61,093 nt of DNA, taken from positions 1 to 61,093 of IMG/VR virus record IMGVR_UViG_3300005577_000004; one strand, given 5' to 3'. Shown in pieces: positions 1 to 61,093 of this stretch; the first letter of the stretch is position 1; each line of letters starts with the position of its first letter. Source of the DNA: a virus. Made by a program: the position numbers and the translations under genes. The notes below the pieces were generated by a model. That model did no database searches and was not told the DNA's origin. It was given only the letters and a program-made list of their open reading frames with translations.

Positions 1-60
1 AGATTTTACTATAAATCAAATGATCCAGCGTTTTTGGATAATATAGCCTTATAGCGGGAA
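1..60. repeat. Terminal direct repeat, left copy
   Basis: Bases 1-60 are identical to 61034-61093. This is either an assembly overlap of a circular or circularly permuted genome or a very short true terminal repeat. The unique length is then 61,033 bp. Read depth and junction-spanning reads would decide. Confidence 0.95.
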
Positions 61-243
61 TATAATTATAACAGTTTGTGGTTTGGTGGTGATATGGTGC
101 GACCTCGGGCAAATTGTGATAATTATTTCTCGCTTCGGGATTATCGTTTTCACAGATAATTGGATAATTAAAGTATTTAATATATATTATTTATATAACC
201 ATATGATTTCTTTGACTTTTTCCTGCCGACTTAATGATCCAGC

Positions 244-281
244 CCGTGAAACATTCGCGGCTTGATGTAAATGTTTCACGG
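244..281. repeat. Inverted repeat with parS-like half sites
   Basis: CCGTGAAACATT (244-255) and AATGTTTCACGG (270-281) form a perfect 12-bp dyad with a 14-nt loop. The arms contain GTGAAACA and TGTTTCAC, the two half sites of the ParB target parS, but in swapped order and spaced apart. No poly-T tract follows, so it is not a standard terminator. It could be a protein-binding dyad within the presumed origin region. Confidence 0.5.
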
Positions 282-436
282 CTAAGCCATTGAAATCATT
301 ACACTATTTCCTTGGATAATTATTGGCGATGTCACCAACTAGACACCCACCAGCAACCATCCCTTCACCAGTTCACCTTATGTTGTTACAAATGTTACAT
401 CTTGTACAAGCTAACACTTGTACAAACGTTACAAGT

Positions 437-733
437 TTACCTCCCAAGGTAATCCGCGCGTTTGATCAATTCACCATCGCATGCCACAGCACAACGAAGC
501 GCAAGCGGTGCAGGCTTACGGTATACCTTGGGATTGTACGCGACCATATTAGGTTCCGACCATGTGATGATTTCGCGTCGAGCAGGCAGCACCATATGTT
601 GGGCAGTTGCTGCAATGGTGCGCAAGGCTTGCTTGTCAGTGTGATATGCAGGCTTGTGTCCTTCCTGCCGTCCAGCTTCCCGTGACTGTTTTAGTCCGCG
701 TTTGTGTTTTGCATCAAGTGAACGATTTGCCAT
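437..733 (-). CDS. Hypothetical basic protein, 98 aa
   Basis: Unrecognised, Lys/Arg/His-rich at its N-terminus, with no membrane segment. The start is supported by an exceptional leader: the palindromic repeat at 736-751 supplies GGAGGTAACT directly before ATG. A second copy at 437-452 supplies the stop: the last codons read Tyr-Leu-Gly-Arg and the TAA is part of the repeat. The gene is thus bracketed exactly by two copies of the dispersed repeat, as a cassette would be. It lies alone between the candidate origin and the rightward promoter and reads toward the origin. Function is unknown; a role at the origin is only suggested by position. Confidence 0.6.
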   Translation of the reverse strand: MANRSLDAKHKRGLKQSREAGRQEGHKPAYHTDKQALRTIAATAQHMVLPARREIITWSEPNMVAYNPKVYRKPAPLALRCAVACDGELIKRADYLGR

Positions 734-1195
734 AGTTACCTCCAGAGGTTAAAGGTGAACAGGAAAAGGGATGGGGCCGCCGAGCTTACAACTCTAAGCG
801 GCCCTACCTTTGCCGTTGAAAACATCGTATGGCTTTGTCATGCCATCGTTAGATGTTTTCTATCAAAGCTTTCGCTGGCGCAGGTCCTACCTCGCAAGCA
901 TACTAGCTTTGAGCCGGGTTCATCGGTTGAACCCACAAACCATGCCTCCTCCCTACCAAGGGCGGCAAGCAACCCCAAGGCCATTCTCGGCCTCCGTGGA
1001 CAAGCCATTCGCGGCTGATCCGTGACGGAACGTGGGCGCTCTATGATCGTGTGGCTGACCGGGCCAGATAAGCCGTTTGTGCGGCGGGGTCGGCAATCTC
1101 CGTGGTTCAATCTAGGTATGGTGCTATTACCTCATGAGGTAACCCGGACCCCCACCCCTATCTGGCCAAGCCCCCCGCCACCCCCCACGCGCCTT
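734..1195. other. Gap without a supported gene
   Basis: Open frames exist on both strands but lack convincing starts and have arginine-rich, non-protein-like composition. The segment contains a GC-rich hairpin at about 773-805 (GGGCCGC/GCGGCCC), a 7-bp GGGTTCA/TGAACCC hairpin near 916-935, and one perfect palindromic repeat at 1127-1142. It may be an RNA-structured control region. I see no tRNA fold in it. Confidence 0.4.
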
Positions 1196-1228
1196 TAGGG
1201 GGTTCGCAAATATGGCCCCCCTATTTTT
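1196..1228 (+). terminator. Rho-independent terminator upstream of the rightward promoter
   Basis: TAGGGGG (1196-1202) pairs with CCCCCTA (1217-1223), followed by TTTTT. It ends 4 bp before the -35 box of the next promoter, so it insulates the rightward operon from any transcript entering from the origin side. Confidence 0.65.
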
Positions 1229-1232
1229 CGAC

Positions 1233-1261
1233 TTGACACCAACCTGCAACCTATCTATACT
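1233..1261 (+). promoter_or_regulatory. Sigma70-type promoter for the rightward genes
   Basis: TTGACA (1233-1238), 17-bp spacer, TATACT (1256-1261). Transcription would begin near 1268 and run into the gene starting at 1382. Its first 14 bases, TTGACACCAACCTG, recur at the leftward promoter at 53.44 kb, suggesting a shared promoter class. Confidence 0.75.
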
Positions 1262-1381
1262 ACCATCACACCATAAGCGCCTCTGATCTTGTGGTGTGCT
1301 TGCAAGCCCGGATTGGCGGGGGTGGTAGCACACGCCCCCGTCAGTTCCCACCCAAGGAACACCCCCAACAGGAATCGCCCA

Positions 1382-1588
1382 ATGCCCAAAAAATCTGGAA
1401 GAAAAATTCGTGAGAAGGCGTGCGAGTTCGCCGCCATAGTGCTGAGCGGCACCGAGGCTCCATACTCGCCCCACCTGTGGGCGCTCGCGGTGTTCTTCGA
1501 AAAGTACATAAGGGAAGGTCCCGAGGCCACCCAAGACGAGTTCGGACCATCAGATGGTGAAGTGGTCAAATTGGAGGTTGTCAAGTGA
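1382..1588 (+). CDS. Hypothetical protein, 68 aa
   Basis: First gene behind the rightward promoter. ATG 1382 is chosen because AGGAAT lies about 8 bases upstream; longer in-frame starts read through promoter DNA. The N-terminus is basic (Pro-Lys-Lys-Ser-Gly-Arg-Lys) and the middle looks helical. It overlaps the next gene by 4 bp. No family recognised. Confidence 0.6.
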   Translation: MPKKSGRKIREKACEFAAIVLSGTEAPYSPHLWALAVFFEKYIREGPEATQDEFGPSDGEVVKLEVVK

Positions 1589-1809
1589 TCCAGCCAATTG
1601 CCAAGTCACGCAACCATCGCATCACTTCGAACCCCAATTACAACACGCAGCACCCCTACAGGCTGTTATGGGACGTGCCCCGTCGTAGTTCTTCGACAGG
1701 ACTGGCGACGCTAGGCATGCCGGTCACCATGCACCGCGACAGCGACCTTGAGGGTGCACGGGAGTTCGCCGACAGATGGGGTGTGAAGCTTCCCCCAAAT
1801 GTAAAATAA
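1585..1809 (+). CDS. Hypothetical protein, 74 aa
   Basis: GTG start overlapping the previous stop (GTGA), which implies translational coupling. The sequence is rich in Asn, His and Arg in its first half. No motif, membrane segment or family recognised. It belongs to the run of small genes upstream of the terminase. Confidence 0.5.
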   Translation: MIQPIAKSRNHRITSNPNYNTQHPYRLLWDVPRRSSSTGLATLGMPVTMHRDSDLEGAREFADRWGVKLPPNVK

Positions 1810-1823
1810 GAGAGGGTAAAGTG

Positions 1824-2141
1824 ATGGGTAAAAAATCTGAGGGAACAAAAATGGATAAGGAAGAAAAGACCAAGCGACGGGATGAGGTCAGAGCGTTGCG
1901 CAATGGTCGCCCTCCCCTATCTGATATCCCTGCCATGATGCGGCAGATGGCGGATTGGATCGAGAAAGGGGAAATTGAGATCGATCCTGTTCATGCCGGG
2001 GTGTTGTTCATCATCCCGCGCAACAACGACTGGCCGGACATATACGGTTGGGGGGATCACCTTGGGGACCATGGGAACATCGCAATATGTGACCTCGCGA
2101 AGGCATGGTTCATACACAATTTGACAAAAAGGGTAGTTTGA
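1824..2141 (+). CDS. Hypothetical protein, 105 aa
   Basis: ATG 1824 has AGAGAGGG upstream. A lysine-rich N-terminus (residues 1-25) is followed by a compact segment with a helix (PAMMRQMADWIEKGEI) and a beta-rich part. The pattern of a helix that leads into 'DPVHAGVLFII' resembles small phage proteins of unknown role. A small stem (GCTTCCC/GGGAAGC, 2158-2174) follows before the next gene. Confidence 0.6.
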   Translation: MGKKSEGTKMDKEEKTKRRDEVRALRNGRPPLSDIPAMMRQMADWIEKGEIEIDPVHAGVLFIIPRNNDWPDIYGWGDHLGDHGNIAICDLAKAWFIHNLTKRVV

Positions 2142-2157
2142 CCCCCGAAATGAGTGG

Positions 2158-2174
2158 GCTTCCCACCGGGAAGC
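2158..2174 (+). other. Small intergenic hairpin
   Basis: GCTTCCC-ACC-GGGAAGC forms a 7-bp stem with a 3-nt loop between two rightward genes. No T-run follows, so an mRNA processing or stability role is more likely than termination. Confidence 0.35.
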
Positions 2175-2196
2175 TAGAACGAATGAGGAACTAAAA

Positions 2197-2640
2197 ATGG
2201 AAATGCCGTCAGCAGCAAAAACTATCCTCGACCAGATCGAGGCGGAACACGAACAGCAGTTCAGCATTGCTGTGGGGGCAGCGCTCAAGCGTGGGTTCGG
2301 GCGATGGTTCGATGATGTGTGGCAGGATGCGAAGGCAAACGGATCACTGCCGCGTCCGTTCATCACTTCCATGTTTGTGTTCGTCACGACGGTGCTCACG
2401 AAAAAGTTCGTCGGCGGATTACCGGAGATGATGCCGCTCGAAGAAAAAGAGAAGCAAATCTCGGAGGCGGCGAGGCTCCTCAAGACGTATATCGATCAGA
2501 TCGAGGTCGCAGCGATCAGGGAGTTGTACCAGCCCAAGCCTCCAACAGTGCATGCCGAACCCATCGCATCCGCTGAAGGAGTTACCGCGAAAGGTAACTC
2601 GAAGCTGATCGTTCCGAAAAAGAAGAGGATCATCCAATGA
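2197..2640 (+). CDS. Hypothetical protein, 147 aa
   Basis: ATG 2197 follows GAGGAACTAAAA. The protein is mostly helical with a hydrophobic stretch (about residues 49-65). Its C-terminal tail contains a translated copy of the dispersed palindrome (2582-2597), read as Val-Thr-Ala-Lys-Gly-Asn, followed by a Lys-rich end (PKKKRIIQ). The stop overlaps the next start (ATGA). Function unknown. Confidence 0.65.
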   Translation: MEMPSAAKTILDQIEAEHEQQFSIAVGAALKRGFGRWFDDVWQDAKANGSLPRPFITSMFVFVTTVLTKKFVGGLPEMMPLEEKEKQISEAARLLKTYIDQIEVAAIRELYQPKPPTVHAEPIASAEGVTAKGNSKLIVPKKKRIIQ

Positions 2641-3008
2641 CCGATTCCGAGAAAGCTCTGATTGAGCGTATCGAAGCTCATTGCGAAGAGCATGCAAAAT
2701 CAGGTAGAGCACAGTTTACTGTGAGCGCTATACAGGACCTGTGCCAGCTTGCCCGTAACCCACAGAGAATGTTGGGGCCAGACTTCCGGGGGCGAGTGCA
2801 ACACGTATCAGATCAGTTCTCGACACAGCCTACCAAGGTTCAAACCGTTGATGGGGAGGAGCTTGAGCTAGTTCTCGGATGCGAACGGGACGGGTTTCTC
2901 GGGACTAAGATCGGGGAGTATGTCACCCGCGAGGGTATACCGGGCGTCGTGCTTCAGCAGCTTGGAACCAAGGTCGTGCACGTCTATAGAAAGTCGTCAA
3001 TAGTATGA
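2637..3008 (+). CDS. Hypothetical protein, 123 aa
   Basis: Start overlaps the previous stop (ATGA) and its own stop overlaps the following start, so three genes form a coupled cluster. The N-terminus is helical and charged; the second half is beta-rich. No family recognised. Confidence 0.6.
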   Translation: MTDSEKALIERIEAHCEEHAKSGRAQFTVSAIQDLCQLARNPQRMLGPDFRGRVQHVSDQFSTQPTKVQTVDGEELELVLGCERDGFLGTKIGEYVTREGIPGVVLQQLGTKVVHVYRKSSIV

Positions 3009-3535
3009 TGTACCTCCGCTACGCGTTTTACGCAGCCATCGCGCTTATTGCGTTTATCTTCACGTATATCACGTGCCCTTTATGGGCTCTGATTGCCGCG
3101 ATTACGAAAGCCCCTTCCTTGCCGGGTATACTCGCGCTCGTGCATACGCATGACGACAACGTGTATGGCGCGCATTACAGGATGAGCCAGTATCACGAAA
3201 CCGACGCCGTTCCTGAGACATTCATCAAACGATTCAAGACCGCGTGCTGGTGGATATGGCGGAATCCAAACTATGGGTTTAACTCTGAGGTGCTGGGGCT
3301 ACCAGTGGAGGGCACCAAGATAACGATGGATATCCAAGAGGGAGTGGAGGGGGACTATACGCGGTGGACGCTGTTCAATAGGAACGGCACGAAGTACTTC
3401 GGGTATGCCGCTAATATACCTTACACGAAAACCAAATACATCAAGATGTGGTTCGGTTGGCAGTGGCATCCGCTTGATAATTCCAACAAGTACATGCTCA
3501 AGTTTGCTTTCAACCCATTCCGAACCATAGCATAA
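3005..3535 (+). CDS. Membrane-anchored hypothetical protein, 176 aa
   Basis: One strong membrane segment near residues 8-33 (AFYAAIALIAFIFTYITC) is followed by a soluble domain of about 140 residues rich in Trp, Tyr and Lys. It starts four bases inside the preceding gene. Similar single-pass proteins occur upstream of terminases in several podoviruses, but I cannot assign a function. Confidence 0.6.
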   Translation: MMYLRYAFYAAIALIAFIFTYITCPLWALIAAITKAPSLPGILALVHTHDDNVYGAHYRMSQYHETDAVPETFIKRFKTACWWIWRNPNYGFNSEVLGLPVEGTKITMDIQEGVEGDYTRWTLFNRNGTKYFGYAANIPYTKTKYIKMWFGWQWHPLDNSNKYMLKFAFNPFRTIA

Positions 3536-3547
3536 AGGCCCACTAAA

Positions 3548-4087
3548 ATGCTCGACCCGCTCATTAACGATATGCTCAACGATCCGTTTCGTTGGATGAT
3601 ACTGGCTTTTACTTTTTGGTCGGTGTTTTATGTTGCTTGGCAGCACATGTTCCGTGGACACTCGTATCAGGAGCGGATGCGCAGGGAGAAATGCAAAGAC
3701 CTCGCTAGAGACATCTTGCTGTGGACCGTCAGTGGGCATACAACTGGTCGAGAGCTACGACTGTCCGAAATTCTTGGTATGGGGGTAAATCCTGGGTTCA
3801 ACAACATGAGCGCAATCTATCATAACTACATCCATTCGCTTGGTATGCATAAACGCGCAGAGATTATTGACAGGATACTTGACCATCAACGAAATAAGCT
3901 CCCCGCTGAGGGTACACCTAGCCTAATGGAAATGCTTGAGAAGATGAATGAGACCGAGATCGAAACAGTTGTTATGGCGTTATGCGCTGATAGTGTAGTT
4001 GATTGGGTGGATATGCGCGTGCGGGCATATGACGCCAGCGCTTTGGCTAACGACATCATTGCATTTAGGCTCCAAAACCCGTATTAG
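3548..4087 (+). CDS. Membrane-anchored hypothetical protein, 179 aa
   Basis: A hydrophobic segment at about residues 14-32 is followed by a long helical, charged domain. The gene follows the previous one by 12 bp and reads toward the leftward terminase. It ends at the palindromic repeat at 4088-4103. No family recognised. Confidence 0.6.
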   Translation: MLDPLINDMLNDPFRWMILAFTFWSVFYVAWQHMFRGHSYQERMRREKCKDLARDILLWTVSGHTTGRELRLSEILGMGVNPGFNNMSAIYHNYIHSLGMHKRAEIIDRILDHQRNKLPAEGTPSLMEMLEKMNETEIETVVMALCADSVVDWVDMRVRAYDASALANDIIAFRLQNPY

Positions 4088-4119
4088 TTACTTTGCGAGG
4101 TAACCTTGGAGTAAATGCT

Positions 4120-4335
4120 ATGACTGATCTTGATGATGTGCACATCACCGCTATTAGCCGCAACAACAGGATCGCAGTAGCTGAGGAAGGGCTTGGGGAG
4201 ATTACCTGTTTCCTTGATGATGACCACGAGGAGACAGAAGACCCAGAAGAATGGGTGTATGCTGTAGTCGAGTGGGAGTTTGGGGGGTATTCTGTGACCC
4301 CCCTTAGTGACTACGAGGACATCAAAACAAATTAA
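4120..4335 (+). CDS. Hypothetical acidic protein, 71 aa
   Basis: ATG 4120 is preferred over an upstream TTG because GGAG lies at suitable distance and the upstream codons come from the palindromic repeat at 4088. Very acidic in the middle (DDDHEETEDPEE). It overlaps the terminase stop by 4 bp on the opposite strand, so the two operons converge here. Confidence 0.55.
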   Translation: MTDLDDVHITAISRNNRIAVAEEGLGEITCFLDDDHEETEDPEEWVYAVVEWEFGGYSVTPLSDYEDIKTN

Positions 4336-5771
4336 GTCCAAGCTGCCGGTGTCATCGGCGTCCGTCTGACAACATTCGGGCGCTGAAGACGCTGAGTGAT
4401 TAGCGAAGACATACCTCCATGGGTCGCGAGTGCAGCATACTGCAAGGCATCGAGCGGGTGCGAGTACTCGTTTTTTTCTGGGACGGGCTTGCGTTGCCCA
4501 AGTTTGGTCTTGGCGTAGCGGTAACCACCCGAAAGTCCTCGGCAGATCACCGGGCAGCGGGTTTTATCGATCAAAAGTCCCGGTCCACCATCGCGCGATG
4601 ACAACAAATAAGCATCAATTGCTCGAATTCTGGGGTCAATGTCATTGGTCGGTGCCGGAAACGCCATGAATCCAGCCCTTTTTAGTACATCAAACGACGT
4701 TTCTTCGTAAATTGACGACTTGGATATGCCAGAAGGGTCACCGACGATAGCCAGAGGCCGTCCTAGGTAGCGCGGGTGCATCAAAGCCGGGCGCAAAGAT
4801 TGCTTCAAGTGTAGTTCCAAGCCGATATCTTCCGCCGCGACCTCTTCCAAGACCAAAAGTCGGCCTTTGTGGTCGAGTTGGCAGATGATTGACCACGGGT
4901 CGCGCCCAAAATCTTGCCCGATGATGAGCGGGAGGAAGGGGACGGGCTCTAATTCGTCAGTGGTGTGGAACTGATACTTGAACGATTCACGGAAAACAGC
5001 GCTGCCCGATGGATCGTCGCCGTACATTGCGTTCACATAGCGCCGAACCCAATCCGGGTGGCCAGTTCTAGCCAGTCGCTCATAATATTTGCGACCCTGT
5101 GCCCTACGTTCTGGGCTGTCTTCTGGCAGTTGCAGTGTTTCGGGTGTCTGAAGGAGCCATTCAAGGTTCTCCGCACCTTCGTCCAGTCCGCCCGGTTGCT
5201 TGAATATCTGGCTATCAGGCTGCGGCTCCTCCATGAACTTGTACCAGTCGGAACCCTCGGAAGGGAAGTTGGTGTCAGCGATGATGCCGACCCATGTCGC
5301 GCCACCTTGATTGGCTGAAGGGTAGCGTCCGCAGCGGCCCGAGACCGCCGACACAAGGTCGATCTGCATTTCGATGGCTTCAGAGAGCCATGCGCCGGTA
5401 AGCTGCATGGACAGGAGTCGCCGTTGATCCTCGGGGGTGTCCAGAGGGATCATCAGCCATTCCGACCTGACATCACCCACGGTAATGTATATCGTGGATT
5501 CCGATACGCGGTAGTCTGCAATCGGACCAAGCCACGATAACACGTCCTTGAGGATCGTATCCTTAAGTTGTTTCAGGGTGGACCGCACAATGGCAAAGCG
5601 TGTATGACGAAGACCATCAGGAGCAGCCTTCTGTTCACACGCACGCCGGAAGAGTTCAAACAAACACGCTGTAGTCTTGCCCGAGCCGACCGGACCAGCG
5701 ATCAGCCGCATGAATGCTTCGGACTTCATAAAGGCCGCGCACGTGGGGGGAGCCGTGTACTCAAGATTCAC
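4332..5771 (-). CDS. terL: Terminase large subunit
   Basis: The ATP-driven motor and nuclease that packages DNA through the portal. The 479-residue length suits the family. Walker A is GPVGSGKTT (residues 26-34). The Walker B region lies near residues 125-133, with a Glu in WLSEAIEM. The C-terminal RNase H-like nuclease begins with IIGQDFGRDPW near residue 290 and has a second acidic site at IVGDPSG. The gene overlaps the small subunit by 11 bp. It reads opposite to the rest of the head genes, an unusual arrangement that puts terminase under separate control. Confidence 0.9.
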   Translation of the reverse strand: MNLEYTAPPTCAAFMKSEAFMRLIAGPVGSGKTTACLFELFRRACEQKAAPDGLRHTRFAIVRSTLKQLKDTILKDVLSWLGPIADYRVSESTIYITVGDVRSEWLMIPLDTPEDQRRLLSMQLTGAWLSEAIEMQIDLVSAVSGRCGRYPSANQGGATWVGIIADTNFPSEGSDWYKFMEEPQPDSQIFKQPGGLDEGAENLEWLLQTPETLQLPEDSPERRAQGRKYYERLARTGHPDWVRRYVNAMYGDDPSGSAVFRESFKYQFHTTDELEPVPFLPLIIGQDFGRDPWSIICQLDHKGRLLVLEEVAAEDIGLELHLKQSLRPALMHPRYLGRPLAIVGDPSGISKSSIYEETSFDVLKRAGFMAFPAPTNDIDPRIRAIDAYLLSSRDGGPGLLIDKTRCPVICRGLSGGYRYAKTKLGQRKPVPEKNEYSHPLDALQYAALATHGGMSSLITQRLQRPNVVRRTPMTPAAWT

Positions 5772-6252
5772 TGGTTGCGTCCTCGTGCTCGATTACCTTT
5801 GAAGGTAACGTTTTTTCATATTCGAGTTTCGCATCGCCACCAAGGTTGATGGTGACGTGGAATCGTTCGCCACCGCCACCCGCGACATCGACGCCAGATT
5901 TGTCCATGCCACCAAGCTTCGCCATTAGCTTTGCAAGATCATTCCGATGCAGAAGCGGGGCGTCTTGGTTGTGCATCTGCGCAAAAGCTTCAGGGAGCCA
6001 TTCCTCGATTGAGGCGGCGGCTTTGATCTTGACACGTTCCGGGGCGTTCTCCGCCGCGTTCCAGTCGAGGATCGCCTCTTGCAAGTATTTCTGGAAGCGG
6101 GGATGCTTCTCGATAATAGCCCATTGCTCGGGTGTGACATTGTTCACATTCAGGATTTGATGTAGTTCCTGTATGTCTTGAGCGATACTGCGGGCGAGAC
6201 GTGCCATAAGCAAGTCACCGTGCAGATGTGGCAGTGTGATTTCTTTAGTCAT
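5761..6252 (-). CDS. terS: Putative terminase small subunit
   Basis: 163 residues from ATG 6252, which has AGGAGG 7 bases upstream; a longer open frame starts at 6360 but lacks that signal. Helical N-terminal half (PEQWAIIEKHPRFQKYL), then a central helical region and a Gly-rich turn, consistent with small terminases that bind the packaging site. The assignment rests mainly on position directly before the large subunit. A copy of the palindrome (5793-5808) is translated near the C-terminus as Leu-Pro-Ser-Lys-Val. Confidence 0.65.
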   Translation of the reverse strand: MTKEITLPHLHGDLLMARLARSIAQDIQELHQILNVNNVTPEQWAIIEKHPRFQKYLQEAILDWNAAENAPERVKIKAAASIEEWLPEAFAQMHNQDAPLLHRNDLAKLMAKLGGMDKSGVDVAGGGGERFHVTINLGGDAKLEYEKTLPSKVIEHEDATSES

Positions 6253-6329
6253 TGCAACCTCCTGATACCAAATAGATACCCTAAACAACCCCCCTTTACA
6301 AGGTGTAGTGATTTGTACTATGAATAGGC

Positions 6330-8417
6330 ATGGCTGAAGCTCTCCCCCAACGTGCGTCATTACGCGTAGTCCCTCCCGCGCAGTACGAAGCGCAATTGCA
6401 AGAGAGCTATAAAGCCAAGGCGCAAGCTGAGGATGCCGCTAAATCCTCCTCCCAGCCCGACATGACTCGGCTTGCGTCGTACATTCGTGGGCAATTCTCC
6501 ATTATGCAGAACCATAGGCAGTCGGCGTCCGGTTGGGCGGATCGAATGCTTAAAGCGTTGCGAGCGTTCAATGGAGAGTATGACCCAGAGAAACTGATGG
6601 AGATCAGAAAGTTCGGGGGCTCCACAGTTTATGCGCGAATGATCGCGATGAAGTGTCGCGGTGCGAGTTCGCTTCTTCGAGATGTGTACCTCACCAGTGA
6701 TCGGCCTTGGGGCATATCACCCCCGGCTGACCCCGATGTGCCCCCGGAAATCATCGCAGCAATGCAGAAGCTGGTGATGGGGGAGGTCGAGCAACTGGTA
6801 CAGGGTGGAATGCCCATCACTCCCGATATGATTCGGGATCGCATCAACCAGTTGATGGATGCTGCCCGGCGTACCGAGAAGAAGAACGCCGCCAAACGAG
6901 CCCGAATCGCCGAAGACAAGATCGAAGAACTGCTCGAAACGGGTGGGTTCTACAAGGCGTTCGCTGAATTCTTGGTTGATCTTCCGCTGTTCCCGTTCGC
7001 CTGCCTTAAAGGGCCGGTAGTTCGTGTGGTGCCAAACGTGTCTTACGTCAATGGCCGGGCACAGGTTCAACAGAAAGCTAAGCTGTTCTGGCAGCGCGTG
7101 TCGCCCTTCGATTTGTACTGGTCGCCGGGAGTATCAGACATTGAAGACGCATCCGTCATCGAGCGCACGCGCGTCACTCGTGCCGACCTCAACGACCTTA
7201 TGGGTCTACCGGGGTACGATACCGACGCCATTCGTGGGGTGTTGGACGATTACGGGCGCGGTGGGCTGTTCGATAATTGGGATTCGACGGATTCAGAGCG
7301 TGCTGTAGCCGAAAATCGCGAAAACCCCAACGTGAACCAGAGCGGAATTATCAACTGCTTGGAGTTCACCGGCTCGATTCAGGGCAGATTGCTGCTCGAT
7401 CACGGGTTCACCGTGAACGATATTCCCGATCCACTTCGTGAATACGTTGTGCAGGCGTGGCTGATCGGACGGTACGTCATCAAAGTCCAGCTATCGCCGT
7501 CGCCTCGTAAGCGCCATCCATATTTCATCACTTCCTTCGAGAAGGTTCCGGGCACCCCGGTAGGTAATGGTCTACCGGATATTCTCGAAGACGTTGGCGA
7601 GGTTGCTAACGCCACGTTGCGTTCCCTCGTCAACAATCTTTCCATATCCTCGGGTCCGCAAGTCGTGGTCAACATGGACCGCATACACCCGCAGGAGGAC
7701 CCAGAGAGCTTGTATCCGTGGAAGCGCTGGCTTGTGACCAGTGATCCGCTGTCCAACAACAGTTCGCAGAAGCCCGTGGAGTTTTTCCAGCCCACTGCCA
7801 ATGCCCAAGAACTTCTTGGTGTCTACAATCAATTCCAGAACATAGCGGATGACCTGTCGGCTATCCCGAAATACATGGCAGGGTCTGGGGCCTCGGGTGG
7901 CGCGGGTCGTACCGCTGCCGGTCTCGCCATGCTTATGGGTAACGCATCCAAGATTCTTCAGACAGTCGCAGCGAACATCGACCGCGATGTCATGCATCCG
8001 CTATTGGATTCGTTGTACGATATGCTGATGCTGACCGATGTCGAGGGTATCCTTAAGGGTGACGAAGACATCAATGTCATGGGTGTAAAGGTCGCGCTTC
8101 AACGTGAGACGCAGCGCGCTCGTCAGCTTGAGTTCTTGCAGATCACTGCTAATCCGATGGATGCCCAGATACTTGGGCCTCAGGGGCGTGCGAAGGTCTT
8201 GCGTGCCGTCTCTGAGACCATCGGTATTCCCGGCGACGGGCTCATACCAGATGATGAAGAGTTGGCAGCGCGTCAACAGGCGGCGGATGCGCAAGCACAG
8301 CAGCAACAGGGATTGGAAAATGCTGGCGGACAGGCCCAAGGTCAGCAGGCTCCTAAAGGCGGCAATGTGACACAGGACATGGGTCCGCGTGTGAACATAT
8401 CCGGTGGAGTGCACTAA
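6330..8417 (+). CDS. Portal protein
   Basis: 695 residues forming the dodecameric DNA channel at the capsid vertex. The long helical N-terminal half, a central WQRVSPFDLYWSPG-type segment and the C-terminal pattern GSGASGGAGRTAAGLAMLM followed by a helix ending in HPLLDSLYDML are typical of large podovirus portals. The last 60 residues are Gln/Ala-rich and probably disordered. It is divergent from the small terminase, with only 77 bp between the starts. The ribosome-binding site is weak. Confidence 0.85.
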   Translation: MAEALPQRASLRVVPPAQYEAQLQESYKAKAQAEDAAKSSSQPDMTRLASYIRGQFSIMQNHRQSASGWADRMLKALRAFNGEYDPEKLMEIRKFGGSTVYARMIAMKCRGASSLLRDVYLTSDRPWGISPPADPDVPPEIIAAMQKLVMGEVEQLVQGGMPITPDMIRDRINQLMDAARRTEKKNAAKRARIAEDKIEELLETGGFYKAFAEFLVDLPLFPFACLKGPVVRVVPNVSYVNGRAQVQQKAKLFWQRVSPFDLYWSPGVSDIEDASVIERTRVTRADLNDLMGLPGYDTDAIRGVLDDYGRGGLFDNWDSTDSERAVAENRENPNVNQSGIINCLEFTGSIQGRLLLDHGFTVNDIPDPLREYVVQAWLIGRYVIKVQLSPSPRKRHPYFITSFEKVPGTPVGNGLPDILEDVGEVANATLRSLVNNLSISSGPQVVVNMDRIHPQEDPESLYPWKRWLVTSDPLSNNSSQKPVEFFQPTANAQELLGVYNQFQNIADDLSAIPKYMAGSGASGGAGRTAAGLAMLMGNASKILQTVAANIDRDVMHPLLDSLYDMLMLTDVEGILKGDEDINVMGVKVALQRETQRARQLEFLQITANPMDAQILGPQGRAKVLRAVSETIGIPGDGLIPDDEELAARQQAADAQAQQQQGLENAGGQAQGQQAPKGGNVTQDMGPRVNISGGVH

Positions 8418-8444
8418 CGCCACATAACGTCATAGGAGATCATA

Positions 8445-8795
8445 ATGGCATTTATTGCAAAGAGAAGCGTCGGCCAATCCGGCTGGAACACCGAGTTCAA
8501 GCGTTTAGTCACGTACATGAACGCACACATCACGTCGCTGGCCAACATCCCGACGATTGTCACACCGGATGGTAGCGATGCTGCCACGACGCAGACACTG
8601 TGCAATGCCAACAAGGCGAAGATCAATGCGATCATTACCGCCTTCAAGGGCATCGGCATTGCGACGAATATCGCGCTGATCACCACGCCGGATGGCAGTA
8701 ATGCGGCGACTACCCAGACGCTGGCAAACGTCAACAAGGCGAAGATCAACGCGATCATCGCGGACCTCATTGCCAACGGCCTGATGTCCCCGTGA
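8445..8795 (+). CDS. Virion-associated protein with two tandem repeats, 116 aa
   Basis: ATG 8445 follows AGGAGATCATA. Residues about 36-75 and 76-114 are a clear tandem duplication: each has a TPDGS(D/N)AATTQTL core followed by N-KAKINAII. Position between portal and scaffold suggests a head decoration or completion protein; this is inference. The N-terminus is basic (AKRSVGQSGWN). Confidence 0.65.
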   Translation: MAFIAKRSVGQSGWNTEFKRLVTYMNAHITSLANIPTIVTPDGSDAATTQTLCNANKAKINAIITAFKGIGIATNIALITTPDGSNAATTQTLANVNKAKINAIIADLIANGLMSP

Positions 8796-8826
8796 GCGAT
8801 AACGCTCCCATTTACAGCAAGAAGAT

Positions 8827-8848
8827 GGTCGGGAAACACTTCCCGGCC
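8827..8848 (+). other. Intergenic hairpin
   Basis: GGTCGGGAA and TTCCCGGCC pair over 9 bp with a 4-nt loop. There is no T-run. It lies just before a strong ribosome-binding site (AAGGAGAG) and may influence mRNA stability or translation of the next small gene. Confidence 0.4.
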
Positions 8849-8872
8849 ACAACTATTATCAAGGAGAGAACG

Positions 8873-9013
8873 ATGAAAATGCCATCACTTCCAGCGAAAA
8901 CTACCATCAAAAGCAAGCAGCAGTCGTCGGCGTCGAAGAAATTCCTGCCACCTATGAAGGGCAGCAGCCTCAAGGGTGCCAAGACAACGGCGATGCCCGT
9001 CAAGAAGTGCTAA
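8873..9013 (+). CDS. Small Lys/Ser-rich protein, 46 aa
   Basis: ATG 8873 follows AAGGAGAGAACG. The upstream in-frame ATG at 8792 has no such site. The product is very basic and low-complexity (many Lys, Ser, Pro) with a C-terminal Cys. Small basic proteins in head clusters can be DNA-associated, but there is no direct evidence here. A palindromic repeat (9015-9030) follows immediately. Confidence 0.55.
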   Translation: MKMPSLPAKTTIKSKQQSSASKKFLPPMKGSSLKGAKTTAMPVKKC

Positions 9014-9054
9014 GTTACTTCCCGAGGTAACTCGGGGGAACAGAAAGGATACAA

Positions 9055-9285
9055 GTGACATTACAGCAGGCGACTGCACAGTTAGCCCGGTCGGCCCCCA
9101 TGAATTGGGACGAGTTCATGGCGGCCTATCGCGCTCACTACCAAGACATCCTCAAACAAATGGTCTCCTCGCCACCCGAGACGGTTCAAGTAGCCCAAGG
9201 TCGCGCCAAGCTTGCCGACGAACTCTTGAGGTTATTTGAAACCGCTGTCGCTACTGCCGAGCAGATTGAAAGAAGGAACAAGTAA
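9055..9285 (+). CDS. Hypothetical helical protein, 76 aa
   Basis: GTG start with GAAAGGAT upstream. Mostly alpha-helical and charged, with a coiled-coil-like C-terminus (AEQIERRNK). It precedes the scaffold gene by 1 bp. It may be a head assembly helper; no family recognised. Confidence 0.6.
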   Translation: MTLQQATAQLARSAPMNWDEFMAAYRAHYQDILKQMVSSPPETVQVAQGRAKLADELLRLFETAVATAEQIERRNK

Positions 9286-9286
9286 C

Positions 9287-10384
9287 ATGGCCGATACTGC
9301 AACGAAGACGAATACCCGTGGTCGCGTAGCCCCGAGCGATATGCGTGACCCAGACGTGAAAGTGCCCGCCCGAGTCCGAGCGGAGGCAGAGCGTGCGGAA
9401 GCCCTGCTTAAGGCACAAAGTGGTAACGAACCACCGGCAAACCCTGAGGTGCCCTCGGTCGGCGAAGAACCCGGCATCACTCTGGTTCCTGTGCAGCCAA
9501 CCAACCCAACACCGCAGAATCCTACGATTGTGGCGGATGCACCGGTTACCCCCGCTCCTACCTCGGCACCGGCTCCACAGCAGGGGAAGACCTATACCGA
9601 GAATGACTTGAATGCCATGAAGGCACGGTGGGAGCGCGCAGAACAGGCTTCGCAGCGTCTATCGGAAGAAGTGACGAATCTTCGCAATGTCATTGCAACG
9701 ATGCAGGTTGCACCTGTTGCACCTCCTACAACGCCGCCAGAACTTCAAGCTAGTAGCTTGCTGACCCCGCAGGAGATCGCGGATTACGGCGAGGACTTCC
9801 TAGGGGTTGTCGGCAAAAAAGCGAAGGAAATCGCCGGGGCTGAAATCGCCTCACTCAAGCAGCAACTCGAAAGTTTGCAGCGTGGGATGCAAGTTACCTC
9901 ACAGGTAACCATGGAACAAGCGCGCGAGCGCATGCTCTCCCATTTGGACGAAAAACTGCCCGAATGGCGAAATATTAATGAAGACGAAAAATTTCTTTCA
10001 TGGCTGCGCTTGCCAGATGCATTTTCTGGTGCTATACGTCATGACCTATTGAAGGCCGCATACGAGCAGAACAACGCTCCTCGGGTGCAAGCCTTCTTCC
10101 AAGGCTTCCTCGCTGAAGAGGCTGCTACGGCTCCTGCGAATGTCCCACCGACTGCGGTCAGTGCGACACAACCCCCGAGGGTCCCCCTCGAAACCTTCGC
10201 AGCACCCGGCAGAGCAAAGTCTGCGGCGGCGTCAGCCCCCGCTGAGAAGCCCATCATCACACGAGCCCAAGTTACGCAGTTTTATGCTGACGTTGCCGCT
10301 GGTAAATACCGGGGGCGCGAAGCGGAGAAAGACGCCAACGAAGCCGCGATCTTTTCCGCTACGAACGAGGGCCGACTTAGGTGA
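9287..10384 (+). CDS. Putative capsid scaffolding protein
   Basis: 365 residues from ATG 9287 (AGAAGGAACAAGTAAC leader). Position directly before the major capsid gene, an acidic Pro/Ala/Thr-rich N-terminal third, a central coiled coil (about residues 105-150 and 175-215) and a charged C-terminus fit a scaffold, which organises coat subunits and is then lost. One palindrome copy (9894-9908, with a 3-nt spacer) is translated in frame as Val-Thr-Ser-Gln-Val-Thr inside the coiled-coil region. Confidence 0.7.
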   Translation: MADTATKTNTRGRVAPSDMRDPDVKVPARVRAEAERAEALLKAQSGNEPPANPEVPSVGEEPGITLVPVQPTNPTPQNPTIVADAPVTPAPTSAPAPQQGKTYTENDLNAMKARWERAEQASQRLSEEVTNLRNVIATMQVAPVAPPTTPPELQASSLLTPQEIADYGEDFLGVVGKKAKEIAGAEIASLKQQLESLQRGMQVTSQVTMEQARERMLSHLDEKLPEWRNINEDEKFLSWLRLPDAFSGAIRHDLLKAAYEQNNAPRVQAFFQGFLAEEAATAPANVPPTAVSATQPPRVPLETFAAPGRAKSAAASAPAEKPIITRAQVTQFYADVAAGKYRGREAEKDANEAAIFSATNEGRLR

Positions 10385-10413
10385 AACCCTTCTCATTATG
10401 AGGCCCGAGAACC

Positions 10414-11400
10414 ATGGCATTTCCTGTTGCAACTGGCGTTAGCACCCCGCCCATCTACCCGACCGGTGGCACCGGCAACCAGATGTCGGCGGACAAGTTC
10501 ATCCCTGAAATCTGGTCTGGCAAGCTGGTCGAAAAGTTCTACGATTCGACCGTCCTCGCCGCCATCGCCAACACCGACTATGAAGGCGAGATCAAGAATC
10601 AGGGTGATAAGGTCATCATCCGCACCAAGCCGACCGTGACCATCAAGGACTATCGCGCTGACGGCGCGCTCGAATTGGAGCGTCCGCGCGGCTCGAACGT
10701 CAGCTTGCTGATCGACAAGGGCAAGTACTTCAATACCATCCTTGACGATGTGATGGACGTGCAGTCGGACCTGAATTCGCTGAATCTCTGGTCCGAAGAC
10801 GCCGCACAGCAGATGAAGATCGTCATCGATAGCGCTGTTCTCCTCGGCCTGCTTGGCACTCCCGCCGCTGCAAACCGTGGTCTGACCGCTGGTCGTATTT
10901 CCGGTGACATCAATCTTGGCGTGACCGGCACCCCGCTGGCCGTCGTAGCCCGTGACCCCGGCGTTGGCGAAGTGGAAGTGCTGGACGTGCTCCTGCGTCT
11001 CGGTCAGGTGCTGGACGAGCAGAACATCCCGGAGCAGGGCCGTTGGGCGATCATCCCAACGTGGTTCTCGACCCGCATCAAGATGTCGGAACTGCGGCAG
11101 GCGTACCTGTCTGGTGATTCGGTCTCCATGCTGCGCAACGGTCGCATCGGCATGATCGACCGGTTCACGCTCTATGTGTCGAACCTTCTGCCTGCCGGTG
11201 TTGCCGGTGGTCTGGCAGCGGGTGAATTCGCGGTGTTCGCTGGTCATTCGCACGGCCTGACCTTTGCGTCTCAGGTCTCGAAGGTCGAAACGCTGCGGTC
11301 GGAAATGACCTTCGGCACGATCCTTCGCGGTCTGCAAGTCTATGGCTTCTCGGTCATCGACGGCACCGCAATCGCGCAGGCAATCGTCGCCAAGGCGTAA
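10414..11400 (+). CDS. Major capsid protein
   Basis: 328 residues, HK97-fold coat subunit by size, position and pattern: KFIPEIWSGKLVEKFYDSTV near the N-terminus, then YEGEIKNQGDKVIIRT and a C-terminal region ending in GLQVYGFSVIDGTAIAQAIV. Codon choice is strongly GC3-biased compared with the neighbouring tail fibre genes, as expected for the most highly expressed protein. GAGG precedes the ATG. A palindrome copy and a terminator-like hairpin follow the stop. Confidence 0.9.
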   Translation: MAFPVATGVSTPPIYPTGGTGNQMSADKFIPEIWSGKLVEKFYDSTVLAAIANTDYEGEIKNQGDKVIIRTKPTVTIKDYRADGALELERPRGSNVSLLIDKGKYFNTILDDVMDVQSDLNSLNLWSEDAAQQMKIVIDSAVLLGLLGTPAAANRGLTAGRISGDINLGVTGTPLAVVARDPGVGEVEVLDVLLRLGQVLDEQNIPEQGRWAIIPTWFSTRIKMSELRQAYLSGDSVSMLRNGRIGMIDRFTLYVSNLLPAGVAGGLAAGEFAVFAGHSHGLTFASQVSKVETLRSEMTFGTILRGLQVYGFSVIDGTAIAQAIVAKA

Positions 11401-11423
11401 TTACCTCCCAAGGTAACCGCTCG

Positions 11424-11452
11424 ACCCCTCGGCTACAGTCAGCCGGGGGGTT
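11424..11452 (+). terminator. Terminator-like hairpin after the capsid gene
   Basis: ACCCCTCGGCT pairs with AGCCGGGGGGT (one G-T pair) around ACAGTC, followed by TTATCC. The T-run is weak, so partial termination is more likely than a full stop. It would leave capsid mRNA in excess over downstream genes. Confidence 0.55.
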
Positions 11453-11470
11453 ATCCACAAGGAGGCGATT

Positions 11471-11827
11471 ATGGCGCTTGATACAGTGGGTCAAATCGTG
11501 GCTCGGGCACGGACCCTCTTGCAGGATACCGTAGAGCCATATCGGCACCCCGACACTGATCTTATCGCAGCGCTCAATGAAGCCTGTATGGAAGCCCGAA
11601 GGCTTCGCCCCGATTTTTATCTTCGCACACTCAATCTGTCATTGCCGGTATTCGCCGCTGTTGGTGACACAGTGACTGATGCAAAGATACCCTCTGAGTT
11701 CCGGCCCGCGTTCATATACTACATTGTTGGCAACGTGTCGTTGCAAGACGATGAAAACGCTGAAGATGCACGGGCTACGGTATTCCTCAACAAGTTCGTG
11801 GCGCAATTGACCACGGTCCCATCCTAA
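11471..11827 (+). CDS. Head-tail adaptor-like protein, 118 aa
   Basis: AAGGAGGCGATT precedes the ATG. The N-terminal helix pair with LIAALNEACMEARRLRPDF resembles phage adaptor proteins (DUF6682-type) that sit between portal and tail. Its place right after the capsid gene supports this. No further motifs. Confidence 0.6.
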   Translation: MALDTVGQIVARARTLLQDTVEPYRHPDTDLIAALNEACMEARRLRPDFYLRTLNLSLPVFAAVGDTVTDAKIPSEFRPAFIYYIVGNVSLQDDENAEDARATVFLNKFVAQLTTVPS

Positions 11828-11837
11828 GGAGTAGGCT

Positions 11838-12431
11838 ATGGCTACTGACTCTTATGTGGATCGGATATTGGACAGCGCCAGATCACGGCTTCCCGGCGCA
11901 CTTGACAACCAAGTGCTGTTCGAACTTGCCGATGTATTGAACGATTTCTTTCGCACATCTACGTGTTGGAGAGAAAGCATCGTTGTAAATTTCATTGCCG
12001 GTGTGACGGACTACGAGCTTTTTACAGATGACATGCCAGCGCGTGTTGTTTCGTTGCTTCAAGTTCTCAACCCCGATGGCATTCCAGTTTGGGCCACTAT
12101 GATCAGTCCAAATATGCTGTCTCTTGCCGTCGAGGCCACGCCGGGGGCGTATACGATCAACACGATCTTGACAGTTGCGAACAAGATCAACAACGAAACC
12201 TACCCTCGGTTTCCGCAGTGGGTGGCTGATACTTACGGTGATGCCATCGCGGACGGTGTTGTTGGGCGCATGGCGGCTATGCCAGCCAAACCCTATAGTT
12301 CGCCGAACCATGCCGCCTTCTACACCAAAAAGTTCAAGCAGGCTGCGGCCATGGCACGAGCTTCGGCAAACAGACAGAATCTTGTCGGCGGGCAGGCGTG
12401 GCGGTATCCCCGCTTTGCTGCTCAGAAGTAA
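11838..12431 (+). CDS. Head-tail connector or tail tubular A-like protein, 197 aa
   Basis: Starts 11 bp after the adaptor with AAGGAG. The N-terminal FELADVLNDFFRTSTCWRE helices and the pattern of a beta core followed by a C-terminal helical clasp (GRMAAMPAKPYSS.. FKQAAAMARASAN) match podovirus connector proteins that join portal to tail tube. The gene ends at a palindrome copy that leads into the next gene. Confidence 0.6.
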   Translation: MATDSYVDRILDSARSRLPGALDNQVLFELADVLNDFFRTSTCWRESIVVNFIAGVTDYELFTDDMPARVVSLLQVLNPDGIPVWATMISPNMLSLAVEATPGAYTINTILTVANKINNETYPRFPQWVADTYGDAIADGVVGRMAAMPAKPYSSPNHAAFYTKKFKQAAAMARASANRQNLVGGQAWRYPRFAAQK

Positions 12432-12449
12432 CCTTCGAAGGTAACACAA

Positions 12450-12782
12450 ATGGCTGTGATGCAGGGGACATACGTCCAGAAGTACATCAACATGAAGGAC
12501 ATGGACGGTAACCCGATTGATATAACCGGGTGGTTGTTCCGTTCTGATCTTCGCCGTAATCCAACCGATGATATTGTTCTGGCTGAATTGACCAATGCAA
12601 ATGGCGGGTTCGTGTTGGTTGATGAGCCAAACGGGCGCATTGGGTTTACGTTGGACGAGACAGTGACTGCCGCCCTGCCGGTTGGGCGTATTCATTTCGA
12701 CGTGCTGCACGAGAACGGTCCCGAAGGCCCTGTGTGGATTTTTGGCGGCAGCTTCATTGTGAAGCAACCCATAACGAGGTGA
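12450..12782 (+). CDS. Tail-associated protein, BppU-like N-terminal fold, 110 aa
   Basis: The start uses the palindrome at 12429-12444 as its ribosome-binding site (AAGGTAACACAA before ATG). The sequence is beta-rich (ITGWLFRSDLRR, GRIGFTLDETVTAALP, GRIHFDVLHENGPEG), a pattern known in small baseplate or fibre-attachment domains. It precedes the fibre genes. Family-level call only. Confidence 0.55.
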   Translation: MAVMQGTYVQKYINMKDMDGNPIDITGWLFRSDLRRNPTDDIVLAELTNANGGFVLVDEPNGRIGFTLDETVTAALPVGRIHFDVLHENGPEGPVWIFGGSFIVKQPITR

Positions 12783-12785
12783 TCA

Positions 12786-14423
12786 ATGTCTGATAGCTTT
12801 GACGTTGAAGTACTTCCCGATGAATTTACAGTTACCGATGATTCGGATAATTGGACTATATATACGACGACAGATATACAGATTACAATTGAGTTACAAG
12901 CAGTAGGGCTTAATGACGCTGCTATAGCTGTGGCTGCTCGCGATGCAGCTATTGCCGCTCAACTAGCCGCTGAGGCCGCCGCTGCTTCACAAATGCAAGC
13001 AACTATGTATGACCCTCTCGGAGTGCATGCAGATGCATTTGAACGAGCCAATCATCATGGCACTCAGCTTGCGGCTACGATTTCGAATTTCAATACCGCC
13101 GCCGATGCGCGCATAGCAGCCGCTGTTGGTGTGTCGGTGCAGGGATACAGCGCTATACTGGCGGGCACCACAGCCTCATACACGGTTGCATTGGATACCA
13201 AACTAGGTGGCATAGCAGCCGGGGCCGATGTAACCGTGAGTGCCCTTCCTGTGGCCATACATGGGGCTGCGTCCAAGGCTACCCCGGTGGACGCTGATGA
13301 GTTGGCCTTGTCTGATAGCGCTGCGGCTTTTGGTTTGAAGAAACTGACGTGGGTAAATCTGAAAGCAACCCTAAAAACATATTTGGATACATTATATCAG
13401 CCGTTAGCGGCTGCTATTACATCGTGGTCAACAGTAGTTCGTGCTGTTGGCTTTGATACATTTGTTGCTACACCATCATCGGCAAATCTTGCGTCCCTCC
13501 TTACAGATGAAACCGGAACAGGCGCTAATGTGTTTGCTACAAATCCTGTGCTGGTGACACCAAATTTAGGTACACCAAGTGCAGTTAATCTTGTAAATGG
13601 TACTGGCTTGCCAGTGGCATCAGGCATTTCCGGGTTTGCTGCTGGGGTGGCAACTTTTTTAGCTACTCCGTCTTCGGCTAATTTACGTGCGGCGATAACG
13701 GATGAAACAGGGGCTGGCGCGGCTGTATTCGCTAACACCCCAACGTTGGTAACTCCTATCATTGGAGACGCGACGGGTAGCTCCGTAACTATTTCGGGTT
13801 CTAGCCAGAGTTCATTGAAACGTAGTGGCGTGACGGGCGCAGCGCCCGCCTCGTCTGGGGGTGTTGACGCTAATCAGTTTGTTGTGGTGGGGAATAACAA
13901 CGTAGATTGGCGTTTCGGTTTATATAGTTCCGGTGCTGTGTGGGCGCAACTATCACTTAATGGAAATTATGCCACTAATTTGCCAATAATATTAAACCCT
14001 AATGGGGGTAACGTAGGAATCGGCAATACTGGTTCGGCACCGGGATCGGCGTTAACTGTTGCCGGAGCCGGGGCGGTAACTTCCGGTCTCAACGGTTCAG
14101 ATGTAGCATTTTCGCTGGATTTTGCGTCAAATACGTTCGTGATTGCCAACGGTGCGGTACTTAAAGTTCAAAGTGCTTATTCCGGCTTAATTATTACAAA
14201 TGAGCAAGTTGTAAACGGGAATTGCTGTATATGGCTGGTCGGCGGCGGCGTGGTTTCATTGGTCGGCGGAAGTCAGGGTGTTGGTGAATACACTAACACT
14301 CCTACAGCCGGCAAAATCTCGCTGTCTTATGACAGTTCTATTAGTCAATACAAGTTTACAAATCAAGTTGGTGCAAGCCGAACACTCGCAATTATACCGT
14401 TCCGCACAAGAACCGCCGCATAA
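12786..14423 (+). CDS. Tail fibre or tailspike protein, 545 aa
   Basis: Ala/Ser/Thr/Gly-rich fibre with tandem segments around (A)TPSSANL-DETG-GA-VFA at about residues 228-260 and 295-325, typical of phage fibres. An N-terminal coiled coil (AARDAAIAAQLAAEAAAASQ, residues 44-66) could trimerise it. Residues about 160-206 match a segment of the second fibre gene at 14911. The gene is visibly more AT-rich than its neighbours, suggesting later acquisition. The receptor-binding part is probably C-terminal. Confidence 0.75.
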   Translation: MSDSFDVEVLPDEFTVTDDSDNWTIYTTTDIQITIELQAVGLNDAAIAVAARDAAIAAQLAAEAAAASQMQATMYDPLGVHADAFERANHHGTQLAATISNFNTAADARIAAAVGVSVQGYSAILAGTTASYTVALDTKLGGIAAGADVTVSALPVAIHGAASKATPVDADELALSDSAAAFGLKKLTWVNLKATLKTYLDTLYQPLAAAITSWSTVVRAVGFDTFVATPSSANLASLLTDETGTGANVFATNPVLVTPNLGTPSAVNLVNGTGLPVASGISGFAAGVATFLATPSSANLRAAITDETGAGAAVFANTPTLVTPIIGDATGSSVTISGSSQSSLKRSGVTGAAPASSGGVDANQFVVVGNNNVDWRFGLYSSGAVWAQLSLNGNYATNLPIILNPNGGNVGIGNTGSAPGSALTVAGAGAVTSGLNGSDVAFSLDFASNTFVIANGAVLKVQSAYSGLIITNEQVVNGNCCIWLVGGGVVSLVGGSQGVGEYTNTPTAGKISLSYDSSISQYKFTNQVGASRTLAIIPFRTRTAA

Positions 14424-14437
14424 AAGAGGAATGATCA

Positions 14438-14851
14438 ATGGCCGACGATATCGAACAATCCGCCGAACCGGTCGAGCGCTATGAACAAGTCGCGGATAAC
14501 ATATGGCGCGACAATGAAACCGGCGTGACCTATATTGGTCGTGACGGTCAATCGCTCGAAAGCATGTTGCAGGAAGCAGCCGACGCCGCGACGATCCCGG
14601 TTCCGGAGAATTTCCAACCTCTCAATCCATATCAGTTCCGCGCCATGATTGCGATTGCCGGGATTGAACAAGCGATTGATGACGCGGTTGCGGCGATCCC
14701 CGATGTAATGCAAAAAGCCGTTGCCCGCGCAAAGCTTGATTATGCCTTGGCGTTTCATCGTGACGATCCGCTGATTTCGATGCTCGCGCCCACAGTTGGT
14801 TTGACGGATGATCAAATTGATACGATGTGGCGACAAGCCGTACAGTTATAG
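14438..14851 (+). CDS. Tail fibre-associated hypothetical protein, 137 aa
   Basis: AAGAGGAATGATCA precedes the ATG. Acidic, helical C-terminus (FHRDDPLISMLAPTVGLTDDQIDTMW). Its place between two fibre genes suggests a fibre chaperone or assembly factor; no family recognised. Confidence 0.6.
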   Translation: MADDIEQSAEPVERYEQVADNIWRDNETGVTYIGRDGQSLESMLQEAADAATIPVPENFQPLNPYQFRAMIAIAGIEQAIDDAVAAIPDVMQKAVARAKLDYALAFHRDDPLISMLAPTVGLTDDQIDTMWRQAVQL

Positions 14852-14910
14852 GCCCGTGATTGACTATCAGGCCCCTTTGGGGTATTAGACGGTAACCTTC
14901 AGAGGTAACT

Positions 14911-15852
14911 ATGGCCATCCAAGTAAAACACAAGTTTGTTTCGGCGAAGGTCGATACCCTCGACAACTCGAAAATTCAGCCTTCGAACTGGAACGATACA
15001 CACGACCTCTTGCTTGCAGGAGGCGTAGTGGTTGGCCGTGCAGCGGGTGTGGGACAGGCTGCGGCGACTGAACTCCCTATGGGGGCTATGGGGCAAACGT
15101 TAATTGCCACCGCTGATGCTGCCGCTGCACGCGCTGCTATTGTTGCAGATGCCACGGGCACCACAATTTCGGGGGCTGCGAATAAAGTTACGCCCGTAGA
15201 CGGTGACAGTCTCGCTGTCATTGATAGCGCCGCTGGTAATGCCCTCAAGCGCACGACATGGGCTCAGATTAAAGCAACGCTGAAGACATATTTCGATACG
15301 CTGTACATCACCGCTGGTGGTACAGTTACAGCGCTTCAGAATTTCGTTTCTTCAATCAACGCTGTCATTCTTGCCACAACTGGTGCAGGAGTTGTGTATC
15401 TTCGTCCGAATGGTGCTGGTAGCGCTGCGGGGCAGACATATATTGACAACGCTGGTACTTTACACGCAAATGGATCGATCGTTGCCGATGGGACTTTCTA
15501 TCGCGGTGGCACCCCGATCCCATTTACGCTTGGATTTGAAAGTGCGCAGCAAGTCATCAATTCGGGTGGGCAACTAGTTATTCCGCACGGGCTTGGATCA
15601 AAGCCTAAGCTGTATCTAGCGGTGATTATCAATATCACAGGCGAGCTAGGGTATAGTGTCGGTGATGAATTGCTGGTTGATCCCGGCCTTCATGATGGTG
15701 CGACTGGTCGAGGATTATCCATTGTCCCCGATGCCACCAACATGGTTATACGATTTGGTTCTGGCGGTCTTCAGATCAACAATAAAAGCAATGGTGGGTC
15801 ATCTGCAATCAATAATGGAAACTGGCGGTTCGTAGTACGAGCTTGGGCTTAA
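14911..15852 (+). CDS. Second tail fibre protein, 313 aa
   Basis: The palindrome at 14893-14908 supplies AGAGGTAACT before the ATG. The N-terminal segment (DTLDNSKIQPSNWNDTHDLL) is common in phage fibre proteins. Residues about 91-131 (TPVDGDSLAVIDSAAG... to the KATLKTYFDTLY end) match the first fibre at 160-206. The C-terminus is beta-rich (VIPHGLGSKPKLYLAVI). Likely a short fibre or attachment adaptor. Confidence 0.7.
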   Translation: MAIQVKHKFVSAKVDTLDNSKIQPSNWNDTHDLLLAGGVVVGRAAGVGQAAATELPMGAMGQTLIATADAAAARAAIVADATGTTISGAANKVTPVDGDSLAVIDSAAGNALKRTTWAQIKATLKTYFDTLYITAGGTVTALQNFVSSINAVILATTGAGVVYLRPNGAGSAAGQTYIDNAGTLHANGSIVADGTFYRGGTPIPFTLGFESAQQVINSGGQLVIPHGLGSKPKLYLAVIINITGELGYSVGDELLVDPGLHDGATGRGLSIVPDATNMVIRFGSGGLQINNKSNGGSSAINNGNWRFVVRAWA

Positions 15853-15864
15853 GGAGAAACAGAC

Positions 15865-16443
15865 ATGGCACAGTGGCGTGAATCAAAGGCGCTCTTGCAG
15901 TTACTTTCGCAGGTAAACGAGAGGTGGCCCAATCGTTCCAAGGTGTCGGATGGTGAGCTTGGCGACCTCGCTCATTCACAGCGGAAGTCTGACCACAACC
16001 CGAATGCGGCGGGTGTTGTGCAGGCGCTGGACATCACCAACGACCCCAACACTGGACCAGTATCAAGAGGAATTGCAGAGGCACTTATTGCCTCTCGCGA
16101 TCCGCGCATTAAGTATGTCATTTCGAACCGTCAGATTTGCGCGGGTAGTGGAGGCCCTAGCCCGTGGGTATGGCGGAAATACACCGGAGCAAACCCACAT
16201 GAGCACCACGTGCATATCTCGGTGAAGGATGGTGCAAAGTTCTACGACGACACGTCCCCGTGGAATTTGGACGCCTATAAGCAGGGACCAGCAGTCAATG
16301 TCGTTGTTGAAGTTGGGTCCACCAAATGGATTCAACAGGAGCTTAACAAGCACGGTGCCAAGCTCCAAGAAGACGGCCACGAAGGTCCACTAACGCAGGC
16401 GGCTATCCGTGCCTATGCCGTCGAGAAATTGAAGGGAAATTGA
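15865..16443 (+). CDS. Endolysin, M15-type peptidase with C-terminal peptidoglycan-binding region
   Basis: 192 residues. A metal-binding pattern of the D-Ala-D-Ala/L-Ala-D-Glu peptidase class is present: His44 in SDHNPNAAG, Asp56 in ALDI, and HHVHI at 114-118. It would cut peptide bonds of peptidoglycan at lysis. Residues about 152-190 resemble a peptidoglycan-binding domain (WIQQELNKHG.. GPLTQAAIRAY). AAGGAGAAACAGAC precedes the ATG. No signal peptide, so release needs a holin, probably the next gene. A palindrome copy (15901-15916) is translated in the first 20 codons. Confidence 0.85.
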   Translation: MAQWRESKALLQLLSQVNERWPNRSKVSDGELGDLAHSQRKSDHNPNAAGVVQALDITNDPNTGPVSRGIAEALIASRDPRIKYVISNRQICAGSGGPSPWVWRKYTGANPHEHHVHISVKDGAKFYDDTSPWNLDAYKQGPAVNVVVEVGSTKWIQQELNKHGAKLQEDGHEGPLTQAAIRAYAVEKLKGN

Positions 16444-16444
16444 A

Positions 16445-16669
16445 ATGCTCGGAAACTATTCAAAGCTTATTGGAGCTATTGTCGGCAGTCTTGTCGGCAT
16501 GCTCTTTACTTGGCTTGCGATCAAGGGTCTTGCGGTGTGCACCCCCGGCCCTGATGGAACGCAGGCTTGCTCCGTATGGGGCATTTCGGACTCGCAGATC
16601 ACCGCTGGCGCAGTGTCGCTAGTGACATGGCTGTTGGTTTGGGCGTTTCCCAAGAACCAGCCAAGCTGA
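16445..16669 (+). CDS. Putative holin, two membrane segments, 74 aa
   Basis: Starts 1 bp after the endolysin with AGGGAAATTGAA. Two hydrophobic segments, residues about 8-28 and 50-68, separated by a short loop with two Cys and a Pro-Gly turn. Size, topology and position fit a class II-type holin that permeabilises the inner membrane. Function inferred. Confidence 0.65.
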   Translation: MLGNYSKLIGAIVGSLVGMLFTWLAIKGLAVCTPGPDGTQACSVWGISDSQITAGAVSLVTWLLVWAFPKNQPS

Positions 16670-16722
16670 TTACCTCTCGGGGTAACCGAGGGTAATACGT
16701 GGATCAACCAAAGGAGTGAATC

Positions 16723-17280
16723 ATGACTGATCCAAAAGACGACAAGGTGACGATCCCCCCGAAGTCCACGTCACCTTCGCCTACCCCAACGAAGACTGCA
16801 TCTGCTACATCGACCCCATCGGTCCCGGCGAAGTCTACCCCGGCATCGAAGGTCGATACTCGCACGATGTCGTCTGTCGGCGCGGAACTCCACCCGGATG
16901 CATCCGTGAAGAAAGTCGATGGCAAGGTTACGCTCGATGCTGGCGGCTCCCACCCCGCAGCCGCTCCGCAGCCCACCCCCGCCGAGGCGGTTCTTTATCC
17001 GTCCACGGGTGGCCTGCCGGATACTGGTCCGAACTCGAAATACGTGCTTGGCACGGACGCCGGGCCGGAACTGTACAACCGTGACGGTCAGCGTGTGAAT
17101 GCTGATGGTCAGCTTATCGATGATTTCGGCGCTGTCATCCCCGACAAGGGTTCGGACAACGTTACTCTTGCCGAGGATCGCCGGGTGTCCGATAAGAACA
17201 TGCAGCGTCAGGAACGCTACATGCCGCAGAGCACGAAAGACGAAATGGAAGCGGGCCGTAGGGCTCTCGCCAACCGTTAA
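16723..17280 (+). CDS. Pro/Thr/Ser-rich hypothetical protein, 185 aa
   Basis: CAAAGGAGTGAATC precedes the ATG. The first 70 residues are low-complexity Thr/Ser/Pro/Lys and probably disordered; the middle contains GPELYNRDGQRVNADGQLID, and the C-terminus is helical and charged (SDKNMQRQERYMPQ). A virion accessory role is plausible from context; no family recognised. Confidence 0.6.
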   Translation: MTDPKDDKVTIPPKSTSPSPTPTKTASATSTPSVPAKSTPASKVDTRTMSSVGAELHPDASVKKVDGKVTLDAGGSHPAAAPQPTPAEAVLYPSTGGLPDTGPNSKYVLGTDAGPELYNRDGQRVNADGQLIDDFGAVIPDKGSDNVTLAEDRRVSDKNMQRQERYMPQSTKDEMEAGRRALANR

Positions 17281-17307
17281 TTCGGCGCCTGCTTTGGGAA
17301 ATGTGTA

Positions 17308-19089
17308 ATGGTCGCGGTGAATATCACGTCATTCGGTGGGATGGTTCCGGCTCTCGATGACCGGAAAATACCTGATAACGCCGCGACCCTTTCTCAAAAT
17401 GTGTTCCTATACGATGGCAATTTGAAGGGTATGCGTGCTCCGCGTTTCCTTCGCAATGTGCCTCCGGGTACAACATACACTTATCGTTTGCCTGATGACT
17501 ATCAGGGCGCCAGCCAGAGCAATGATGATAATATCTGGCTCGATTTCATTAATCCCCAAACTGATGTGGTTCGCGCGCCAGTTTTTGGCGACGTATATGA
17601 CCGCTATTATTGGGCGGGCAGCACTTCCGTTCCGATGTACAACACGCGGGCTAGAATTGCTGCGTCCCAGCCTGCATGGCTGCTGGGTATCCCAACCCCA
17701 AGCGTAGCGCCCGGTGTGAACGTTGTTGGCGGCAGTGGCACGACTGTTTCTCGTGCATATGTTTATACCTATGTCAGCGCATATGGCGAAGAAGGTGCCC
17801 CAAGCGCCCCCACGCTGGTTACCGGGTTCATCAATGGATCGTGGAATCTGACGTGGACTGCGCCACTTGCTACGGATCAGGGCGTAGATCGGAACCTTAC
17901 CAAGGTCCGCGTTTACCGTACCATTACATCAACGGCTGGTGTGGCGACTTACTTCCTTGTGGCTGAATTTTCGTTGCCCACGTTGGCCTATTCTGACGTG
18001 CTGACAGATGCTGTTGTTTCCAGCCATGCGCAGTTGGAGACATTCTCGTGGACCCAACCGCCGAGTGACCTCAAGGGTTTCTGCGCGATGCCAAATGGCA
18101 TCATCGCATCATGGCGCAATAACGAACTGTGGTTTTGCGAGCCGTATCGACCGCATGCTTGGCCCGCCGCCTATGTGCTCACTGTGCCGTTCCCTATTGT
18201 CGGCCTCGGTATCGTTGGGCAGACGCTTGTTGTGTGCACAACCGGGTATCCTATGACAGCGAGTGGTGTGAACCCGCTGTACATTACCACATCAACGTTG
18301 AGCACATTTGAGCCGTGCACCTCCCGTGAGTCGATCTTGAGCGCACCTGAAGGGGTGTACTATTCATCGCCTAATGGCTTGGTCATGGTAAACCCCGGTC
18401 AAGCTGCCGTTGTGACCCGTGATCTGGTTACCCCGGATCGGTGGGCGGAACTTACCCCGGATCGTTTTAAATCAGCACGGTTTGGTGCATCTTATTATGG
18501 TTTTGGCGAAGCTGTAGGCGGTGTGTTCGAGGACAGCGCGTTTGAAACTACGTCCGCGTTCGTGGCATTGGACGAAACCGGCGCTCGCAACGGTGTGCTG
18601 ATCGATACCCGTGACATTCGTGTTGCATTTAATGTGCTCGCATCCGATGTCAGTATTTTTGGCGTGATGAACGATGCGTGGTCCAATGACTTGTTCCTGA
18701 TCTATGGCGACAAGTTGTACTGGATAGATAACAAGGACTTGGTGCCCGATTACCAAGTGTACTTGTGGAGGTCTAAAATTTTCCATTCCCCGAAGCCGCA
18801 GAACTTCGGTGCAATGAAGATTTATTTCGAAGTGCCACCAACGACCCCGGCGCAGAATCCTGTTCGTAACAATACGCTCGATCAAGTATTGGACGTTGGG
18901 CAATATGGCTTGCTCCGTCTCTATGCCGATAAGCGCCATGTGCTCACCTATGAACTACGGACTTCAGGTGAACTGATTCGCCCGCCATCTGGGTTTAAGG
19001 CTGAATACTGGCAGTTCGAAGTCGAGGCACGTGTAGAGATCAGTCAGATTCAAATGGCAGCGACGGCGAAGGAGTTACAAAATGGCTAA
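17308..19089 (+). CDS. Tail nozzle / tail tubular protein B-like
   Basis: 593 residues. The opening pattern (ITSFGGMVPALDDRKIPDNAATLSQN) and repeated beta-strand segments with TYVSAYGEEGAPSAPT (an Ig-like insertion) are typical of podovirus tail tube B proteins, which form a beta-propeller nozzle below the portal and adaptor. It overlaps the next gene by 8 bp. Length is shorter than T7 gp12 but suits related podoviruses. Confidence 0.7.
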   Translation: MVAVNITSFGGMVPALDDRKIPDNAATLSQNVFLYDGNLKGMRAPRFLRNVPPGTTYTYRLPDDYQGASQSNDDNIWLDFINPQTDVVRAPVFGDVYDRYYWAGSTSVPMYNTRARIAASQPAWLLGIPTPSVAPGVNVVGGSGTTVSRAYVYTYVSAYGEEGAPSAPTLVTGFINGSWNLTWTAPLATDQGVDRNLTKVRVYRTITSTAGVATYFLVAEFSLPTLAYSDVLTDAVVSSHAQLETFSWTQPPSDLKGFCAMPNGIIASWRNNELWFCEPYRPHAWPAAYVLTVPFPIVGLGIVGQTLVVCTTGYPMTASGVNPLYITTSTLSTFEPCTSRESILSAPEGVYYSSPNGLVMVNPGQAAVVTRDLVTPDRWAELTPDRFKSARFGASYYGFGEAVGGVFEDSAFETTSAFVALDETGARNGVLIDTRDIRVAFNVLASDVSIFGVMNDAWSNDLFLIYGDKLYWIDNKDLVPDYQVYLWRSKIFHSPKPQNFGAMKIYFEVPPTTPAQNPVRNNTLDQVLDVGQYGLLRLYADKRHVLTYELRTSGELIRPPSGFKAEYWQFEVEARVEISQIQMAATAKELQNG

Positions 19090-19279
19090 AAAGCGCCTTC
19101 CCGGCATACCCGATCCGAGCCGTTCTGTTGACGGTATTTTTGAAACTGTCACGACGATGAAACAGGCCGTTGAGACCCTTGCTGGCCAGCGTCGGGGTAG
19201 CCGTGGGGAATCGGCTGTCACATGGAACGATTTAGTTGACCTTGGTCTGATCACACCCTTGCAAATCCCAGACGACTAG
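19082..19279 (+). CDS. Small virion-cluster protein, 65 aa
   Basis: AAGGAGTTACAAA precedes the ATG, inside the end of the tail tube gene. Helical middle (FETVTTMKQAVETLAGQ) and a conserved-looking TWNDLVDLGLIT end. Probably a structural or assembly cofactor; unrecognised. Confidence 0.6.
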   Translation: MAKKRLPGIPDPSRSVDGIFETVTTMKQAVETLAGQRRGSRGESAVTWNDLVDLGLITPLQIPDD

Positions 19280-19297
19280 GTTACCCTTGGAGGTAAC

Positions 19298-19732
19298 ATG
19301 TTTAGGTTCAACAACTCAGTCGATGGAATGGCTATCGCGGCTAAGGCAGGGGCCATTTACAATGCGTCGTGTGACATGTGTGTGGCGCGTGTCGAGAAGG
19401 GTGAACTTTACGGTGGCGTGATCTACAGTGCTTACACAGGTGCTTCGATTTGCATTCACATGGCCGGGTTCAAACCGAGGTGGGCCAACAAGGACATGCT
19501 CTGGGTGGCATTTCATTATCCGTTTGTGCAACTTGGAGTCAAAAAGATATTCGGGCAAGTAGGAGTACATCGCCCGGAAGTTCTAAAGATTGATCTGCAA
19601 ATGGGGTTCAAGCCCGAGGCAGTAATCAAGGACGTGTACCCGGAAGGGGACATGATGTTGTTGTCAATGTATGAAGCCGATTGCAAGTGGCTTGCACTAA
19701 AGCCCAGCAGTCTTGTTAGCCAGAAAGGTTAG
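19298..19732 (+). CDS. GNAT-like acetyltransferase fold protein, 144 aa
   Basis: Start uses the palindrome at 19281-19296 (TTGGAGGTAAC before ATG). The layout (GGVIYSAYTGASICIHM, then FHYPFVQLGVKKIFGQVGVHRPEVLKIDLQMGFKPE) resembles the GNAT fold proteins found just before the internal virion genes of many podoviruses, positionally like T7 gp13. Catalysis is uncertain. Confidence 0.6.
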   Translation: MFRFNNSVDGMAIAAKAGAIYNASCDMCVARVEKGELYGGVIYSAYTGASICIHMAGFKPRWANKDMLWVAFHYPFVQLGVKKIFGQVGVHRPEVLKIDLQMGFKPEAVIKDVYPEGDMMLLSMYEADCKWLALKPSSLVSQKG

Positions 19733-19737
19733 CCCCG

Positions 19738-20823
19738 ATGGGTGGTAAGAACTCCGCGCCTGCCCCGCCCGATTATTCTGAATTAGCCGCTGTTTCAAAA
19801 GAACAGGCGGAACTTTCTTATAAGCTTGGGCAGGATCAACTTGCTTGGGCAAAAGAACAGTATGGCAAGGACAGCGCGATTACTTCAAAAGTAGTCGATC
19901 AGTTCTTGTCGGACATGCAAGACACCAGCGCGAACGCCCAAAAGGATCGAGCGCGGTACGAACAGATTTTCCAACCTCTTGAGCAAGACCTAGCTAAGGA
20001 GGCGACGGATTACGCCACCCCCGAGCGACGTGACCTTGAAGTTGGCCGTGCGCAGTCCAACGTCGGACAGCAGTTCACGCAAGCCCGCGAACAGGCCAAA
20101 TCGGAACTCGAAGGGTACGGCATCAATCCGTCCTCGACCCGGTTTGCTGCCCTCGACGTAGGCATGCGTGCCAATGAGGCTGCGGCCAAGGCGGCTGCGG
20201 GTAATCAGGCATCCGAGAATGTGGATGCTACCCAGCGTGCTCTGCGGTCTGAAGCTATCAATGTTGGCAAGGGCTACCCCGGCACCATTGCACAGTCGTA
20301 TGCGACCTCGCTCGGTCAGGGCAACAGTGCTGGCAATCAGACCAATGCTGGCACAATGACGGGTGCCCAGACTATGGGTACAGCACCGCAGTATATGGCG
20401 GCTGGCAACCAAGCCGTGAATACGTGGGGCAACGTTCTTAACACTGGCTATCAGAACCAGCTTTCAGCGTGGCAGGCTAATCAGCAGGCATCCAGTGGCT
20501 GGGGTTCAGCACTTGGCTTGATTGGTGGTATTGCTACCAGCTTCCTTGCTGACGGCGGTGTTGCACCAACGCCTGAAGAAGCACAAGGCGCGGTGCCCGT
20601 CGCTGCAAGCCCAACAGGAGGGCGTGCAATCGATGATGTTCCCGCACGTCTCACCCCCGGTGAATTCGTAGCTCCTAAGGATGTGGTGGCATGGAAGGGC
20701 GAAGAGTTTTTCCAGAAGCTTATTAAGAAATCACGCGAGGACATGGCGCACCCAAGCAACGCACGTCCTGATGTCAGGGCTCTGCCAGTTGGTCAGGGCC
20801 AGTCGCAGGCACTCCCCACGTAA
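19738..20823 (+). CDS. Internal virion protein, T7 gp14-like position
   Basis: 361 residues. Ala/Gln-rich helical body (residues 20-180) and a C-terminal module DDVPARLTPGEFVAPKDVV followed by WKGEEFFQKL, a signature of podovirus internal virion proteins. A hydrophobic stretch near 255-275 (GSALGLIGGIATSFLADGG) could insert into the host membrane during DNA ejection. Followed by a palindrome copy that starts the next gene. Confidence 0.7.
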   Translation: MGGKNSAPAPPDYSELAAVSKEQAELSYKLGQDQLAWAKEQYGKDSAITSKVVDQFLSDMQDTSANAQKDRARYEQIFQPLEQDLAKEATDYATPERRDLEVGRAQSNVGQQFTQAREQAKSELEGYGINPSSTRFAALDVGMRANEAAAKAAAGNQASENVDATQRALRSEAINVGKGYPGTIAQSYATSLGQGNSAGNQTNAGTMTGAQTMGTAPQYMAAGNQAVNTWGNVLNTGYQNQLSAWQANQQASSGWGSALGLIGGIATSFLADGGVAPTPEEAQGAVPVAASPTGGRAIDDVPARLTPGEFVAPKDVVAWKGEEFFQKLIKKSREDMAHPSNARPDVRALPVGQGQSQALPT

Positions 20824-20838
20824 CCTTTAGAGGTAACC

Positions 20839-23415
20839 ATGTCCTTCGGTCAGGAACTCAAAGACTTCACGGAATCCTTCAAAACTGGTTACAGCATCGG
20901 TGCAGATCGCCGTGACAAGAAAGAAGAACGCGAGCGGCGGGCGCTGAATGACCCCGTGGATAGGGCCTATAAAGAGGCATCCACTGAGGGTATGAAGAAG
21001 CGTAATGCGTGGTTTGACAAAATTACAGACCTCAATCTGCGTACCGGTGAGAAAAATCTTGCATGGATTGATCGCCGCAACAAAGCAGCGATTGATGCAT
21101 CTGATGCCTCGATCTATCGCATGTTCATGCCGTCTCGCAGTGCCAAGCCCGCCGATGCTTTGAGTGGTGATGCCCCCGAGGGTGAGCCGGATGCAAGCGG
21201 TGCTCCCGTAGGTGGCACGAGCCCGCGCGCTTCGGATGACAGTGCCCCCGCTGACACGAGTAGCGATGCCGACAGCGATAGCGACACCAGCACCGACGAT
21301 ACAGATGGTGGCGATGAAGCATCGGTCGATCCGGCTGCTTATCATCCTGCCAATTCGTCGGGTGACGTGTACAACCGCTTCATGCAAACGGTCTATCAGT
21401 CTGGTGTGCGGAATCCGAATGGTCTCGCTGCTATCGCTGCCACGGCTAATCGGGAAAGCAAGTTTTCTCCGAGCCGTGCATATGGCCGGTGGTCGGACCC
21501 GAGCGAAAGTGGGCAACAAGGTGTGTCCGGTGGCATTATGTCATGGCGCGACAATCGCTACGTTGGCTTGCAGCAATTCGCCAAGAAGATGGGTGACGAT
21601 CCTAGCCGCCCGTCTCCCGAGACGCAGGCCAAATATATCTTTCATGAGAATCCCCAACTCAAGGATCAATTGAACGCCGCAAGAACTCCTCAGCAGGCAC
21701 AGCAGATTATGAACCAAGCGTGGGCATTCGCTGGTTATGATCGCGATTCGCCCGAGGCACGCGCCCGTTACCAGACCGCTGACAAATATGCTTCGATATA
21801 CGCACAGGCTCTGTCGAACGGTGGCAGGGTGCGTCCTGTTGTGTATGCGGCTGTTGGTGGCACCATCCCTGCTTTGCCAACTGATGAAGAGGATGACCAG
21901 AATGCCCCGGTTCCTGCCCCGCAAGTGGCACAAGCCCTTCCCGTCAATGCACCTGTTCCAACCCAGCGACCCATGGACCAGCCCGCAGCAGATGGAGTTA
22001 CCTCTGGAAGTAACGACGCCACGGAAGCGGACGTGGGCTATAACCCGGCTGTGGCAAGCAATCCACGCGTGGTTGGTTTCACCAAGGCGCACGAGGCCGT
22101 TCTCGACGGAATACGTTACTCCCTACAGCAAATGGGAATCGCAAAGGGAGCAGCAATCCAAGACCCCTCCCGTGCTGCGAAGATGGCCGATTACCTGAAG
22201 GGTGCAGGCGCTGCCCCGAAGAAGATCATTGATCAAGCGTACGATGCCGTCGATCCGAAGAAGGAACTCCCCGACAGCGAGCGCACCATGGCAGCATTGG
22301 GCATGGTGTACGACCACTATGTCAAGCAAGGGCAGTCCGACAAGGCGAAGGCTGCGGCAGCATCCATCGTGCAGTACCAGCGCAAACTGTTCCAGCAATA
22401 TTCAGCCATTGCCAAGGCTGCGGTTTCGGATGGCGACATTGACGCGGCGACTAAGGCCGCTGTCAAGGCTTACGACTCTGTGCCGGATGGGCAGGGGATG
22501 AAAGTTCGTAAACTGGAAAATGGTCGATATCAGATCGACATCACCGATGAGGCCACGGGTCAAACCATTTCCAAGCCGGTGCTTACTCCGCAGGAAATTG
22601 GTGGGTGGGCCATGAAGGTCAACCCCGGCAGCTTCGATCAGTTCATCATGGAAGCCGCTGGCCAGCGCAAACAGGTTGTGCCACCGTCCGAGGACTTCCA
22701 GAAGCTGGCGTCAGGTATTGACTCGGGCAAGCTTCCATCTAACACTGACATGGCTGCTTTGCCTATGGCTGAGCAGAAGGAACTTCGTCAGCGCGTCACT
22801 GCCTATCAGAAATCACAAGGTGGAGGCGGTGACAAGCCACTGTCGTTTGGTGATACCCAGAAAGCCAAGGAAGTGATTGGCAGCGCTTGGGAGGAAATGG
22901 CTGCGGGCACTACGACCGACGAAAAGGGCAACGAAGTCCCGATGCATCCGGGCATGGGTGATTTGAAGCCAGAAGAGTCGTCGGCGATCAAGGCATCGGC
23001 GGCTAATATATTCAGCACCCCTAAAAACCGCACGCCGGATTATGACGTAACCGAGCAAGACGCTATCTCGGCTGCATTCTTGGTGGCTCAAGCCCCGCCT
23101 AGTGAGTACAAGGTCATTGATAAAAACAATGGCAAGGTGATCGAGATGTCTGATGGTACTCAGGTTTGGATGACGAAACCAGACTTCACCAAGATGAGCA
23201 ACATCTACAAGCGCCACGAACAGGCAACCAAGAAGACACAGCAGGATCAGGTCAACTCGAAAGAGGATGCCACCACTCTTGCCAAGAAGCGTGCAGTGCG
23301 GGATAAGGATGTCATTGACAATCCGAATCTGTTCGGTGATCCTAATGCGCCGTCGCCCCTGATTGGGCAATCGCAATCCACAATCGATGACCTCCAGAAA
23401 CTTATGGGTCAGTAA
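20839..23415 (+). CDS. Internal virion protein with phage tail lysozyme domain, 858 aa
   Basis: The palindrome at 20821-20836 gives AGAGGTAACC before ATG. An acidic Ser/Thr/Asp linker (residues about 100-165) precedes a phage_lysozyme2-type domain at about 175-300, with the likely catalytic Glu206 in TANRESKFSP and a downstream GLQQFAKK region. It would open peptidoglycan for DNA entry. The C-terminal 500 residues are helical and resemble ejection proteins. A palindrome copy at 21998 is in frame in a Pro-rich linker. Confidence 0.75.
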   Translation: MSFGQELKDFTESFKTGYSIGADRRDKKEERERRALNDPVDRAYKEASTEGMKKRNAWFDKITDLNLRTGEKNLAWIDRRNKAAIDASDASIYRMFMPSRSAKPADALSGDAPEGEPDASGAPVGGTSPRASDDSAPADTSSDADSDSDTSTDDTDGGDEASVDPAAYHPANSSGDVYNRFMQTVYQSGVRNPNGLAAIAATANRESKFSPSRAYGRWSDPSESGQQGVSGGIMSWRDNRYVGLQQFAKKMGDDPSRPSPETQAKYIFHENPQLKDQLNAARTPQQAQQIMNQAWAFAGYDRDSPEARARYQTADKYASIYAQALSNGGRVRPVVYAAVGGTIPALPTDEEDDQNAPVPAPQVAQALPVNAPVPTQRPMDQPAADGVTSGSNDATEADVGYNPAVASNPRVVGFTKAHEAVLDGIRYSLQQMGIAKGAAIQDPSRAAKMADYLKGAGAAPKKIIDQAYDAVDPKKELPDSERTMAALGMVYDHYVKQGQSDKAKAAAASIVQYQRKLFQQYSAIAKAAVSDGDIDAATKAAVKAYDSVPDGQGMKVRKLENGRYQIDITDEATGQTISKPVLTPQEIGGWAMKVNPGSFDQFIMEAAGQRKQVVPPSEDFQKLASGIDSGKLPSNTDMAALPMAEQKELRQRVTAYQKSQGGGGDKPLSFGDTQKAKEVIGSAWEEMAAGTTTDEKGNEVPMHPGMGDLKPEESSAIKASAANIFSTPKNRTPDYDVTEQDAISAAFLVAQAPPSEYKVIDKNNGKVIEMSDGTQVWMTKPDFTKMSNIYKRHEQATKKTQQDQVNSKEDATTLAKKRAVRDKDVIDNPNLFGDPNAPSPLIGQSQSTIDDLQKLMGQ

Positions 23416-26400
23416 ATGCCCAACCCCATTAGAGACGATGTTGCCTACCCCGAGGAGGACCTTGGCGCACCCGTACGTCTGAAAGCCTATGGCTATAAAG
23501 ATGAAAGCACCCCGACTTGGGGCGACTACGGCAAGGCCATGCAAGGCACGGTGTATGACCTCGCTGGCTACGTTAACGCTGGCGCACGTCTAGCGGGTGA
23601 TGAATTCGGCCTCCCTAAATTATCAGAAAATTCCAAAGACGCACAAGAGGTTTGGCATCAAGCATCCGAGGAGACTCGGGCGCAAATGTCCGATAGCGCT
23701 CGTAGACGAATGGAAGCGGCACTAGACGATCCGGATTTTTACAACCACATCATTTCGTCAATCGGATTGAAGGGAGCTCAAATGGCCCCCGCAATCGTTG
23801 CATCCGTTGTGCCAGCCAGCATCATGAGTGGCGCGATTGCAGGGACTGCCGCCGCTGCCGCTACCGGCGCTGCTATAAACACGGGCGCGTTTGTCGATCA
23901 GGTCCAGACCTCGCTCGATGCCACCCCATCTGATCAGCTTGCCAAACAGTCCCCGGTGTTCGCCAAACTGTTGGAGAAAAACAACGGCGACGAGGCCGCA
24001 GCCCGTGCGCAGTTCAACAATACCGTCATGGGCCTTATGCCTGTGTACGTTTTTGGTGCGTCGTTCCTCGCCGAGGCTGCTGGCCCCGCCGCCCAGATTA
24101 CTCGTGGTCTTAAAGGCGGTGCTGTTGATATCGCTGGCCATACTGGTTGGCGTGGTGTTCTGGCAGCGGCTGGTGAGGCTGGCGCGGCTGGCGGTGTTGA
24201 ACAAGGTGCAGTTGCAGCGGGAACACAAGAAGCGGCCGTCGCGGCTGGTGCACAAAGTGAAGTCGATGTCGGCGAAATCCAAAAGCAGGCCCTTACCGGT
24301 GCGATGATTGGCACCGCGCTTGGTGGTGCTATTGGAACAGTCGGTGCTGTTGCTGGTCGCAAGGGTGCTGCTACGCCCGAAGAAGGGTATACGCCCGGTG
24401 CTCCTGCTGCTACGACCCTAGCCGGTCAGCGTGTCATCGAGACGATGACGAACCCGGAACCTATTGGTGGCAAGCCAGCATCTATCGAGCCACCAAAGAC
24501 TGAGGCATCTACAGCCAAGCCTTCGACGGCTGCACCGGCTCCTGATGTCGTTTCCAAGACCGAACCCCCGGCACCGCGCCGCCGCCCCGAAAGCAAAGCC
24601 AAGGCTGTTACCCCGGAAGGTAACACGATCCCTGTGAACCCCGATGCCGTCACTGCGACCCCAGCTACGGGGTTTGAACGCGTTGACGGTAGTGGCATGG
24701 ACTCGGCTATTGGTCTGGCGCTCAAGCAAGAACAGCCAGCACCGGCTCCTGTGCCTCAGCCCGAGGCCCAGCCTGCCGCTACACAGCCCGTTCCAGGGTT
24801 GCAAACCCCTCCCCGGCCTCCGGTATCCCCCACCCCAAATGAAACCGTGGGCGGGCCGGCTAGACCGGTTTCCGAAGGACCTGTAGGGGTGGCAGAACCC
24901 CCTGTGGCTGAGGCTGCACCCACTAGCCCTCCCGGCACTGTGCCGACTGCTCTTGGCCCAGCAACGCCACCTGTTCGTATTGCAGAATCTCCCGTGGCTG
25001 ACCGCACCGCTCGGGAGATAGGGGGGCCTGCGACCACAGAGACTGCTGGCCGTGTCGGCTCTGTAGAGGCGCGGCCCCCCACCAATCAACCGAGAATCCT
25101 TGAAGATGTCCGACCAGAGGCAAAGGCGCAAACTCGTCTTGTCACGTTTATGGAACGTGAGCGCTTACTTGCCAACCAGAAAGCGGCTTTGGCTGAGGAT
25201 CGTGCTGCTAGTGGAGAGTCTGTTGGGCGTCCTCTTTATGGGCAGGAGAAAATCAAGCGTGAGGCAGATGCGCAACTTGCTGGCTCCTTGTTCGACAAGC
25301 ACGTACCAGAGACTGACAAGATACCTGTCAAACCGGCTGAGAAGGCGGCGCTGAAAACCCGTATCGATTCGATCATGAGCGAAGCCAAGGAAGCTGGCGT
25401 TCGCATCCCAACCAAGATCGACTACGAAGGTGCCAACCCGACGCCAAATCACCTTGTGTGGTTGCGGGAGGTCGCTGACCTTCAGAAGGCTATGAACAAG
25501 CCTGCGGGTGCCAGCCAAGATCAGGTACAGCGCTTCCTCATTCGTGAGCGTGCGGCTAAGGCCGGTGACTTCGAACTTATGAAGTCCGAACGCCGGTCAG
25601 AAGGGGACATCGCTAGTCGTGTAGGGCAGAAAGGCGTCGAGACTGTCGCCGATGTATCGCGTATCATGGCTTCCCGTGAGAAGGCTGAGGGTGTAGCCCA
25701 GACAGTCGAGTCCGCTGCAAGCGCCGAGGCCGAACCGGTTCAAACCGTAGCCAGTGCCACCAAACGTGGTGCTGTTCGTGATGCACGCTCTGAGGAGAAG
25801 CCCGCCAGTGAAGTTCGGAAAGTTAGTGTCTCGTCACTATCGGATGAAGAAAAAGCACGGATACTTGGTGCAGCAAACCGGGCAGAAGTACGGCCTGTGG
25901 TGGCTAAGACCGAGGAGAAGGCATTACCTTCGAAGGTAAGTGAGAAGGTCGCTCTTTCCAAGAAGATCAAAGCTGAAGCGAAGAAGGTTGAGCGTAACCC
26001 GTCGCCCGAGCAGATTGAGGCCGGTAATTACAAAAAGGGCCATGTCGAGATACAGGGAATTCCGGTCACTATCGAGACCGCTGCTGGTGCCATTCGTCGG
26101 GGTATGGATGAACATGGTAACGCGTGGGAAGTCAAGATGCCCCGTGATACCCACTACGGCGAAGTAAAGCGTACCGTTGGTGCTGATGGTGAGCGGGTAG
26201 ACGTTTTCGTTGGCCCGCACCCCGAGAGTGATTTCGTTATGGTGGTCGATCAGGTCGATCCGGTCACTAAGGAGTTCGATGAACACAAGGCAATGATTGG
26301 CTACGAAAACGCGGTACAGGCCCGCGATGCCTATCTCGCTGCCTACGATGGTATGGCGAATGAGCGTATTGGCTCTATCATGCCGATGACGATCAAGGAG

Positions 26401-29400
26401 TTCAAGGAGTGGCTGAAGGGCGCTAAGAATAAGCCCGTTGATGATCTTGAGATTGCCCGTGAGGCACGTCAGGACGCTATGTCGTCGACCGAGGGTTGGG
26501 GTTCGGTCGCTCCCGGCGTGGAACTTACTGACAGTGAAATCCGTAAGGTTGGCAAAAATATCCCACACACCAACGTTAGGGCTATCCGCTCGCTAAGCGC
26601 GGTCGATGCTCTGAATACGTATGCCAAGCCTGAGAATACTCGTGGGCTGGCTGGCAAGTTGTATCCTCTCGTCAAGCGCGCACTCATTCGGGCGCTACAG
26701 GGATCGGACGTAGATGTCCACTTCGTGACTGATGAGGATTTCAACACGCTTCACCATGGCAATGCCGGGGCGGCTATCGCGTTCTACGATTCGGCGCTGG
26801 ATCATGTCATCGTTCGTAGGGATGTTCTGAATGTTTCGCCGGAACGTCAAGCCCATGCGATCATGCATGAACTTGCCCATGCGGCCACGATCCACAAGCT
26901 GAATGAGGAGCGTCTTGCCGGAACCACGCTCAATCGCGGGTCTGCCACGTATCAGCTTCAAGCACTGCTTATGGACGTGCGCAAACAGATTGAGGAGCGC
27001 GGCGAAACCTATAGTGATCTGTGGAGCACCAACCTCACGCCCGACAAAATTTACGGCATGAAGAATGCTCGTGAGTTTGTCGCTGAGGCACTGTCCAACA
27101 ACGATTTTCAAGACATGCTGGCGAAGATTAATGTTTCGTCGGACGTGGCGACATTCCTGCGTCTCGGCGAACATCAGAAGGTGACGTTTTGGCGTGCACT
27201 GGTAGACACGGTGCGGTCGTTCCTCGGAATGCCCAAGGACACGTATTCGGCTCTTGAGGCAACCATGTCACTTTCGGAGCGCCTGATCTATGGCTCCCGC
27301 GAGCCTCTTATGGAGGATCGCTACCTCACGGCGTTGAATGCCACTCGTGCCGTTGAAGGTCCACGCAAACTTTCGGCGGCTGATATCGTGGCCGCTCGTC
27401 GGGCGGATCAGCTTGTTCGTCAGCAGAATGAACTTGAGCGTGGCTCAACGCCCAAAAACTTGCAAGACAACATCGAAGCGAACATTAGGGAATTCATCGA
27501 ACGCCGTTCCGAGGCGACCACTCGTTCGCTGGGTGACCCCAAGCTTCTGCGTTGGCGAGCGATGACTGACATGGCCGCGTTGGCGAAAGATTACTTCAAA
27601 GGTAACTCCGTTCGTCGCGTGGTTGACAGTATTGAAGCCATTCGCGTGACCGGTGGCGAGATCGCCAAACGCGCTGACCCGCTGATCCATAACCTTGTTC
27701 GCGCCGAGCGCAAGTACAAGGGCACGAAGGCATTCGAGGAAATGACTGCCCTCATGCACGACGCCACCATGTCAGGTGTGCACCCCGACAAGACGCTTGC
27801 TGAGAATACACAGCTTGGCAAGAAGTCGATGGCTGGGTTCTGGGGTCGCCAACAGCATCCCGAACTCGCTGCACGTTATGCGGCGCTCCCCGATGAACTG
27901 AAACAAATCTATCAGCAGTCCCGCAAACTGTTTGAGGACTTCCACAATCAGGCCATCAAACAGTCCTTGGAGAATCGTGTACTGAAAGCGCTGGGCCACA
28001 ACGATCCGGGACTTGCTGATCGCATTTTCAACGACAAGGTGACGGAGGCTGATAAGGCAGCACTTGGTGAGGATTACGAACTTGTTGCCGAGGCGATGGA
28101 CTTTAAGAAGAACACGGGGCCGTACTTCCCGCTGAAGCGTTTCGGCAACTACGTCGTGCGTGGCACGTACAAGATGGATGTCCCGTCTGCTATGCACCGC
28201 CAGATCGACCCGAACACTTTCGAGTTCGACACCCAGAAAGAGGCCGAGGACTACGTTTCCAAGAGCAAGTTGCATGCCGACCTCGACTCGATCTATGTTG
28301 ACAGTCAGACCGGTTCACGGTTTTTCCTTGATGAGAATGGCAAGCAAGTACCTGTTCTGAAGGAAGACACGGACGCCGTTCGCAAGTGGCGTGTCCGCGT
28401 GCAGGATCGTCATGTGGAGTTCTTCGAAAATCGTAGCGATGCCGAGGACCGCAGGACGGAACTGGCGAATGAAGGCGTAGCGATGGAACCTGTCACCATG
28501 CGCCGGGATGATCCCCGGATCGCTCATGGTGATATGCTGTCCACGCACATGGACCGGCTCATGAAGCGGATCGAAGGCCGCGACACGTTCAAGGACATGC
28601 CCGAGTATCAGCAGAACGAAGTGCGTCGGGCTGTTGAGGAAGCATCGTATGGCGTACTCTCGGCAACTCGTATTCAAACGACCCGCATGCAGCGTCGTTA
28701 CGTCGAAGGGGCTTCCAAGGATATCATTCGCTCCACGGCTGAATATACCGGTTCAATGGCTGGTTACCTTTCGAGGTATCAGCATCAGGGCGAGTTGGAC
28801 GCGGCCCTTCGCGAAATGAACAAGGAGGCCGATAAGGGCGGTGATCCGCGTACTGCCATGGGTCGTAGCCAGATTCGCAACGAGATCATGCAGCGCGTTA
28901 ATTCGCCCAACATCGCCGCATCTGGGTCCGGCAACTCAAAATGGGATCAGTGGCGGCACCGACTCATGGTGACCTCTTTCGTTGGCCACCTAGCCTCCCC
29001 TGCCTATTCGATCTTCAATGCCGCGCAGCCTATCATGGTCACTACACCGATTGTCAGCGCCCGGCATGGTATCGGCTCGACGGTTGCGGCGATGACGAAG
29101 GCGTATACTGATATCGCAGCCATCAAGAGCTTCGCCAAGGGTGTGGTCGCTACGGGGCAGCGGGCGATGGATCAACTCGCCGAGACGAATACATACGTTG
29201 GCGATGTCATGGCGCGTATCACCAATCCCGGTGAGCGGGCGATGATGAACCATCTTATCAAGCATGGGGCTATCGATGCCGACGCCGGTTTGGAAATCTC
29301 CAAGCTGGTTGACAAGTCCACGGGCGACCAGTGGCTAAGTTACTTCGAAGGTATATCGCGGCAGCTTCCTCTTGCCGTTGAATCTGTCAACCGCTCGGTC

Positions 29401-30528
29401 TCTGCATTGGCGGCGTACAGATTGGAAATGAAGCGCACAGGCGGTGACCACGAAAAGTCCGTGGCCTATGCCCAAGAGATTGTGGAGAGCACACAGGGTA
29501 TTTACGCCAACACCAACATGCCGCCTGTGTTCTCGTCCCCGCTGGCTTCGCTCACGTTCCAGTTCAAGAAGTACGGCCATATGATTTACTCGCTCCTCGG
29601 TCAGCAGATCGGGAAAGCAATCCGCAACGCCAATCCCGGTGATCGAGCCGAGGCCATCCGGGCACTTGGGTACATTGCCGCCGCCCATGTCGCCATGGCT
29701 GGTACGGTGGGTCTACCAACGGAACCGATCAAGATGATCCTCATCGGTGCCAACCTCATGGGTGTGACTTCGTTCACCATGGCAGACTTCGAGGAGCAGG
29801 AGCGTAAAATCGCAGTGTCCTTGTTTGGCAAGACGGCTGGCGAGATGGTGACCCATGGGGTTACCCGTGGTCTCCCCGGTGGATGGGCGATGGACTTCTC
29901 CACTCGGCTTGGCATGCAGGAGTTCATGACGTTCGGTGAACCGAAGTCATCCAAGCAGGGAGATATCTGGGAGTTTGTCGGCCAGACGGTTGGCGGCGCT
30001 CCGGGTGGACAGCTTGTCGGTTTCGCCACTGGTGCCAATGAGATCGCCAATGGCAACATCGTCAAGGGCATGGGCCAGATGGTGCCGATCAAGCTTATCT
30101 CGGATGCGTTCAAGTCTTACCAACTCGCTACCGAGGGTAAGGTAACCAAGTCCGGTCGCCAGTCCATGAGCGAAGCCACGTTGCCGGAAGCCGCGATCAG
30201 GCTCTTGGGTATTCAGCCCGGTCGTGTCGCCGAGAGCCAAGCTGCATCGAGCAGCTACTACCGGAACACTGGCCGGGAGAACCAACAGCGTCTGTCGTGG
30301 ATGGACCAGTATGCTACGGCTAAACCATCTGACCGTCCAAAGGTGTGGAAGAAGATTCAGGCGTGGAATTCTGATTTGCCACCTGACTCACGTCTGACTT
30401 TTGCGCATTTGACGCAGTATACCCGGAACCGCAGCAAGGAAACGCTGTCCAATACTGTGGGTGGCATGAAGGTTACCAAACAGACCAAGGCAATCCAAGA
30501 GCGTGTAAAAGCGCTCTACAACAACTAG
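23416..30528 (+). CDS. Giant polyvalent internal virion protein, 2370 aa
   Basis: Starts directly after the previous stop. Visible parts in order: hydrophobic segments at about 113-160 and 290-318; a Pro/Ala-rich disordered linker (330-570); charged coiled segments; an inorganic pyrophosphatase-like domain of the type seen in phage polyvalent proteins (about 870-1003, with GHVEIQGIPV and ERVDVFVGPHP); a zincin motif HELAH at 1151-1155; and a long helical C-terminal ejection-protein region. Such proteins are packed in the capsid and injected with DNA. Five palindrome copies (24608, 25924, 27591, 28764, 29340) are translated in frame without breaking it. Confidence 0.8.
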   Translation: MPNPIRDDVAYPEEDLGAPVRLKAYGYKDESTPTWGDYGKAMQGTVYDLAGYVNAGARLAGDEFGLPKLSENSKDAQEVWHQASEETRAQMSDSARRRMEAALDDPDFYNHIISSIGLKGAQMAPAIVASVVPASIMSGAIAGTAAAAATGAAINTGAFVDQVQTSLDATPSDQLAKQSPVFAKLLEKNNGDEAAARAQFNNTVMGLMPVYVFGASFLAEAAGPAAQITRGLKGGAVDIAGHTGWRGVLAAAGEAGAAGGVEQGAVAAGTQEAAVAAGAQSEVDVGEIQKQALTGAMIGTALGGAIGTVGAVAGRKGAATPEEGYTPGAPAATTLAGQRVIETMTNPEPIGGKPASIEPPKTEASTAKPSTAAPAPDVVSKTEPPAPRRRPESKAKAVTPEGNTIPVNPDAVTATPATGFERVDGSGMDSAIGLALKQEQPAPAPVPQPEAQPAATQPVPGLQTPPRPPVSPTPNETVGGPARPVSEGPVGVAEPPVAEAAPTSPPGTVPTALGPATPPVRIAESPVADRTAREIGGPATTETAGRVGSVEARPPTNQPRILEDVRPEAKAQTRLVTFMERERLLANQKAALAEDRAASGESVGRPLYGQEKIKREADAQLAGSLFDKHVPETDKIPVKPAEKAALKTRIDSIMSEAKEAGVRIPTKIDYEGANPTPNHLVWLREVADLQKAMNKPAGASQDQVQRFLIRERAAKAGDFELMKSERRSEGDIASRVGQKGVETVADVSRIMASREKAEGVAQTVESAASAEAEPVQTVASATKRGAVRDARSEEKPASEVRKVSVSSLSDEEKARILGAANRAEVRPVVAKTEEKALPSKVSEKVALSKKIKAEAKKVERNPSPEQIEAGNYKKGHVEIQGIPVTIETAAGAIRRGMDEHGNAWEVKMPRDTHYGEVKRTVGADGERVDVFVGPHPESDFVMVVDQVDPVTKEFDEHKAMIGYENAVQARDAYLAAYDGMANERIGSIMPMTIKEFKEWLKGAKNKPVDDLEIAREARQDAMSSTEGWGSVAPGVELTDSEIRKVGKNIPHTNVRAIRSLSAVDALNTYAKPENTRGLAGKLYPLVKRALIRALQGSDVDVHFVTDEDFNTLHHGNAGAAIAFYDSALDHVIVRRDVLNVSPERQAHAIMHELAHAATIHKLNEERLAGTTLNRGSATYQLQALLMDVRKQIEERGETYSDLWSTNLTPDKIYGMKNAREFVAEALSNNDFQDMLAKINVSSDVATFLRLGEHQKVTFWRALVDTVRSFLGMPKDTYSALEATMSLSERLIYGSREPLMEDRYLTALNATRAVEGPRKLSAADIVAARRADQLVRQQNELERGSTPKNLQDNIEANIREFIERRSEATTRSLGDPKLLRWRAMTDMAALAKDYFKGNSVRRVVDSIEAIRVTGGEIAKRADPLIHNLVRAERKYKGTKAFEEMTALMHDATMSGVHPDKTLAENTQLGKKSMAGFWGRQQHPELAARYAALPDELKQIYQQSRKLFEDFHNQAIKQSLENRVLKALGHNDPGLADRIFNDKVTEADKAALGEDYELVAEAMDFKKNTGPYFPLKRFGNYVVRGTYKMDVPSAMHRQIDPNTFEFDTQKEAEDYVSKSKLHADLDSIYVDSQTGSRFFLDENGKQVPVLKEDTDAVRKWRVRVQDRHVEFFENRSDAEDRRTELANEGVAMEPVTMRRDDPRIAHGDMLSTHMDRLMKRIEGRDTFKDMPEYQQNEVRRAVEEASYGVLSATRIQTTRMQRRYVEGASKDIIRSTAEYTGSMAGYLSRYQHQGELDAALREMNKEADKGGDPRTAMGRSQIRNEIMQRVNSPNIAASGSGNSKWDQWRHRLMVTSFVGHLASPAYSIFNAAQPIMVTTPIVSARHGIGSTVAAMTKAYTDIAAIKSFAKGVVATGQRAMDQLAETNTYVGDVMARITNPGERAMMNHLIKHGAIDADAGLEISKLVDKSTGDQWLSYFEGISRQLPLAVESVNRSVSALAAYRLEMKRTGGDHEKSVAYAQEIVESTQGIYANTNMPPVFSSPLASLTFQFKKYGHMIYSLLGQQIGKAIRNANPGDRAEAIRALGYIAAAHVAMAGTVGLPTEPIKMILIGANLMGVTSFTMADFEEQERKIAVSLFGKTAGEMVTHGVTRGLPGGWAMDFSTRLGMQEFMTFGEPKSSKQGDIWEFVGQTVGGAPGGQLVGFATGANEIANGNIVKGMGQMVPIKLISDAFKSYQLATEGKVTKSGRQSMSEATLPEAAIRLLGIQPGRVAESQAASSSYYRNTGRENQQRLSWMDQYATAKPSDRPKVWKKIQAWNSDLPPDSRLTFAHLTQYTRNRSKETLSNTVGGMKVTKQTKAIQERVKALYNN

Positions 30529-30538
30529 GAGAAATACT

Positions 30539-30811
30539 ATGGCTGTTCCAGTCTATCCCGGCGTAAAATATGGCGGCTACGAAACGGCAGACGATCCGTC
30601 GCCCAAGTCAATGCGTCGTGCTGCTGCCATCGCTGCCAACCCATTGCCGTACATCGCTCGCGCTGTCGTTGTGACGGCGGACGGCGATATCACTGTGACA
30701 CGTGAAGATGGGTCGAGCGATATCGTGTGGTGTGTTGCTGGATGGAACCCCATCCGATTCACACGACTTGAAGCTGATGCCGGTGCCATCGTCAAGGACG
30801 TACATTTTTAA
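30539..30811 (+). CDS. Small virion-cluster protein, 90 aa
   Basis: AGGAGAAATACT precedes the ATG. Beta-rich with a VVTADGDITVTREDGS segment. Many fibre-bearing phages carry such a small protein near the tail genes; no family recognised. Confidence 0.6.
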   Translation: MAVPVYPGVKYGGYETADDPSPKSMRRAAAIAANPLPYIARAVVVTADGDITVTREDGSSDIVWCVAGWNPIRFTRLEADAGAIVKDVHF

Positions 30812-30862
30812 TAGTTATCCATTACCTCTGAAGGTAAGTGGGTAGCTAAGAAAGGTATCGTT

Positions 30863-32086
30863 ATGGGCTCTCTAAATCTTGGCATCGGTATTGGCATTGG
30901 AAAGATGAAGAGCCGTTCGGCTCCAATTGATCCGTTCTCGCTATTCACACAGGATATCGATTGGAGAGTTCCTTCTGTCAAAGGTGGACCTCAATCATTC
31001 ACTGGTTCCCCCGGTGCTGGTAACGATTTCCGCCAAGGTGGGAATGCTGTTGTATGTTATGCTCCGAATGCAGCGGGCACGTTGTCAGCGATGTCATCTA
31101 CGGCATTCCGTCGTACTGACAAAGGTGAAATGCAGTATCCGTCGATTAACACTGGTCTTAAGTGGAACCGTGACCTAACAAATGTGCTGTGGGTTAAGGA
31201 TGCAGGCGTTACGGCTGCGAAGAACCAGACTGGTGCAGATGGTGGAGCGAATGCTGCCTCGTCCCTGACTTGGACCGTTGACGATGCAAAGTGTCTCCAG
31301 TCGTTCACATCGACTGTTTTTGACCGCATGTTACAATGTGACATTAAACGCTTGAGCGGAAGCGCCGCCCTTGAGTGTACAATGGATAACGGCGCTAGTT
31401 GGCAGACAGTGGTAGTGCAAGGTTCGGCATACGATGTATGGCGTCCGTCCGTCAACTTCCAAGCCGCAGTGACTAATCCAGTAGTGGGCTGGCGTTCGAA
31501 AGCTGGGAACTCTTTTGCTTTCGATTTTGCGCTTTTAATTGTGCCACCATCGAATTGGCCATCGCTTGCCCCTATCCATGCTCGACCGATTACAACCAGC
31601 GCCACGGTGCAGACGTTCATTGAGCGTGCCTATGCATCTTTCCCCGATAGTTCTCCGCTTGCAACTATAGCACGCGGGGCATTCGGGTTTTTCTGGCAAG
31701 GGCGCTCAAGCCGTCAGGGTGGGTACCCGATGACTTCGGCGTCCAAGCTGTTCCTCAATGCCATTTCAGGTACTGGCGAGGTGGTGTTCAAGAACGGTGT
31801 GTCGGGCTCCACCACGACCCCTGCCGGGGTTTGGCGCTACGATAACGCTTTGACTCAGGTCAACAAGATTGCTGGCTGGTGTGATGCTACCCACCTTCGT
31901 ATGGCCTGTAACGGTGTTCTGGGTGGTGCTGCCACGGGCACGCTCGGGCTCGATACCGCACTTGACCATTGGGACTTGGGCACAAACGGTGCTGGTCAAA
32001 ATTCCATCTTTGGCATCAACGAGCGCATCTCCATGGGGCCAAATATTTCGTTCACTGATGCACAACTTGTGGCTATGACCACATAA
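30863..32086 (+). CDS. Tail-associated structural protein, 407 aa
   Basis: Glycine-rich N-terminus (NLGIGIGIGKMKSR), then a long beta-rich, Ser/Thr/Ala-rich body with Trp-containing strands (LEVTMDNGASW-like, FGFFWQG). This resembles receptor-binding or carbohydrate-contacting fibre proteins that begin with a short glycine-rich motif. AAAGGTATCGTT precedes the ATG. The receptor role is inferred. Confidence 0.6.
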   Translation: MGSLNLGIGIGIGKMKSRSAPIDPFSLFTQDIDWRVPSVKGGPQSFTGSPGAGNDFRQGGNAVVCYAPNAAGTLSAMSSTAFRRTDKGEMQYPSINTGLKWNRDLTNVLWVKDAGVTAAKNQTGADGGANAASSLTWTVDDAKCLQSFTSTVFDRMLQCDIKRLSGSAALECTMDNGASWQTVVVQGSAYDVWRPSVNFQAAVTNPVVGWRSKAGNSFAFDFALLIVPPSNWPSLAPIHARPITTSATVQTFIERAYASFPDSSPLATIARGAFGFFWQGRSSRQGGYPMTSASKLFLNAISGTGEVVFKNGVSGSTTTPAGVWRYDNALTQVNKIAGWCDATHLRMACNGVLGGAATGTLGLDTALDHWDLGTNGAGQNSIFGINERISMGPNISFTDAQLVAMTT

Positions 32087-32109
32087 GACACCCTATAGGA
32101 GTCAGAACA

Positions 32110-32481
32110 ATGAAGCGTCCATTACCTTCGAAGGTAACAAAGAAGGGGGTAGCCAAGCGTACCGGACTGTGGTACACCATCGCGCGGAGCATTTTCCGCC
32201 CCATCCTAGAGGAGATAGAAGCAATGTCCCAAGCTATGCAGGACGCCATCAATGAAATGCGAGCCGATGTCGAACAGCAGACCACGGTGACGCAGAGTGT
32301 TGTGACTCTGATCCAAACCCTGTCGCAGCAGATTTCTGACGCCGCCGATGACCCGGACGAAGTGCGCTCGCTTGCACAGCAGCTTTCCGCCAACACCGCC
32401 GCCCTTGCCGCCGCGATTCCGGCCAATACCGGAACGCCGGAAGCTGGCGCCGGGGAGGGTGATACTGGTGAACAGGGCTAA
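32110..32481 (+). CDS. Small helical protein, 123 aa (alternative start 32224)
   Basis: ATG 32110 has AGGAGTCAGAACA; ATG 32224 has GAGGAGATAGAAGCA, giving an 85-residue form. The region between them holds a basic segment that includes the palindrome (32122-32137), read as Leu-Pro-Ser-Lys-Val-Thr. The shared part is helical, with a coiled coil and an acidic Gly/Glu tail. Similar small Gln/Asp-rich helical proteins sit next to fibre genes; function unknown. Confidence 0.55.
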   Translation: MKRPLPSKVTKKGVAKRTGLWYTIARSIFRPILEEIEAMSQAMQDAINEMRADVEQQTTVTQSVVTLIQTLSQQISDAADDPDEVRSLAQQLSANTAALAAAIPANTGTPEAGAGEGDTGEQG

Positions 32482-32504
32482 CCTAAGTTAGCCTGAAACG
32501 GATC

Positions 32505-32543
32505 GGGGGTGGCCCTTGGTGTGAAAACCAGCCACCCCTTTTT
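32505..32543 (+). terminator. Rho-independent terminator after the structural block
   Basis: GGGGTGGC and GCCACCCC pair, with a nested TGGT/ACCA stem in the loop, followed by TTTTT. It ends the long rightward structural transcript. A separate GGCTAAC-CTAA-GTTAGCC dyad overlaps the preceding stop codon (about 32476-32493). Confidence 0.8.
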
Positions 32544-32569
32544 CACATTCGCACGAAAGGATTAATGCA

Positions 32570-32728
32570 ATGAGCATAGGTACAATCCTTCTTATCATCC
32601 TGATTCTCATGCTTCTCGGTGCTATTCCGGCATGGCCGTATTCGGCAGGCTGGGGCTACGGCCCATCTGGTCTGCTCGGGGTCATCCTGATCGTTCTCTT
32701 GGTCCTCTTTCTGGCAGGAAGGCTATGA
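32570..32728 (+). CDS. DUF3309 family small membrane protein, 52 aa
   Basis: Too short for many gene finders. GAAAGG lies 10 bases before ATG. The sequence (MSIGTILLIILILMLLGAIP, then AWPYSAGWGYGPSGLLGV and a second hydrophobic stretch) matches the DUF3309 pattern of two membrane segments around a Trp-Pro/Gly-Tyr-Gly-Pro-Ser-Gly turn. The family is common in alphaproteobacteria and their phages; function unknown. Its stop overlaps the next start (ATGA). Confidence 0.8.
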   Translation: MSIGTILLIILILMLLGAIPAWPYSAGWGYGPSGLLGVILIVLLVLFLAGRL

Positions 32729-32994
32729 CGATCTTAACCCTAATCTTGGCGCTCTTGCGGCTTGCGCCAATTGTCATGGAGATGATTCGTGATGGACGCA
32801 TCAAGGACGCTACAACCACGGAAGTCCTCACGGCTTTCGAGAACGAGTTCACTAAGCGCTGGCAGGCTCGTGTGGATGCTGCCGTTGCTGCTGGTGAACG
32901 GGTGCACGTGGATACCTCTGAAGGTAACGACGAGCCAGACCCCTTCGACAGAGCAAACACGGGCGGCGGGGCAAGCAGCGGTCCTAGAAGCTAA
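32725..32994 (+). CDS. Hypothetical protein, 89 aa, in lysis-like cassette
   Basis: Starts in the stop of the DUF3309 gene (ATGA). The N-terminus has a hydrophobic helix (ILTLILALLRLAPIVM) followed by a charged helical region. The C-terminus is disordered and carries a translated palindrome copy (32912-32927). A second reading frame inside it encodes a lipoprotein (see next), the arrangement of Rz/Rz1 pairs. It may be an inner membrane spanin-like part, though the coiled-coil protein at 33127 is another candidate. Confidence 0.6.
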   Translation: MTILTLILALLRLAPIVMEMIRDGRIKDATTTEVLTAFENEFTKRWQARVDAAVAAGERVHVDTSEGNDEPDPFDRANTGGGASSGPRS

Positions 32995-33124
32995 GATCGT
33001 GAAAGACATATGTACGAGGCTTTGGCGTGGCCAATCGTACGATAGCAAACTTGATACGCCACAAACCGTTGGGGATGCCAAGGCGAACAACGCTCGCAGA
33101 AAGGCGTTTTGCAACGGGGTGTAA
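32876..33124 (+). CDS. Small lipoprotein, Rz1/o-spanin-like, 82 aa
   Basis: Begins inside the preceding gene in another frame. ATG 32876 opens a lipoprotein signal: MLPLLLVNGC, with the lipidation Cys at residue 10. The rest is short and charged, with two further Cys residues. Outer-membrane lipoproteins encoded out of frame within or next to an inner-membrane partner are characteristic of o-spanins in Gram-negative phages. The call depends on this architecture, since sequence conservation of spanins is poor. A longer in-frame ATG exists at 32789 but would bury the signal. Confidence 0.55.
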   Translation: MLPLLLVNGCTWIPLKVTTSQTPSTEQTRAAGQAAVLEAKIVKDICTRLWRGQSYDSKLDTPQTVGDAKANNARRKAFCNGV

Positions 33125-33126
33125 GC

Positions 33127-33396
33127 ATGGACGAAGTAGTAAAAAAAGGTATAGAACTTCTACTAAACTACGGCCTGTCTGGATTGGCAAACATCGGGCT
33201 GATTTATCTAGTATATATGCTACGCGTGGAATTGCGAGACACGCGGCTTGCGCACCGCACGGAGATCGCGGAAAAGGACAAGTTGATCTACCAAGTGCAA
33301 GAGTCTCGTGTGTCAGAAGCACGAGCAGGCTATGAGGTGATTAACTCGATCCAGAAGACACAAGATGCCATTGTCGGCGCAATCCGAAAAGGCTAA
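33127..33396 (+). CDS. Membrane-anchored coiled-coil protein, i-spanin- or holin-like, 89 aa
   Basis: One membrane segment at about residues 12-32 (LNYGLSGLANIGLIYLVYML), then a long charged helix likely to form a coiled coil. This fits an inner-membrane spanin subunit; a pinholin-like role is an alternative. It follows the lipoprotein by 2 bp. A longer in-frame start at 33109 is less likely. Confidence 0.6.
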   Translation: MDEVVKKGIELLLNYGLSGLANIGLIYLVYMLRVELRDTRLAHRTEIAEKDKLIYQVQESRVSEARAGYEVINSIQKTQDAIVGAIRKG

Positions 33397-33399
33397 TGT

Positions 33400-33651
33400 A
33401 TGTCGCTGAAGCTCAAGAAACTCCTTGGTATAGGTCAAAAGACCAAGCCCGTATTAATGAAAGATGTGGACCCTGCTCCGCAGGACCCGCATCATGAACA
33501 ACGGGTTAATGATGCGGTCGGTAAACTGGTTGGGTCGCTAGTAGACTTGGAAAGGCGGTCCTTTGTACTACGGCGTGAGCTATCGCAAATGACACTTCAC
33601 ATAGTAGCTAACCAAAGCCACCCCAACTCAAACCGCCGCAAGGATACTTGA
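33400..33651 (+). CDS. Hypothetical protein, 83 aa
   Basis: Starts 3 bp after the previous stop with an AAGG leader. Basic N-terminus and a helical C-terminal half (VGKLVGSLVDLERRSFVLRREL). Function unknown; it belongs to the lysis-like cassette. Confidence 0.55.
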   Translation: MSLKLKKLLGIGQKTKPVLMKDVDPAPQDPHHEQRVNDAVGKLVGSLVDLERRSFVLRRELSQMTLHIVANQSHPNSNRRKDT

Positions 33652-33654
33652 CCA

Positions 33655-34137
33655 ATGCCGTATCGAACCCGTACGGACAAGATGTTGATCTTGATCCTGT
33701 TCTCTGGAGTTTTGTTTTGGCTCTTGCCAATTTTCATTGGCAATGATGTATTACAAAAAGTCATTAACAGTGCCGTGTTCGGAATTGCAACCACTGTGCT
33801 TGTCACGTGGGGGTCATCCGCATATTACGCTATACGAGGTAATGTTACAGCCGAAAACCAACACATTATAGCAACTGTAGCAGTGTGGTTTATAGTGTGG
33901 GTCCAACGGCTATATGCAATGATTTTTCTTTATATGGACAGGCCGATGTGGATGCAGATATCTGCGTTCCCGGCGTTTGTCACATACATGTTTGGAATAA
34001 CCGGCATCTTTATCATTATCGCCCCAGCTATGATAGAGAGTGTTGACAAGCGGGAGTATATCATTCAAACAGTAGTGGGTGTAGGGCTGGGCACTATTGC
34101 TGCCGTGGTCTCTCTCGTTATTCAACTGCTAAACTAG
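33655..34137 (+). CDS. Integral membrane protein, about five segments, 160 aa
   Basis: AAGGATACTTGACCA precedes the ATG. Hydrophobic segments near residues 8-27, 34-52, 70-94, 98-122 and 134-158. It could be a superinfection-exclusion or lysis-related membrane protein; no family recognised. Its base composition is more AT-rich than the cassette around it. Confidence 0.6.
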   Translation: MPYRTRTDKMLILILFSGVLFWLLPIFIGNDVLQKVINSAVFGIATTVLVTWGSSAYYAIRGNVTAENQHIIATVAVWFIVWVQRLYAMIFLYMDRPMWMQISAFPAFVTYMFGITGIFIIIAPAMIESVDKREYIIQTVVGVGLGTIAAVVSLVIQLLN

Positions 34138-34168
34138 TTACCTCTGAAAGTAACTAAGGAAACGTGAA

Positions 34169-34450
34169 ATGGCTGGCAAACGTGATCCGAGTTCGCACCG
34201 TACCCCGGAGCAGATCAAGAAGATGGATCGAGGGTACAACTCGACGCCAAAGATGATCGAGCACCGGGGTATGAACAACCAAGCCCGCGCCGCCATGGCA
34301 AAGAAGGGCTTGGTGCATAAGGGGGATGGTATGGACGTAGACCACGAGAAGGGCCTACGCCTAGGGGGTACGAACAGCCCGAAGAATCTTCGAGTTCTCA
34401 GCGAACACCGTAATCGGGGATGGGAACGCAACCCTAGGGGCAAAGCTTAA
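34169..34450 (+). CDS. Putative HNH-like nuclease fold protein, 93 aa
   Basis: AAGGAAACGTGAA precedes the ATG. The C-terminal pattern VDHEKGLRLGGTN followed by SPKNLRVLSEHRNRGWER resembles the core of HNH endonucleases (Asp-His, Gly-Gly, then Asn-Leu-Arg and a final His). It lacks zinc-binding cysteines. Its last 90 bp overlap the end of the leftward HNH gene on the other strand. Confidence 0.55.
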   Translation: MAGKRDPSSHRTPEQIKKMDRGYNSTPKMIEHRGMNNQARAAMAKKGLVHKGDGMDVDHEKGLRLGGTNSPKNLRVLSEHRNRGWERNPRGKA

Positions 34451-34846
34451 CGCCACCCTGATCATTTCAGCATCTGCATGGATGGCATACTCGCTCCCCT
34501 TACGGGGGGCTTTTCCGTCTCTGCGGCGTTGGTTTTCGAAGTGGCTGACTAGCGACAGGTGTGACGGGTTGATGCACAAACGGTTTTTACATTCGTGGTC
34601 CACGGTCATGTTGCCGGGAATGAACCCGAAAAAATGTGTGTACATTACCCGGTGAACAGCACAGGTGCAGCCGTTGATTTCCATCCGAGGGTACGAATGC
34701 CCTCGGCTGTTGCGGTTGTCGGGATCAGCCTTGCCCGAGGTGCGCCCTGTCCAAAGCCAGCACGGGTTGCCGTGGTAGAACGATGTCGTGCTGATCAGGA
34801 CTTTGCCCATGATTCGGGCAAGGATGTGCAGGCGACGGTCGCTCAT
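34361..34846 (-). CDS. HNH homing endonuclease-like protein, 161 aa
   Basis: Typical free-standing phage HNH: CWLWTG near residues 29-34, then YPRMEINGCTCAVHRVMY, VDHECKNRLCINPSHLSLVS with the HNH core, and a basic tail. It probably cuts DNA and may be mobile. The start overlaps the preceding stop (ATGA). It is the last leftward gene and overlaps the rightward nuclease-like gene, so the two arms of the genome converge between two HNH-type genes. Confidence 0.8.
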   Translation of the reverse strand: MSDRRLHILARIMGKVLISTTSFYHGNPCWLWTGRTSGKADPDNRNSRGHSYPRMEINGCTCAVHRVMYTHFFGFIPGNMTVDHECKNRLCINPSHLSLVSHFENQRRRDGKAPRKGSEYAIHADAEMIRVALSFAPRVAFPSPITVFAENSKILRAVRTP

Positions 34847-35031
34847 CTGAATGCCCTGTGCACCAAGTCATATTGATCCATCTGGCGCTTAGCGAGTTCT
34901 TTGCGCCAGAGTATATGTCCTCGCCATCGCCACACGCGGTAGACGATCTTGAATGGAGCCCAATCCCATCCATCTACGCTTTCAGGAATTTTTCGGATGG
35001 CGTACCATTTCTCCCGCTTTGACGTAATCAT
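34843..35031 (-). CDS. Hypothetical basic protein, 62 aa
   Basis: ATG 35031 overlaps the TAA of the lipoprotein gene (TAATG); starts at 35058 (ATG, GGAGGA directly adjacent and so too close) and 35073 (GTG) are alternatives. Rich in Trp, Arg and Lys (IVYRVWRWRGHILWRKEL). No family recognised. Confidence 0.5.
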   Translation of the reverse strand: MITSKREKWYAIRKIPESVDGWDWAPFKIVYRVWRWRGHILWRKELAKRQMDQYDLVHRAFR

Positions 35032-35159
35032 TACGGGCAGTCCGATGTTACGAGCCATTCCTCCATGGTGCACACTTTACGCGTTGCGCATCCAAAGAGA
35101 GCGATGCAGATGATGCCGATCAGCATCATTGTAACTGTCCATTGTATAACCTGTTTCAT
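35031..35159 (-). CDS. Small lipoprotein, 42 aa
   Basis: Too short for the usual cut-off but well supported. The palindrome at 35162-35177 supplies GGGAGGTAACC directly before ATG. The product has a signal peptide ending in a lipobox (IALFGC, Cys24) and a short Cys-containing tail. It is probably anchored in a membrane of the host; a role in exclusion or lysis is possible but unproven. Confidence 0.65.
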   Translation of the reverse strand: MKQVIQWTVTMMLIGIICIALFGCATRKVCTMEEWLVTSDCP

Positions 35160-35194
35160 GGTTACCTCCCGAGGTAATCTATTGCCGAGTTTCA

Positions 35195-38167
35195 TCAAAC
35201 GGCCTCATCAATGAAGTTGAGCTCCTTGGCCTTGAGCAGATCAATTTCCAAGACGTGCTCCTGCGGCCCCACGAAGTCCGTGCCACTGCCCAACCGGGCC
35301 TTGATCTGTATGGCACCATACTGTTGTTTCAGCGACTCAAGAGTGACGTGACGTGGGTAGCCTGTGTCAGTGAGCCACTTGGTAAGGGCTGCGATCGATA
35401 CCCGCAGCACCTTGTCTTCAACACCAACGCGGATACTGACACCTTCCAGTTTCGACGTGTCTCGGACTGGCTTGACGGTACCCGGTGTAGGTCTGCCCAC
35501 GCCTGTTCGTGCGATGTTAGTGTAGAGGACATGGCGCCCCACCATAGCACTGAAGAACTGAGAGAATACACCAGAGACATTGGCGCTGTCCTTGAAATCT
35601 GTGTTGGATGACTTGCGGATGGTTCGCATGTGTTCGAGGGTTTCGAGCAGGAAGAACTTCAGTCGCTCCTCATTGATCTTGGTGAACCCAAGTTCATTGG
35701 CATAGCGAGCCCCGGAGAGCAACACGGTGATTGTGGCGATCCAGAACCGTTCATCGGCAATGGTGTTGGTCTCCACGCCGAGTTCACGACCGAGCGCTGA
35801 TACTTCTGCCTCAAGCCGTTGGAAGTTGTTGCCGAGGAAACTGGCGTATTCCAGCCCGATCACGCCGTAGTTGTCATTTAGACGGCTAACCATGCGTTGG
35901 GCATCGGACGGATCGATACTCCACTTGCCACGTCCCTCAGTGATTTCGTACTCGAATATGCGGTAGATGCCAGCGGTCGTGGTTTTGGTCTGGCTCTCGA
36001 TAACGTCCACAAGGCTTTCGTTAGACGCGGCCACCAACAACGTCTGCCACGATCCCGGCGTCTTCTGGGCAGCACGAGCAGTAAGGCGGGACTTCTCCTT
36101 GCCCTGCGAAAGCGTGAAGACCGTGTTCGCGAATTTTTTCTGGTCTTGCTCACCCTTCAATTCGTCCCAGAACAAAGGTAGGGCGCGTATTTCACCGATC
36201 TTGTGAAGCACTGAATTCTGTGTGTCCGATAGTGACTGCATGGCGCGAACTGGATCGCCCCATACAGCTTGCGCTACTCGCATCGCTGTGGACTTACCCA
36301 CGCCCGATGGGATCGAGTAGCACGACATGAGCATACCGCTTTGCCCGGTGAACCGCACCAACGGACCAGCGAACGACGCAGCTAACATGGCGTCGAATTC
36401 CGACTTACCTTGAGAGGTAACCATCGCAGCGGCGTCGATCCACGGTTTGCGTTCACCCGTGGGTGCATACTGAGAAGCGATAACCGGGTCGGGGTTGGCC
36501 GATGGGGACGTGTTGTTGGCGGCGTATTTCATGCCACCGTAGATGAACCCTTGCAGGACGCCGTTCTTCACTTCCCACCCGAATGGATGTGACGAGATAA
36601 CAGCGTCTTTCATCTTCTGAAGATGCGCGATCCATGCCATGAGTAGTGATCCTATGTTTCGTAGTTCCGCAACGTTGTCGATTGTCATGCCTTGGCTTTG
36701 GAGAATTTTACGCATCTCCGTGGTCTCGACCGTGCCAAGTTCAATGGCGATCTGATGCTCGCGACCGAACTCGGCCTTAGTTGTGAAGTTGAAAATCCAC
36801 GGGTCACGCTGCAACCATGCCTTGGTCATAGGGTACTTGGAGACCGGCACCCACTCCTTGCGCCCCTCGCCATAGTCCTTAAGGTACAACATCACACCAT
36901 CGGATCGTTGCGTGTATCCATCAGGGATGCCCGGAACGACGATAGCTGAGTTCGCCACCGGGGCGGCGGACGATGAAGGATTGACAGGAGATATTCGCGC
37001 TCCGAAATTGAGAGGGGACTTATTTTCGACGTTATGAGGGCATAGGCTGCATTCAGTAGCGCCGTATGCTCTGATTGTGGAGCAGCCGGGCCATCCGAGG
37101 CCTTTAGTGATTTTGTCTCTTTCTTTACGGTCATATAGATCATTGGTGCTGTCCTGTGTATAACCCGGATGGCCTCGTGCCATCAGGTGTGCATGATCGC
37201 GCCCCCTGTTACCTGTGAAGGTAGCAATGAGCGTAGTCATGTTCCACAATGGATTGGTTAGCGTTTTGCCACCGTTGGTCAGTGCATTCTTGATGAACGC
37301 ACACTCAGGAATGATGGACTTCAGGTCCACCGGCAGATCATTCACGCTATCGATGCCTGCGGCGAGGTCAGAGACGCCACCTACAGGGTTTCTTTTTGGG
37401 AAGAGGGGATCAGACTTCACAGGGGTAATGTAACCCTGGAGCGGCTCCGCTATGGCGGACAAGGGGTAATCCGGGCCGCTGTCCAGTATGATGCTGACCG
37501 GCCTCGCCCCGTTGCCATGTTCGTCCAGCTTTTTAAGGTTGAACGTGCCCGGCACGCGTAGAACGCGGGCGATATCAATCGTGCATTGTGTGTCGCACTT
37601 CAGCTTGTGCTGGATCGTGGCAGCGGCTAACTGGAACGCCACTGGTTGCCATTCGTCGGGCGTGAGTGCGCGCTCGATCACCCAATACACATGCATGCCA
37701 CCACCGGACCCCACGATGATTGACGGCGACGGGAGTGGCACTTCCTTCAGGAAACGGAAGAGGTCTTTCAACGCTTCGGGTTTGCTGTCGTAGCCATGGT
37801 CGCCACCTTTGAAGTCGATGTCGATGGCGAAGACCTTGATGTCCTTGGCGTTGCGCTGGGAACGCATGGCACGCTTAGATGGCTTACCTTTGGAGGTAAC
37901 ATAGTCCTCAAGCAGAAGCTGCCGTGAAAGACAGAAATAAATGTCACGGATATAATCCGACGACTTGCCGTAGTTGAGGGCCTTCATGAACCCGTCTAAC
38001 GTTTTGTTAGCCCATCCGGTCCACAATGGCTTACCAGTTTTATGGTGTAGGTGTTTCATGGTGGCGTGCAGGTTCGCAAACCCTGCATCCGGGTCTTCCG
38101 CATCAGGCCAAGACAAGACCCGAGCGAAAAAAGCACGGACTTGCTCTTGGGTAACGATTTCTGACAT
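35195..38167 (-). CDS. Primase-helicase (archaeo-eukaryotic primase-like N-terminus, DUF927-like helicase C-terminus), 990 aa
   Basis: Makes primers and unwinds DNA for phage replication. N-terminal AEP-like catalytic pattern: DxD at Asp116/Asp118 (FAIDIDFKGG), GSGGGMHV at 153-160, and IDIARVLRVPGTFN near 197-210. A zinc-binding Cys/His cluster lies near 390-400 (CSTIRAYGATECSLCPH). The C-terminal helicase has a Walker A SGVGKST near residue 620 and a Walker B-like LPLFWDEL. Three palindrome copies (36405, 37209, 37884) lie inside the gene, translated in frame or overlapping. It is the last large leftward gene. Confidence 0.8.
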   Translation of the reverse strand: MSEIVTQEQVRAFFARVLSWPDAEDPDAGFANLHATMKHLHHKTGKPLWTGWANKTLDGFMKALNYGKSSDYIRDIYFCLSRQLLLEDYVTSKGKPSKRAMRSQRNAKDIKVFAIDIDFKGGDHGYDSKPEALKDLFRFLKEVPLPSPSIIVGSGGGMHVYWVIERALTPDEWQPVAFQLAAATIQHKLKCDTQCTIDIARVLRVPGTFNLKKLDEHGNGARPVSIILDSGPDYPLSAIAEPLQGYITPVKSDPLFPKRNPVGGVSDLAAGIDSVNDLPVDLKSIIPECAFIKNALTNGGKTLTNPLWNMTTLIATFTGNRGRDHAHLMARGHPGYTQDSTNDLYDRKERDKITKGLGWPGCSTIRAYGATECSLCPHNVENKSPLNFGARISPVNPSSSAAPVANSAIVVPGIPDGYTQRSDGVMLYLKDYGEGRKEWVPVSKYPMTKAWLQRDPWIFNFTTKAEFGREHQIAIELGTVETTEMRKILQSQGMTIDNVAELRNIGSLLMAWIAHLQKMKDAVISSHPFGWEVKNGVLQGFIYGGMKYAANNTSPSANPDPVIASQYAPTGERKPWIDAAAMVTSQGKSEFDAMLAASFAGPLVRFTGQSGMLMSCYSIPSGVGKSTAMRVAQAVWGDPVRAMQSLSDTQNSVLHKIGEIRALPLFWDELKGEQDQKKFANTVFTLSQGKEKSRLTARAAQKTPGSWQTLLVAASNESLVDVIESQTKTTTAGIYRIFEYEITEGRGKWSIDPSDAQRMVSRLNDNYGVIGLEYASFLGNNFQRLEAEVSALGRELGVETNTIADERFWIATITVLLSGARYANELGFTKINEERLKFFLLETLEHMRTIRKSSNTDFKDSANVSGVFSQFFSAMVGRHVLYTNIARTGVGRPTPGTVKPVRDTSKLEGVSIRVGVEDKVLRVSIAALTKWLTDTGYPRHVTLESLKQQYGAIQIKARLGSGTDFVGPQEHVLEIDLLKAKELNFIDEAV

Positions 38168-38200
38168 TTACGTGGCCTTGCGTGTGGGGTTTGAGCACTT

Positions 38201-38240
38201 AAGCCGGGGGCTGTTTTTACGGGTTATTAGCCCCCGGCTT
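38201..38240 (-). terminator. Terminator-like hairpin between two leftward genes
   Basis: AAGCCGGGGGCT pairs perfectly with AGCCCCCGGCTT over 12 bp around a 16-nt loop. T-runs on either side are short, so it may act in both directions or as an mRNA stability element. It separates the single-stranded-DNA-binding candidate from the primase gene. Confidence 0.6.
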
Positions 38241-38266
38241 TAATCGCAAATGCGCGAACCCTTAGC

Positions 38267-39445
38267 TTACTCCACGCTGAGCAGTTCCGCAAGCTGGTCA
38301 TCCAGCGACTTCTCGAAGTCCGATCCGGTGCCAGTTTCTTCTTCACTGGCGCCCTCGGCGAACATTTCCTGCTGCCCTTCAGCCTCGTCTTCATCCGGGA
38401 TAACCGGGGGCTTACGGGGCTCGCCAGTGGAGATATTCGGCTTGGGCTCGGCAGCTACCGTCTTGCCGAAACCACCCGTGGTCTGGGGCTTGGTCTCCGC
38501 AGGCTTGGCGGCTGGCTTGGTTGCGCCGAACCCACCCGCCTTCTGGGTTGTTTCCGGTTTTGGCTCGGGCTTGGGTTCCGGCTTCGGGTCAGGCTTGGGA
38601 GTGGCCTTCGGCTTAGCCTGCTGTGTCGCCTTTGGGGTTTCGTTACCTTTGGGGGTAACAGGTGGCTGCTCGAACGCGTTCTCCACCGTCTCGGTCTGCG
38701 CCGCCGCCTGCTCCTGCGCATGTTCGGACCCTTCAGCCAGAACGCGCGACACCTCCTGCGTAGGCAAGAGAGCAAGCACTTGGTCAGCTTCGTCGTCGGT
38801 CAGTGGCCGGATCGCCGAGAATACGAACTTCGGATAGGCTTCGTTCGGATCGAACGCAATGCGCGTTGCAATGCCGAAATAGGGATACCCAAGGTTCTGC
38901 ATCTTGTTGCCGTAAGTCGCCAAGTCCTGCAACGACGCAGCCGGAACCCTGAGCAGCATTGGACCGCCGTAGGTTTCGTTGGGGATGTCGCCGACCGGCA
39001 CGACGGCGAGGCGTTTGCTGTCGCTGCAAGCCTTGCCCTTCTTGCCCGCCTCGGTGATCTTCGAGCCCCAAACGTTCTGGGGGCAGTTGGCGCAAGCGTT
39101 CGACTGGCGCTTGGTGGACTGCGGATCGGGCACGACACCGTTCGGGGAGAAGCAATCCGGCGCTGCCGTCGAGCCTTCCACGTACCCCTTCTCGTACCAG
39201 ATTTTCGAAATATAGGTCGCTCCCTTGACGATCACGACCTCGATAGAATTGCGCGGGCCGTCGCCGTCATCGCGAAGCAACTGCTGTTCGTCACCGCGAT
39301 AGCGGATAGACCAGACCTTGCCCTTATAGCCGATGAGGCCAAACCCAGCCTGTACGCCTGCGGCAAGATCGTTGTCGGGCTTGACCCCAGCGAATTTGGT
39401 AGACACCTCGCCGAAGTTTTTCGGAATCATTACATCATTTGCCAT
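38267..39445 (-). CDS. Putative single-stranded-DNA-binding protein, 392 aa
   Basis: A folded N-terminal half (residues 1-245) with a Cys cluster (CANCPQNVWGS, and a Cys at GKACSDS) that could bind zinc, then a long Pro/Lys/Ala-rich disordered region and an acidic C-terminal tail ending in SLDDQLAELLSVE. The acidic tail and position next to the primase fit an SSB-like replication protein. A similar acidic end occurs in the early regulator at 60463. The palindrome at 38643 is translated as Val-Thr-Pro-Lys-Gly-Asn in the linker. Function is inferred. Confidence 0.5.
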   Translation of the reverse strand: MANDVMIPKNFGEVSTKFAGVKPDNDLAAGVQAGFGLIGYKGKVWSIRYRGDEQQLLRDDGDGPRNSIEVVIVKGATYISKIWYEKGYVEGSTAAPDCFSPNGVVPDPQSTKRQSNACANCPQNVWGSKITEAGKKGKACSDSKRLAVVPVGDIPNETYGGPMLLRVPAASLQDLATYGNKMQNLGYPYFGIATRIAFDPNEAYPKFVFSAIRPLTDDEADQVLALLPTQEVSRVLAEGSEHAQEQAAAQTETVENAFEQPPVTPKGNETPKATQQAKPKATPKPDPKPEPKPEPKPETTQKAGGFGATKPAAKPAETKPQTTGGFGKTVAAEPKPNISTGEPRKPPVIPDEDEAEGQQEMFAEGASEEETGTGSDFEKSLDDQLAELLSVE

Positions 39446-39486
39446 TTGGTTTTTCCTTGGTTACTTTCGAAGGTAATGGGATGCGG

Positions 39487-39891
39487 CTACTTGCGCCGCA
39501 CCCCGACCGTGATGACCGACGAGAAATTCACGCCGGGTGGCGGTGCGTTGTGGGCTTCAATAAAGTCTTGCACCGCTGAGACGTTGGCTTTCTTGTCGAT
39601 CAAGTCCCATGCTTCATTCTGGTTGACGAATTGCCAGAATGAAGCTCCGTCTACGATGGACGCTGAGTTCTTGACGGTTTGGTATACCGTGCCGCTCGAC
39701 GTGGCAACGCTTTCCGCACCTTGGTTCTGAAGATGCTGTAGCATGATACCGCCGAGAGTGTCGAGCATTTCGCGGTACGGCTTCATCTTCTCCTTGTGTG
39801 CTTCGTCCAGTGCCTTGATCTTGTCGCGCAGACTAACATACTGCGAAACACGAACGTTGATGTCTGTTGCTTGTGCCGTGGGTGTGGCCAT
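39487..39891 (-). CDS. Hypothetical phage protein, 134 aa
   Basis: ATG 39891 has AAGGAGTAGAAAC upstream. A coiled coil (about residues 15-50) precedes a C-terminal motif NAPPPGVNFSSVITVGVRRK, a combination found in many phage replication clusters without a known function. It sits between the presumed SSB and small genes. Confidence 0.65.
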   Translation of the reverse strand: MATPTAQATDINVRVSQYVSLRDKIKALDEAHKEKMKPYREMLDTLGGIMLQHLQNQGAESVATSSGTVYQTVKNSASIVDGASFWQFVNQNEAWDLIDKKANVSAVQDFIEAHNAPPPGVNFSSVITVGVRRK

Positions 39892-39895
39892 GTTT

Positions 39896-40072
39896 CTACT
39901 CCTTTTTCTCCGGGGTTGGTTCACCGAAGACCCGCTTGATAAGGTCTCGATGCTGTTGATCGAATTGATCTTGGGTTAAAAGCCCAAGCTTTTTGTTCTC
40001 GGACAGTTCGGTCAAACCATCCTGATATTCAGTGTTCATATGCTCCGCTGTTTTTATCTCTGAATTTGTCAT
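39896..40072 (-). CDS. Small helical protein, 58 aa
   Basis: The palindrome at 40075-40090 supplies TTGGAGGTAACC before ATG. Acidic and helical (SENKKLGLLTQDQFDQQHRDL). Function unknown. The upstream gene reads through the repeat into this gene, overlapping it by 44 bp. Confidence 0.6.
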   Translation of the reverse strand: MTNSEIKTAEHMNTEYQDGLTELSENKKLGLLTQDQFDQQHRDLIKRVFGEPTPEKKE

Positions 40073-40277
40073 GGTTACCTCCAAAGGTAAGTCGCCCGGT
40101 TGACATGAGCCCCTTCTTGACAGCTAACCATTCCGGCATCGTCAGGATAAGGGTCTTCCGGTTCACATGATGGGCAGAACACTGTGAACCGGGTATCCAT
40201 TTAGCGTCCTTTTCGTCACCATTTAATGAAACTTTTAGTGCCCCTTTTCTTGAAGTGTAATGCCAGCAAACTGTCAT
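40029..40277 (-). CDS. Hypothetical protein, 82 aa
   Basis: Central residues (GALKVSLNGDEKDAKWIPGSQ, then LTMPEWLAVKKGL) resemble a widespread small phage protein of unknown function. ATG 40277 covers the recognisable core; a start at 40313 is possible. It overlaps the genes on both sides. Its last 20 residues come from the palindrome and beyond, suggesting that the original stop was lost when the repeat appeared. Confidence 0.5.
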   Translation of the reverse strand: MTVCWHYTSRKGALKVSLNGDEKDAKWIPGSQCSAHHVNRKTLILTMPEWLAVKKGLMSTGRLTFGGNHDKFRDKNSGAYEH

Positions 40278-40620
40278 CTGCGCCAACGGTTGCGGCGGGT
40301 CTTTCGTCGTCATCCGCCTTTACCTCCAGAGGTAATCCGCACGTATGGTATATGAGTGATTGGAGTGTGATAGGATCACATGGGATGTCTTCCAGACCAC
40401 CCTTCGTATCAAAAAAGAACTCCCATAAATCGTCGTAGTTACGACGGTTCCCGTTGTACGCGGTTTGCATATACCATTTATCCAAACCATGGCTCACAAA
40501 CACACGAATACTGTTCAAAACGCATGTATAAAACGGCGTTGTGAACCCGCCTTCGCAATGTTCTTCTTCGGGAAAGCCCATTAAAGGAGGAAGGCACTCA
40601 ATTTCCCTGTTGTGGATCAT
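40216..40620 (-). CDS. Small early protein, family A paralogue, 134 aa
   Basis: Overlaps the preceding stop by 4 bp (ATGA). The family A pattern is present: LPPLMGFPEEE near the start, FYTCVLNSIRVFV in the middle, and a C-terminal DPITLQSLIYH helix. The closest relative is the adjacent gene 40617-40916. A palindrome copy (40320-40335) is translated in frame. Function unknown; these look like tandem duplicates. Confidence 0.6.
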   Translation of the reverse strand: MIHNREIECLPPLMGFPEEEHCEGGFTTPFYTCVLNSIRVFVSHGLDKWYMQTAYNGNRRNYDDLWEFFFDTKGGLEDIPCDPITLQSLIYHTCGLPLEVKADDDERPAATVGADDSLLALHFKKRGTKSFIKW

Positions 40621-40916
40621 TCGCTTGGCCCTTTAGCCAGTTCAATAATCACTGCCTTCAATGCCAACGGGTCGATCATCGGCACTCTGAAGTGCATTTC
40701 GTCACAGTTCTGGAACCGTTGCAGTATTGTCTTTTCGGCACTCTTGCATTTGTCTTCAATTTGAATAAGCCAGTTATTGAAGCCACTCCACACAAACACA
40801 CGTTTACTGTCATGTATGCATGTATAGAAGTCCGTGCAGAATCCCCCAATTGGTGTGATGACAAGCTCTTCTTCATCAAATCCGAGCAACGGCGGCAAGT
40901 CGGCTATTTCACTCAT
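40617..40916 (-). CDS. Small early protein, family A paralogue, 99 aa
   Basis: Pattern LPPLLGFDEEE, then DFYTCIHDSKRVFVWSG, then IDPLALKAVIIEL. Best preserved copy of the family and about 100 residues, which may be the ancestral size. Overlaps the helicase stop and the following family member. Confidence 0.65.
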   Translation of the reverse strand: MSEIADLPPLLGFDEEELVITPIGGFCTDFYTCIHDSKRVFVWSGFNNWLIQIEDKCKSAEKTILQRFQNCDEMHFRVPMIDPLALKAVIIELAKGPSE

Positions 40917-42475
40917 TCACTTGCCTCCTCGAATAGTTCAAGAAGCTTGTTCTGCACGCTCTGGTGCGCTTGTAAAAGCTGGTATATCCGCTTCTCGACC
41001 GGCGTTGATTGGAAGTGCAAATACAACTGCTTTTGCTTCTGGCCAACGCGGCGAATACGTGCGTTTGCTTGCTCGTAGATTTCCAGCGAAGTGACAGGGG
41101 CGAACCATATGATGGTCGAAGCGGTTGTCAGGGTAACACCGTGTGCAAGGCACTGCGGATGCGCCGCTATTACTTTGTACTTCGTCGTGTTTTGAAAGAG
41201 GTGGAAAATTTCAGATCGCTTTCGTTCCGAGGTGTCCCCTGAGACGCACGCGTGTTCAATGCCATCAGCCGTAAGCGCTTCAGATATTCCTTGGAGAGCG
41301 TGCTTGAATGGAACAAAAACGAGGACTTTGCTATCCGTGTCATTGATGGTGTCCAATAGAGCGTCGATACGTTTTTTGTTGTCGAGGCCGACTGTTTTAC
41401 CTTCAGAGGTATAGACCCAGCCGGTGGCGACTTGGAGTAGTTTCATCATGACAGCACCGGCATTCGCTGCCGTGATTTCATGGTTCTGCACTGCGGCATG
41501 GCACTGGTCCACGAGCGCCTTGTAGATGCGGGCCTGATCCTTGCCCATGTCGATTGGCTGGAACCGCTCCACTGCTTCGGGCAATTCCAATATGTCATCC
41601 AGCGTGTATCGCACAGATGGTTGGAGCGCATCAAACGCACGCTCTACTGCATCATTCTTCGGCACCCACTTGAACTGGTTGATCTTGATCATCAGTTCAT
41701 CACGGAAACGACCAAAGTATTTCGGCACTGTGTTAGGTGTAACAATTGACGCTTGTGCCCATGCATCGGTCGGGCTGGTTGGGATCGGACTTCCCGTCAT
41801 GCCCCATACGATCCTGCACTGGTGGGATAATTTGCGAGTTAACTTGGTGCGGGCTGACTGACCGTTGCGGTATACAGCCAGTTCGTCTAGCACAAGCGCT
41901 GTAATCTCTCCCTTGGCGACTTTCGCCATTATCTCATCATAAATGACTTTGATCCCGTCATGGTTGATGACATAGATGTTTGCGTCCGAATTCAAGCGCT
42001 TGAGGCGACCGGCCTTGCTGTAATGGTGCAATGATACGATCTTGTGATGCGGCACCGTGGCGAATGCTTCCTTGATCCACGTGAAGTTGATTGTGGACAA
42101 TGGTGCAATGACAAGCAGTTTGCCAGCTAACCCGCATTTGTTGAGATAATCCCATGACCACAAGGCTGTTTTTGTCTTGCCGGTGCCGAGACCATTGAGA
42201 ACATAGGCCCTCGGGTTCGAGGTCAGCATGGCACAGGTCTTCTTCTGCACATCGAACGGCTCACCACCAACCCAATCGTAGTGGGTAAGGATCGGGGCTG
42301 GAACATCGAAGCCCATTTGCCGCAGCATGTAAGCTTCGGTCGGCTGGTGCGGGATGACCAGATGCCGCTTACCTCGGAAGGTAACCTCCGGGGCAGTGCT
42401 GAATAGGTTCTTGACCGCAGGAGTTAACGGCACAACGAGCGTCTTGAATTTCTCGCTGACCTGTACTTGTGTCAT
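40913..42475 (-). CDS. SNF2/DEAD-type helicase, 520 aa
   Basis: Superfamily 2 ATPase. Walker A GLGTGKTKTA; the DExx-equivalent motif reads LVLDELAVYRN; the C-terminal RecA-like lobe carries KVLVFVPFKHAL and the terminal motif YEQANARIRRVGQKQ typical of SNF2 enzymes. ATG 42475 overlaps the nuclease stop (ATGA). Adjacent helicase and VRR-NUC genes are a common phage pair, probably for replication or branch processing. Two palindrome copies (41397, 42369) lie inside. Confidence 0.85.
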   Translation of the reverse strand: MTQVQVSEKFKTLVVPLTPAVKNLFSTAPEVTFRGKRHLVIPHQPTEAYMLRQMGFDVPAPILTHYDWVGGEPFDVQKKTCAMLTSNPRAYVLNGLGTGKTKTALWSWDYLNKCGLAGKLLVIAPLSTINFTWIKEAFATVPHHKIVSLHHYSKAGRLKRLNSDANIYVINHDGIKVIYDEIMAKVAKGEITALVLDELAVYRNGQSARTKLTRKLSHQCRIVWGMTGSPIPTSPTDAWAQASIVTPNTVPKYFGRFRDELMIKINQFKWVPKNDAVERAFDALQPSVRYTLDDILELPEAVERFQPIDMGKDQARIYKALVDQCHAAVQNHEITAANAGAVMMKLLQVATGWVYTSEGKTVGLDNKKRIDALLDTINDTDSKVLVFVPFKHALQGISEALTADGIEHACVSGDTSERKRSEIFHLFQNTTKYKVIAAHPQCLAHGVTLTTASTIIWFAPVTSLEIYEQANARIRRVGQKQKQLYLHFQSTPVEKRIYQLLQAHQSVQNKLLELFEEASE

Positions 42476-42804
42476 GGCCACTGCTGCACTTCCTGTGGTG
42501 TACGCGGTTTCTCGGACAACCAATTAAGAAATTCCACCAACATAGTGATATCAACGTCGTTGGATATTACAAACACTTTACCACCAGCATCTTTGATCTG
42601 CCTGATAATAAAGTTTTGCCGGGCAGTAGTCTTTCCACCCAATTTCTTGGCTTCGATGGCGATAAAAAGCCCCCTGTAGCACAGGATATAATCTAGCGAA
42701 CTAGGGCCAAAACCCCCCGGCACGGGCATAAACTTATACAAGTCCTTGCCATACGCCTTTAGGACTTCATTTATTTTGTATTTTACTTTGCCTTCGGGGG
42801 TCAT
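42472..42804 (-). CDS. VRR-NUC domain nuclease, 110 aa
   Basis: Compact PD-(D/E)xK-type nuclease: GGFGPSSLDYILCYRG followed by FIAIEAKKLGGK and a Gln-rich helix (ARQNFI). Asp, Glu and Lys would be the catalytic residues. Such stand-alone VRR-NUC proteins act on branched DNA and are usually next to SNF2-like helicases, as here. Confidence 0.85.
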   Translation of the reverse strand: MTPEGKVKYKINEVLKAYGKDLYKFMPVPGGFGPSSLDYILCYRGLFIAIEAKKLGGKTTARQNFIIRQIKDAGGKVFVISNDVDITMLVEFLNWLSEKPRTPQEVQQWP

Positions 42805-42839
42805 TTTAGCACCAAACCACTTTCGGTTTCAAGAGGTAT

Positions 42840-43157
42840 CTAGTCTACCTTTCGAGGTAACAGCATCATCTTGGCTGTCAGTTCATCAGATGGAAAACTG
42901 ACCCACGGCTCGGTGCGGGAGAATATTGTTTTCCCTTCCCATATATACTGTATCCGAATGAGATACGCGGATTCCCGTTTGCGCTGCCATGTTTTCTTGT
43001 GCTGGGTGAGCTTGATCCCATCCATTTGCTTCGACCATATCACTTGTTTAGTGCCTATCCCTTCAGCAAACAATCTCAGTTCAGAGAACTGCAACCCGGT
43101 TGCCTGCATGACACCAAGCAGCTTGTTCCTCGCTGCCGCTCCAGACCACGTTGTCAT
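42840..43157 (-). CDS. Small early protein, family B paralogue, 105 aa
   Basis: ATG 43157 overlaps the HTH gene stop. The C-terminal family B motif is present (WVSFPSDELTAKMMLL), preceded by beta strands (IRIQYIWEGKTIF). The palindrome at 42845 lies at the very end, so the last residues (PRKVD) are encoded by it. Function unknown. Confidence 0.6.
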   Translation of the reverse strand: MTTWSGAAARNKLLGVMQATGLQFSELRLFAEGIGTKQVIWSKQMDGIKLTQHKKTWQRKRESAYLIRIQYIWEGKTIFSRTEPWVSFPSDELTAKMMLLPRKVD

Positions 43158-43387
43158 TCTTCCCACCGCATTGAAAGCTTGAGTCCGACCGCCTTCCCGA
43201 TCTCTTCCAATTTTGAGAGAGATACAGGGCGCTCAAGGCGCAGCACTTTGGCGAGGTCATTCTCATTCATGCCAATTTTTTTAGCCGCCGCTGCCACGCT
43301 GCCATACCGATGGAGTGAGTACACCCGCAGCCCCATGATAAGTGCGTCTCTGTCGTCACGGTGCTTTGGTGAAAGATATCCAGCCAT
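43154..43387 (-). CDS. Helix-turn-helix DNA-binding protein, 77 aa
   Basis: Cro/CI-like helix-turn-helix: YGSVAAAAKKIGMNENDLAKVLRLERPVS-type spacing at about residues 28-57, with a C-terminal helix (LEEIGKAVGLKL). Probably a regulator; it is one candidate for the protein that binds the dispersed palindromes, although nothing in the sequence proves that. Confidence 0.65.
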   Translation of the reverse strand: MAGYLSPKHRDDRDALIMGLRVYSLHRYGSVAAAAKKIGMNENDLAKVLRLERPVSLSKLEEIGKAVGLKLSMRWEE

Positions 43388-43388
43388 G

Positions 43389-44198
43389 TTACACCTTGAC
43401 CTTTCTCATTGGCGCATGTGGGGCGTCTTCCTCGGGCTTGAAGTTAACGATGCACGGAGGAATATACACGACCTTTTCTTCTTCCCGGTTCTTACCGAAG
43501 TGCTGACGGCGAGTGTATCCGCAGCGCCAATGCATCGGCATGTGCCATCCACCCGAGCCCTCGCGCTTGATAGCACTGCCATCGCGACGGTAGATCGTGC
43601 CGATGTGCACTACACTATGGGTAGGGATAGGAGGCTTGCTCTTGGCAATCCGCTTACGGTTCATACTCTCCGACACGTGCACCAGTTCCTTCTCGATGCC
43701 CTTGGTGTTGAGCATAAGCAGGGCGAGGTGAACCGCAACTGCAAACGAGTGCATAAACAGCTTGTGAGCCGAATTACCCACAGCTTCATATGGGCCGCCG
43801 CTTACCTTTATCTCGTTTTCGTGCACCGCTGCCGCTATTTCATGCGTGGCGACCATAGCAGTTTCCATCTGCAATTCCATGAGCACAGGACGGCCCATGA
43901 TGAACGTTGCGCCGGTTGCGATGTCGAACTTCTCATAGAGGTAAACGAACTCGTGTGACTTACCGTCTACCTCAAACTCGATGACCATAGGATTATAGGG
44001 CAGGCGCACCATCTTGGCTTCAATCAGCGCGCGAATGGATTTCCTGCAATCCTCGCGTTTAACAAGCTCAAGCACATCACTGTCAATAACAAATGATGCA
44101 GCCTTCAGCATGTCTTGAACGATTTTATTATCGCGTCCGAGCATCCCATTTTGGGGATCAACGTTCGACGCGAGCACGTGCAGCTTGGTACGGATCAC
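43389..44198 (-). CDS. Conserved phage hypothetical protein, 269 aa
   Basis: GTG start with the palindrome at 44204-44219 supplying GGAGGTAACC. An N-terminal mixed domain is followed by a His/Ala-rich helix (HEIAAAVHENEI) and a basic C-terminus with GWHMPMHWRCGYTRRQHFGKN, a pattern seen in replication-region proteins of unrelated phages. Activity unknown; nucleic acid binding is plausible from its charge. Confidence 0.6.
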   Translation of the reverse strand: MIRTKLHVLASNVDPQNGMLGRDNKIVQDMLKAASFVIDSDVLELVKREDCRKSIRALIEAKMVRLPYNPMVIEFEVDGKSHEFVYLYEKFDIATGATFIMGRPVLMELQMETAMVATHEIAAAVHENEIKVSGGPYEAVGNSAHKLFMHSFAVAVHLALLMLNTKGIEKELVHVSESMNRKRIAKSKPPIPTHSVVHIGTIYRRDGSAIKREGSGGWHMPMHWRCGYTRRQHFGKNREEEKVVYIPPCIVNFKPEEDAPHAPMRKVKV

Positions 44199-44228
44199 AG
44201 GGGTTACCTCCGAAAGTAATGTGGGCAG

Positions 44229-44597
44229 TCAGGCGATCAGCGCTAGTTGAGCAACTAGATGATCAGATGGGAATCCTTCTACCGGGTCTTCCAGATCAAT
44301 CTCCTGATCGACCGAGGTCATCCGTTTCATTTCTTCATCGGTCAGTAAAACAGTAGAGAACAACGGTGAAAGGTTAGGCTTGCGCGTTGCGCGAACGGTG
44401 ACCATCGTATATGGCTTGTTGATCACCGTTCCAATCAGAAGGGTAGGGAAGGCTTGCTTGAGTTTGTCTTGCGCTTTTTGTATTTTGTCGAGCAGCGCAT
44501 ACTTTGCTGCGAGCCTTCGCCCCGCCTCATATTCAGCTTCCCTTTTTGCGTCCCTTTCCGCTTGGCGCTCGCTTAGGTAGTTTTTCTCCGGTGTCAT
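44229..44597 (-). CDS. Small early protein, family B paralogue, 122 aa
   Basis: A charged helical N-terminus (ERQAERDAKREAEYEAG) is followed by a beta segment and the C-terminal family B motif FPSDHLVAQLALIA. It overlaps the preceding gene by 65 bp. Function unknown. Confidence 0.6.
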   Translation of the reverse strand: MTPEKNYLSERQAERDAKREAEYEAGRRLAAKYALLDKIQKAQDKLKQAFPTLLIGTVINKPYTMVTVRATRKPNLSPLFSTVLLTDEEMKRMTSVDQEIDLEDPVEGFPSDHLVAQLALIA

Positions 44598-44715
44598 GTA
44601 ATACGAACTCCTTCGCGACCTTTTGGCTTACGCCTGCCTGCTTGGCGAACTTGGGGTTATGTGCCGCTGCCTGCATCATGCGGCGCTGTGCTTCGGATTT
44701 CATGGGCATGATCAT
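44533..44715 (-). CDS. Small basic protein, DUF3008-like, 60 aa
   Basis: ATG 44715 overlaps the TAA of the nuclease (TAATG). The sequence MPMKSEAQRRMMQAAAHNP with a later VAKEFVLHD resembles a family of short phage proteins found in many genera. The Lys/Arg-rich tail overlaps the next gene. Function unknown. Confidence 0.55.
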   Translation of the reverse strand: MIMPMKSEAQRRMMQAAAHNPKFAKQAGVSQKVAKEFVLHDTGEKLPKRAPSGKGRKKGS

Positions 44716-45410
44716 TACTCCCCGTGGTGCGGACACTTAGCCACCGGGCACCACTTCCGGCAGAGGTATCCCGGCTTCGCCGGGTAATCGTTGTTCTCGT
44801 GGGCGCGCTTTAGCGCCTCGATCCGGGGCCACAGCCCCTTCCACATTGCGGGCATGTCGGAGCGCTTGAAGTTGGCGCTTGTGCGAGCGTCTTCCTTAAG
44901 CCAAATGAACTCGGAGCGCACGGCTTGGATGCTGGGGTAATGTGCGAACACGCATGCCGACGAAAGTGCAAGCTGCACGCTGTCTTCGACAATCTTGCCG
45001 GTTTTCCAATCGGCGATCAAAGCGACAGGACCCTTGATCTTGATCACGTCGCCAACCGCCCGGAACCATGCCGACTTGTCAAAGAAAGTCGTCGGACCAA
45101 AATCCTCGTTGATGGCCAGCTTCTGCTCGACAAGGATTTCGCCGGGTGTTTCGAGAATTTTCTCGCACCATGGTTCATAGGTGCGCATGGGCGTGGGCAG
45201 TTCCTTGTCTTTCGCTAGACGTTCGGCCAGCGCCTTGTGTACTGCGTTGCCCCATGAAAGCTCCTCGCTCTCTTCCTCTTTGATATCCTTGGCAATGTCG
45301 ATATGCCAATGCCGCTTGGGGCATGACTCGAAATTTTTCAACTTCGAATAGCTCCAAGCGAATGGTTTCTTGACAGCACCGCCGCCACGCCTCGTGGTTG
45401 TAATTTGCAT
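44715..45410 (-). CDS. Cas4/RecB-like PD-(D/E)xK nuclease, 231 aa
   Basis: Palindrome at 45415-45430 provides AAGGTAACTAA before ATG. An N-terminal Cys (KNFESCPKRH), a conserved His (WGNAVHKAL), the catalytic region LIADWKTGK, and a C-terminal CRKWCPVAKCPH suggest a nuclease of the Cas4/AddB class with a possible iron-sulphur cluster of four Cys. It would process DNA ends in replication or recombination. Confidence 0.8.
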   Translation of the reverse strand: MQITTTRRGGGAVKKPFAWSYSKLKNFESCPKRHWHIDIAKDIKEEESEELSWGNAVHKALAERLAKDKELPTPMRTYEPWCEKILETPGEILVEQKLAINEDFGPTTFFDKSAWFRAVGDVIKIKGPVALIADWKTGKIVEDSVQLALSSACVFAHYPSIQAVRSEFIWLKEDARTSANFKRSDMPAMWKGLWPRIEALKRAHENNDYPAKPGYLCRKWCPVAKCPHHGE

Positions 45411-45608
45411 TTAGTTACCTTCCGAGGTAAACAGTTCTTCAAGCGCTTCACGTATTTTGGTAGCCGTTTGCGCTTTCTGTTCGGCGGTCCAGAGGGGCTT
45501 CCAATCCTCTGATGATGGCATGGTGCGGAGGCGATTTACTTCCGCGATGTACTTCGCCTCTATCCTCCGCACCTCCGCCAGATGGTCAAGCGCCGAATTT
45601 GTCGGCAT
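45411..45608 (-). CDS. Hypothetical protein, 65 aa
   Basis: ATG 45608 has AAGGAACGTGTCC upstream. Helical, charged. The stop lies in the palindrome leading into the nuclease; the last residues (FTSEGN) are encoded by it. It overlaps the preceding gene by 23 bp. Function unknown. Confidence 0.55.
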   Translation of the reverse strand: MPTNSALDHLAEVRRIEAKYIAEVNRLRTMPSSEDWKPLWTAEQKAQTATKIREALEELFTSEGN

Positions 45609-45870
45609 GGACACGTTCCTTGATGCGGTCGGCGAGGGCGCCGAACGTGTGTGGCTTCGTCGCCGCGTAGATTTCCGCCTCGACAAATGGATAGCGTTCC
45701 TCAGGGTTGATGATCTTCTTCTCGTCAAAGAGCCCGTAATACTGGTCTGCCATCCCCATGTGCACCGCATATTGCGCGATGGGGCAGTTCTTCGGGTCTT
45801 GATAGTTGTATTCCTCGTTGTAGTCCTTGGTGCGGCAGAACTCCGCAAAGCTGTCAAGTAGTTCGAGCAT
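45586..45870 (-). CDS. Hypothetical acidic protein, 94 aa
   Basis: ATG 45870 overlaps the previous stop (TAATG) and has AAGGAGAAG upstream. Rich in Tyr and Glu (KDYNEEYNYQDPKNCPIAQY). No family recognised. Confidence 0.55.
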   Translation of the reverse strand: MLELLDSFAEFCRTKDYNEEYNYQDPKNCPIAQYAVHMGMADQYYGLFDEKKIINPEERYPFVEAEIYAATKPHTFGALADRIKERVHADKFGA

Positions 45871-46034
45871 TACTTCTTCTCCTTGTTGTCCTGCTTGTCC
45901 TGTGGCTTGCCAATACGTTGAATACCAAGCTGGCAATCGGCATGGTATTCTTCCACCGTTCTGACGGGCGGTGAAGGGGTGGCTTTGTCATCCATCGACG
46001 GTGTTTGCGATGGGATAATTGTTGGGGCTTTCAT
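45870..46034 (-). CDS. Small hypothetical protein, 54 aa
   Basis: Below common length cut-offs. The palindrome at 46038-46053 supplies TTGGAGGTAACCT before ATG, and the stop is coupled to the next gene (TAATG). Pro/Thr-rich N-terminus, Lys/Asp-rich C-terminus. Function unknown; the expression signals make it likely to be real. Confidence 0.6.
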   Translation of the reverse strand: MKAPTIIPSQTPSMDDKATPSPPVRTVEEYHADCQLGIQRIGKPQDKQDNKEKK

Positions 46035-46053
46035 AGGTTACCTCCAAAAGTAA

Positions 46054-46473
46054 TTATCCAACCATAAGCCGCAGCTTAGTGACCAGCGCGTCGGAAGGGA
46101 ACATGTTGGTGTCGTCTTCCAATATCATTGGTTGACCTTCGCGCACAATAAATATGAATACGAGTTCGTTGCCCTTGTGCGCCGAAATGAATTCCAAACC
46201 GGTGCTCGCTCCGGTATCCCAACGCATGCGCATTGCGAGCATACGCAAGAGGGCTTCAGTAGAATACTGCCCGCCCAAACCTGTGTGCATCCCTCCTGTA
46301 TACTGCACGGCACTTGGCGGTTGGATGACCAACCCTGGCGGTATAGGCGGGCTAGGGATTATTTTGGGTGCAAACATGCCCGATAAAATATTTTTCATTT
46401 CTGGTTCCTTTAGCAGCCCGGCATCGTACATGCGCCGTAAGTTATCAAGTGCGGATTGATAGTCATTCGCCAT
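46054..46473 (-). CDS. Small early protein, family B paralogue, 139 aa
   Basis: ATG 46473 overlaps the TAA of the preceding gene. A helical N-terminus and Pro-rich middle lead to beta strands (LVFIFIVREGQ) and the C-terminal FPSDALVTKLRLMVG motif. The largest member of family B. A palindrome copy follows the stop. Confidence 0.6.
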   Translation of the reverse strand: MANDYQSALDNLRRMYDAGLLKEPEMKNILSGMFAPKIIPSPPIPPGLVIQPPSAVQYTGGMHTGLGGQYSTEALLRMLAMRMRWDTGASTGLEFISAHKGNELVFIFIVREGQPMILEDDTNMFPSDALVTKLRLMVG

Positions 46474-46754
46474 TACATCAACTCCCGCACCTTGGCTTTC
46501 TGATCGGGCTCAAGCCAGAACCCGTAGAACCGCTTAGCGCTGATTTTGATGCCGTATTCATCCATGCGGTTCCGCAGCCGGTGGATCGCAACCTTGGCTT
46601 CGGTGCTCATCTTGACCCTATTCTGGATCACGTGGGCCGAAGCCACCGGCACCTCCATTAGCAGCGCGAGCAGCTTGGCTTGCTGCTGCGTCAGCTTGAA
46701 TGGCATGATGTAGTTTTCGTATCCCACCGATGCCGGTGCAGTTGCCGTGTCCAT
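46473..46754 (-). CDS. Winged-helix DNA-binding protein, 93 aa
   Basis: Palindrome at 46757-46772 supplies GAGAGGTAACT before ATG. Residues 18-90 look like a winged helix-turn-helix (LTQQQAKLLALLMEVPVASAHVI.. VAIHRLRNRMDEYGIKISAKRFYGFWL), similar to the C-terminal domain of response regulators. A 38-bp dyad (46779-46816) lies just upstream, a possible operator for autoregulation. Confidence 0.65.
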   Translation of the reverse strand: MDTATAPASVGYENYIMPFKLTQQQAKLLALLMEVPVASAHVIQNRVKMSTEAKVAIHRLRNRMDEYGIKISAKRFYGFWLEPDQKAKVRELM

Positions 46755-46778
46755 AGTTACCTCTCGGGGTAATTGTCA

Positions 46779-46816
46779 GTTGCAGGACGGTATCACAAAA
46801 GATACCCACTTGCAAC
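46779..46816. promoter_or_regulatory. Operator-like dyad upstream of the winged-helix gene
   Basis: GTTGCA and TGCAAC form the outer arms, GGTATC and GATACC the inner arms, with four unpaired bases between them on each side and ACAAAA at the centre. It fills the only sizeable gap upstream of the winged-helix gene. Protein binding or an RNA hairpin are both possible. Confidence 0.5.
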
Positions 46817-46819
46817 CCT

Positions 46820-47038
46820 TTATTTGTGGATATATTTTATGAACTCAAGCAAGTCCCCTTCCTTCTGAAACCCCCAATGCGCCTCGCCGTTGAACGGCAC
46901 GCGGAGGAAATAAAAGGTGATATCGATCTGCACCTGTTTTGGATCGGGGTCTAGATTAGACATGTGCTTGACAGAAATTTGGAATGGGTATTCGGCCTTG
47001 TGGCGGTCCCAATACTGTTCCGACGAAACTTTGCTCAC
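46820..47038 (-). CDS. Hypothetical protein, 72 aa
   Basis: GTG start overlapping the polymerase stop (GTGA). Beta-rich with Asp-Pro turns and a C-terminal helix (EGDLLEFIKYIHK). Unrecognised; co-translated with the polymerase. Confidence 0.5.
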   Translation of the reverse strand: MSKVSSEQYWDRHKAEYPFQISVKHMSNLDPDPKQVQIDITFYFLRVPFNGEAHWGFQKEGDLLEFIKYIHK

Positions 47039-48924
47039 TTCGCTTCTCCATAGTTTGGTCCGATGCCAGCTTCAGAAGCCAGTGGGAGGTCAGGTCCCCA
47101 TACCGGACGGCGGTTCATTTCCTCAAGCACGATCTGGCGCACGACAGGCGCGACTTTCTCGGGCACTACATAGACCAATTCATCATGCACCTGTAGAGCG
47201 AGCCTGATGCTATACTTATCCAGCCGCCGCCTGATCCTGATCGCCGCGTCCATGATGACGATGCGAGCCAGCGACTGGCTGATATTCTCCAGCAACGCCC
47301 CACCGTAAAGCCGCTTGATCTTACCTCCGTAGGTAAACAGCCAGTTGCCGTCAGCTTGGTATAGGTCATGGTAGTATAGGCTGAGGCCAGACGGCAGGAG
47401 AATTTCACCGCGCTTCAGCTTGACCGGGCCAAAGTCCAGTTGCTTCCCACCAGCAAGGGACAACGCGATAAGGTTGTTCAACACCTTCCACGTTTGGGGA
47501 ATTTCTCGGTATGTCCTGCGGTAGGTCTGCACGATCCTAAGCCCTTCCTCAGGCTCAAGCATGATCTGTTGACCGATCTGGTTAAGGGACATAACCGGGA
47601 TGGATCGCGTGAACTTCTCGTCGCCTAAGCCGTAGCCTAGGCCAAGAATACTCTGCTTGCCGATAAATCGTTCGGGGATGTTCTTCTTAGTGACCGGGAA
47701 CCCGAACACGATACTTGCGAACTCCGAGTACACGTCCCGCCCCTCGGCGAACGCCTGCACAAGGTGCGAACACCCGGATAGCCATGCCACATGTCGAGCC
47801 TCGATCTGCGAACTGTCCACGGCGACCACGACGAAGCCGGGCGGCGCTGTGAGTGCGCGCCTGATCTGCCCACCTCGAACAAGGTTCTGGACATTGAGTG
47901 ACCAGTCACCGCTAAGCCTATGCGTGTGAGCCCCGGAGTTCCGAAGCGGCATTGGCATCAGCTTGCAGTTACCTCCGGGGGTAACGTCATTCTTGTGCCA
48001 TAGCAACCGGGAGATAGACAGAAAACGTTCGGTGCGTGTCTCCTCGATAGTGGTCTTGTGCCCTAGCCTTGCCTCGACCACAAGCTGCACAGCAACGTTC
48101 TCATGCTCACGAAGATCGTTGAACCCTTGATCTGTCTTGGCAAACGCGTATGTCTGCCGACCGGTCAGTGGGCTGATCTTCATAGGCGGATCGACGCCAA
48201 GGTTACGCAGGACTTCCGCGAACTTGTCGTTCGACATCAAATCTTCTTTGCCGTTGACGCCCGCCAACATCGCTTTGGCAAGCATCTGCTCCTTCTCCTG
48301 TTGGATGGTGAACAGGTGTTGGGCCAGTACATTCTCGTCCAAAACAAACTGCGGTTGAACAGCACAACGAAGCACCATGTCCTGCACAAGTAGTTCTTGC
48401 GCTGGGAACTGACCGTCAACCACGAGAATTCGAAATATCTCCGAGCATATGAACACGTCATCCTTGCCGTATTCGACAAAGCTTTCGTACCATACTGACT
48501 TTTTTATCTCGGCAAATCGAAGCCCCTTGGTATTCACAAGCGCATTGCCCTTGGGTCGCAGCCCTAGATGCTTGGATACGTTAGCGAGTGACAAAGACTT
48601 GAGCATGGCTCCGAGTTTGGCCCGTGCGATAGACAGCGTGTCCACCATTAGCTTTGGCACGTAGCCATATATCCACGCCATGATGCACATATCGAACAGC
48701 GCGTTGTGCGTGACGACGATTACCTCTCGGGGTAACGTCTCGAAGAACGCTTCCACGTCTGGTCCGTCGATCCAATAGGGCTCCCCGTTCAGCGTCTCAC
48801 GAACTGCCAAACCTTGTACTTCAAATCGAGGGTCAAGGATGTACTCGACCGGCGTCATCAGTTTAAGGGAGTAGACTGCATCCCAATAGGTCTCGAAATC
48901 CAAAAAGATTGTTTTCATCGGCAT
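47035..48924 (-). CDS. DNA polymerase, family A, 629 aa
   Basis: Replicates the phage genome. The N-terminal 3'-5' exonuclease has Exo I (FLDFETYW), Exo II (THNALFDMC) and Exo III (YGKDDVF). The polymerase part has motif A (VVAVDSSQIEARHVAWL), motif B (KQSILGLGYGLG) and motif C (QVHDELVYV). ATG 48924 with GGAAG is chosen; the frame extends further upstream but those codons overlap a predicted small RNA. Three palindrome copies (47321, 47969, 48720) lie in frame. Confidence 0.9.
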   Translation of the reverse strand: MPMKTIFLDFETYWDAVYSLKLMTPVEYILDPRFEVQGLAVRETLNGEPYWIDGPDVEAFFETLPREVIVVTHNALFDMCIMAWIYGYVPKLMVDTLSIARAKLGAMLKSLSLANVSKHLGLRPKGNALVNTKGLRFAEIKKSVWYESFVEYGKDDVFICSEIFRILVVDGQFPAQELLVQDMVLRCAVQPQFVLDENVLAQHLFTIQQEKEQMLAKAMLAGVNGKEDLMSNDKFAEVLRNLGVDPPMKISPLTGRQTYAFAKTDQGFNDLREHENVAVQLVVEARLGHKTTIEETRTERFLSISRLLWHKNDVTPGGNCKLMPMPLRNSGAHTHRLSGDWSLNVQNLVRGGQIRRALTAPPGFVVVAVDSSQIEARHVAWLSGCSHLVQAFAEGRDVYSEFASIVFGFPVTKKNIPERFIGKQSILGLGYGLGDEKFTRSIPVMSLNQIGQQIMLEPEEGLRIVQTYRRTYREIPQTWKVLNNLIALSLAGGKQLDFGPVKLKRGEILLPSGLSLYYHDLYQADGNWLFTYGGKIKRLYGGALLENISQSLARIVIMDAAIRIRRRLDKYSIRLALQVHDELVYVVPEKVAPVVRQIVLEEMNRRPVWGPDLPLASEAGIGPNYGEAK

Positions 48925-48940
48925 ATCTTCCACATGGGTA

Positions 48941-48969
48941 TTGACTCCACCCCCGTTTGCGACTATATA
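48941..48969 (+). promoter_or_regulatory. Sigma70-type promoter on the antisense strand
   Basis: TTGACT (48941-48946), 17-bp spacer, TATATA (48964-48969). It points away from the polymerase gene and against all local genes. A strong terminator lies 50-100 bp downstream. Confidence 0.65.
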
Positions 48970-48975
48970 ACCCTC

Positions 48976-49070
48976 GTTGCCTTTCCTGTGGGTGGAAAGT
49001 AAAATGCAAAATTGAAGCCCGCGACGGTCTCTCTTGAGCACGGAGACATTAACGTCGCGGGTTTCTTTTT
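48976..49070 (+). ncRNA. Probable phage small RNA, about 95 nt
   Basis: Defined by a consensus promoter at 48941-48969 and a strong intrinsic terminator at 49018-49070, on the strand opposite to every gene in this part of the genome. The predicted RNA has a 5' hairpin (CTTTCC/GGAAAG, 48981-48999), an A-rich single-stranded middle and the terminator stem. A tiny open frame (Met-Gln-Asn) with an upstream GGAAAG lies in the middle. It could regulate the polymerase mRNA, whose leader it overlaps antisense, act on host mRNAs, or prime replication. Confidence 0.5.
49018..49070 (+). terminator. Strong intrinsic terminator of the antisense small RNA
   Basis: CCCGCGACG pairs with CGTCGCGGG, with a nested GTCTC/GAGAC stem, followed by TTTCTTTTT on the + strand only. 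The polarity of the T-run shows that it serves a rightward transcript, though no rightward gene exists here. Confidence 0.8.
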
Positions 49071-49091
49071 GGCCCGCTCCCTCTCCCCAAA

Positions 49092-49853
49092 TTAGTTAAG
49101 CGGGTAAAACCACACCCCGTCACCATCCGGCTTCGTTGCTTTCCGCTGCCCTCCGGTGTCGGCAATGAAATTGATCTCCACATCTGGTATGCTCTGAGGT
49201 TCGAACTCTAACGGCGGCAACATTAGTGCCATGGTGACCGTAGCCGCTGTCGTTCTGCACAGCGCTCTTACCTCTGGAAGTAACGTCGGTAGCTTTCGTG
49301 GCACAACGTTGTGCATCAGTTCTTGGCGAACCACACCCAAATCGTCGTTGAGTGACATGAGCCCGAGCACGCTTGGCCAGATGTAACGCAACTGCTGCGG
49401 TGTATCACATTCTTGGTTGAGATATTTGAACACCATTTTGACATACCCCCAATCAATGGATACGTCAGCGTGTTCTTTTGCACTTGCAACCAGCGCGGCA
49501 ACAAGGTCGCGGTTACAAGGGAAATGATCCAGCCATAAGCACTTTCTCGGCAAAATTGGTGCTTTCGGGCCGTTCACTTCAAAACGTACACCGATATTTG
49601 TGTCTCGATGACGGCATATTAGGTTCTCTCTTGTCTCATTGGCGACATATGAGCCGATGTCACCAATCTGCCGCGCCCGCATCAGAACATCGATATGGTC
49701 TTCTGGTGCGATCAGGCGAAGGAGTTCTTCATACGTGATAACCGGCTTCTTGAGCGTGCGTTTGACACGCTGGAATAGCACATCGATCGATGTTTCCAAC
49801 GAAGATGTCAGCTTACCAAATGCGTAGTTGTTAAGCTTTTTCATTCTAGCCAT
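49092..49853 (-). CDS. Hypothetical protein, 253 aa
   Basis: Start overlaps the preceding stop. Mostly helical N-terminal 80 residues, then mixed alpha/beta. A palindrome copy (49268) is translated as Leu-Leu-Pro-Glu-Val. No family recognised. It directly precedes the small RNA and polymerase. Confidence 0.55.
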   Translation of the reverse strand: MARMKKLNNYAFGKLTSSLETSIDVLFQRVKRTLKKPVITYEELLRLIAPEDHIDVLMRARQIGDIGSYVANETRENLICRHRDTNIGVRFEVNGPKAPILPRKCLWLDHFPCNRDLVAALVASAKEHADVSIDWGYVKMVFKYLNQECDTPQQLRYIWPSVLGLMSLNDDLGVVRQELMHNVVPRKLPTLLPEVRALCRTTAATVTMALMLPPLEFEPQSIPDVEINFIADTGGQRKATKPDGDGVWFYPLN

Positions 49854-50065
49854 GGTTTAATCCCTCGGTTTGCCAGTTCCTCCTCAAGGAGGGGCAAGTA
49901 TCGTGAACGCCAAAGAAGTTTGCTGTGCTTGATCTTCTCAATGCAGTTACGAATATGTGATGAATCCATTTCTGCAATGGTGATTATATTGCCATCTTCA
50001 GTTTCCCATTTAGGGAACGGATGAGTGGGACGCACTTTCCCATTTCTGGTAATATAAACAACCAT
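49841..50065 (-). CDS. Small hypothetical protein, 74 aa
   Basis: The palindrome at 50068-50083 supplies TTCGGAGGTAATC before ATG. An N-terminal beta hairpin (VVYITRNGKVRP) is followed by helices. Unrecognised. Confidence 0.6.
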   Translation of the reverse strand: MVVYITRNGKVRPTHPFPKWETEDGNIITIAEMDSSHIRNCIEKIKHSKLLWRSRYLPLLEEELANRGIKPWLE

Positions 50066-50080
50066 GATTACCTCCGAAGG

Positions 50081-50356
50081 TTACGAGATCAGCATTAATT
50101 GTGCGATCAAGTAATCAGTAGGGAACGTATGCAACCCTTCTTCCGACCTGAATATTTCTTCGCCGTTCCGTCTTACACGAACAGAAAGATACTTGATATT
50201 CCTGCTAGTGTACCCCTTGTCACGTTTAGAACGCATAGCAATGTATAAACCGTCGTGTCTGACAGTCTGCACGAGAGGTATCCTCACTTGCTGAGACAGC
50301 ACCAATGACGCTCGCCGTATCTCTAACACAATGGCTGGCATGCGTTGATGTGCCAT
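50081..50356 (-). CDS. Small early protein, family B paralogue, 91 aa
   Basis: ATG 50356 overlaps the previous stop (TGATG). Basic, with beta strands (KYLSVRVRRNGEEIF) and the C-terminal FPTDYLIAQLMLIS motif. The palindrome follows and overlaps the stop region. Confidence 0.6.
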   Translation of the reverse strand: MAHQRMPAIVLEIRRASLVLSQQVRIPLVQTVRHDGLYIAMRSKRDKGYTSRNIKYLSVRVRRNGEEIFRSEEGLHTFPTDYLIAQLMLIS

Positions 50357-50613
50357 CACTCACCCTTTCGGTTTATATATTCTTGGATGAGCAACTTGGC
50401 CTCGAACGGCGTTCGCACTTGGCAAGATGGCATGATGCTGCCAGATGGAAAGAATATGTTGTACCCTTCTTCGCCACCGCTCCAAGCGTACACTTGTATA
50501 GGGTACGATACGCCGGGAACACGTATGCTGAGCACGCTACGTGGAACACGGGTGGTTAATACGTAGTGTTCATCATCGAACCCCAGCAAGGGCACTTCCT
50601 GAGACCATGCCAT
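50356..50613 (-). CDS. Small early protein, family A paralogue (divergent), 85 aa
   Basis: The palindrome at 50616-50631 supplies TTTGGAGGTAACC before ATG. It opens with VPLLGFDDEHY, then has beta strands with VYAWSG and ends in a helix (TPFEAKLLIQEYI). The Cys-containing core of other members is missing. Function unknown. Confidence 0.6.
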   Translation of the reverse strand: MAWSQEVPLLGFDDEHYVLTTRVPRSVLSIRVPGVSYPIQVYAWSGGEEGYNIFFPSGSIMPSCQVRTPFEAKLLIQEYINRKGE

Positions 50614-50628
50614 GGTTACCTCCAAAGG

Positions 50629-50898
50629 TTATGCAATCAACATGCATTTAGCTAGAAAAACCTCATCCGGGAAATTTACCCAGCTTTCTATTTCTTCCTC
50701 ATACATCTGCCCGCCAATGACAGCGTATCCCCCCGTGTTAAGCTCATCGGTAGCTCGGCGACGAGCAATACGAACGGTCATGCCAATGCGTTCCTCATTC
50801 TTGAAGAAATGGAAGACGAGGGTTGGGAACCTCGCCTCCAATTCAGACCGTACAAAGAACACGCTGTCCATGAATGCTTCTTGATGCGGAAACACCAT
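50629..50898 (-). CDS. Small early protein, family B paralogue, 89 aa
   Basis: The palindrome at 50902-50917 supplies CCGAGGTAACCG before ATG. Beta strands (TLVFHFFKNEERIGMTVRIA) and the C-terminal WVNFPDEVFLAKCMLIA motif. It lies with other family A and B members in a run of single-gene units bounded by repeats. Confidence 0.6.
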   Translation of the reverse strand: MVFPHQEAFMDSVFFVRSELEARFPTLVFHFFKNEERIGMTVRIARRRATDELNTGGYAVIGGQMYEEEIESWVNFPDEVFLAKCMLIA

Positions 50899-50914
50899 CG
50901 GTTACCTCGGAAGG

Positions 50915-52186
50915 TTACTTGTATACCGGTATCTGCACCACGTCACCAAACGGATATGCAGTACCAGCGATGTCGCCCCAGATCACGGGATAGCTCGGTG
51001 CCTTGGCTGGGAACGTACCCATGCCATCGGTGAGATAAACCAACGCGTCAATATGGCCCTCAAGCTGATCGGCGTATTCAAACACCGGCAGGAAAGACGT
51101 GCCACCGCCACCCGGCGCACCTTTGTGACGGGCATCAGCCAGATCACCCGGTTCGTCCATTTCATCGACGCGATGCAGCTTCGCGTCACACCATGCCACC
51201 AACACACGACGCGGACGGACATCTTCGAGAATGCCGCCGACCTCGGCCAAAAACATGTTGACTTCCTTTGGTCCAATAGACCCAGAAGTATCGATGCCGA
51301 CGATGACCGTATCAGCGCCGAACCCCGACCGACCGGGCGCGATGATATCCCGCACGACAAGGCGACGATCCAGCGAACGCCAATTATAGCTACCAGTCCC
51401 CAGCCTGCGGGCAAACAGCGCCTCGATCTTCTCGCGCCAGTCCACCTTGGGCTCAAGGATTTCGCTGAGTGCGCGGTCCATCGCAGCCGGGAGCTTACCC
51501 TGTACGCGGGCGGCGTTCATGCCAGCAGCTACTTCCGTGGCCCACTTGGTAGAGTTGGCGTTGCGCTCCTGTGCTGCCTGTGCCGGGTCCTTACCCTGCG
51601 AAGTGCCGGGCTGAAGGTGCTGGTCGAACCCCTTGCCCGCTGGCCCTTGTCCCTTGCCGCCGCTGCCCTTGGGATTGATCTTCTCGTAAAGCTTCCGATA
51701 CACATCAATGGCACTGTCCATCGACGTGCCAAGGTTGGTATCGTGCAGCCAATCCTTGTTGTACTGCCCGATTTTCGACTGCACGAGCAGATCGTTGATG
51801 ACCAGATCGGCAGCGATGTTCATCAACTCCTGCGAGTATTCCAGCGACGTGCCATCCGAATACGGCACCTTGCCGCTCTTCTTGAACCCATGCATCATGA
51901 CGCAATGGTTGAGGATGCAGTGCATGATTTCATGAGCGCAGATAAACACGCGCTCGTTGAGCGTGTAGTTGAAGAAAGTCTTCGGGTTGAGGAACAAGCA
52001 CTCGCCGTCAGTCGCGGCAATCGGAACGTCCTCGGTGAAATATGCGATTTGCTTGTTGTTCGGCAGCGTGTCCATCATCGTATAGAGGATGTGGCTGAAG
52101 GCCGGGCAGTGCCAGAGCAGCGCGACACGGGTGTCAGCCCACGACTTCTCCTGCTTGGCATCGAGCGCGATTTCACTTGGCTTCAT
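50915..52186 (-). CDS. Metallopeptidase-VWA protein (DUF2201/COG3864-like), 423 aa
   Basis: The N-terminal domain has a zinc-peptidase motif HEIMH (residues 85-89) and the C-terminal half is a VWA-like domain with the metal-binding motif DTSGS (near residue 295) and later SLPVFEYADQL-type segments. This family usually partners a MoxR-type AAA+ ATPase, here at 53560. The pair would remodel protein complexes. The start uses the palindrome at 52193 (GGAGGTAACCAAAC). Confidence 0.75.
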   Translation of the reverse strand: MKPSEIALDAKQEKSWADTRVALLWHCPAFSHILYTMMDTLPNNKQIAYFTEDVPIAATDGECLFLNPKTFFNYTLNERVFICAHEIMHCILNHCVMMHGFKKSGKVPYSDGTSLEYSQELMNIAADLVINDLLVQSKIGQYNKDWLHDTNLGTSMDSAIDVYRKLYEKINPKGSGGKGQGPAGKGFDQHLQPGTSQGKDPAQAAQERNANSTKWATEVAAGMNAARVQGKLPAAMDRALSEILEPKVDWREKIEALFARRLGTGSYNWRSLDRRLVVRDIIAPGRSGFGADTVIVGIDTSGSIGPKEVNMFLAEVGGILEDVRPRRVLVAWCDAKLHRVDEMDEPGDLADARHKGAPGGGGTSFLPVFEYADQLEGHIDALVYLTDGMGTFPAKAPSYPVIWGDIAGTAYPFGDVVQIPVYK

Positions 52187-52545
52187 GTTTGGTTACCTCC
52201 TGAGGTAATTAGATGGTGGATGATTGCCTGCACTTGTACGAGACTGGTGGCAGTGATTTTGTCATCAACACGCCCGCCCCACGATGATACGCCGTTGTAT
52301 ACTTGGCGCGTGTAGGTAGAAATTGAATATGTTTCCGGTGCACCGAACGCTTGACTGATGCGCCATACAGAAACAAGTACATCGCCATGTGTGACTTGCA
52401 AGAAGTAACTGCCACGTCGCTCGTTATCGAACCCCAACGATGGGAACTCGCCGGGGTCCAATGGATCACTACCCTTTTGGGTAAGCATGTGATCGATCGT
52501 TCGATCTAGATCAGGCCCCGTTTCAAGATGGAACCGGTTAGGCAT
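52183..52545 (-). CDS. Small early protein, family A paralogue (divergent), 120 aa
   Basis: ATG 52545 lies in the end of the preceding gene. A 35-residue N-terminal extension precedes FPSLGFDNERR, beta strands (DVLVSVWRIS) and a C-terminal helix (SLVQVQAIIHHLI). The last residues (TSGGNQT) and the next gene's ribosome-binding site are both encoded by the palindrome at 52193-52208. Confidence 0.55.
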   Translation of the reverse strand: MPNRFHLETGPDLDRTIDHMLTQKGSDPLDPGEFPSLGFDNERRGSYFLQVTHGDVLVSVWRISQAFGAPETYSISTYTRQVYNGVSSWGGRVDDKITATSLVQVQAIIHHLITSGGNQT

Positions 52546-52876
52546 CGAGGTCGGCGGCAAGGGAAATCTCCTCCTGACCGGCGAACATGTCACTGGTGTA
52601 CATGGCGATTTGCGGCTTGCGCTTGGTAGATATTAGAAGCGCGTTGGTATAGAGGTGCTTGGCCGCAGACTTCGCGGCTTCCTTCAGCACCTCGTGCTTG
52701 TCTTCCTCGTCGGCATCGAAGCGCAGTTCAATGGTGAGAGTACGCATATTGATCAGGTCTCCTTGTGCATCAATTTGAATGTGGTTGTTGATCCATTCCC
52801 GCCAGCGCTCCCATTGGTCCGATGGTGCACCAGTTGGTGGGCGGCAGGCATTAGAAGCTTGGTTTTCGGGTGCCAT
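52538..52876 (-). CDS. Hypothetical protein, 112 aa (start uncertain)
   Basis: The C-terminal 69 residues (from RTLTIELRFDADEEDKHEV) look like a complete small domain known in phages; ATG 52747 would give this alone with AAGGAG upstream. ATG 52876 adds a protein-like Trp/Arg segment (SDQWERWREWINNHI). A start at 52999 would overlap the previous gene by 100 bp and read through a palindrome. Function unknown. Confidence 0.5.
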   Translation of the reverse strand: MAPENQASNACRPPTGAPSDQWERWREWINNHIQIDAQGDLINMRTLTIELRFDADEEDKHEVLKEAAKSAAKHLYTNALLISTKRKPQIAMYTSDMFAGQEEISLAADLDA

Positions 52877-52899
52877 CCAGTACCCGAAAATGTTGCGGG

Positions 52900-53391
52900 T
52901 TACCCGGAGCGGCGAACGGAATTTATGGTTGGGCTTACCTTTGGAGGTAACCCGAGGATGAATCGCAGCTTGCTTTCGTTCTGCACCGAGTTCATCCATC
53001 CTCGTAGAGCCTCCATGCCCATGCGCCCGTGGTAGTAAACCTTGACTTTGTTGGATTGCTTCTCAAGCTGCACAGGCTCTCGGTTGAGCACACCTGTCCA
53101 CGGAGCAGCGATAAGCGTGGCGGTTGCATAGAGCGGCTGTGTTTTCACCAAGTTTGGTATGGTGACAATCACACTGTCAGGCATATACCAATACGCACTG
53201 ACAAACGGTATGCCACGCTGCTTGGCTATTTCTTGGCACATCGCTTCAATAATGCTCGACTGGCGAAGCACTGTCGAACCTCTGTTGTTTCTAGTGACAC
53301 ATATTCCGATGGTGAGATAGTCCGACACGGCATGACGAAGAGAGGCGACCTCATCTTCGAAATATTTCGAGCCGCGAAAAACCTTTTCCAT
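52900..53391 (-). CDS. Hypothetical protein, 163 aa
   Basis: ATG 53391 with GGGGGATAT is preferred over an upstream GTG inside the palindrome. It lies 17 bp downstream of the expected transcription start of the promoter at 53415-53443. Mixed alpha/beta, with IIEAMCQEIAKQRGIPF and a hydrophobic ATATLIAAPWTGVL. The palindrome at 52935 is translated as Leu-Pro-Pro-Lys-Val near its end. Unrecognised. Confidence 0.6.
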   Translation of the reverse strand: MEKVFRGSKYFEDEVASLRHAVSDYLTIGICVTRNNRGSTVLRQSSIIEAMCQEIAKQRGIPFVSAYWYMPDSVIVTIPNLVKTQPLYATATLIAAPWTGVLNREPVQLEKQSNKVKVYYHGRMGMEALRGWMNSVQNESKLRFILGLPPKVSPTINSVRRSG

Positions 53392-53414
53392 ATATCCCCC
53401 ATTGGTTACCTGTG

Positions 53415-53443
53415 AAAGTAACACGGTATCAGGTTGGTGTCAA
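53415..53443 (-). promoter_or_regulatory. Leftward sigma70-type promoter whose -10 lies in a palindrome copy
   Basis: On the minus strand TTGACA (53443-53438), 17-bp spacer, TACTTT (53420-53415). The -35 and first spacer bases (TTGACACCAACCTG) match the rightward promoter at 1233. The -10 lies inside the palindrome copy at 53406-53421, the clearest hint that the palindrome could be an operator. Confidence 0.55.
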
Positions 53444-53466
53444 TAGGAACCTAGTCCTAATCAGAG

Positions 53467-53540
53467 AGCCCCACCTACGGTTACATTATCTAGAGGGTGT
53501 TCCGTTACCCTCAGAGGTAATTGCAACCGTAGGCGGGGCT
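53467..53540. repeat. Large dyad enclosing a palindrome copy
   Basis: AGCCCCACCTACGGTT (53467-53482) and AACCGTAGGCGGGGCT (53525-53540) pair with a single mismatch. The loop holds a copy of the palindrome (53505-53520). Following the AAA+ gene on the minus strand, it may terminate that transcript or mark a recombination site. Part of the sequence (ACGGTTACATT) recurs near 59.0 kb. Confidence 0.6.
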
Positions 53541-53559
53541 GGCTGGCCGCGTGAGTGCG

Positions 53560-54654
53560 CTACTTGTTGAGCGCGATAGCCGCCATCAGCGACGAATTGC
53601 GCATCGACCAAGAGTTGACCGCAGGATGCCGCAACAGCGAATAGTCGCGGCGGCAAGCAGTCTGTGCGAACGTAACCGCGAACTCCTTCGGCAGGCGATC
53701 CACGTACTTGATCACCGGCTCGGCGGTGTTGTAGTCCACGCGGTGCGCCAGATTGTAGCACACCAGCATCTGGGCATCCGGCTTGTCGGGCAGCTTCGCA
53801 GCCATCGGGTCCTTGATGATGACTTCGAACTTCGGCATTTCACGATCCAGCCGAACGAACGCGAACAACTGCGACACTGCACCGGCGCCGATCATGCCTT
53901 GGACTTCTTCCATGGTCAGCGTGTCATCGGGGAAACCGGAATCGCCATTGAGCTTGGACACGACCTGAAGGAAGCGATCTGCCTCGACCAGCGAACGCGG
54001 CGTACACCACGGACCCTGCTTTTCCGGCATCTTCTCGGGCCACACAATGTGCGGGTTCTGATTGGCGAACGCCATGGTGATGGGTGACACACCATTGACC
54101 GCAGCCCATTCGTTCCACGACGCAACATCGTCGGTAATGTCGATCTCGATGCGCCGATTGATCAGATGGTCCAGTTCCTTCGTGGACCCAGAACGATCCT
54201 GCGAGCGGTTGCCAGCCATCCACACGACCCAGCCCGGAGGCAGAGTGTGCGGGCCGAGACGGCGAGACAGCGCGGCTTCACCGATGACCTTCTTGGTGTC
54301 GGCGTCCATCTTGTCGGCTTCGTCAACGATGATGATGCCGCCATCGTATTCGTCCAGCCGCTTGCCCTCGGCAGTGCGGAACCAGAACGGGTCCGTATAC
54401 TGGCTTTCAAGATGCTCCATGCCATCGCTGCCCTTGCGGGACTTCGGCACGAGATAGCCAATGCTGTCGGCGGGCGTGAGCAGCGGGCCATTGATGATGA
54501 CATTGCCGATGTTCTTGTTGAGCAGTTTCGACAAGATCGTGGAAGCCTCGACAAAGACCGTGGTCTTGCCGCGACCGGGTGCCGACTTGATATACACGCA
54601 CTTTTGTGCGGCGTACCAATACGGGATGCGCTTGAGAACGGAAGAAAGGTTCAT
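53560..54654 (-). CDS. MoxR-type AAA+ ATPase, 364 aa
   Basis: Walker A SAPGRGKTT (residues 24-32) and Walker B GGIIIVDEADKM (about residues 104-115), followed by WVVWMAGNRSQD as a sensor 1-like strand and an arginine-rich LDHLINRRIEI. ACAGGAGACTAAAGC precedes the ATG. The family couples ATP hydrolysis to remodelling by a VWA-domain partner; the VWA-peptidase gene lies 1.4 kb downstream in the same operon region. Confidence 0.8.
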   Translation of the reverse strand: MNLSSVLKRIPYWYAAQKCVYIKSAPGRGKTTVFVEASTILSKLLNKNIGNVIINGPLLTPADSIGYLVPKSRKGSDGMEHLESQYTDPFWFRTAEGKRLDEYDGGIIIVDEADKMDADTKKVIGEAALSRRLGPHTLPPGWVVWMAGNRSQDRSGSTKELDHLINRRIEIDITDDVASWNEWAAVNGVSPITMAFANQNPHIVWPEKMPEKQGPWCTPRSLVEADRFLQVVSKLNGDSGFPDDTLTMEEVQGMIGAGAVSQLFAFVRLDREMPKFEVIIKDPMAAKLPDKPDAQMLVCYNLAHRVDYNTAEPVIKYVDRLPKEFAVTFAQTACRRDYSLLRHPAVNSWSMRNSSLMAAIALNK

Positions 54655-54697
54655 GCTTTAGTCTCCTGTTTGGGTGGGTTACTTCCAGAGGTAACGT

Positions 54698-54931
54698 CTA
54701 CTTGACGCTAACCCTATCGCCACGAATGGTCGTGTACAGGTCGTTGCGTGTGGCCAGCACACGACCTTGATCGATGTTATCCAGCACATCGAAATACTGT
54801 TGATCAACCATGACAAGGTTTTTGTCATGGTCATATGTTGCGAGCAGACCACCATGCAAGGTTGTCATGCGAATGAGCCGGGACGGGCGACCGTCTTCCG
54901 GCACAAAAGTCCAGCCGTCGTTCTGGGTCAT
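54698..54931 (-). CDS. Hypothetical protein, 77 aa
   Basis: Start overlaps the previous stop (ATGA). Beta-rich with hydrophobic strands (GGLLATYDHDKNLVMVDQQYF). Unrecognised. A palindrome copy follows its stop. Confidence 0.55.
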   Translation of the reverse strand: MTQNDGWTFVPEDGRPSRLIRMTTLHGGLLATYDHDKNLVMVDQQYFDVLDNIDQGRVLATRNDLYTTIRGDRVSVK

Positions 54932-55536
54932 TCCTTTTTACCTTTCGAGGTAACTTCGTCATCCAGCACACGCTGGCTGAAGAAAACCATCTTTTCGGCG
55001 TCATATTTGCCGTCGTTGTAACCACGCTTGGACTGCCCCTGCCGGGCCGCACACCGACGCCAGAGCGCCTTAAGCACGTTGCCTTCAGCGTAGCTCATGC
55101 CAAGCGCCTCGATGACATCGTTGCACTCGACAGTGTACGGCTTTCGCCCCGGCGTTGTGGGGTGGCTGATCGGAAGCTGATAGTAGTTGACCGAAAAGCC
55201 GGTGTGTTCGCGGGTGTCAACAGTGCCGCGCACATCAGCCAGCACCTTGGCGATCTTCTCGGCACGAGCGAGACGTTTGGCCGGATGAGTGCGCGGCTTG
55301 CGTTCGCGGGCAACCGGTGTTGGATTGATTGGCTTGACCCTGCCCGTTGCTCTGCCGTCGCCGTCGCGTTCAGCCTCGAAGCCTTCGGGGATGACAAATG
55401 TCCGCCTGTCTTCGTAGTCTTTACGGGCTTTGTCGGCGTCGATTGGAATTTGATCCTGCTTGGAAAGATGCTCGTCCAACTTCTGCTCGAAGTCGGCATC
55501 GGTTTCGAACGGCGTCGGGTATGGTTTCTTGGTCAT
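54928..55536 (-). CDS. Conserved phage hypothetical protein, 202 aa
   Basis: CAGGAGAAGACC precedes the ATG. A charged disordered N-terminal half precedes a compact C-terminal domain (NDVIEALGMSYAEGNVLKALWRR with a later YDAEKMVFFSQR), recurrent in large phage genomes without a function. The final residues (VTSKGKKE) are encoded by the palindrome at 54938. Confidence 0.6.
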   Translation of the reverse strand: MTKKPYPTPFETDADFEQKLDEHLSKQDQIPIDADKARKDYEDRRTFVIPEGFEAERDGDGRATGRVKPINPTPVARERKPRTHPAKRLARAEKIAKVLADVRGTVDTREHTGFSVNYYQLPISHPTTPGRKPYTVECNDVIEALGMSYAEGNVLKALWRRCAARQGQSKRGYNDGKYDAEKMVFFSQRVLDDEVTSKGKKE

Positions 55537-55591
55537 GGTCTTCTCCTGTTGTTACCCCCAAGGGTAATAATTGTCAGTCCAATCTGGGCTG

Positions 55592-56221
55592 TTAGCACGA
55601 GCACGTAAAAAAGCTCTCCCGGTCGTTACCGGGCACCACCTTTCCGGTAATGACTTCATAGTCATCCCAAAATGTTTCGTAAAGGCTCACCCCTTCCAGA
55701 TTGCCGCTGTCTTTTTCGCCGTAGGTATATTCCCCATGCTCAAGGTGGGCCTTGGCCCCAGCCATGATATAGTCATAGCGCTCACCAATTTCGTGGCAGA
55801 ACTCCTTCATGCGGGCCATCGCCATGGACTGCGCCGGGATGAACGGCGTGACGGTCTCGGTTACCTTCTGGGGTAATTGGTTGCCGTACGGTTCCGCGAA
55901 CGCCGGATGTGACCAGACATGGCGCAATGATGTGATGGTGCGAGGCAGCACGATGAACCAGAACTGTTCACCTTTTCGCACATGTTCGGTTAGGAACGGG
56001 TCCACGATACCCGTTGCATCCTCGTATCCAAGACTGACCGAACGGACGGCCACACCATTGACGATCTTGGCACGCTGACCGGGTGCCAGTGCAGTTTCAC
56101 CGCAGATCACAGGCTCAACCGCCAGATGGATTGCGTCCCTGCCGCTGCCCTCGGGGATTGGACATGTGCCCAGCGTATCGAGCGCGTCGGTGCTCACGGT
56201 ATGCTTCTGATTATCGGACAT
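55592..56221 (-). CDS. Hypothetical protein, 209 aa
   Basis: ATG 56221 has GGAGAG six bases upstream. A beta-rich N-terminus with Cys, Pro and Gly turns leads into a helical C-terminal half (PAQSMAMARMKEFCHEIGERY). The palindrome at 55861 is translated as Gln-Leu-Pro-Gln-Lys-Val between the two. Ends in CSC. Unrecognised. Confidence 0.55.
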   Translation of the reverse strand: MSDNQKHTVSTDALDTLGTCPIPEGSGRDAIHLAVEPVICGETALAPGQRAKIVNGVAVRSVSLGYEDATGIVDPFLTEHVRKGEQFWFIVLPRTITSLRHVWSHPAFAEPYGNQLPQKVTETVTPFIPAQSMAMARMKEFCHEIGERYDYIMAGAKAHLEHGEYTYGEKDSGNLEGVSLYETFWDDYEVITGKVVPGNDRESFFTCSC

Positions 56222-56636
56222 TTTTTTCTCTCCACATTTGGGCTTCGTTACCTCCACGGGTAACTTCGTGAATGAATGCCTGCAACAGGAATGGATCGGC
56301 TGGCACGTGATGAGTGCGCTGAATGTTTCTCCGCTTCTGCCGTTCATGCTGGTGAGCAAACATATGCTGTATCTCTGCCACCTCGGCACCGCGACCGGGG
56401 TCAAAGCTATCCCAGACCATGACACAGCATAAATCCGATCTACCGTTTCTACTGTTTCTGTCGTACGCCCACACAAACACCCGTTTGCCGTTGCAGATGC
56501 ACGTATAGAACGGTGCCCAACCAGTGCTATTTATACCCCTGTCAGGATGACCGGGGATATATCTCTCCTCGGCGAACCCCATGAGCGGGCACATATCGCC
56601 GGGGGTTACATCAGTGTTCGATGGTGATTGGTGCAT
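56211..56636 (-). CDS. Small early protein, family A paralogue, 141 aa
   Basis: ATG 56636 has GAGGAACT upstream. CPLMGFAEERY, FYTCICNGKRVFVWAYD and VPADPFLLQAFIHEV match the family core seen at 40.2-40.9 kb although 16 kb apart. The tail after IHEVTRGGN comes from the palindrome at 56248. Function unknown. Confidence 0.65.
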   Translation of the reverse strand: MHQSPSNTDVTPGDMCPLMGFAEERYIPGHPDRGINSTGWAPFYTCICNGKRVFVWAYDRNSRNGRSDLCCVMVWDSFDPGRGAEVAEIQHMFAHQHERQKRRNIQRTHHVPADPFLLQAFIHEVTRGGNEAQMWREKNVR

Positions 56637-56766
56637 AGTTCCTCGCCTCCACATGACGACCATAGCGGTCGCGGCGGCTCACACAGAACATGAACGTTAA
56701 GCGTCCAATGAACAAGAACCGCAGCCCGCCAACCTTGCGGGTTTCAATATTTAAAAAACGATGCAT
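56611..56766 (-). CDS. Small basic protein, 51 aa
   Basis: ATG 56766 has AGAGGGGAAAATC upstream and lies within the end of the previous gene. Arg-rich, with a hydrophobic segment (GLRFLFIGRLTFMFCV) that could insert in a membrane. Unrecognised. Confidence 0.5.
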   Translation of the reverse strand: MHRFLNIETRKVGGLRFLFIGRLTFMFCVSRRDRYGRHVEARNYAPITIEH

Positions 56767-57061
56767 CGATTTTCCCCTCTGGTATGGTCTTACCTTCCGA
56801 GGTAAGCGCCAGTTCAACAATTTCTCGATAGCGCCCCATGCTCTGGGTATGACGACTATCGCACACTGACTCCAATGACATGCTGGAATAGTCGGTGCCG
56901 TGGTCGCTGTGGCGCAACACGACGCTTCCGGTTATGAAAGTCCCTCTTATACGCATTGATTGTTCACTTGTACCCATACAAATGTACCCATCGGCTTTAT
57001 CAACCCAGCCAATGAACCGGCAACGCTCGCAGTCGTGCTTATATCTCGGGTGCTGGATCAT
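56744..57061 (-). CDS. Hypothetical protein with possible zinc-binding Cys, 105 aa
   Basis: ATG 57061 follows the previous stop directly. N-terminal HDCERCRFIGW and a later YICMG resemble a small zinc-binding knuckle. The palindrome (56790) is translated as Leu-Thr-Ser-Glu-Gly-Lys. Function unknown. Confidence 0.55.
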   Translation of the reverse strand: MIQHPRYKHDCERCRFIGWVDKADGYICMGTSEQSMRIRGTFITGSVVLRHSDHGTDYSSMSLESVCDSRHTQSMGRYREIVELALTSEGKTIPEGKIDASFFKY

Positions 57062-57062
57062 G

Positions 57063-57197
57063 TTACCACTCGTCCCGTAGCTGCTCCCATGCTTCATAGA
57101 AAGCACGGATGGTGCCACGCACAGCAATGAACATGATCCACCATACGGCGAGAAACACAATGATCATTGGCGCGTGATATGCAAGCCACAATCCCAT
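57063..57197 (-). CDS. Small single-pass membrane protein, 44 aa
   Basis: Below usual cut-offs. One membrane helix (APMIIVFLAVWWIMFIAV), then a charged helix ending in LRDEW. GGAGCTAACC precedes the ATG and the stop nearly touches the next start. Likely real from its coupling; function unknown. Confidence 0.55.
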   Translation of the reverse strand: MGLWLAYHAPMIIVFLAVWWIMFIAVRGTIRAFYEAWEQLRDEW

Positions 57198-57294
57198 GGT
57201 TAGCTCCTTTAGTTACCCCCAAAGGTAACGGGGATGGGGTAATGGGCAGTTTAACGTCATGCCAAGGACGGAAACAAGCGTCGATGTTTAGGCG

Positions 57295-57786
57295 TTACTT
57301 GTGGCCACCTCCGTTGTTGGTCTTCCCGCCATGGCCGTCGTGATTGCCACCGCCATCGCCTTCGTCGCCGTTGCCTTGGTCGCCGCCGTGATGGTTGTGG
57401 TCTCCCGAATTGCCGGGATCGCCGCCATCATCGCCATTGCCGCCGCCAGCATCGTGGTGCTCGTGATCGTGGTCGTGACCATGATCGCCGTCGCCGGGAT
57501 CACCGCCACCACCATCACCGGGGTTTCCACCCGGATCACCACCGCCACCATGATCACCGTCGCCGGGATCGCCACCGGGGTCGCCGCCACCATTGTCGCC
57601 ACCGGGGTTTCCACCCGGATCGTGACTGGCCGCGTGACCGGCAGAGCGAGCGTTGCCGCTGCCTTCACAGTTGTTGACACGCCACATATTCAGCGGCCAA
57701 CGGCAGTTCTCGACATTACCGGCGTATGCGACGTGTGAGTGCGCAAGCGCCACACCCGCCATCAACGCCATTTTCAGGCCCTTCAT
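57295..57786 (-). CDS. Exported Gly/Asp/His-rich low-complexity protein, 163 aa
   Basis: AAAGGAGTACCTAAA precedes the ATG. A typical signal peptide (LKMALMAGVALAHSHVAYAG) is followed by a short Cys-containing segment and about 110 residues of (G)GDPG-type repeats interspersed with His (GDHGHDHDHEHH). Such sequences bind divalent metals or calcium. It is presumably released to the periplasm or cell surface. An exported protein in an early leftward operon is unusual. Confidence 0.65.
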   Translation of the reverse strand: MKGLKMALMAGVALAHSHVAYAGNVENCRWPLNMWRVNNCEGSGNARSAGHAASHDPGGNPGGDNGGGDPGGDPGDGDHGGGGDPGGNPGDGGGGDPGDGDHGHDHDHEHHDAGGGNGDDGGDPGNSGDHNHHGGDQGNGDEGDGGGNHDGHGGKTNNGGGHK

Positions 57787-57995
57787 TTTAGGTACTCCTT
57801 TGGTTGCGGGCAGGCACCCCCCGCCCTATTGGGTTTCAATTTTATGTGTAGCCGGTATAGGAGTTTGAATTTGGGGCGCATGGCGATGGACGCTTTTATG
57901 GCTGCGCGTCGGGTATTGTTGTACAAGCCTATGGTGCGAAGCTTTTGGCCCGATACTTCAAATTCATATACGTTGTAAAACCCATTCGGATACAT
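57783..57995 (-). CDS. Small basic protein, 70 aa
   Basis: ATG 57995 overlaps the previous stop (TGATG) and the stop overlaps the next start (ATGA). Beta-rich N-terminus (YNVYEFEVSGQKLRTIGLY), basic C-terminus (RLHIKLKPNR). Unrecognised. Confidence 0.55.
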   Translation of the reverse strand: MYPNGFYNVYEFEVSGQKLRTIGLYNNTRRAAIKASIAMRPKFKLLYRLHIKLKPNRAGGACPQPKEYLK

Positions 57996-58231
57996 CAGAT
58001 TTCTCCGTTGAGCGCGGCCTGCGCTGCCTCTTTGGCGCGCTTGCTGGCGATCTCCTTGAATATGAACCCGCATGCTTTAAGGAAACGTTCGCGCTCGAAA
58101 TTCTTATTGTCCTTGGCAAACACGTCGGCCAAATGGTTGGCGACAGGCTCAAGAACAGCTTCGTTCTTTGGCATGCCCAACACAGCCGACTTGAACGCGA
58201 AAGCGAACCGGACATAGTGCTTACGATGCAT
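57995..58231 (-). CDS. Small helical protein, 78 aa
   Basis: The palindrome at 58235-58250 supplies TTTGGAGGTAACCA before ATG. Helical and basic, with FAKDNKNFERERFLKACGF. Unrecognised. Confidence 0.55.
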   Translation of the reverse strand: MHRKHYVRFAFAFKSAVLGMPKNEAVLEPVANHLADVFAKDNKNFERERFLKACGFIFKEIASKRAKEAAQAALNGEI

Positions 58232-58234
58232 TGG

Positions 58235-58342
58235 TTACCTCCAAAGGTAATAGATGAGATACAGCCAGCCGGGTGCAATGATAAGCAGCGCCACACCCAC
58301 GCCAACCCATAGGTTACCATCGGGGCCGGGTTTCTGGTCCAT
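58235..58342 (-). CDS. Small single-pass membrane protein, 35 aa
   Basis: Very short, but AAGGAG lies 8 bases before ATG and the stop is the TAA of the palindrome (last codons Tyr-Leu-Trp-Arg-stop). One membrane helix (GVGVALLIIAPGWLYLIYYL). The gene therefore ends in the same repeat that starts the next gene. Confidence 0.55.
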   Translation of the reverse strand: MDQKPGPDGNLWVGVGVALLIIAPGWLYLIYYLWR

Positions 58343-58357
58343 TACATGAACTCCTTG

Positions 58358-58579
58358 TTACATAAATTCTTTGTGTATATGAGGATACGCGGTGACCTTC
58401 TTGATGCTGCCATCTGGCATGGTGATTTCACCACGCGAACGCTCCTCGGCGATCTCCTTGGCCAGCTTCTCGCAGTGCGTCATTGAGCGCGGCAGATAGA
58501 TCAGCGTGCCGTTCGACATGACGCGGTAAACGGCATAGGACTTACGCTCGATCTTGGTCGAGCCGATTTCGTAGCACAT
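58358..58579 (-). CDS. Hypothetical protein, 73 aa
   Basis: ATG 58579 overlaps the preceding stop (TGATG) with GGGGAG upstream. Beta-rich N-terminus, helical C-terminus (MTHCEKLAKEIAEERSRG). Unrecognised. Confidence 0.55.
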   Translation of the reverse strand: MCYEIGSTKIERKSYAVYRVMSNGTLIYLPRSMTHCEKLAKEIAEERSRGEITMPDGSIKKVTAYPHIHKEFM

Positions 58580-58803
58580 CACTTCAACTCCCCCAGCTTG
58601 CGCTTGGCTTCCGCAAAGATTTGACCTACAGCCAACCAATGGTCAGCCAACTCGTTATCAGCATCGCGCACAGCACGCGCATAATGCTCCATGCTGACAT
58701 GTTGCAATGCTTCGGCAGCAGCATAGCTACCCGATGATATGAGAATGTCCGCACGCATGCGCCGCATTGTACCAGCATTGTCCTGTATTTGTTTCAATGC
58801 CAT
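58579..58803 (-). CDS. Small helical protein, 74 aa
   Basis: The palindrome at 58809-58824 supplies TTGGAGGTAACGGCA before ATG. Ala-rich and helical throughout (AAAEALQHVSMEHYARAV). First gene downstream of the promoter at 59008-59037, with a leader of about 200 nt. Confidence 0.55.
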   Translation of the reverse strand: MALKQIQDNAGTMRRMRADILISSGSYAAAEALQHVSMEHYARAVRDADNELADHWLAVGQIFAEAKRKLGELK

Positions 58804-58824
58804 TGCCGTTACCTCCAAAGGTAA

Positions 58825-59007
58825 GAATAAAATGCCAGCCGTTCCCACCGCCCGCATTGATCCGTGTCCCCTGATGCTTACCTTCGAAGGTAAGATAGGG
58901 CTGACCGCGCTCCCGCGCTTCCGGTGCGTCCCGCTCTACCACGCTGGCAGTGAGCGGCCTTAAAAATCGTGAGTGCGCGCCTTGTCCTAGCCCCTTCCAC
59001 GGTTACA
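58825..59007. other. Untranslated leader region, no supported gene
   Basis: Lies between the promoter near 59.0 kb and the first gene at 58803. It contains a perfect palindrome copy at 58878-58893. Open frames here lack start signals and are rich in Arg/Gly. A tRNA-like D-arm fragment is not supported by a T-arm or acceptor stem. Confidence 0.4.
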
Positions 59008-59037
59008 TTGATACCATGGTGTGAACGGTTAGGTCAA
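59008..59037 (-). promoter_or_regulatory. Leftward sigma70-type promoter
   Basis: On the minus strand TTGACC (59037-59032), 18-bp spacer, TATCAA (59013-59008). It starts immediately after a terminator and drives the run of small genes from 58803 downwards. The sequence just past the -10 (AATGTAACCG) recurs in the 53.48 kb dyad. Confidence 0.55.
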
Positions 59038-59040
59038 GAC

Positions 59041-59076
59041 AAAAAGAAACCGTGGGCAAGTCACCCTACCCACGGT
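59041..59076 (-). terminator. Rho-independent terminator of the first leftward operon
   Basis: On the minus strand ACCGTGGG and CCCACGGT form an 8-bp stem around a 12-nt loop, followed by TTCTTTTT. It ends the transcript of the 310-residue gene and lies directly before the next leftward promoter, a terminator-promoter pair like that at 1.2 kb. Confidence 0.75.
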
Positions 59077-59168
59077 AATCTATCATCCGCATCCTAAGTG
59101 CGGGGTGCCATCGTGCGGGTAACAACCCATTGTACCGATGGTCTAGTGTTTGGTTACCTCCGAAGGTA

Positions 59169-60101
59169 TTATGCCTTCTGGTAACCCATTCTGGCCAGCA
59201 AGGCGGCGAACTGGTCGCTGTTCTTGGTGGCAAGCTGCGTGAGTTCGGTCTCGACTTCCTCGTCGGTTGCGTCGGGCTGGTTGGCAGCGTCGATCTCGGC
59301 GAGGCGGTCACGCAAGCTGTCAACTGCCGTGCGGATGTGGTCCGACTGATCCACGATACCCTCCACGCCGTCCGTGTATAGCTTTTCCAGCTTCTTGAAC
59401 ACGCCATCGATGATCTTGCGCAGTTCCGGCGAAGCCTTCTCCGGCTTGGCGATGACTTCGGCAAGCTGATCGTCGGTCAGGTCAGCGTCGGCGCCCTTGA
59501 TCTGGGTGCGCGCCACGTCGATGTAGGCAGCGTAGGCAGACTTGACCTTCTTCGAGTCGAGGATCATTTGCTTGCGCACCTTGGCGGCACGTTCAAGCAC
59601 ATCCTGCGGATCGACAGTGGTGAGCATGCCGAACTGCACGAACTGGCGTGCCTTGCTGATGTTCGCCTTCAGGCCGCCCGACGAACGCTCGTGCACTGCC
59701 TTCTTGCCCTCGGCCTTCGAGTATTCATTGAAGAGGAACTCGGCGTCGTCATATTTGTACTTCCCGCCCTTGGGCAGATCGTCGCCATCGTATTTCTTCT
59801 CCAGATCGATGACGCCCTCGGCGGCCATCTTGGTGAACTGGAACGCCAGCTTGGGCAGCGAGTCCTTGCCGGCAGCGCTGTCGCGACCCAACTCGCGGAT
59901 GAACTTCACGCCCTCGGCAAGCCGGTTGTCGTTGGACTGGTTGGCATGCGGGTTGGGAACGTCGTCTTCGGTCTGGCCAGCGTTACCGGCATCAGCCGTG
60001 GTCGTTTCGGTATTCGCGTTGGTCTGGTCTTCGGCCTGCATGCCCGCTGCCATCTGGTCAGCCAACGATGCCTGCTTTTCGGTCTTGTTCTTCGATGCCA
60101 T
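59169..60101 (-). CDS. Early hypothetical protein, 310 aa
   Basis: ATG 60101 has CAGGAGAGTATCAAC upstream. An acidic Asn/Thr-rich disordered N-terminal 60 residues precede a helical, charged body with coiled-coil character (RQFVQFGMLTTVDPQDVLE, DGVFKKLEKLYTDGVEG). It is GC-rich with strongly biased codons, suggesting high expression, and sits alone between two promoters and a terminator. A DNA-binding or host-takeover role is possible; no family recognised. The palindrome at 59154 overlaps the stop side. Confidence 0.65.
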   Translation of the reverse strand: MASKNKTEKQASLADQMAAGMQAEDQTNANTETTTADAGNAGQTEDDVPNPHANQSNDNRLAEGVKFIRELGRDSAAGKDSLPKLAFQFTKMAAEGVIDLEKKYDGDDLPKGGKYKYDDAEFLFNEYSKAEGKKAVHERSSGGLKANISKARQFVQFGMLTTVDPQDVLERAAKVRKQMILDSKKVKSAYAAYIDVARTQIKGADADLTDDQLAEVIAKPEKASPELRKIIDGVFKKLEKLYTDGVEGIVDQSDHIRTAVDSLRDRLAEIDAANQPDATDEEVETELTQLATKNSDQFAALLARMGYQKA

Positions 60102-60154
60102 GTTGATACTCTCCTGTTGCTTGTCCCTTACCTTTCGAGGTAACCGGGAACGTT

Positions 60155-60183
60155 GATGTAGCACGGGTGAAACCGTCTTGCAA
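60155..60183 (-). promoter_or_regulatory. Possible leftward promoter for the 310-aa gene
   Basis: Minus strand TTGCAA (60183-60178), 17-bp spacer, TACATC (60160-60155). Weaker than the others, but at a sensible distance from ATG 60101. A palindrome copy (60128-60143) lies between it and the gene, in the expected 5' leader. Confidence 0.35.
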
Positions 60184-60215
60184 CCGTAATTTTGATCGCG
60201 ACGGGCAGTTTTTTG

Positions 60216-60470
60216 TTAAGCGCTTGATTTAACTGCACGCTTTTGTTGTTTAATGGTGCGATATTTGAAGGGCTTCGGCTTGAAGTATTTCGCCGATAGT
60301 GCTTCACCAAGCCACGACCGGACACGTGGTGTATCCTTAAGTGTTTCGATGGTGGCATAGTTCGCGTTACACATGCGGCAATGACGATAGCGTGTGATCT
60401 CGCGCTGGCCTGTCACTGCCGTAATGTCGGTCGCTGGATACGAGCACTTTGGACAAGCGAACTTACTCAT
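60216..60470 (-). CDS. NrdR-like zinc-ribbon protein, 84 aa
   Basis: ATG 60470 overlaps the previous gene by 8 bp. CPKC (residues 6-9) and CRMCNANYATIETL (about 31-44) form a zinc ribbon like the N-terminal domain of the NrdR repressor, including the basic REITRYRH stretch before the second pair. The ATP-cone domain of NrdR is absent. Probably a small nucleic-acid-binding early regulator. Confidence 0.65.
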   Translation of the reverse strand: MSKFACPKCSYPATDITAVTGQREITRYRHCRMCNANYATIETLKDTPRVRSWLGEALSAKYFKPKPFKYRTIKQQKRAVKSSA

Positions 60471-60804
60471 CTTCAATGTGCTCCTGCCCGTCATAGTCGT
60501 CGTCAGCGCCGCTCAACAGGTCGGCAAGCTGATCGTCCAACTGTTCATCAAACGATGCCTGTGAGTGCGCGTCGTTACCTTGCGAGGTATTGCGCTGCAC
60601 ATCTTCCACCATGGTATCGGCGGGGGGAGGTGGCACCTCCCCCATTACTTTAGCGTACTCTGGCACCATGTCGAGCGGCACGATTGCTGCACGATCATTC
60701 TTGCCGATTTGCAGGATCGTTATCTGCTTGCCGTGAAACGCGGCGTTGATCAAGTCACCAAGGGCTGGCCTTGCCACGCCCACCTTGCGCCATTGCAGTG
60801 TCAT
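60463..60804 (-). CDS. Phd/YefM-like early regulator with acidic tail, 113 aa
   Basis: ATG 60804 has AGGATTAACAAC upstream; longer frames read promoter DNA. Residues 8-48 (ARPALGDLINAAFHGKQITIL, then IGKNDRAAIVPLD) resemble Phd/YefM antitoxins, which bind DNA as dimers and autoregulate. The C-terminus is acidic and ends in SFDEQLDDQLADLLSGADDD, like the tail of the SSB candidate. No toxin gene is visible. The palindrome at 60575 is translated as Asn-Thr-Ser-Gln-Gly-Asn. It lies directly behind an operator-like dyad. Confidence 0.55.
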   Translation of the reverse strand: MTLQWRKVGVARPALGDLINAAFHGKQITILQIGKNDRAAIVPLDMVPEYAKVMGEVPPPPADTMVEDVQRNTSQGNDAHSQASFDEQLDDQLADLLSGADDDYDGQEHIEDE

Positions 60805-60814
60805 GTTGTTAATC

Positions 60815-60859
60815 CTATGTATAAGGTTAATGATGTTAAGCATGTGCACCTTATACATA
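60815..60859. promoter_or_regulatory. Operator-like inverted repeat at the leftward early promoter
   Basis: TATGTATAAGG (60816-60826) and CCTTATACATA (60849-60859) are perfect inverted 11-mers 22 bp apart. They flank the transcription start, and one arm overlaps the -10. It is the natural site for autoregulation by the Phd-like protein. Confidence 0.6.
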
Positions 60860-60882
60860 AGTATGTACATTTGTAATGTCAA
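60854..60882 (-). promoter_or_regulatory. Leftward early promoter
   Basis: Minus strand TTGACA (60882-60877), 17-bp spacer, TATGTA (60859-60854). Transcription would start near 60847 and enter the early regulator genes. Together with the promoter at 1233 it brackets the AT-rich junction region, giving divergent control of the two genome halves. Confidence 0.7.
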
Positions 60883-60929
60883 GTCCCCCCCCTCTCGGCA
60901 GAGAAAAGGGCTCACTTACCATTACAAAT

Positions 60930-61033
60930 ATGCATGTTGTTAATAATGATCCAGCTAATGATCCAAATTGGTCTGCTGCTTTGGATAATTTGGATCATTT
61001 ATTTTTAGTAATGAAATCAATGTGTTGGCTTGA
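60930..61033. other. AT-rich iteron region, candidate origin (right part)
   Basis: Continues across the circular junction from the left part. TGATCCA occurs at 60947 and 60959. TTGGATAAT at 60981 is followed directly by TTGGATCAT at 60990, so two inverted versions of the same heptamer are nearly back to back. No gene is supported here; the short open frames have no ribosome-binding sites. Confidence 0.5.
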
Positions 61034-61093
61034 AGATTTTACTATAAATCAAATGATCCAGCGTTTTTGGATAATATAGCCTTATAGCGGGAA
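61034..61093. repeat. Terminal direct repeat, right copy
   Basis: Exact copy of bases 1-60. The leftward and rightward gene blocks meet across this junction, so the AT-rich region on both sides is one continuous intergenic segment in the circular form. Confidence 0.95.

Follow-up and report, generated by a model that had tools for sequence, protein, structure and literature searches.

What is encoded in the short gap upstream of the DNA polymerase gene of a phage, where a promoter and a terminator point against the surrounding genes? The sequence analyzed is a virus record of 61,093 nt (IMGVR_UViG_3300005577_000004; the entire record is referred to as the window). The window phage encodes an SU10-type portal protein, and its nearest named relatives are Rhizobium phages RHph_TM27A and its sisters, with a polymerase identity of 54%. 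A first-pass annotation had proposed that the gap encodes a new small RNA, antisense to the polymerase leader, that may control polymerase synthesis, act on host RNA, or serve as a replication primer. The features considered are:

47035–48918, minus strand: family A DNA polymerase gene (Pfam PF00476, E 9e-29; PHROG DNA polymerase)
48941–48945, plus strand: −35 element TTGAC, in sequence an exact fit to the rhizobial consensus
48963–48968, plus strand: −10 element CTATAT, 17 nt after TTGAC; the promoter is kept in relatives
48976–49070, plus strand: predicted small RNA of ~95 nt (R1 covariance model match, 48967–49067)
48981–48999, plus strand: hairpin 2, with stem CTTTCC/GGAAAG (covarying) and loop TGTGGGT (48987–48993; constant)
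49014–49070, plus strand: intrinsic terminator, with stem 49014–49026/49053–49065 and inner stem GTCTC/GAGAC, from the fold and covariation
49092–49853, minus strand: open reading frame upstream of the polymerase, function unknown
53560–54654, minus strand: ATPase gene (PHROG 1297), candidate target
54663–54677, minus strand: candidate trans target CCACCC-AA-ACAGGAG (predicted duplex energy of −20.1 kcal/mol, the top rank among 50 early-strand genes)

A predicted transcript opposed to its neighbors

The published sigma70 consensus of Sinorhizobium is CTTGAC-N17-CTATAT (PMC2873474); the window promoter (48941–48968) is this consensus minus its first C. TTGAC-N17-CTATAT is the sole zero-mismatch match in the 61 kb window, and at two or fewer mismatches 15 matches are observed vs 9.0 expected; our estimate for an exact match, from base composition, is about 0.02. 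A generic scan of the E. coli type missed both the promoter and the terminator, as it required the sixth base of the −10 element to be T and the loop to be 8 nt or less. The small RNA is predicted to start 7–8 nt past the −10 box; its terminator has a U tract at 49062–49070, with the sequence TTTCTTTTT ending at 49070, and the fold of 48976–49072 has an energy of −39.8 kcal/mol. The only reading frame inside the small RNA, ATGCAAAATTGA, has three codons and is not conserved; the element has, then, what characterizes a phage small regulatory RNA, that is, its own promoter and intrinsic terminator and no coding frame. Sequence, fold, and conservation thus agree with the proposal of a ~95 nt transcript bounded by a promoter and a strong terminator on the same strand, and the transcript does run against all of its neighbors, both flanking genes being on the minus strand and the small RNA on the plus strand. 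The terminator ends ~20 nt from the stop codon of the upstream gene (49092–49853), which has no Pfam or PHROG match.

Two other features of this gap were seen. An inverted repeat in the window, TCCACCC/GGGTGGA (48946–48996), could switch the polymerase leader; visual inspection of L126 and L207 showed none of this type. At one other locus, L134, TTGAC-N17-CTATAT is located upstream of the polymerase on the polymerase strand, not on the antisense strand.

Conservation and covariation in related phages

Single-protein searches with the polymerase and with the upstream gene gave no relatives; alignments were required. At five related loci (L126, L127, L129, L205, and L207) the promoter, short hairpins, and a T-run terminator are found antisense and upstream of the polymerase; in L131 the promoter and hairpins are present and a clear T run is absent. 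Two further loci, L211 and L212, were added by a pattern scan. A covariance model was built from the transcript alone in eight phages (the window, L126, L127, L129, L205, L207, L211, and L212); it identifies one strong copy in each phage, including the window (38.3 bits, E 2e-10; this sequence is itself among the eight that define the model). A fresh polymerase search supplied loci outside the eight for testing, and three of these score with the model: L323 (44 bits, E 2e-13), L327 (31 bits, E 8e-9), and L331 (27 bits, E 4e-7), all of them close to the polymerase. The model therefore identifies 11 members including the window, that is, at least 10 related phages, two of which (L205 and L207) were found in Bradyrhizobium genomes. 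The first-pass annotation would have been refuted had relatives not kept the promoter and terminator; they do keep them. L131 is weak by the model (E 0.04 in its own record), and L322, L132, and RHph are candidate members by promoter and position only, RHph_TM27A having no model match. The small RNA is absent in L125, L130, L330, and distant relatives such as KPP25.

In a model-fitted alignment of the 11 members, both sides have changed in 12 of 16 base pairs, and 91% of the paired cells can pair vs 49.7–61% in slid versions and 74% in shuffles; compensatory changes of this kind are those of a conserved structure. The stem of hairpin 2 varies and its loop is constant: GGGU occurs in all 12 listed sequences and UGUGGGU in nine of them, and (U)GUGGGU persists across phages whose polymerases are ~50% identical. 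In L211 the loop motif is present twice, hairpin 1 repeating it as CCUGUGGGAA. A strand test (G–U vs A–C pairs, 8 to 0) was discarded; the helices had been hand-drawn to standard pairs, so it was biased.

Single elements do arise by chance, and a chance promoter and terminator, or a terminator that guards against antisense transcription, was considered; the independent recovery of new members and the covariation make this explanation highly improbable. The argument against chance comes mainly from the conservation in relatives, not from the promoter and terminator scan. The conservation, the covariation, and the constant loop are directly supported, as are the promoter and terminator sequences.

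No Rfam family matches the small RNA, in agreement with its proposed novelty, and BLASTN of the RNA gene against named phages gave no relative. In 397 Rhizobiales and 266 Bradyrhizobium genomes, strong model matches occur in phage contigs only; weak matches (E ≤0.05) occur in 76 of the 397 Rhizobiales genomes, and the best of these, which were inspected, are ordinary terminators or coding sequence rather than copies of the small RNA. Beyond phage contigs, these ~660 genomes thus gave no convincing copy, the best of the weak matches having been inspected. The pattern GCCCGCGACGGTCTC was also searched in viral contigs and was rejected because it is too short and matches unrelated sequences; a more permissive promoter-loop pattern matched 35 further stretches, of which none scored with the covariance model. 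Taken as sequence evidence, these results indicate that the locus is a real, conserved, and previously unclassified phage small-RNA gene.

Action in cis or in trans

The small RNA is located beside the polymerase gene and, by position, is antisense to its leader, as the first-pass annotation stated. A cis role would have the small RNA lower polymerase expression by leader pairing or by collision of transcription, in the style of lambda OOP or of the repABC ctRNA. The position suits such a role equally well: the small RNA takes up the space from the upstream gene to the polymerase, the −35 box is 14–31 nt upstream of the polymerase start in the nine phages where the two are directly adjacent, and precedents with the same geometry are known. 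However, other sequence separates the small RNA from the polymerase in L129, L331, and the RHph candidate; an OOP-like RNA would overlap its target message in every member, and the small RNA is antisense to the polymerase-side gap. Moreover, pairing in cis is perfect whatever the sequence, leaving the constant loop and its duplication in L211 unexplained, and relatives L125 and L330 lack the small RNA altogether. The position claimed by the annotation therefore stands, whereas the spacing and the constant loop count against control of the polymerase in cis, which we regard as a possible but secondary explanation.

The precedents differ from the window small RNA in several respects. In lambda, OOP sits before gene O. 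Our small RNA resembles OOP in its layout upstream of a replication gene, its own promoter, and a terminator near the 3′ end of the neighbor; however, OOP overlaps the end of the cII coding sequence and acts on cII, whereas the window small RNA hardly touches the upstream gene and, unlike OOP, keeps a constant loop, and no sequence relation was seen in a comparison made without alignment. OOP (pO-oop-tO) is a short phage RNA transcribed from its own promoter against early genes, and its terminator lies where the neighboring gene has its 3′ end (PMC5869508). The ctRNA of repABC plasmids (e.g., Rhizobium etli p42d) is an alphaproteobacterial antisense RNA before a replication gene (PMC3155836). 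The window small RNA likewise occupies the gap before a replication gene; unlike the ctRNA, which pairs with the repC leader and forms a terminator, it has no Rfam match and its replicon is a phage. Membership in the ctRNA family was rejected, there being no Rfam match and the downstream gene encoding a polymerase, not repC.

Because a cis-only RNA does not need a constant loop, and because the small RNA is not adjacent to the polymerase in L129, L331, and RHph, we sought targets in trans. The loop with its preceding CUCC is complementary to CCACCCACAGGAG, that is, a Shine-Dalgarno sequence with its upstream flank. In the window, UUCCUGUGGGUGG is predicted to pair with 54663–54677 (positions −23 to −9), covering the Shine-Dalgarno sequence of the ATPase gene. 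By predicted pairing, the ATPase ribosome-binding site (RBS) comes first in three phages (the window, of 50; G007, of 54; G423, of 32), second of 49 in G422, and third of 25 in G001; the ATPase is the best ranked of 15 gene families and also has the lowest p value against shuffled seeds (5e-4). Gene starts were called by an in-house script.

In a later test, mis-called starts were corrected and G006 and G425 were added, giving 11 phages; the seeds were shuffled with their anti-Shine-Dalgarno part kept. The combined p value for the ATPase RBS is ~2e-5 before and ~3e-4 after correction for the 15 families, the ATPase family having been picked as the best of 15 after the same data were viewed. 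Individual p values are 0.033 or less in six of the 11 phages (the window, G001, G007, G422, G423, and G425); the value for G425, in which the ATPase start was identified only at a later stage, is 0.008. The other five (G002, G003, G004, G006, and RHph) have no specific pairing (p ~0.24 or more). As a control, five phages without a model match have the same trend in ATPase-leader pairing (p 0.07). The leaders of these phages are generally C/A-rich; permuting the motif across all genes gave a weak result, and genome-wide enrichment of CCACCCACA before genes was notable in G001 only and weak elsewhere. Target prediction thus places the ATPase RBS first among the 15 gene families; we consider this a lead, not proof, because the ATPase was selected on the data used to test it, the leaders are C/A-rich, and the genome-wide motif test is weak.

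The same composition bears on the suggestion that the RNA acts on the host. The GUGGGU loop could bind a protein or a host RNA (mRNA or sRNA); its constancy across phages with ~50% identical polymerases would fit, and C/A-rich leaders could make the match to phage leaders a by-product. However, no homologous host RNA was found in the Rhizobiales and Bradyrhizobium genomes, and phages lacking the small RNA give a weaker ATPase signal, so we consider a host- or protein-directed role unlikely. As to a replication primer or origin transcript, the gene adjoins that of the polymerase and contains a G-rich segment; the GC skew of the window gives no signal for an origin and does not change at 49 kb, and a primer needs neither a strong terminator with a U tract nor a constant loop. 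The primer proposal thus finds no support and is very improbable.

We favor a trans-acting phage small RNA that blocks ribosome-binding sites, with the ATPase mRNA as the most consistent target, and that is also antisense to the polymerase leader (probability about 0.5). Host RNA polymerase would start at the sigma70 promoter (48941–48968) and stop at the intrinsic terminator (49070), which would yield a ~95 nt RNA. The seed would consist of the exposed hairpin 2 loop and the C/U-rich 5′ side of the hairpin stem (UUCCUGUGGGUGG); this seed would pair in trans over the Shine-Dalgarno sequences of phage early messages, that of the ATPase gene (53560–54654) being the most consistent, and translation of the messages so covered would be lowered. 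The polymerase may be affected too, since the small RNA is by position fully antisense to its leader. The seed arm is partly hidden by the stem of hairpin 2, which counts against the seed model. Transcription, seed function, target, and repression are those that we infer from the sequence; on this indirect evidence, the ATPase RBS as a trans target in the phage is better supported than cis control of the polymerase, action on the host, or priming. A broader form, to which we give little weight, is a phage-wide switch in which the G-rich loop reads ACCCAC plus the Shine-Dalgarno sequence on several early messages (the ATPase, primase-helicase, VWA protein, and others may be among them) and early translation is shut down together, the polymerase leader being antisense.

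Trans-acting RNAs of the AbcR type in rhizobia have a sigma70 promoter, a terminator, and loops complementary to ribosome-binding sites; their anti-Shine-Dalgarno loops are C/U-rich. Unlike these, the loop in the window is G-rich and would read upstream of the Shine-Dalgarno sequence (compared without alignment). Lambda PreS (LPR1) is a trans-acting phage sRNA of ~88 nt that is linked to replication, depends on Hfq, and targets host dnaN (PMC12197685). The small RNA described here resembles PreS in its proposed action in trans; unlike PreS, its candidate target is a phage gene.

To our knowledge, conservation across clearly divergent genomes is known for few small RNAs of non-model phages, and alphaproteobacterial phages have been little studied at the RNA level. 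The fixed loop, covarying frame, and named candidate target offer a testable case of RNA control in a phage early program; the two Bradyrhizobium strains that carry the small RNA, and possibly the isolated RHph phages, are test material.

Repeated sequences and other observations

An inverted repeat, GTTACC-NNNN-GGTAAC, with the Shine-Dalgarno sequence inside it precedes many genes in the window, RHph, G007, and cG409; AGGTAA occurs upstream of genes 26 times in the window vs 2.2 expected, and from its sequence and placement we read this repeat as a repeated RBS hairpin. The 9-mer GCGCACTCA is found almost exclusively on the early-gene strand (the minus strand of the window, e.g., at 60570, 58978, and 53560; also in G001, G002, G006, and G007), often just past a stop codon and shortly before the next start. 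The 8-mer GCGCACTC is similarly biased to the early-gene strand (24 to 0 in G001 and 9 to 1 in the window). Other strand-biased 8-mers, GGGCCAGT (13 to 0) and AGTGCCGC (17 to 1), occur in cG412 (L281–L282) and cG413 (L279–L280), relatives that lack the small RNA.

The "putative integrase" of RHph_TM27A (MN988461.1, 42248–45331) and the DUF927 primase/helicase-like protein of the window (35195–38167) belong to the same protein family. A plasmid search for relatives of the polymerase gave one full-length distant match only, encoded by CP061838.1 (recorded as an E. coli plasmid of 60.5 kb) and 25% identical to the polymerase of the window phage; given this match, CP061838.1 may be a phage or phage-plasmid.
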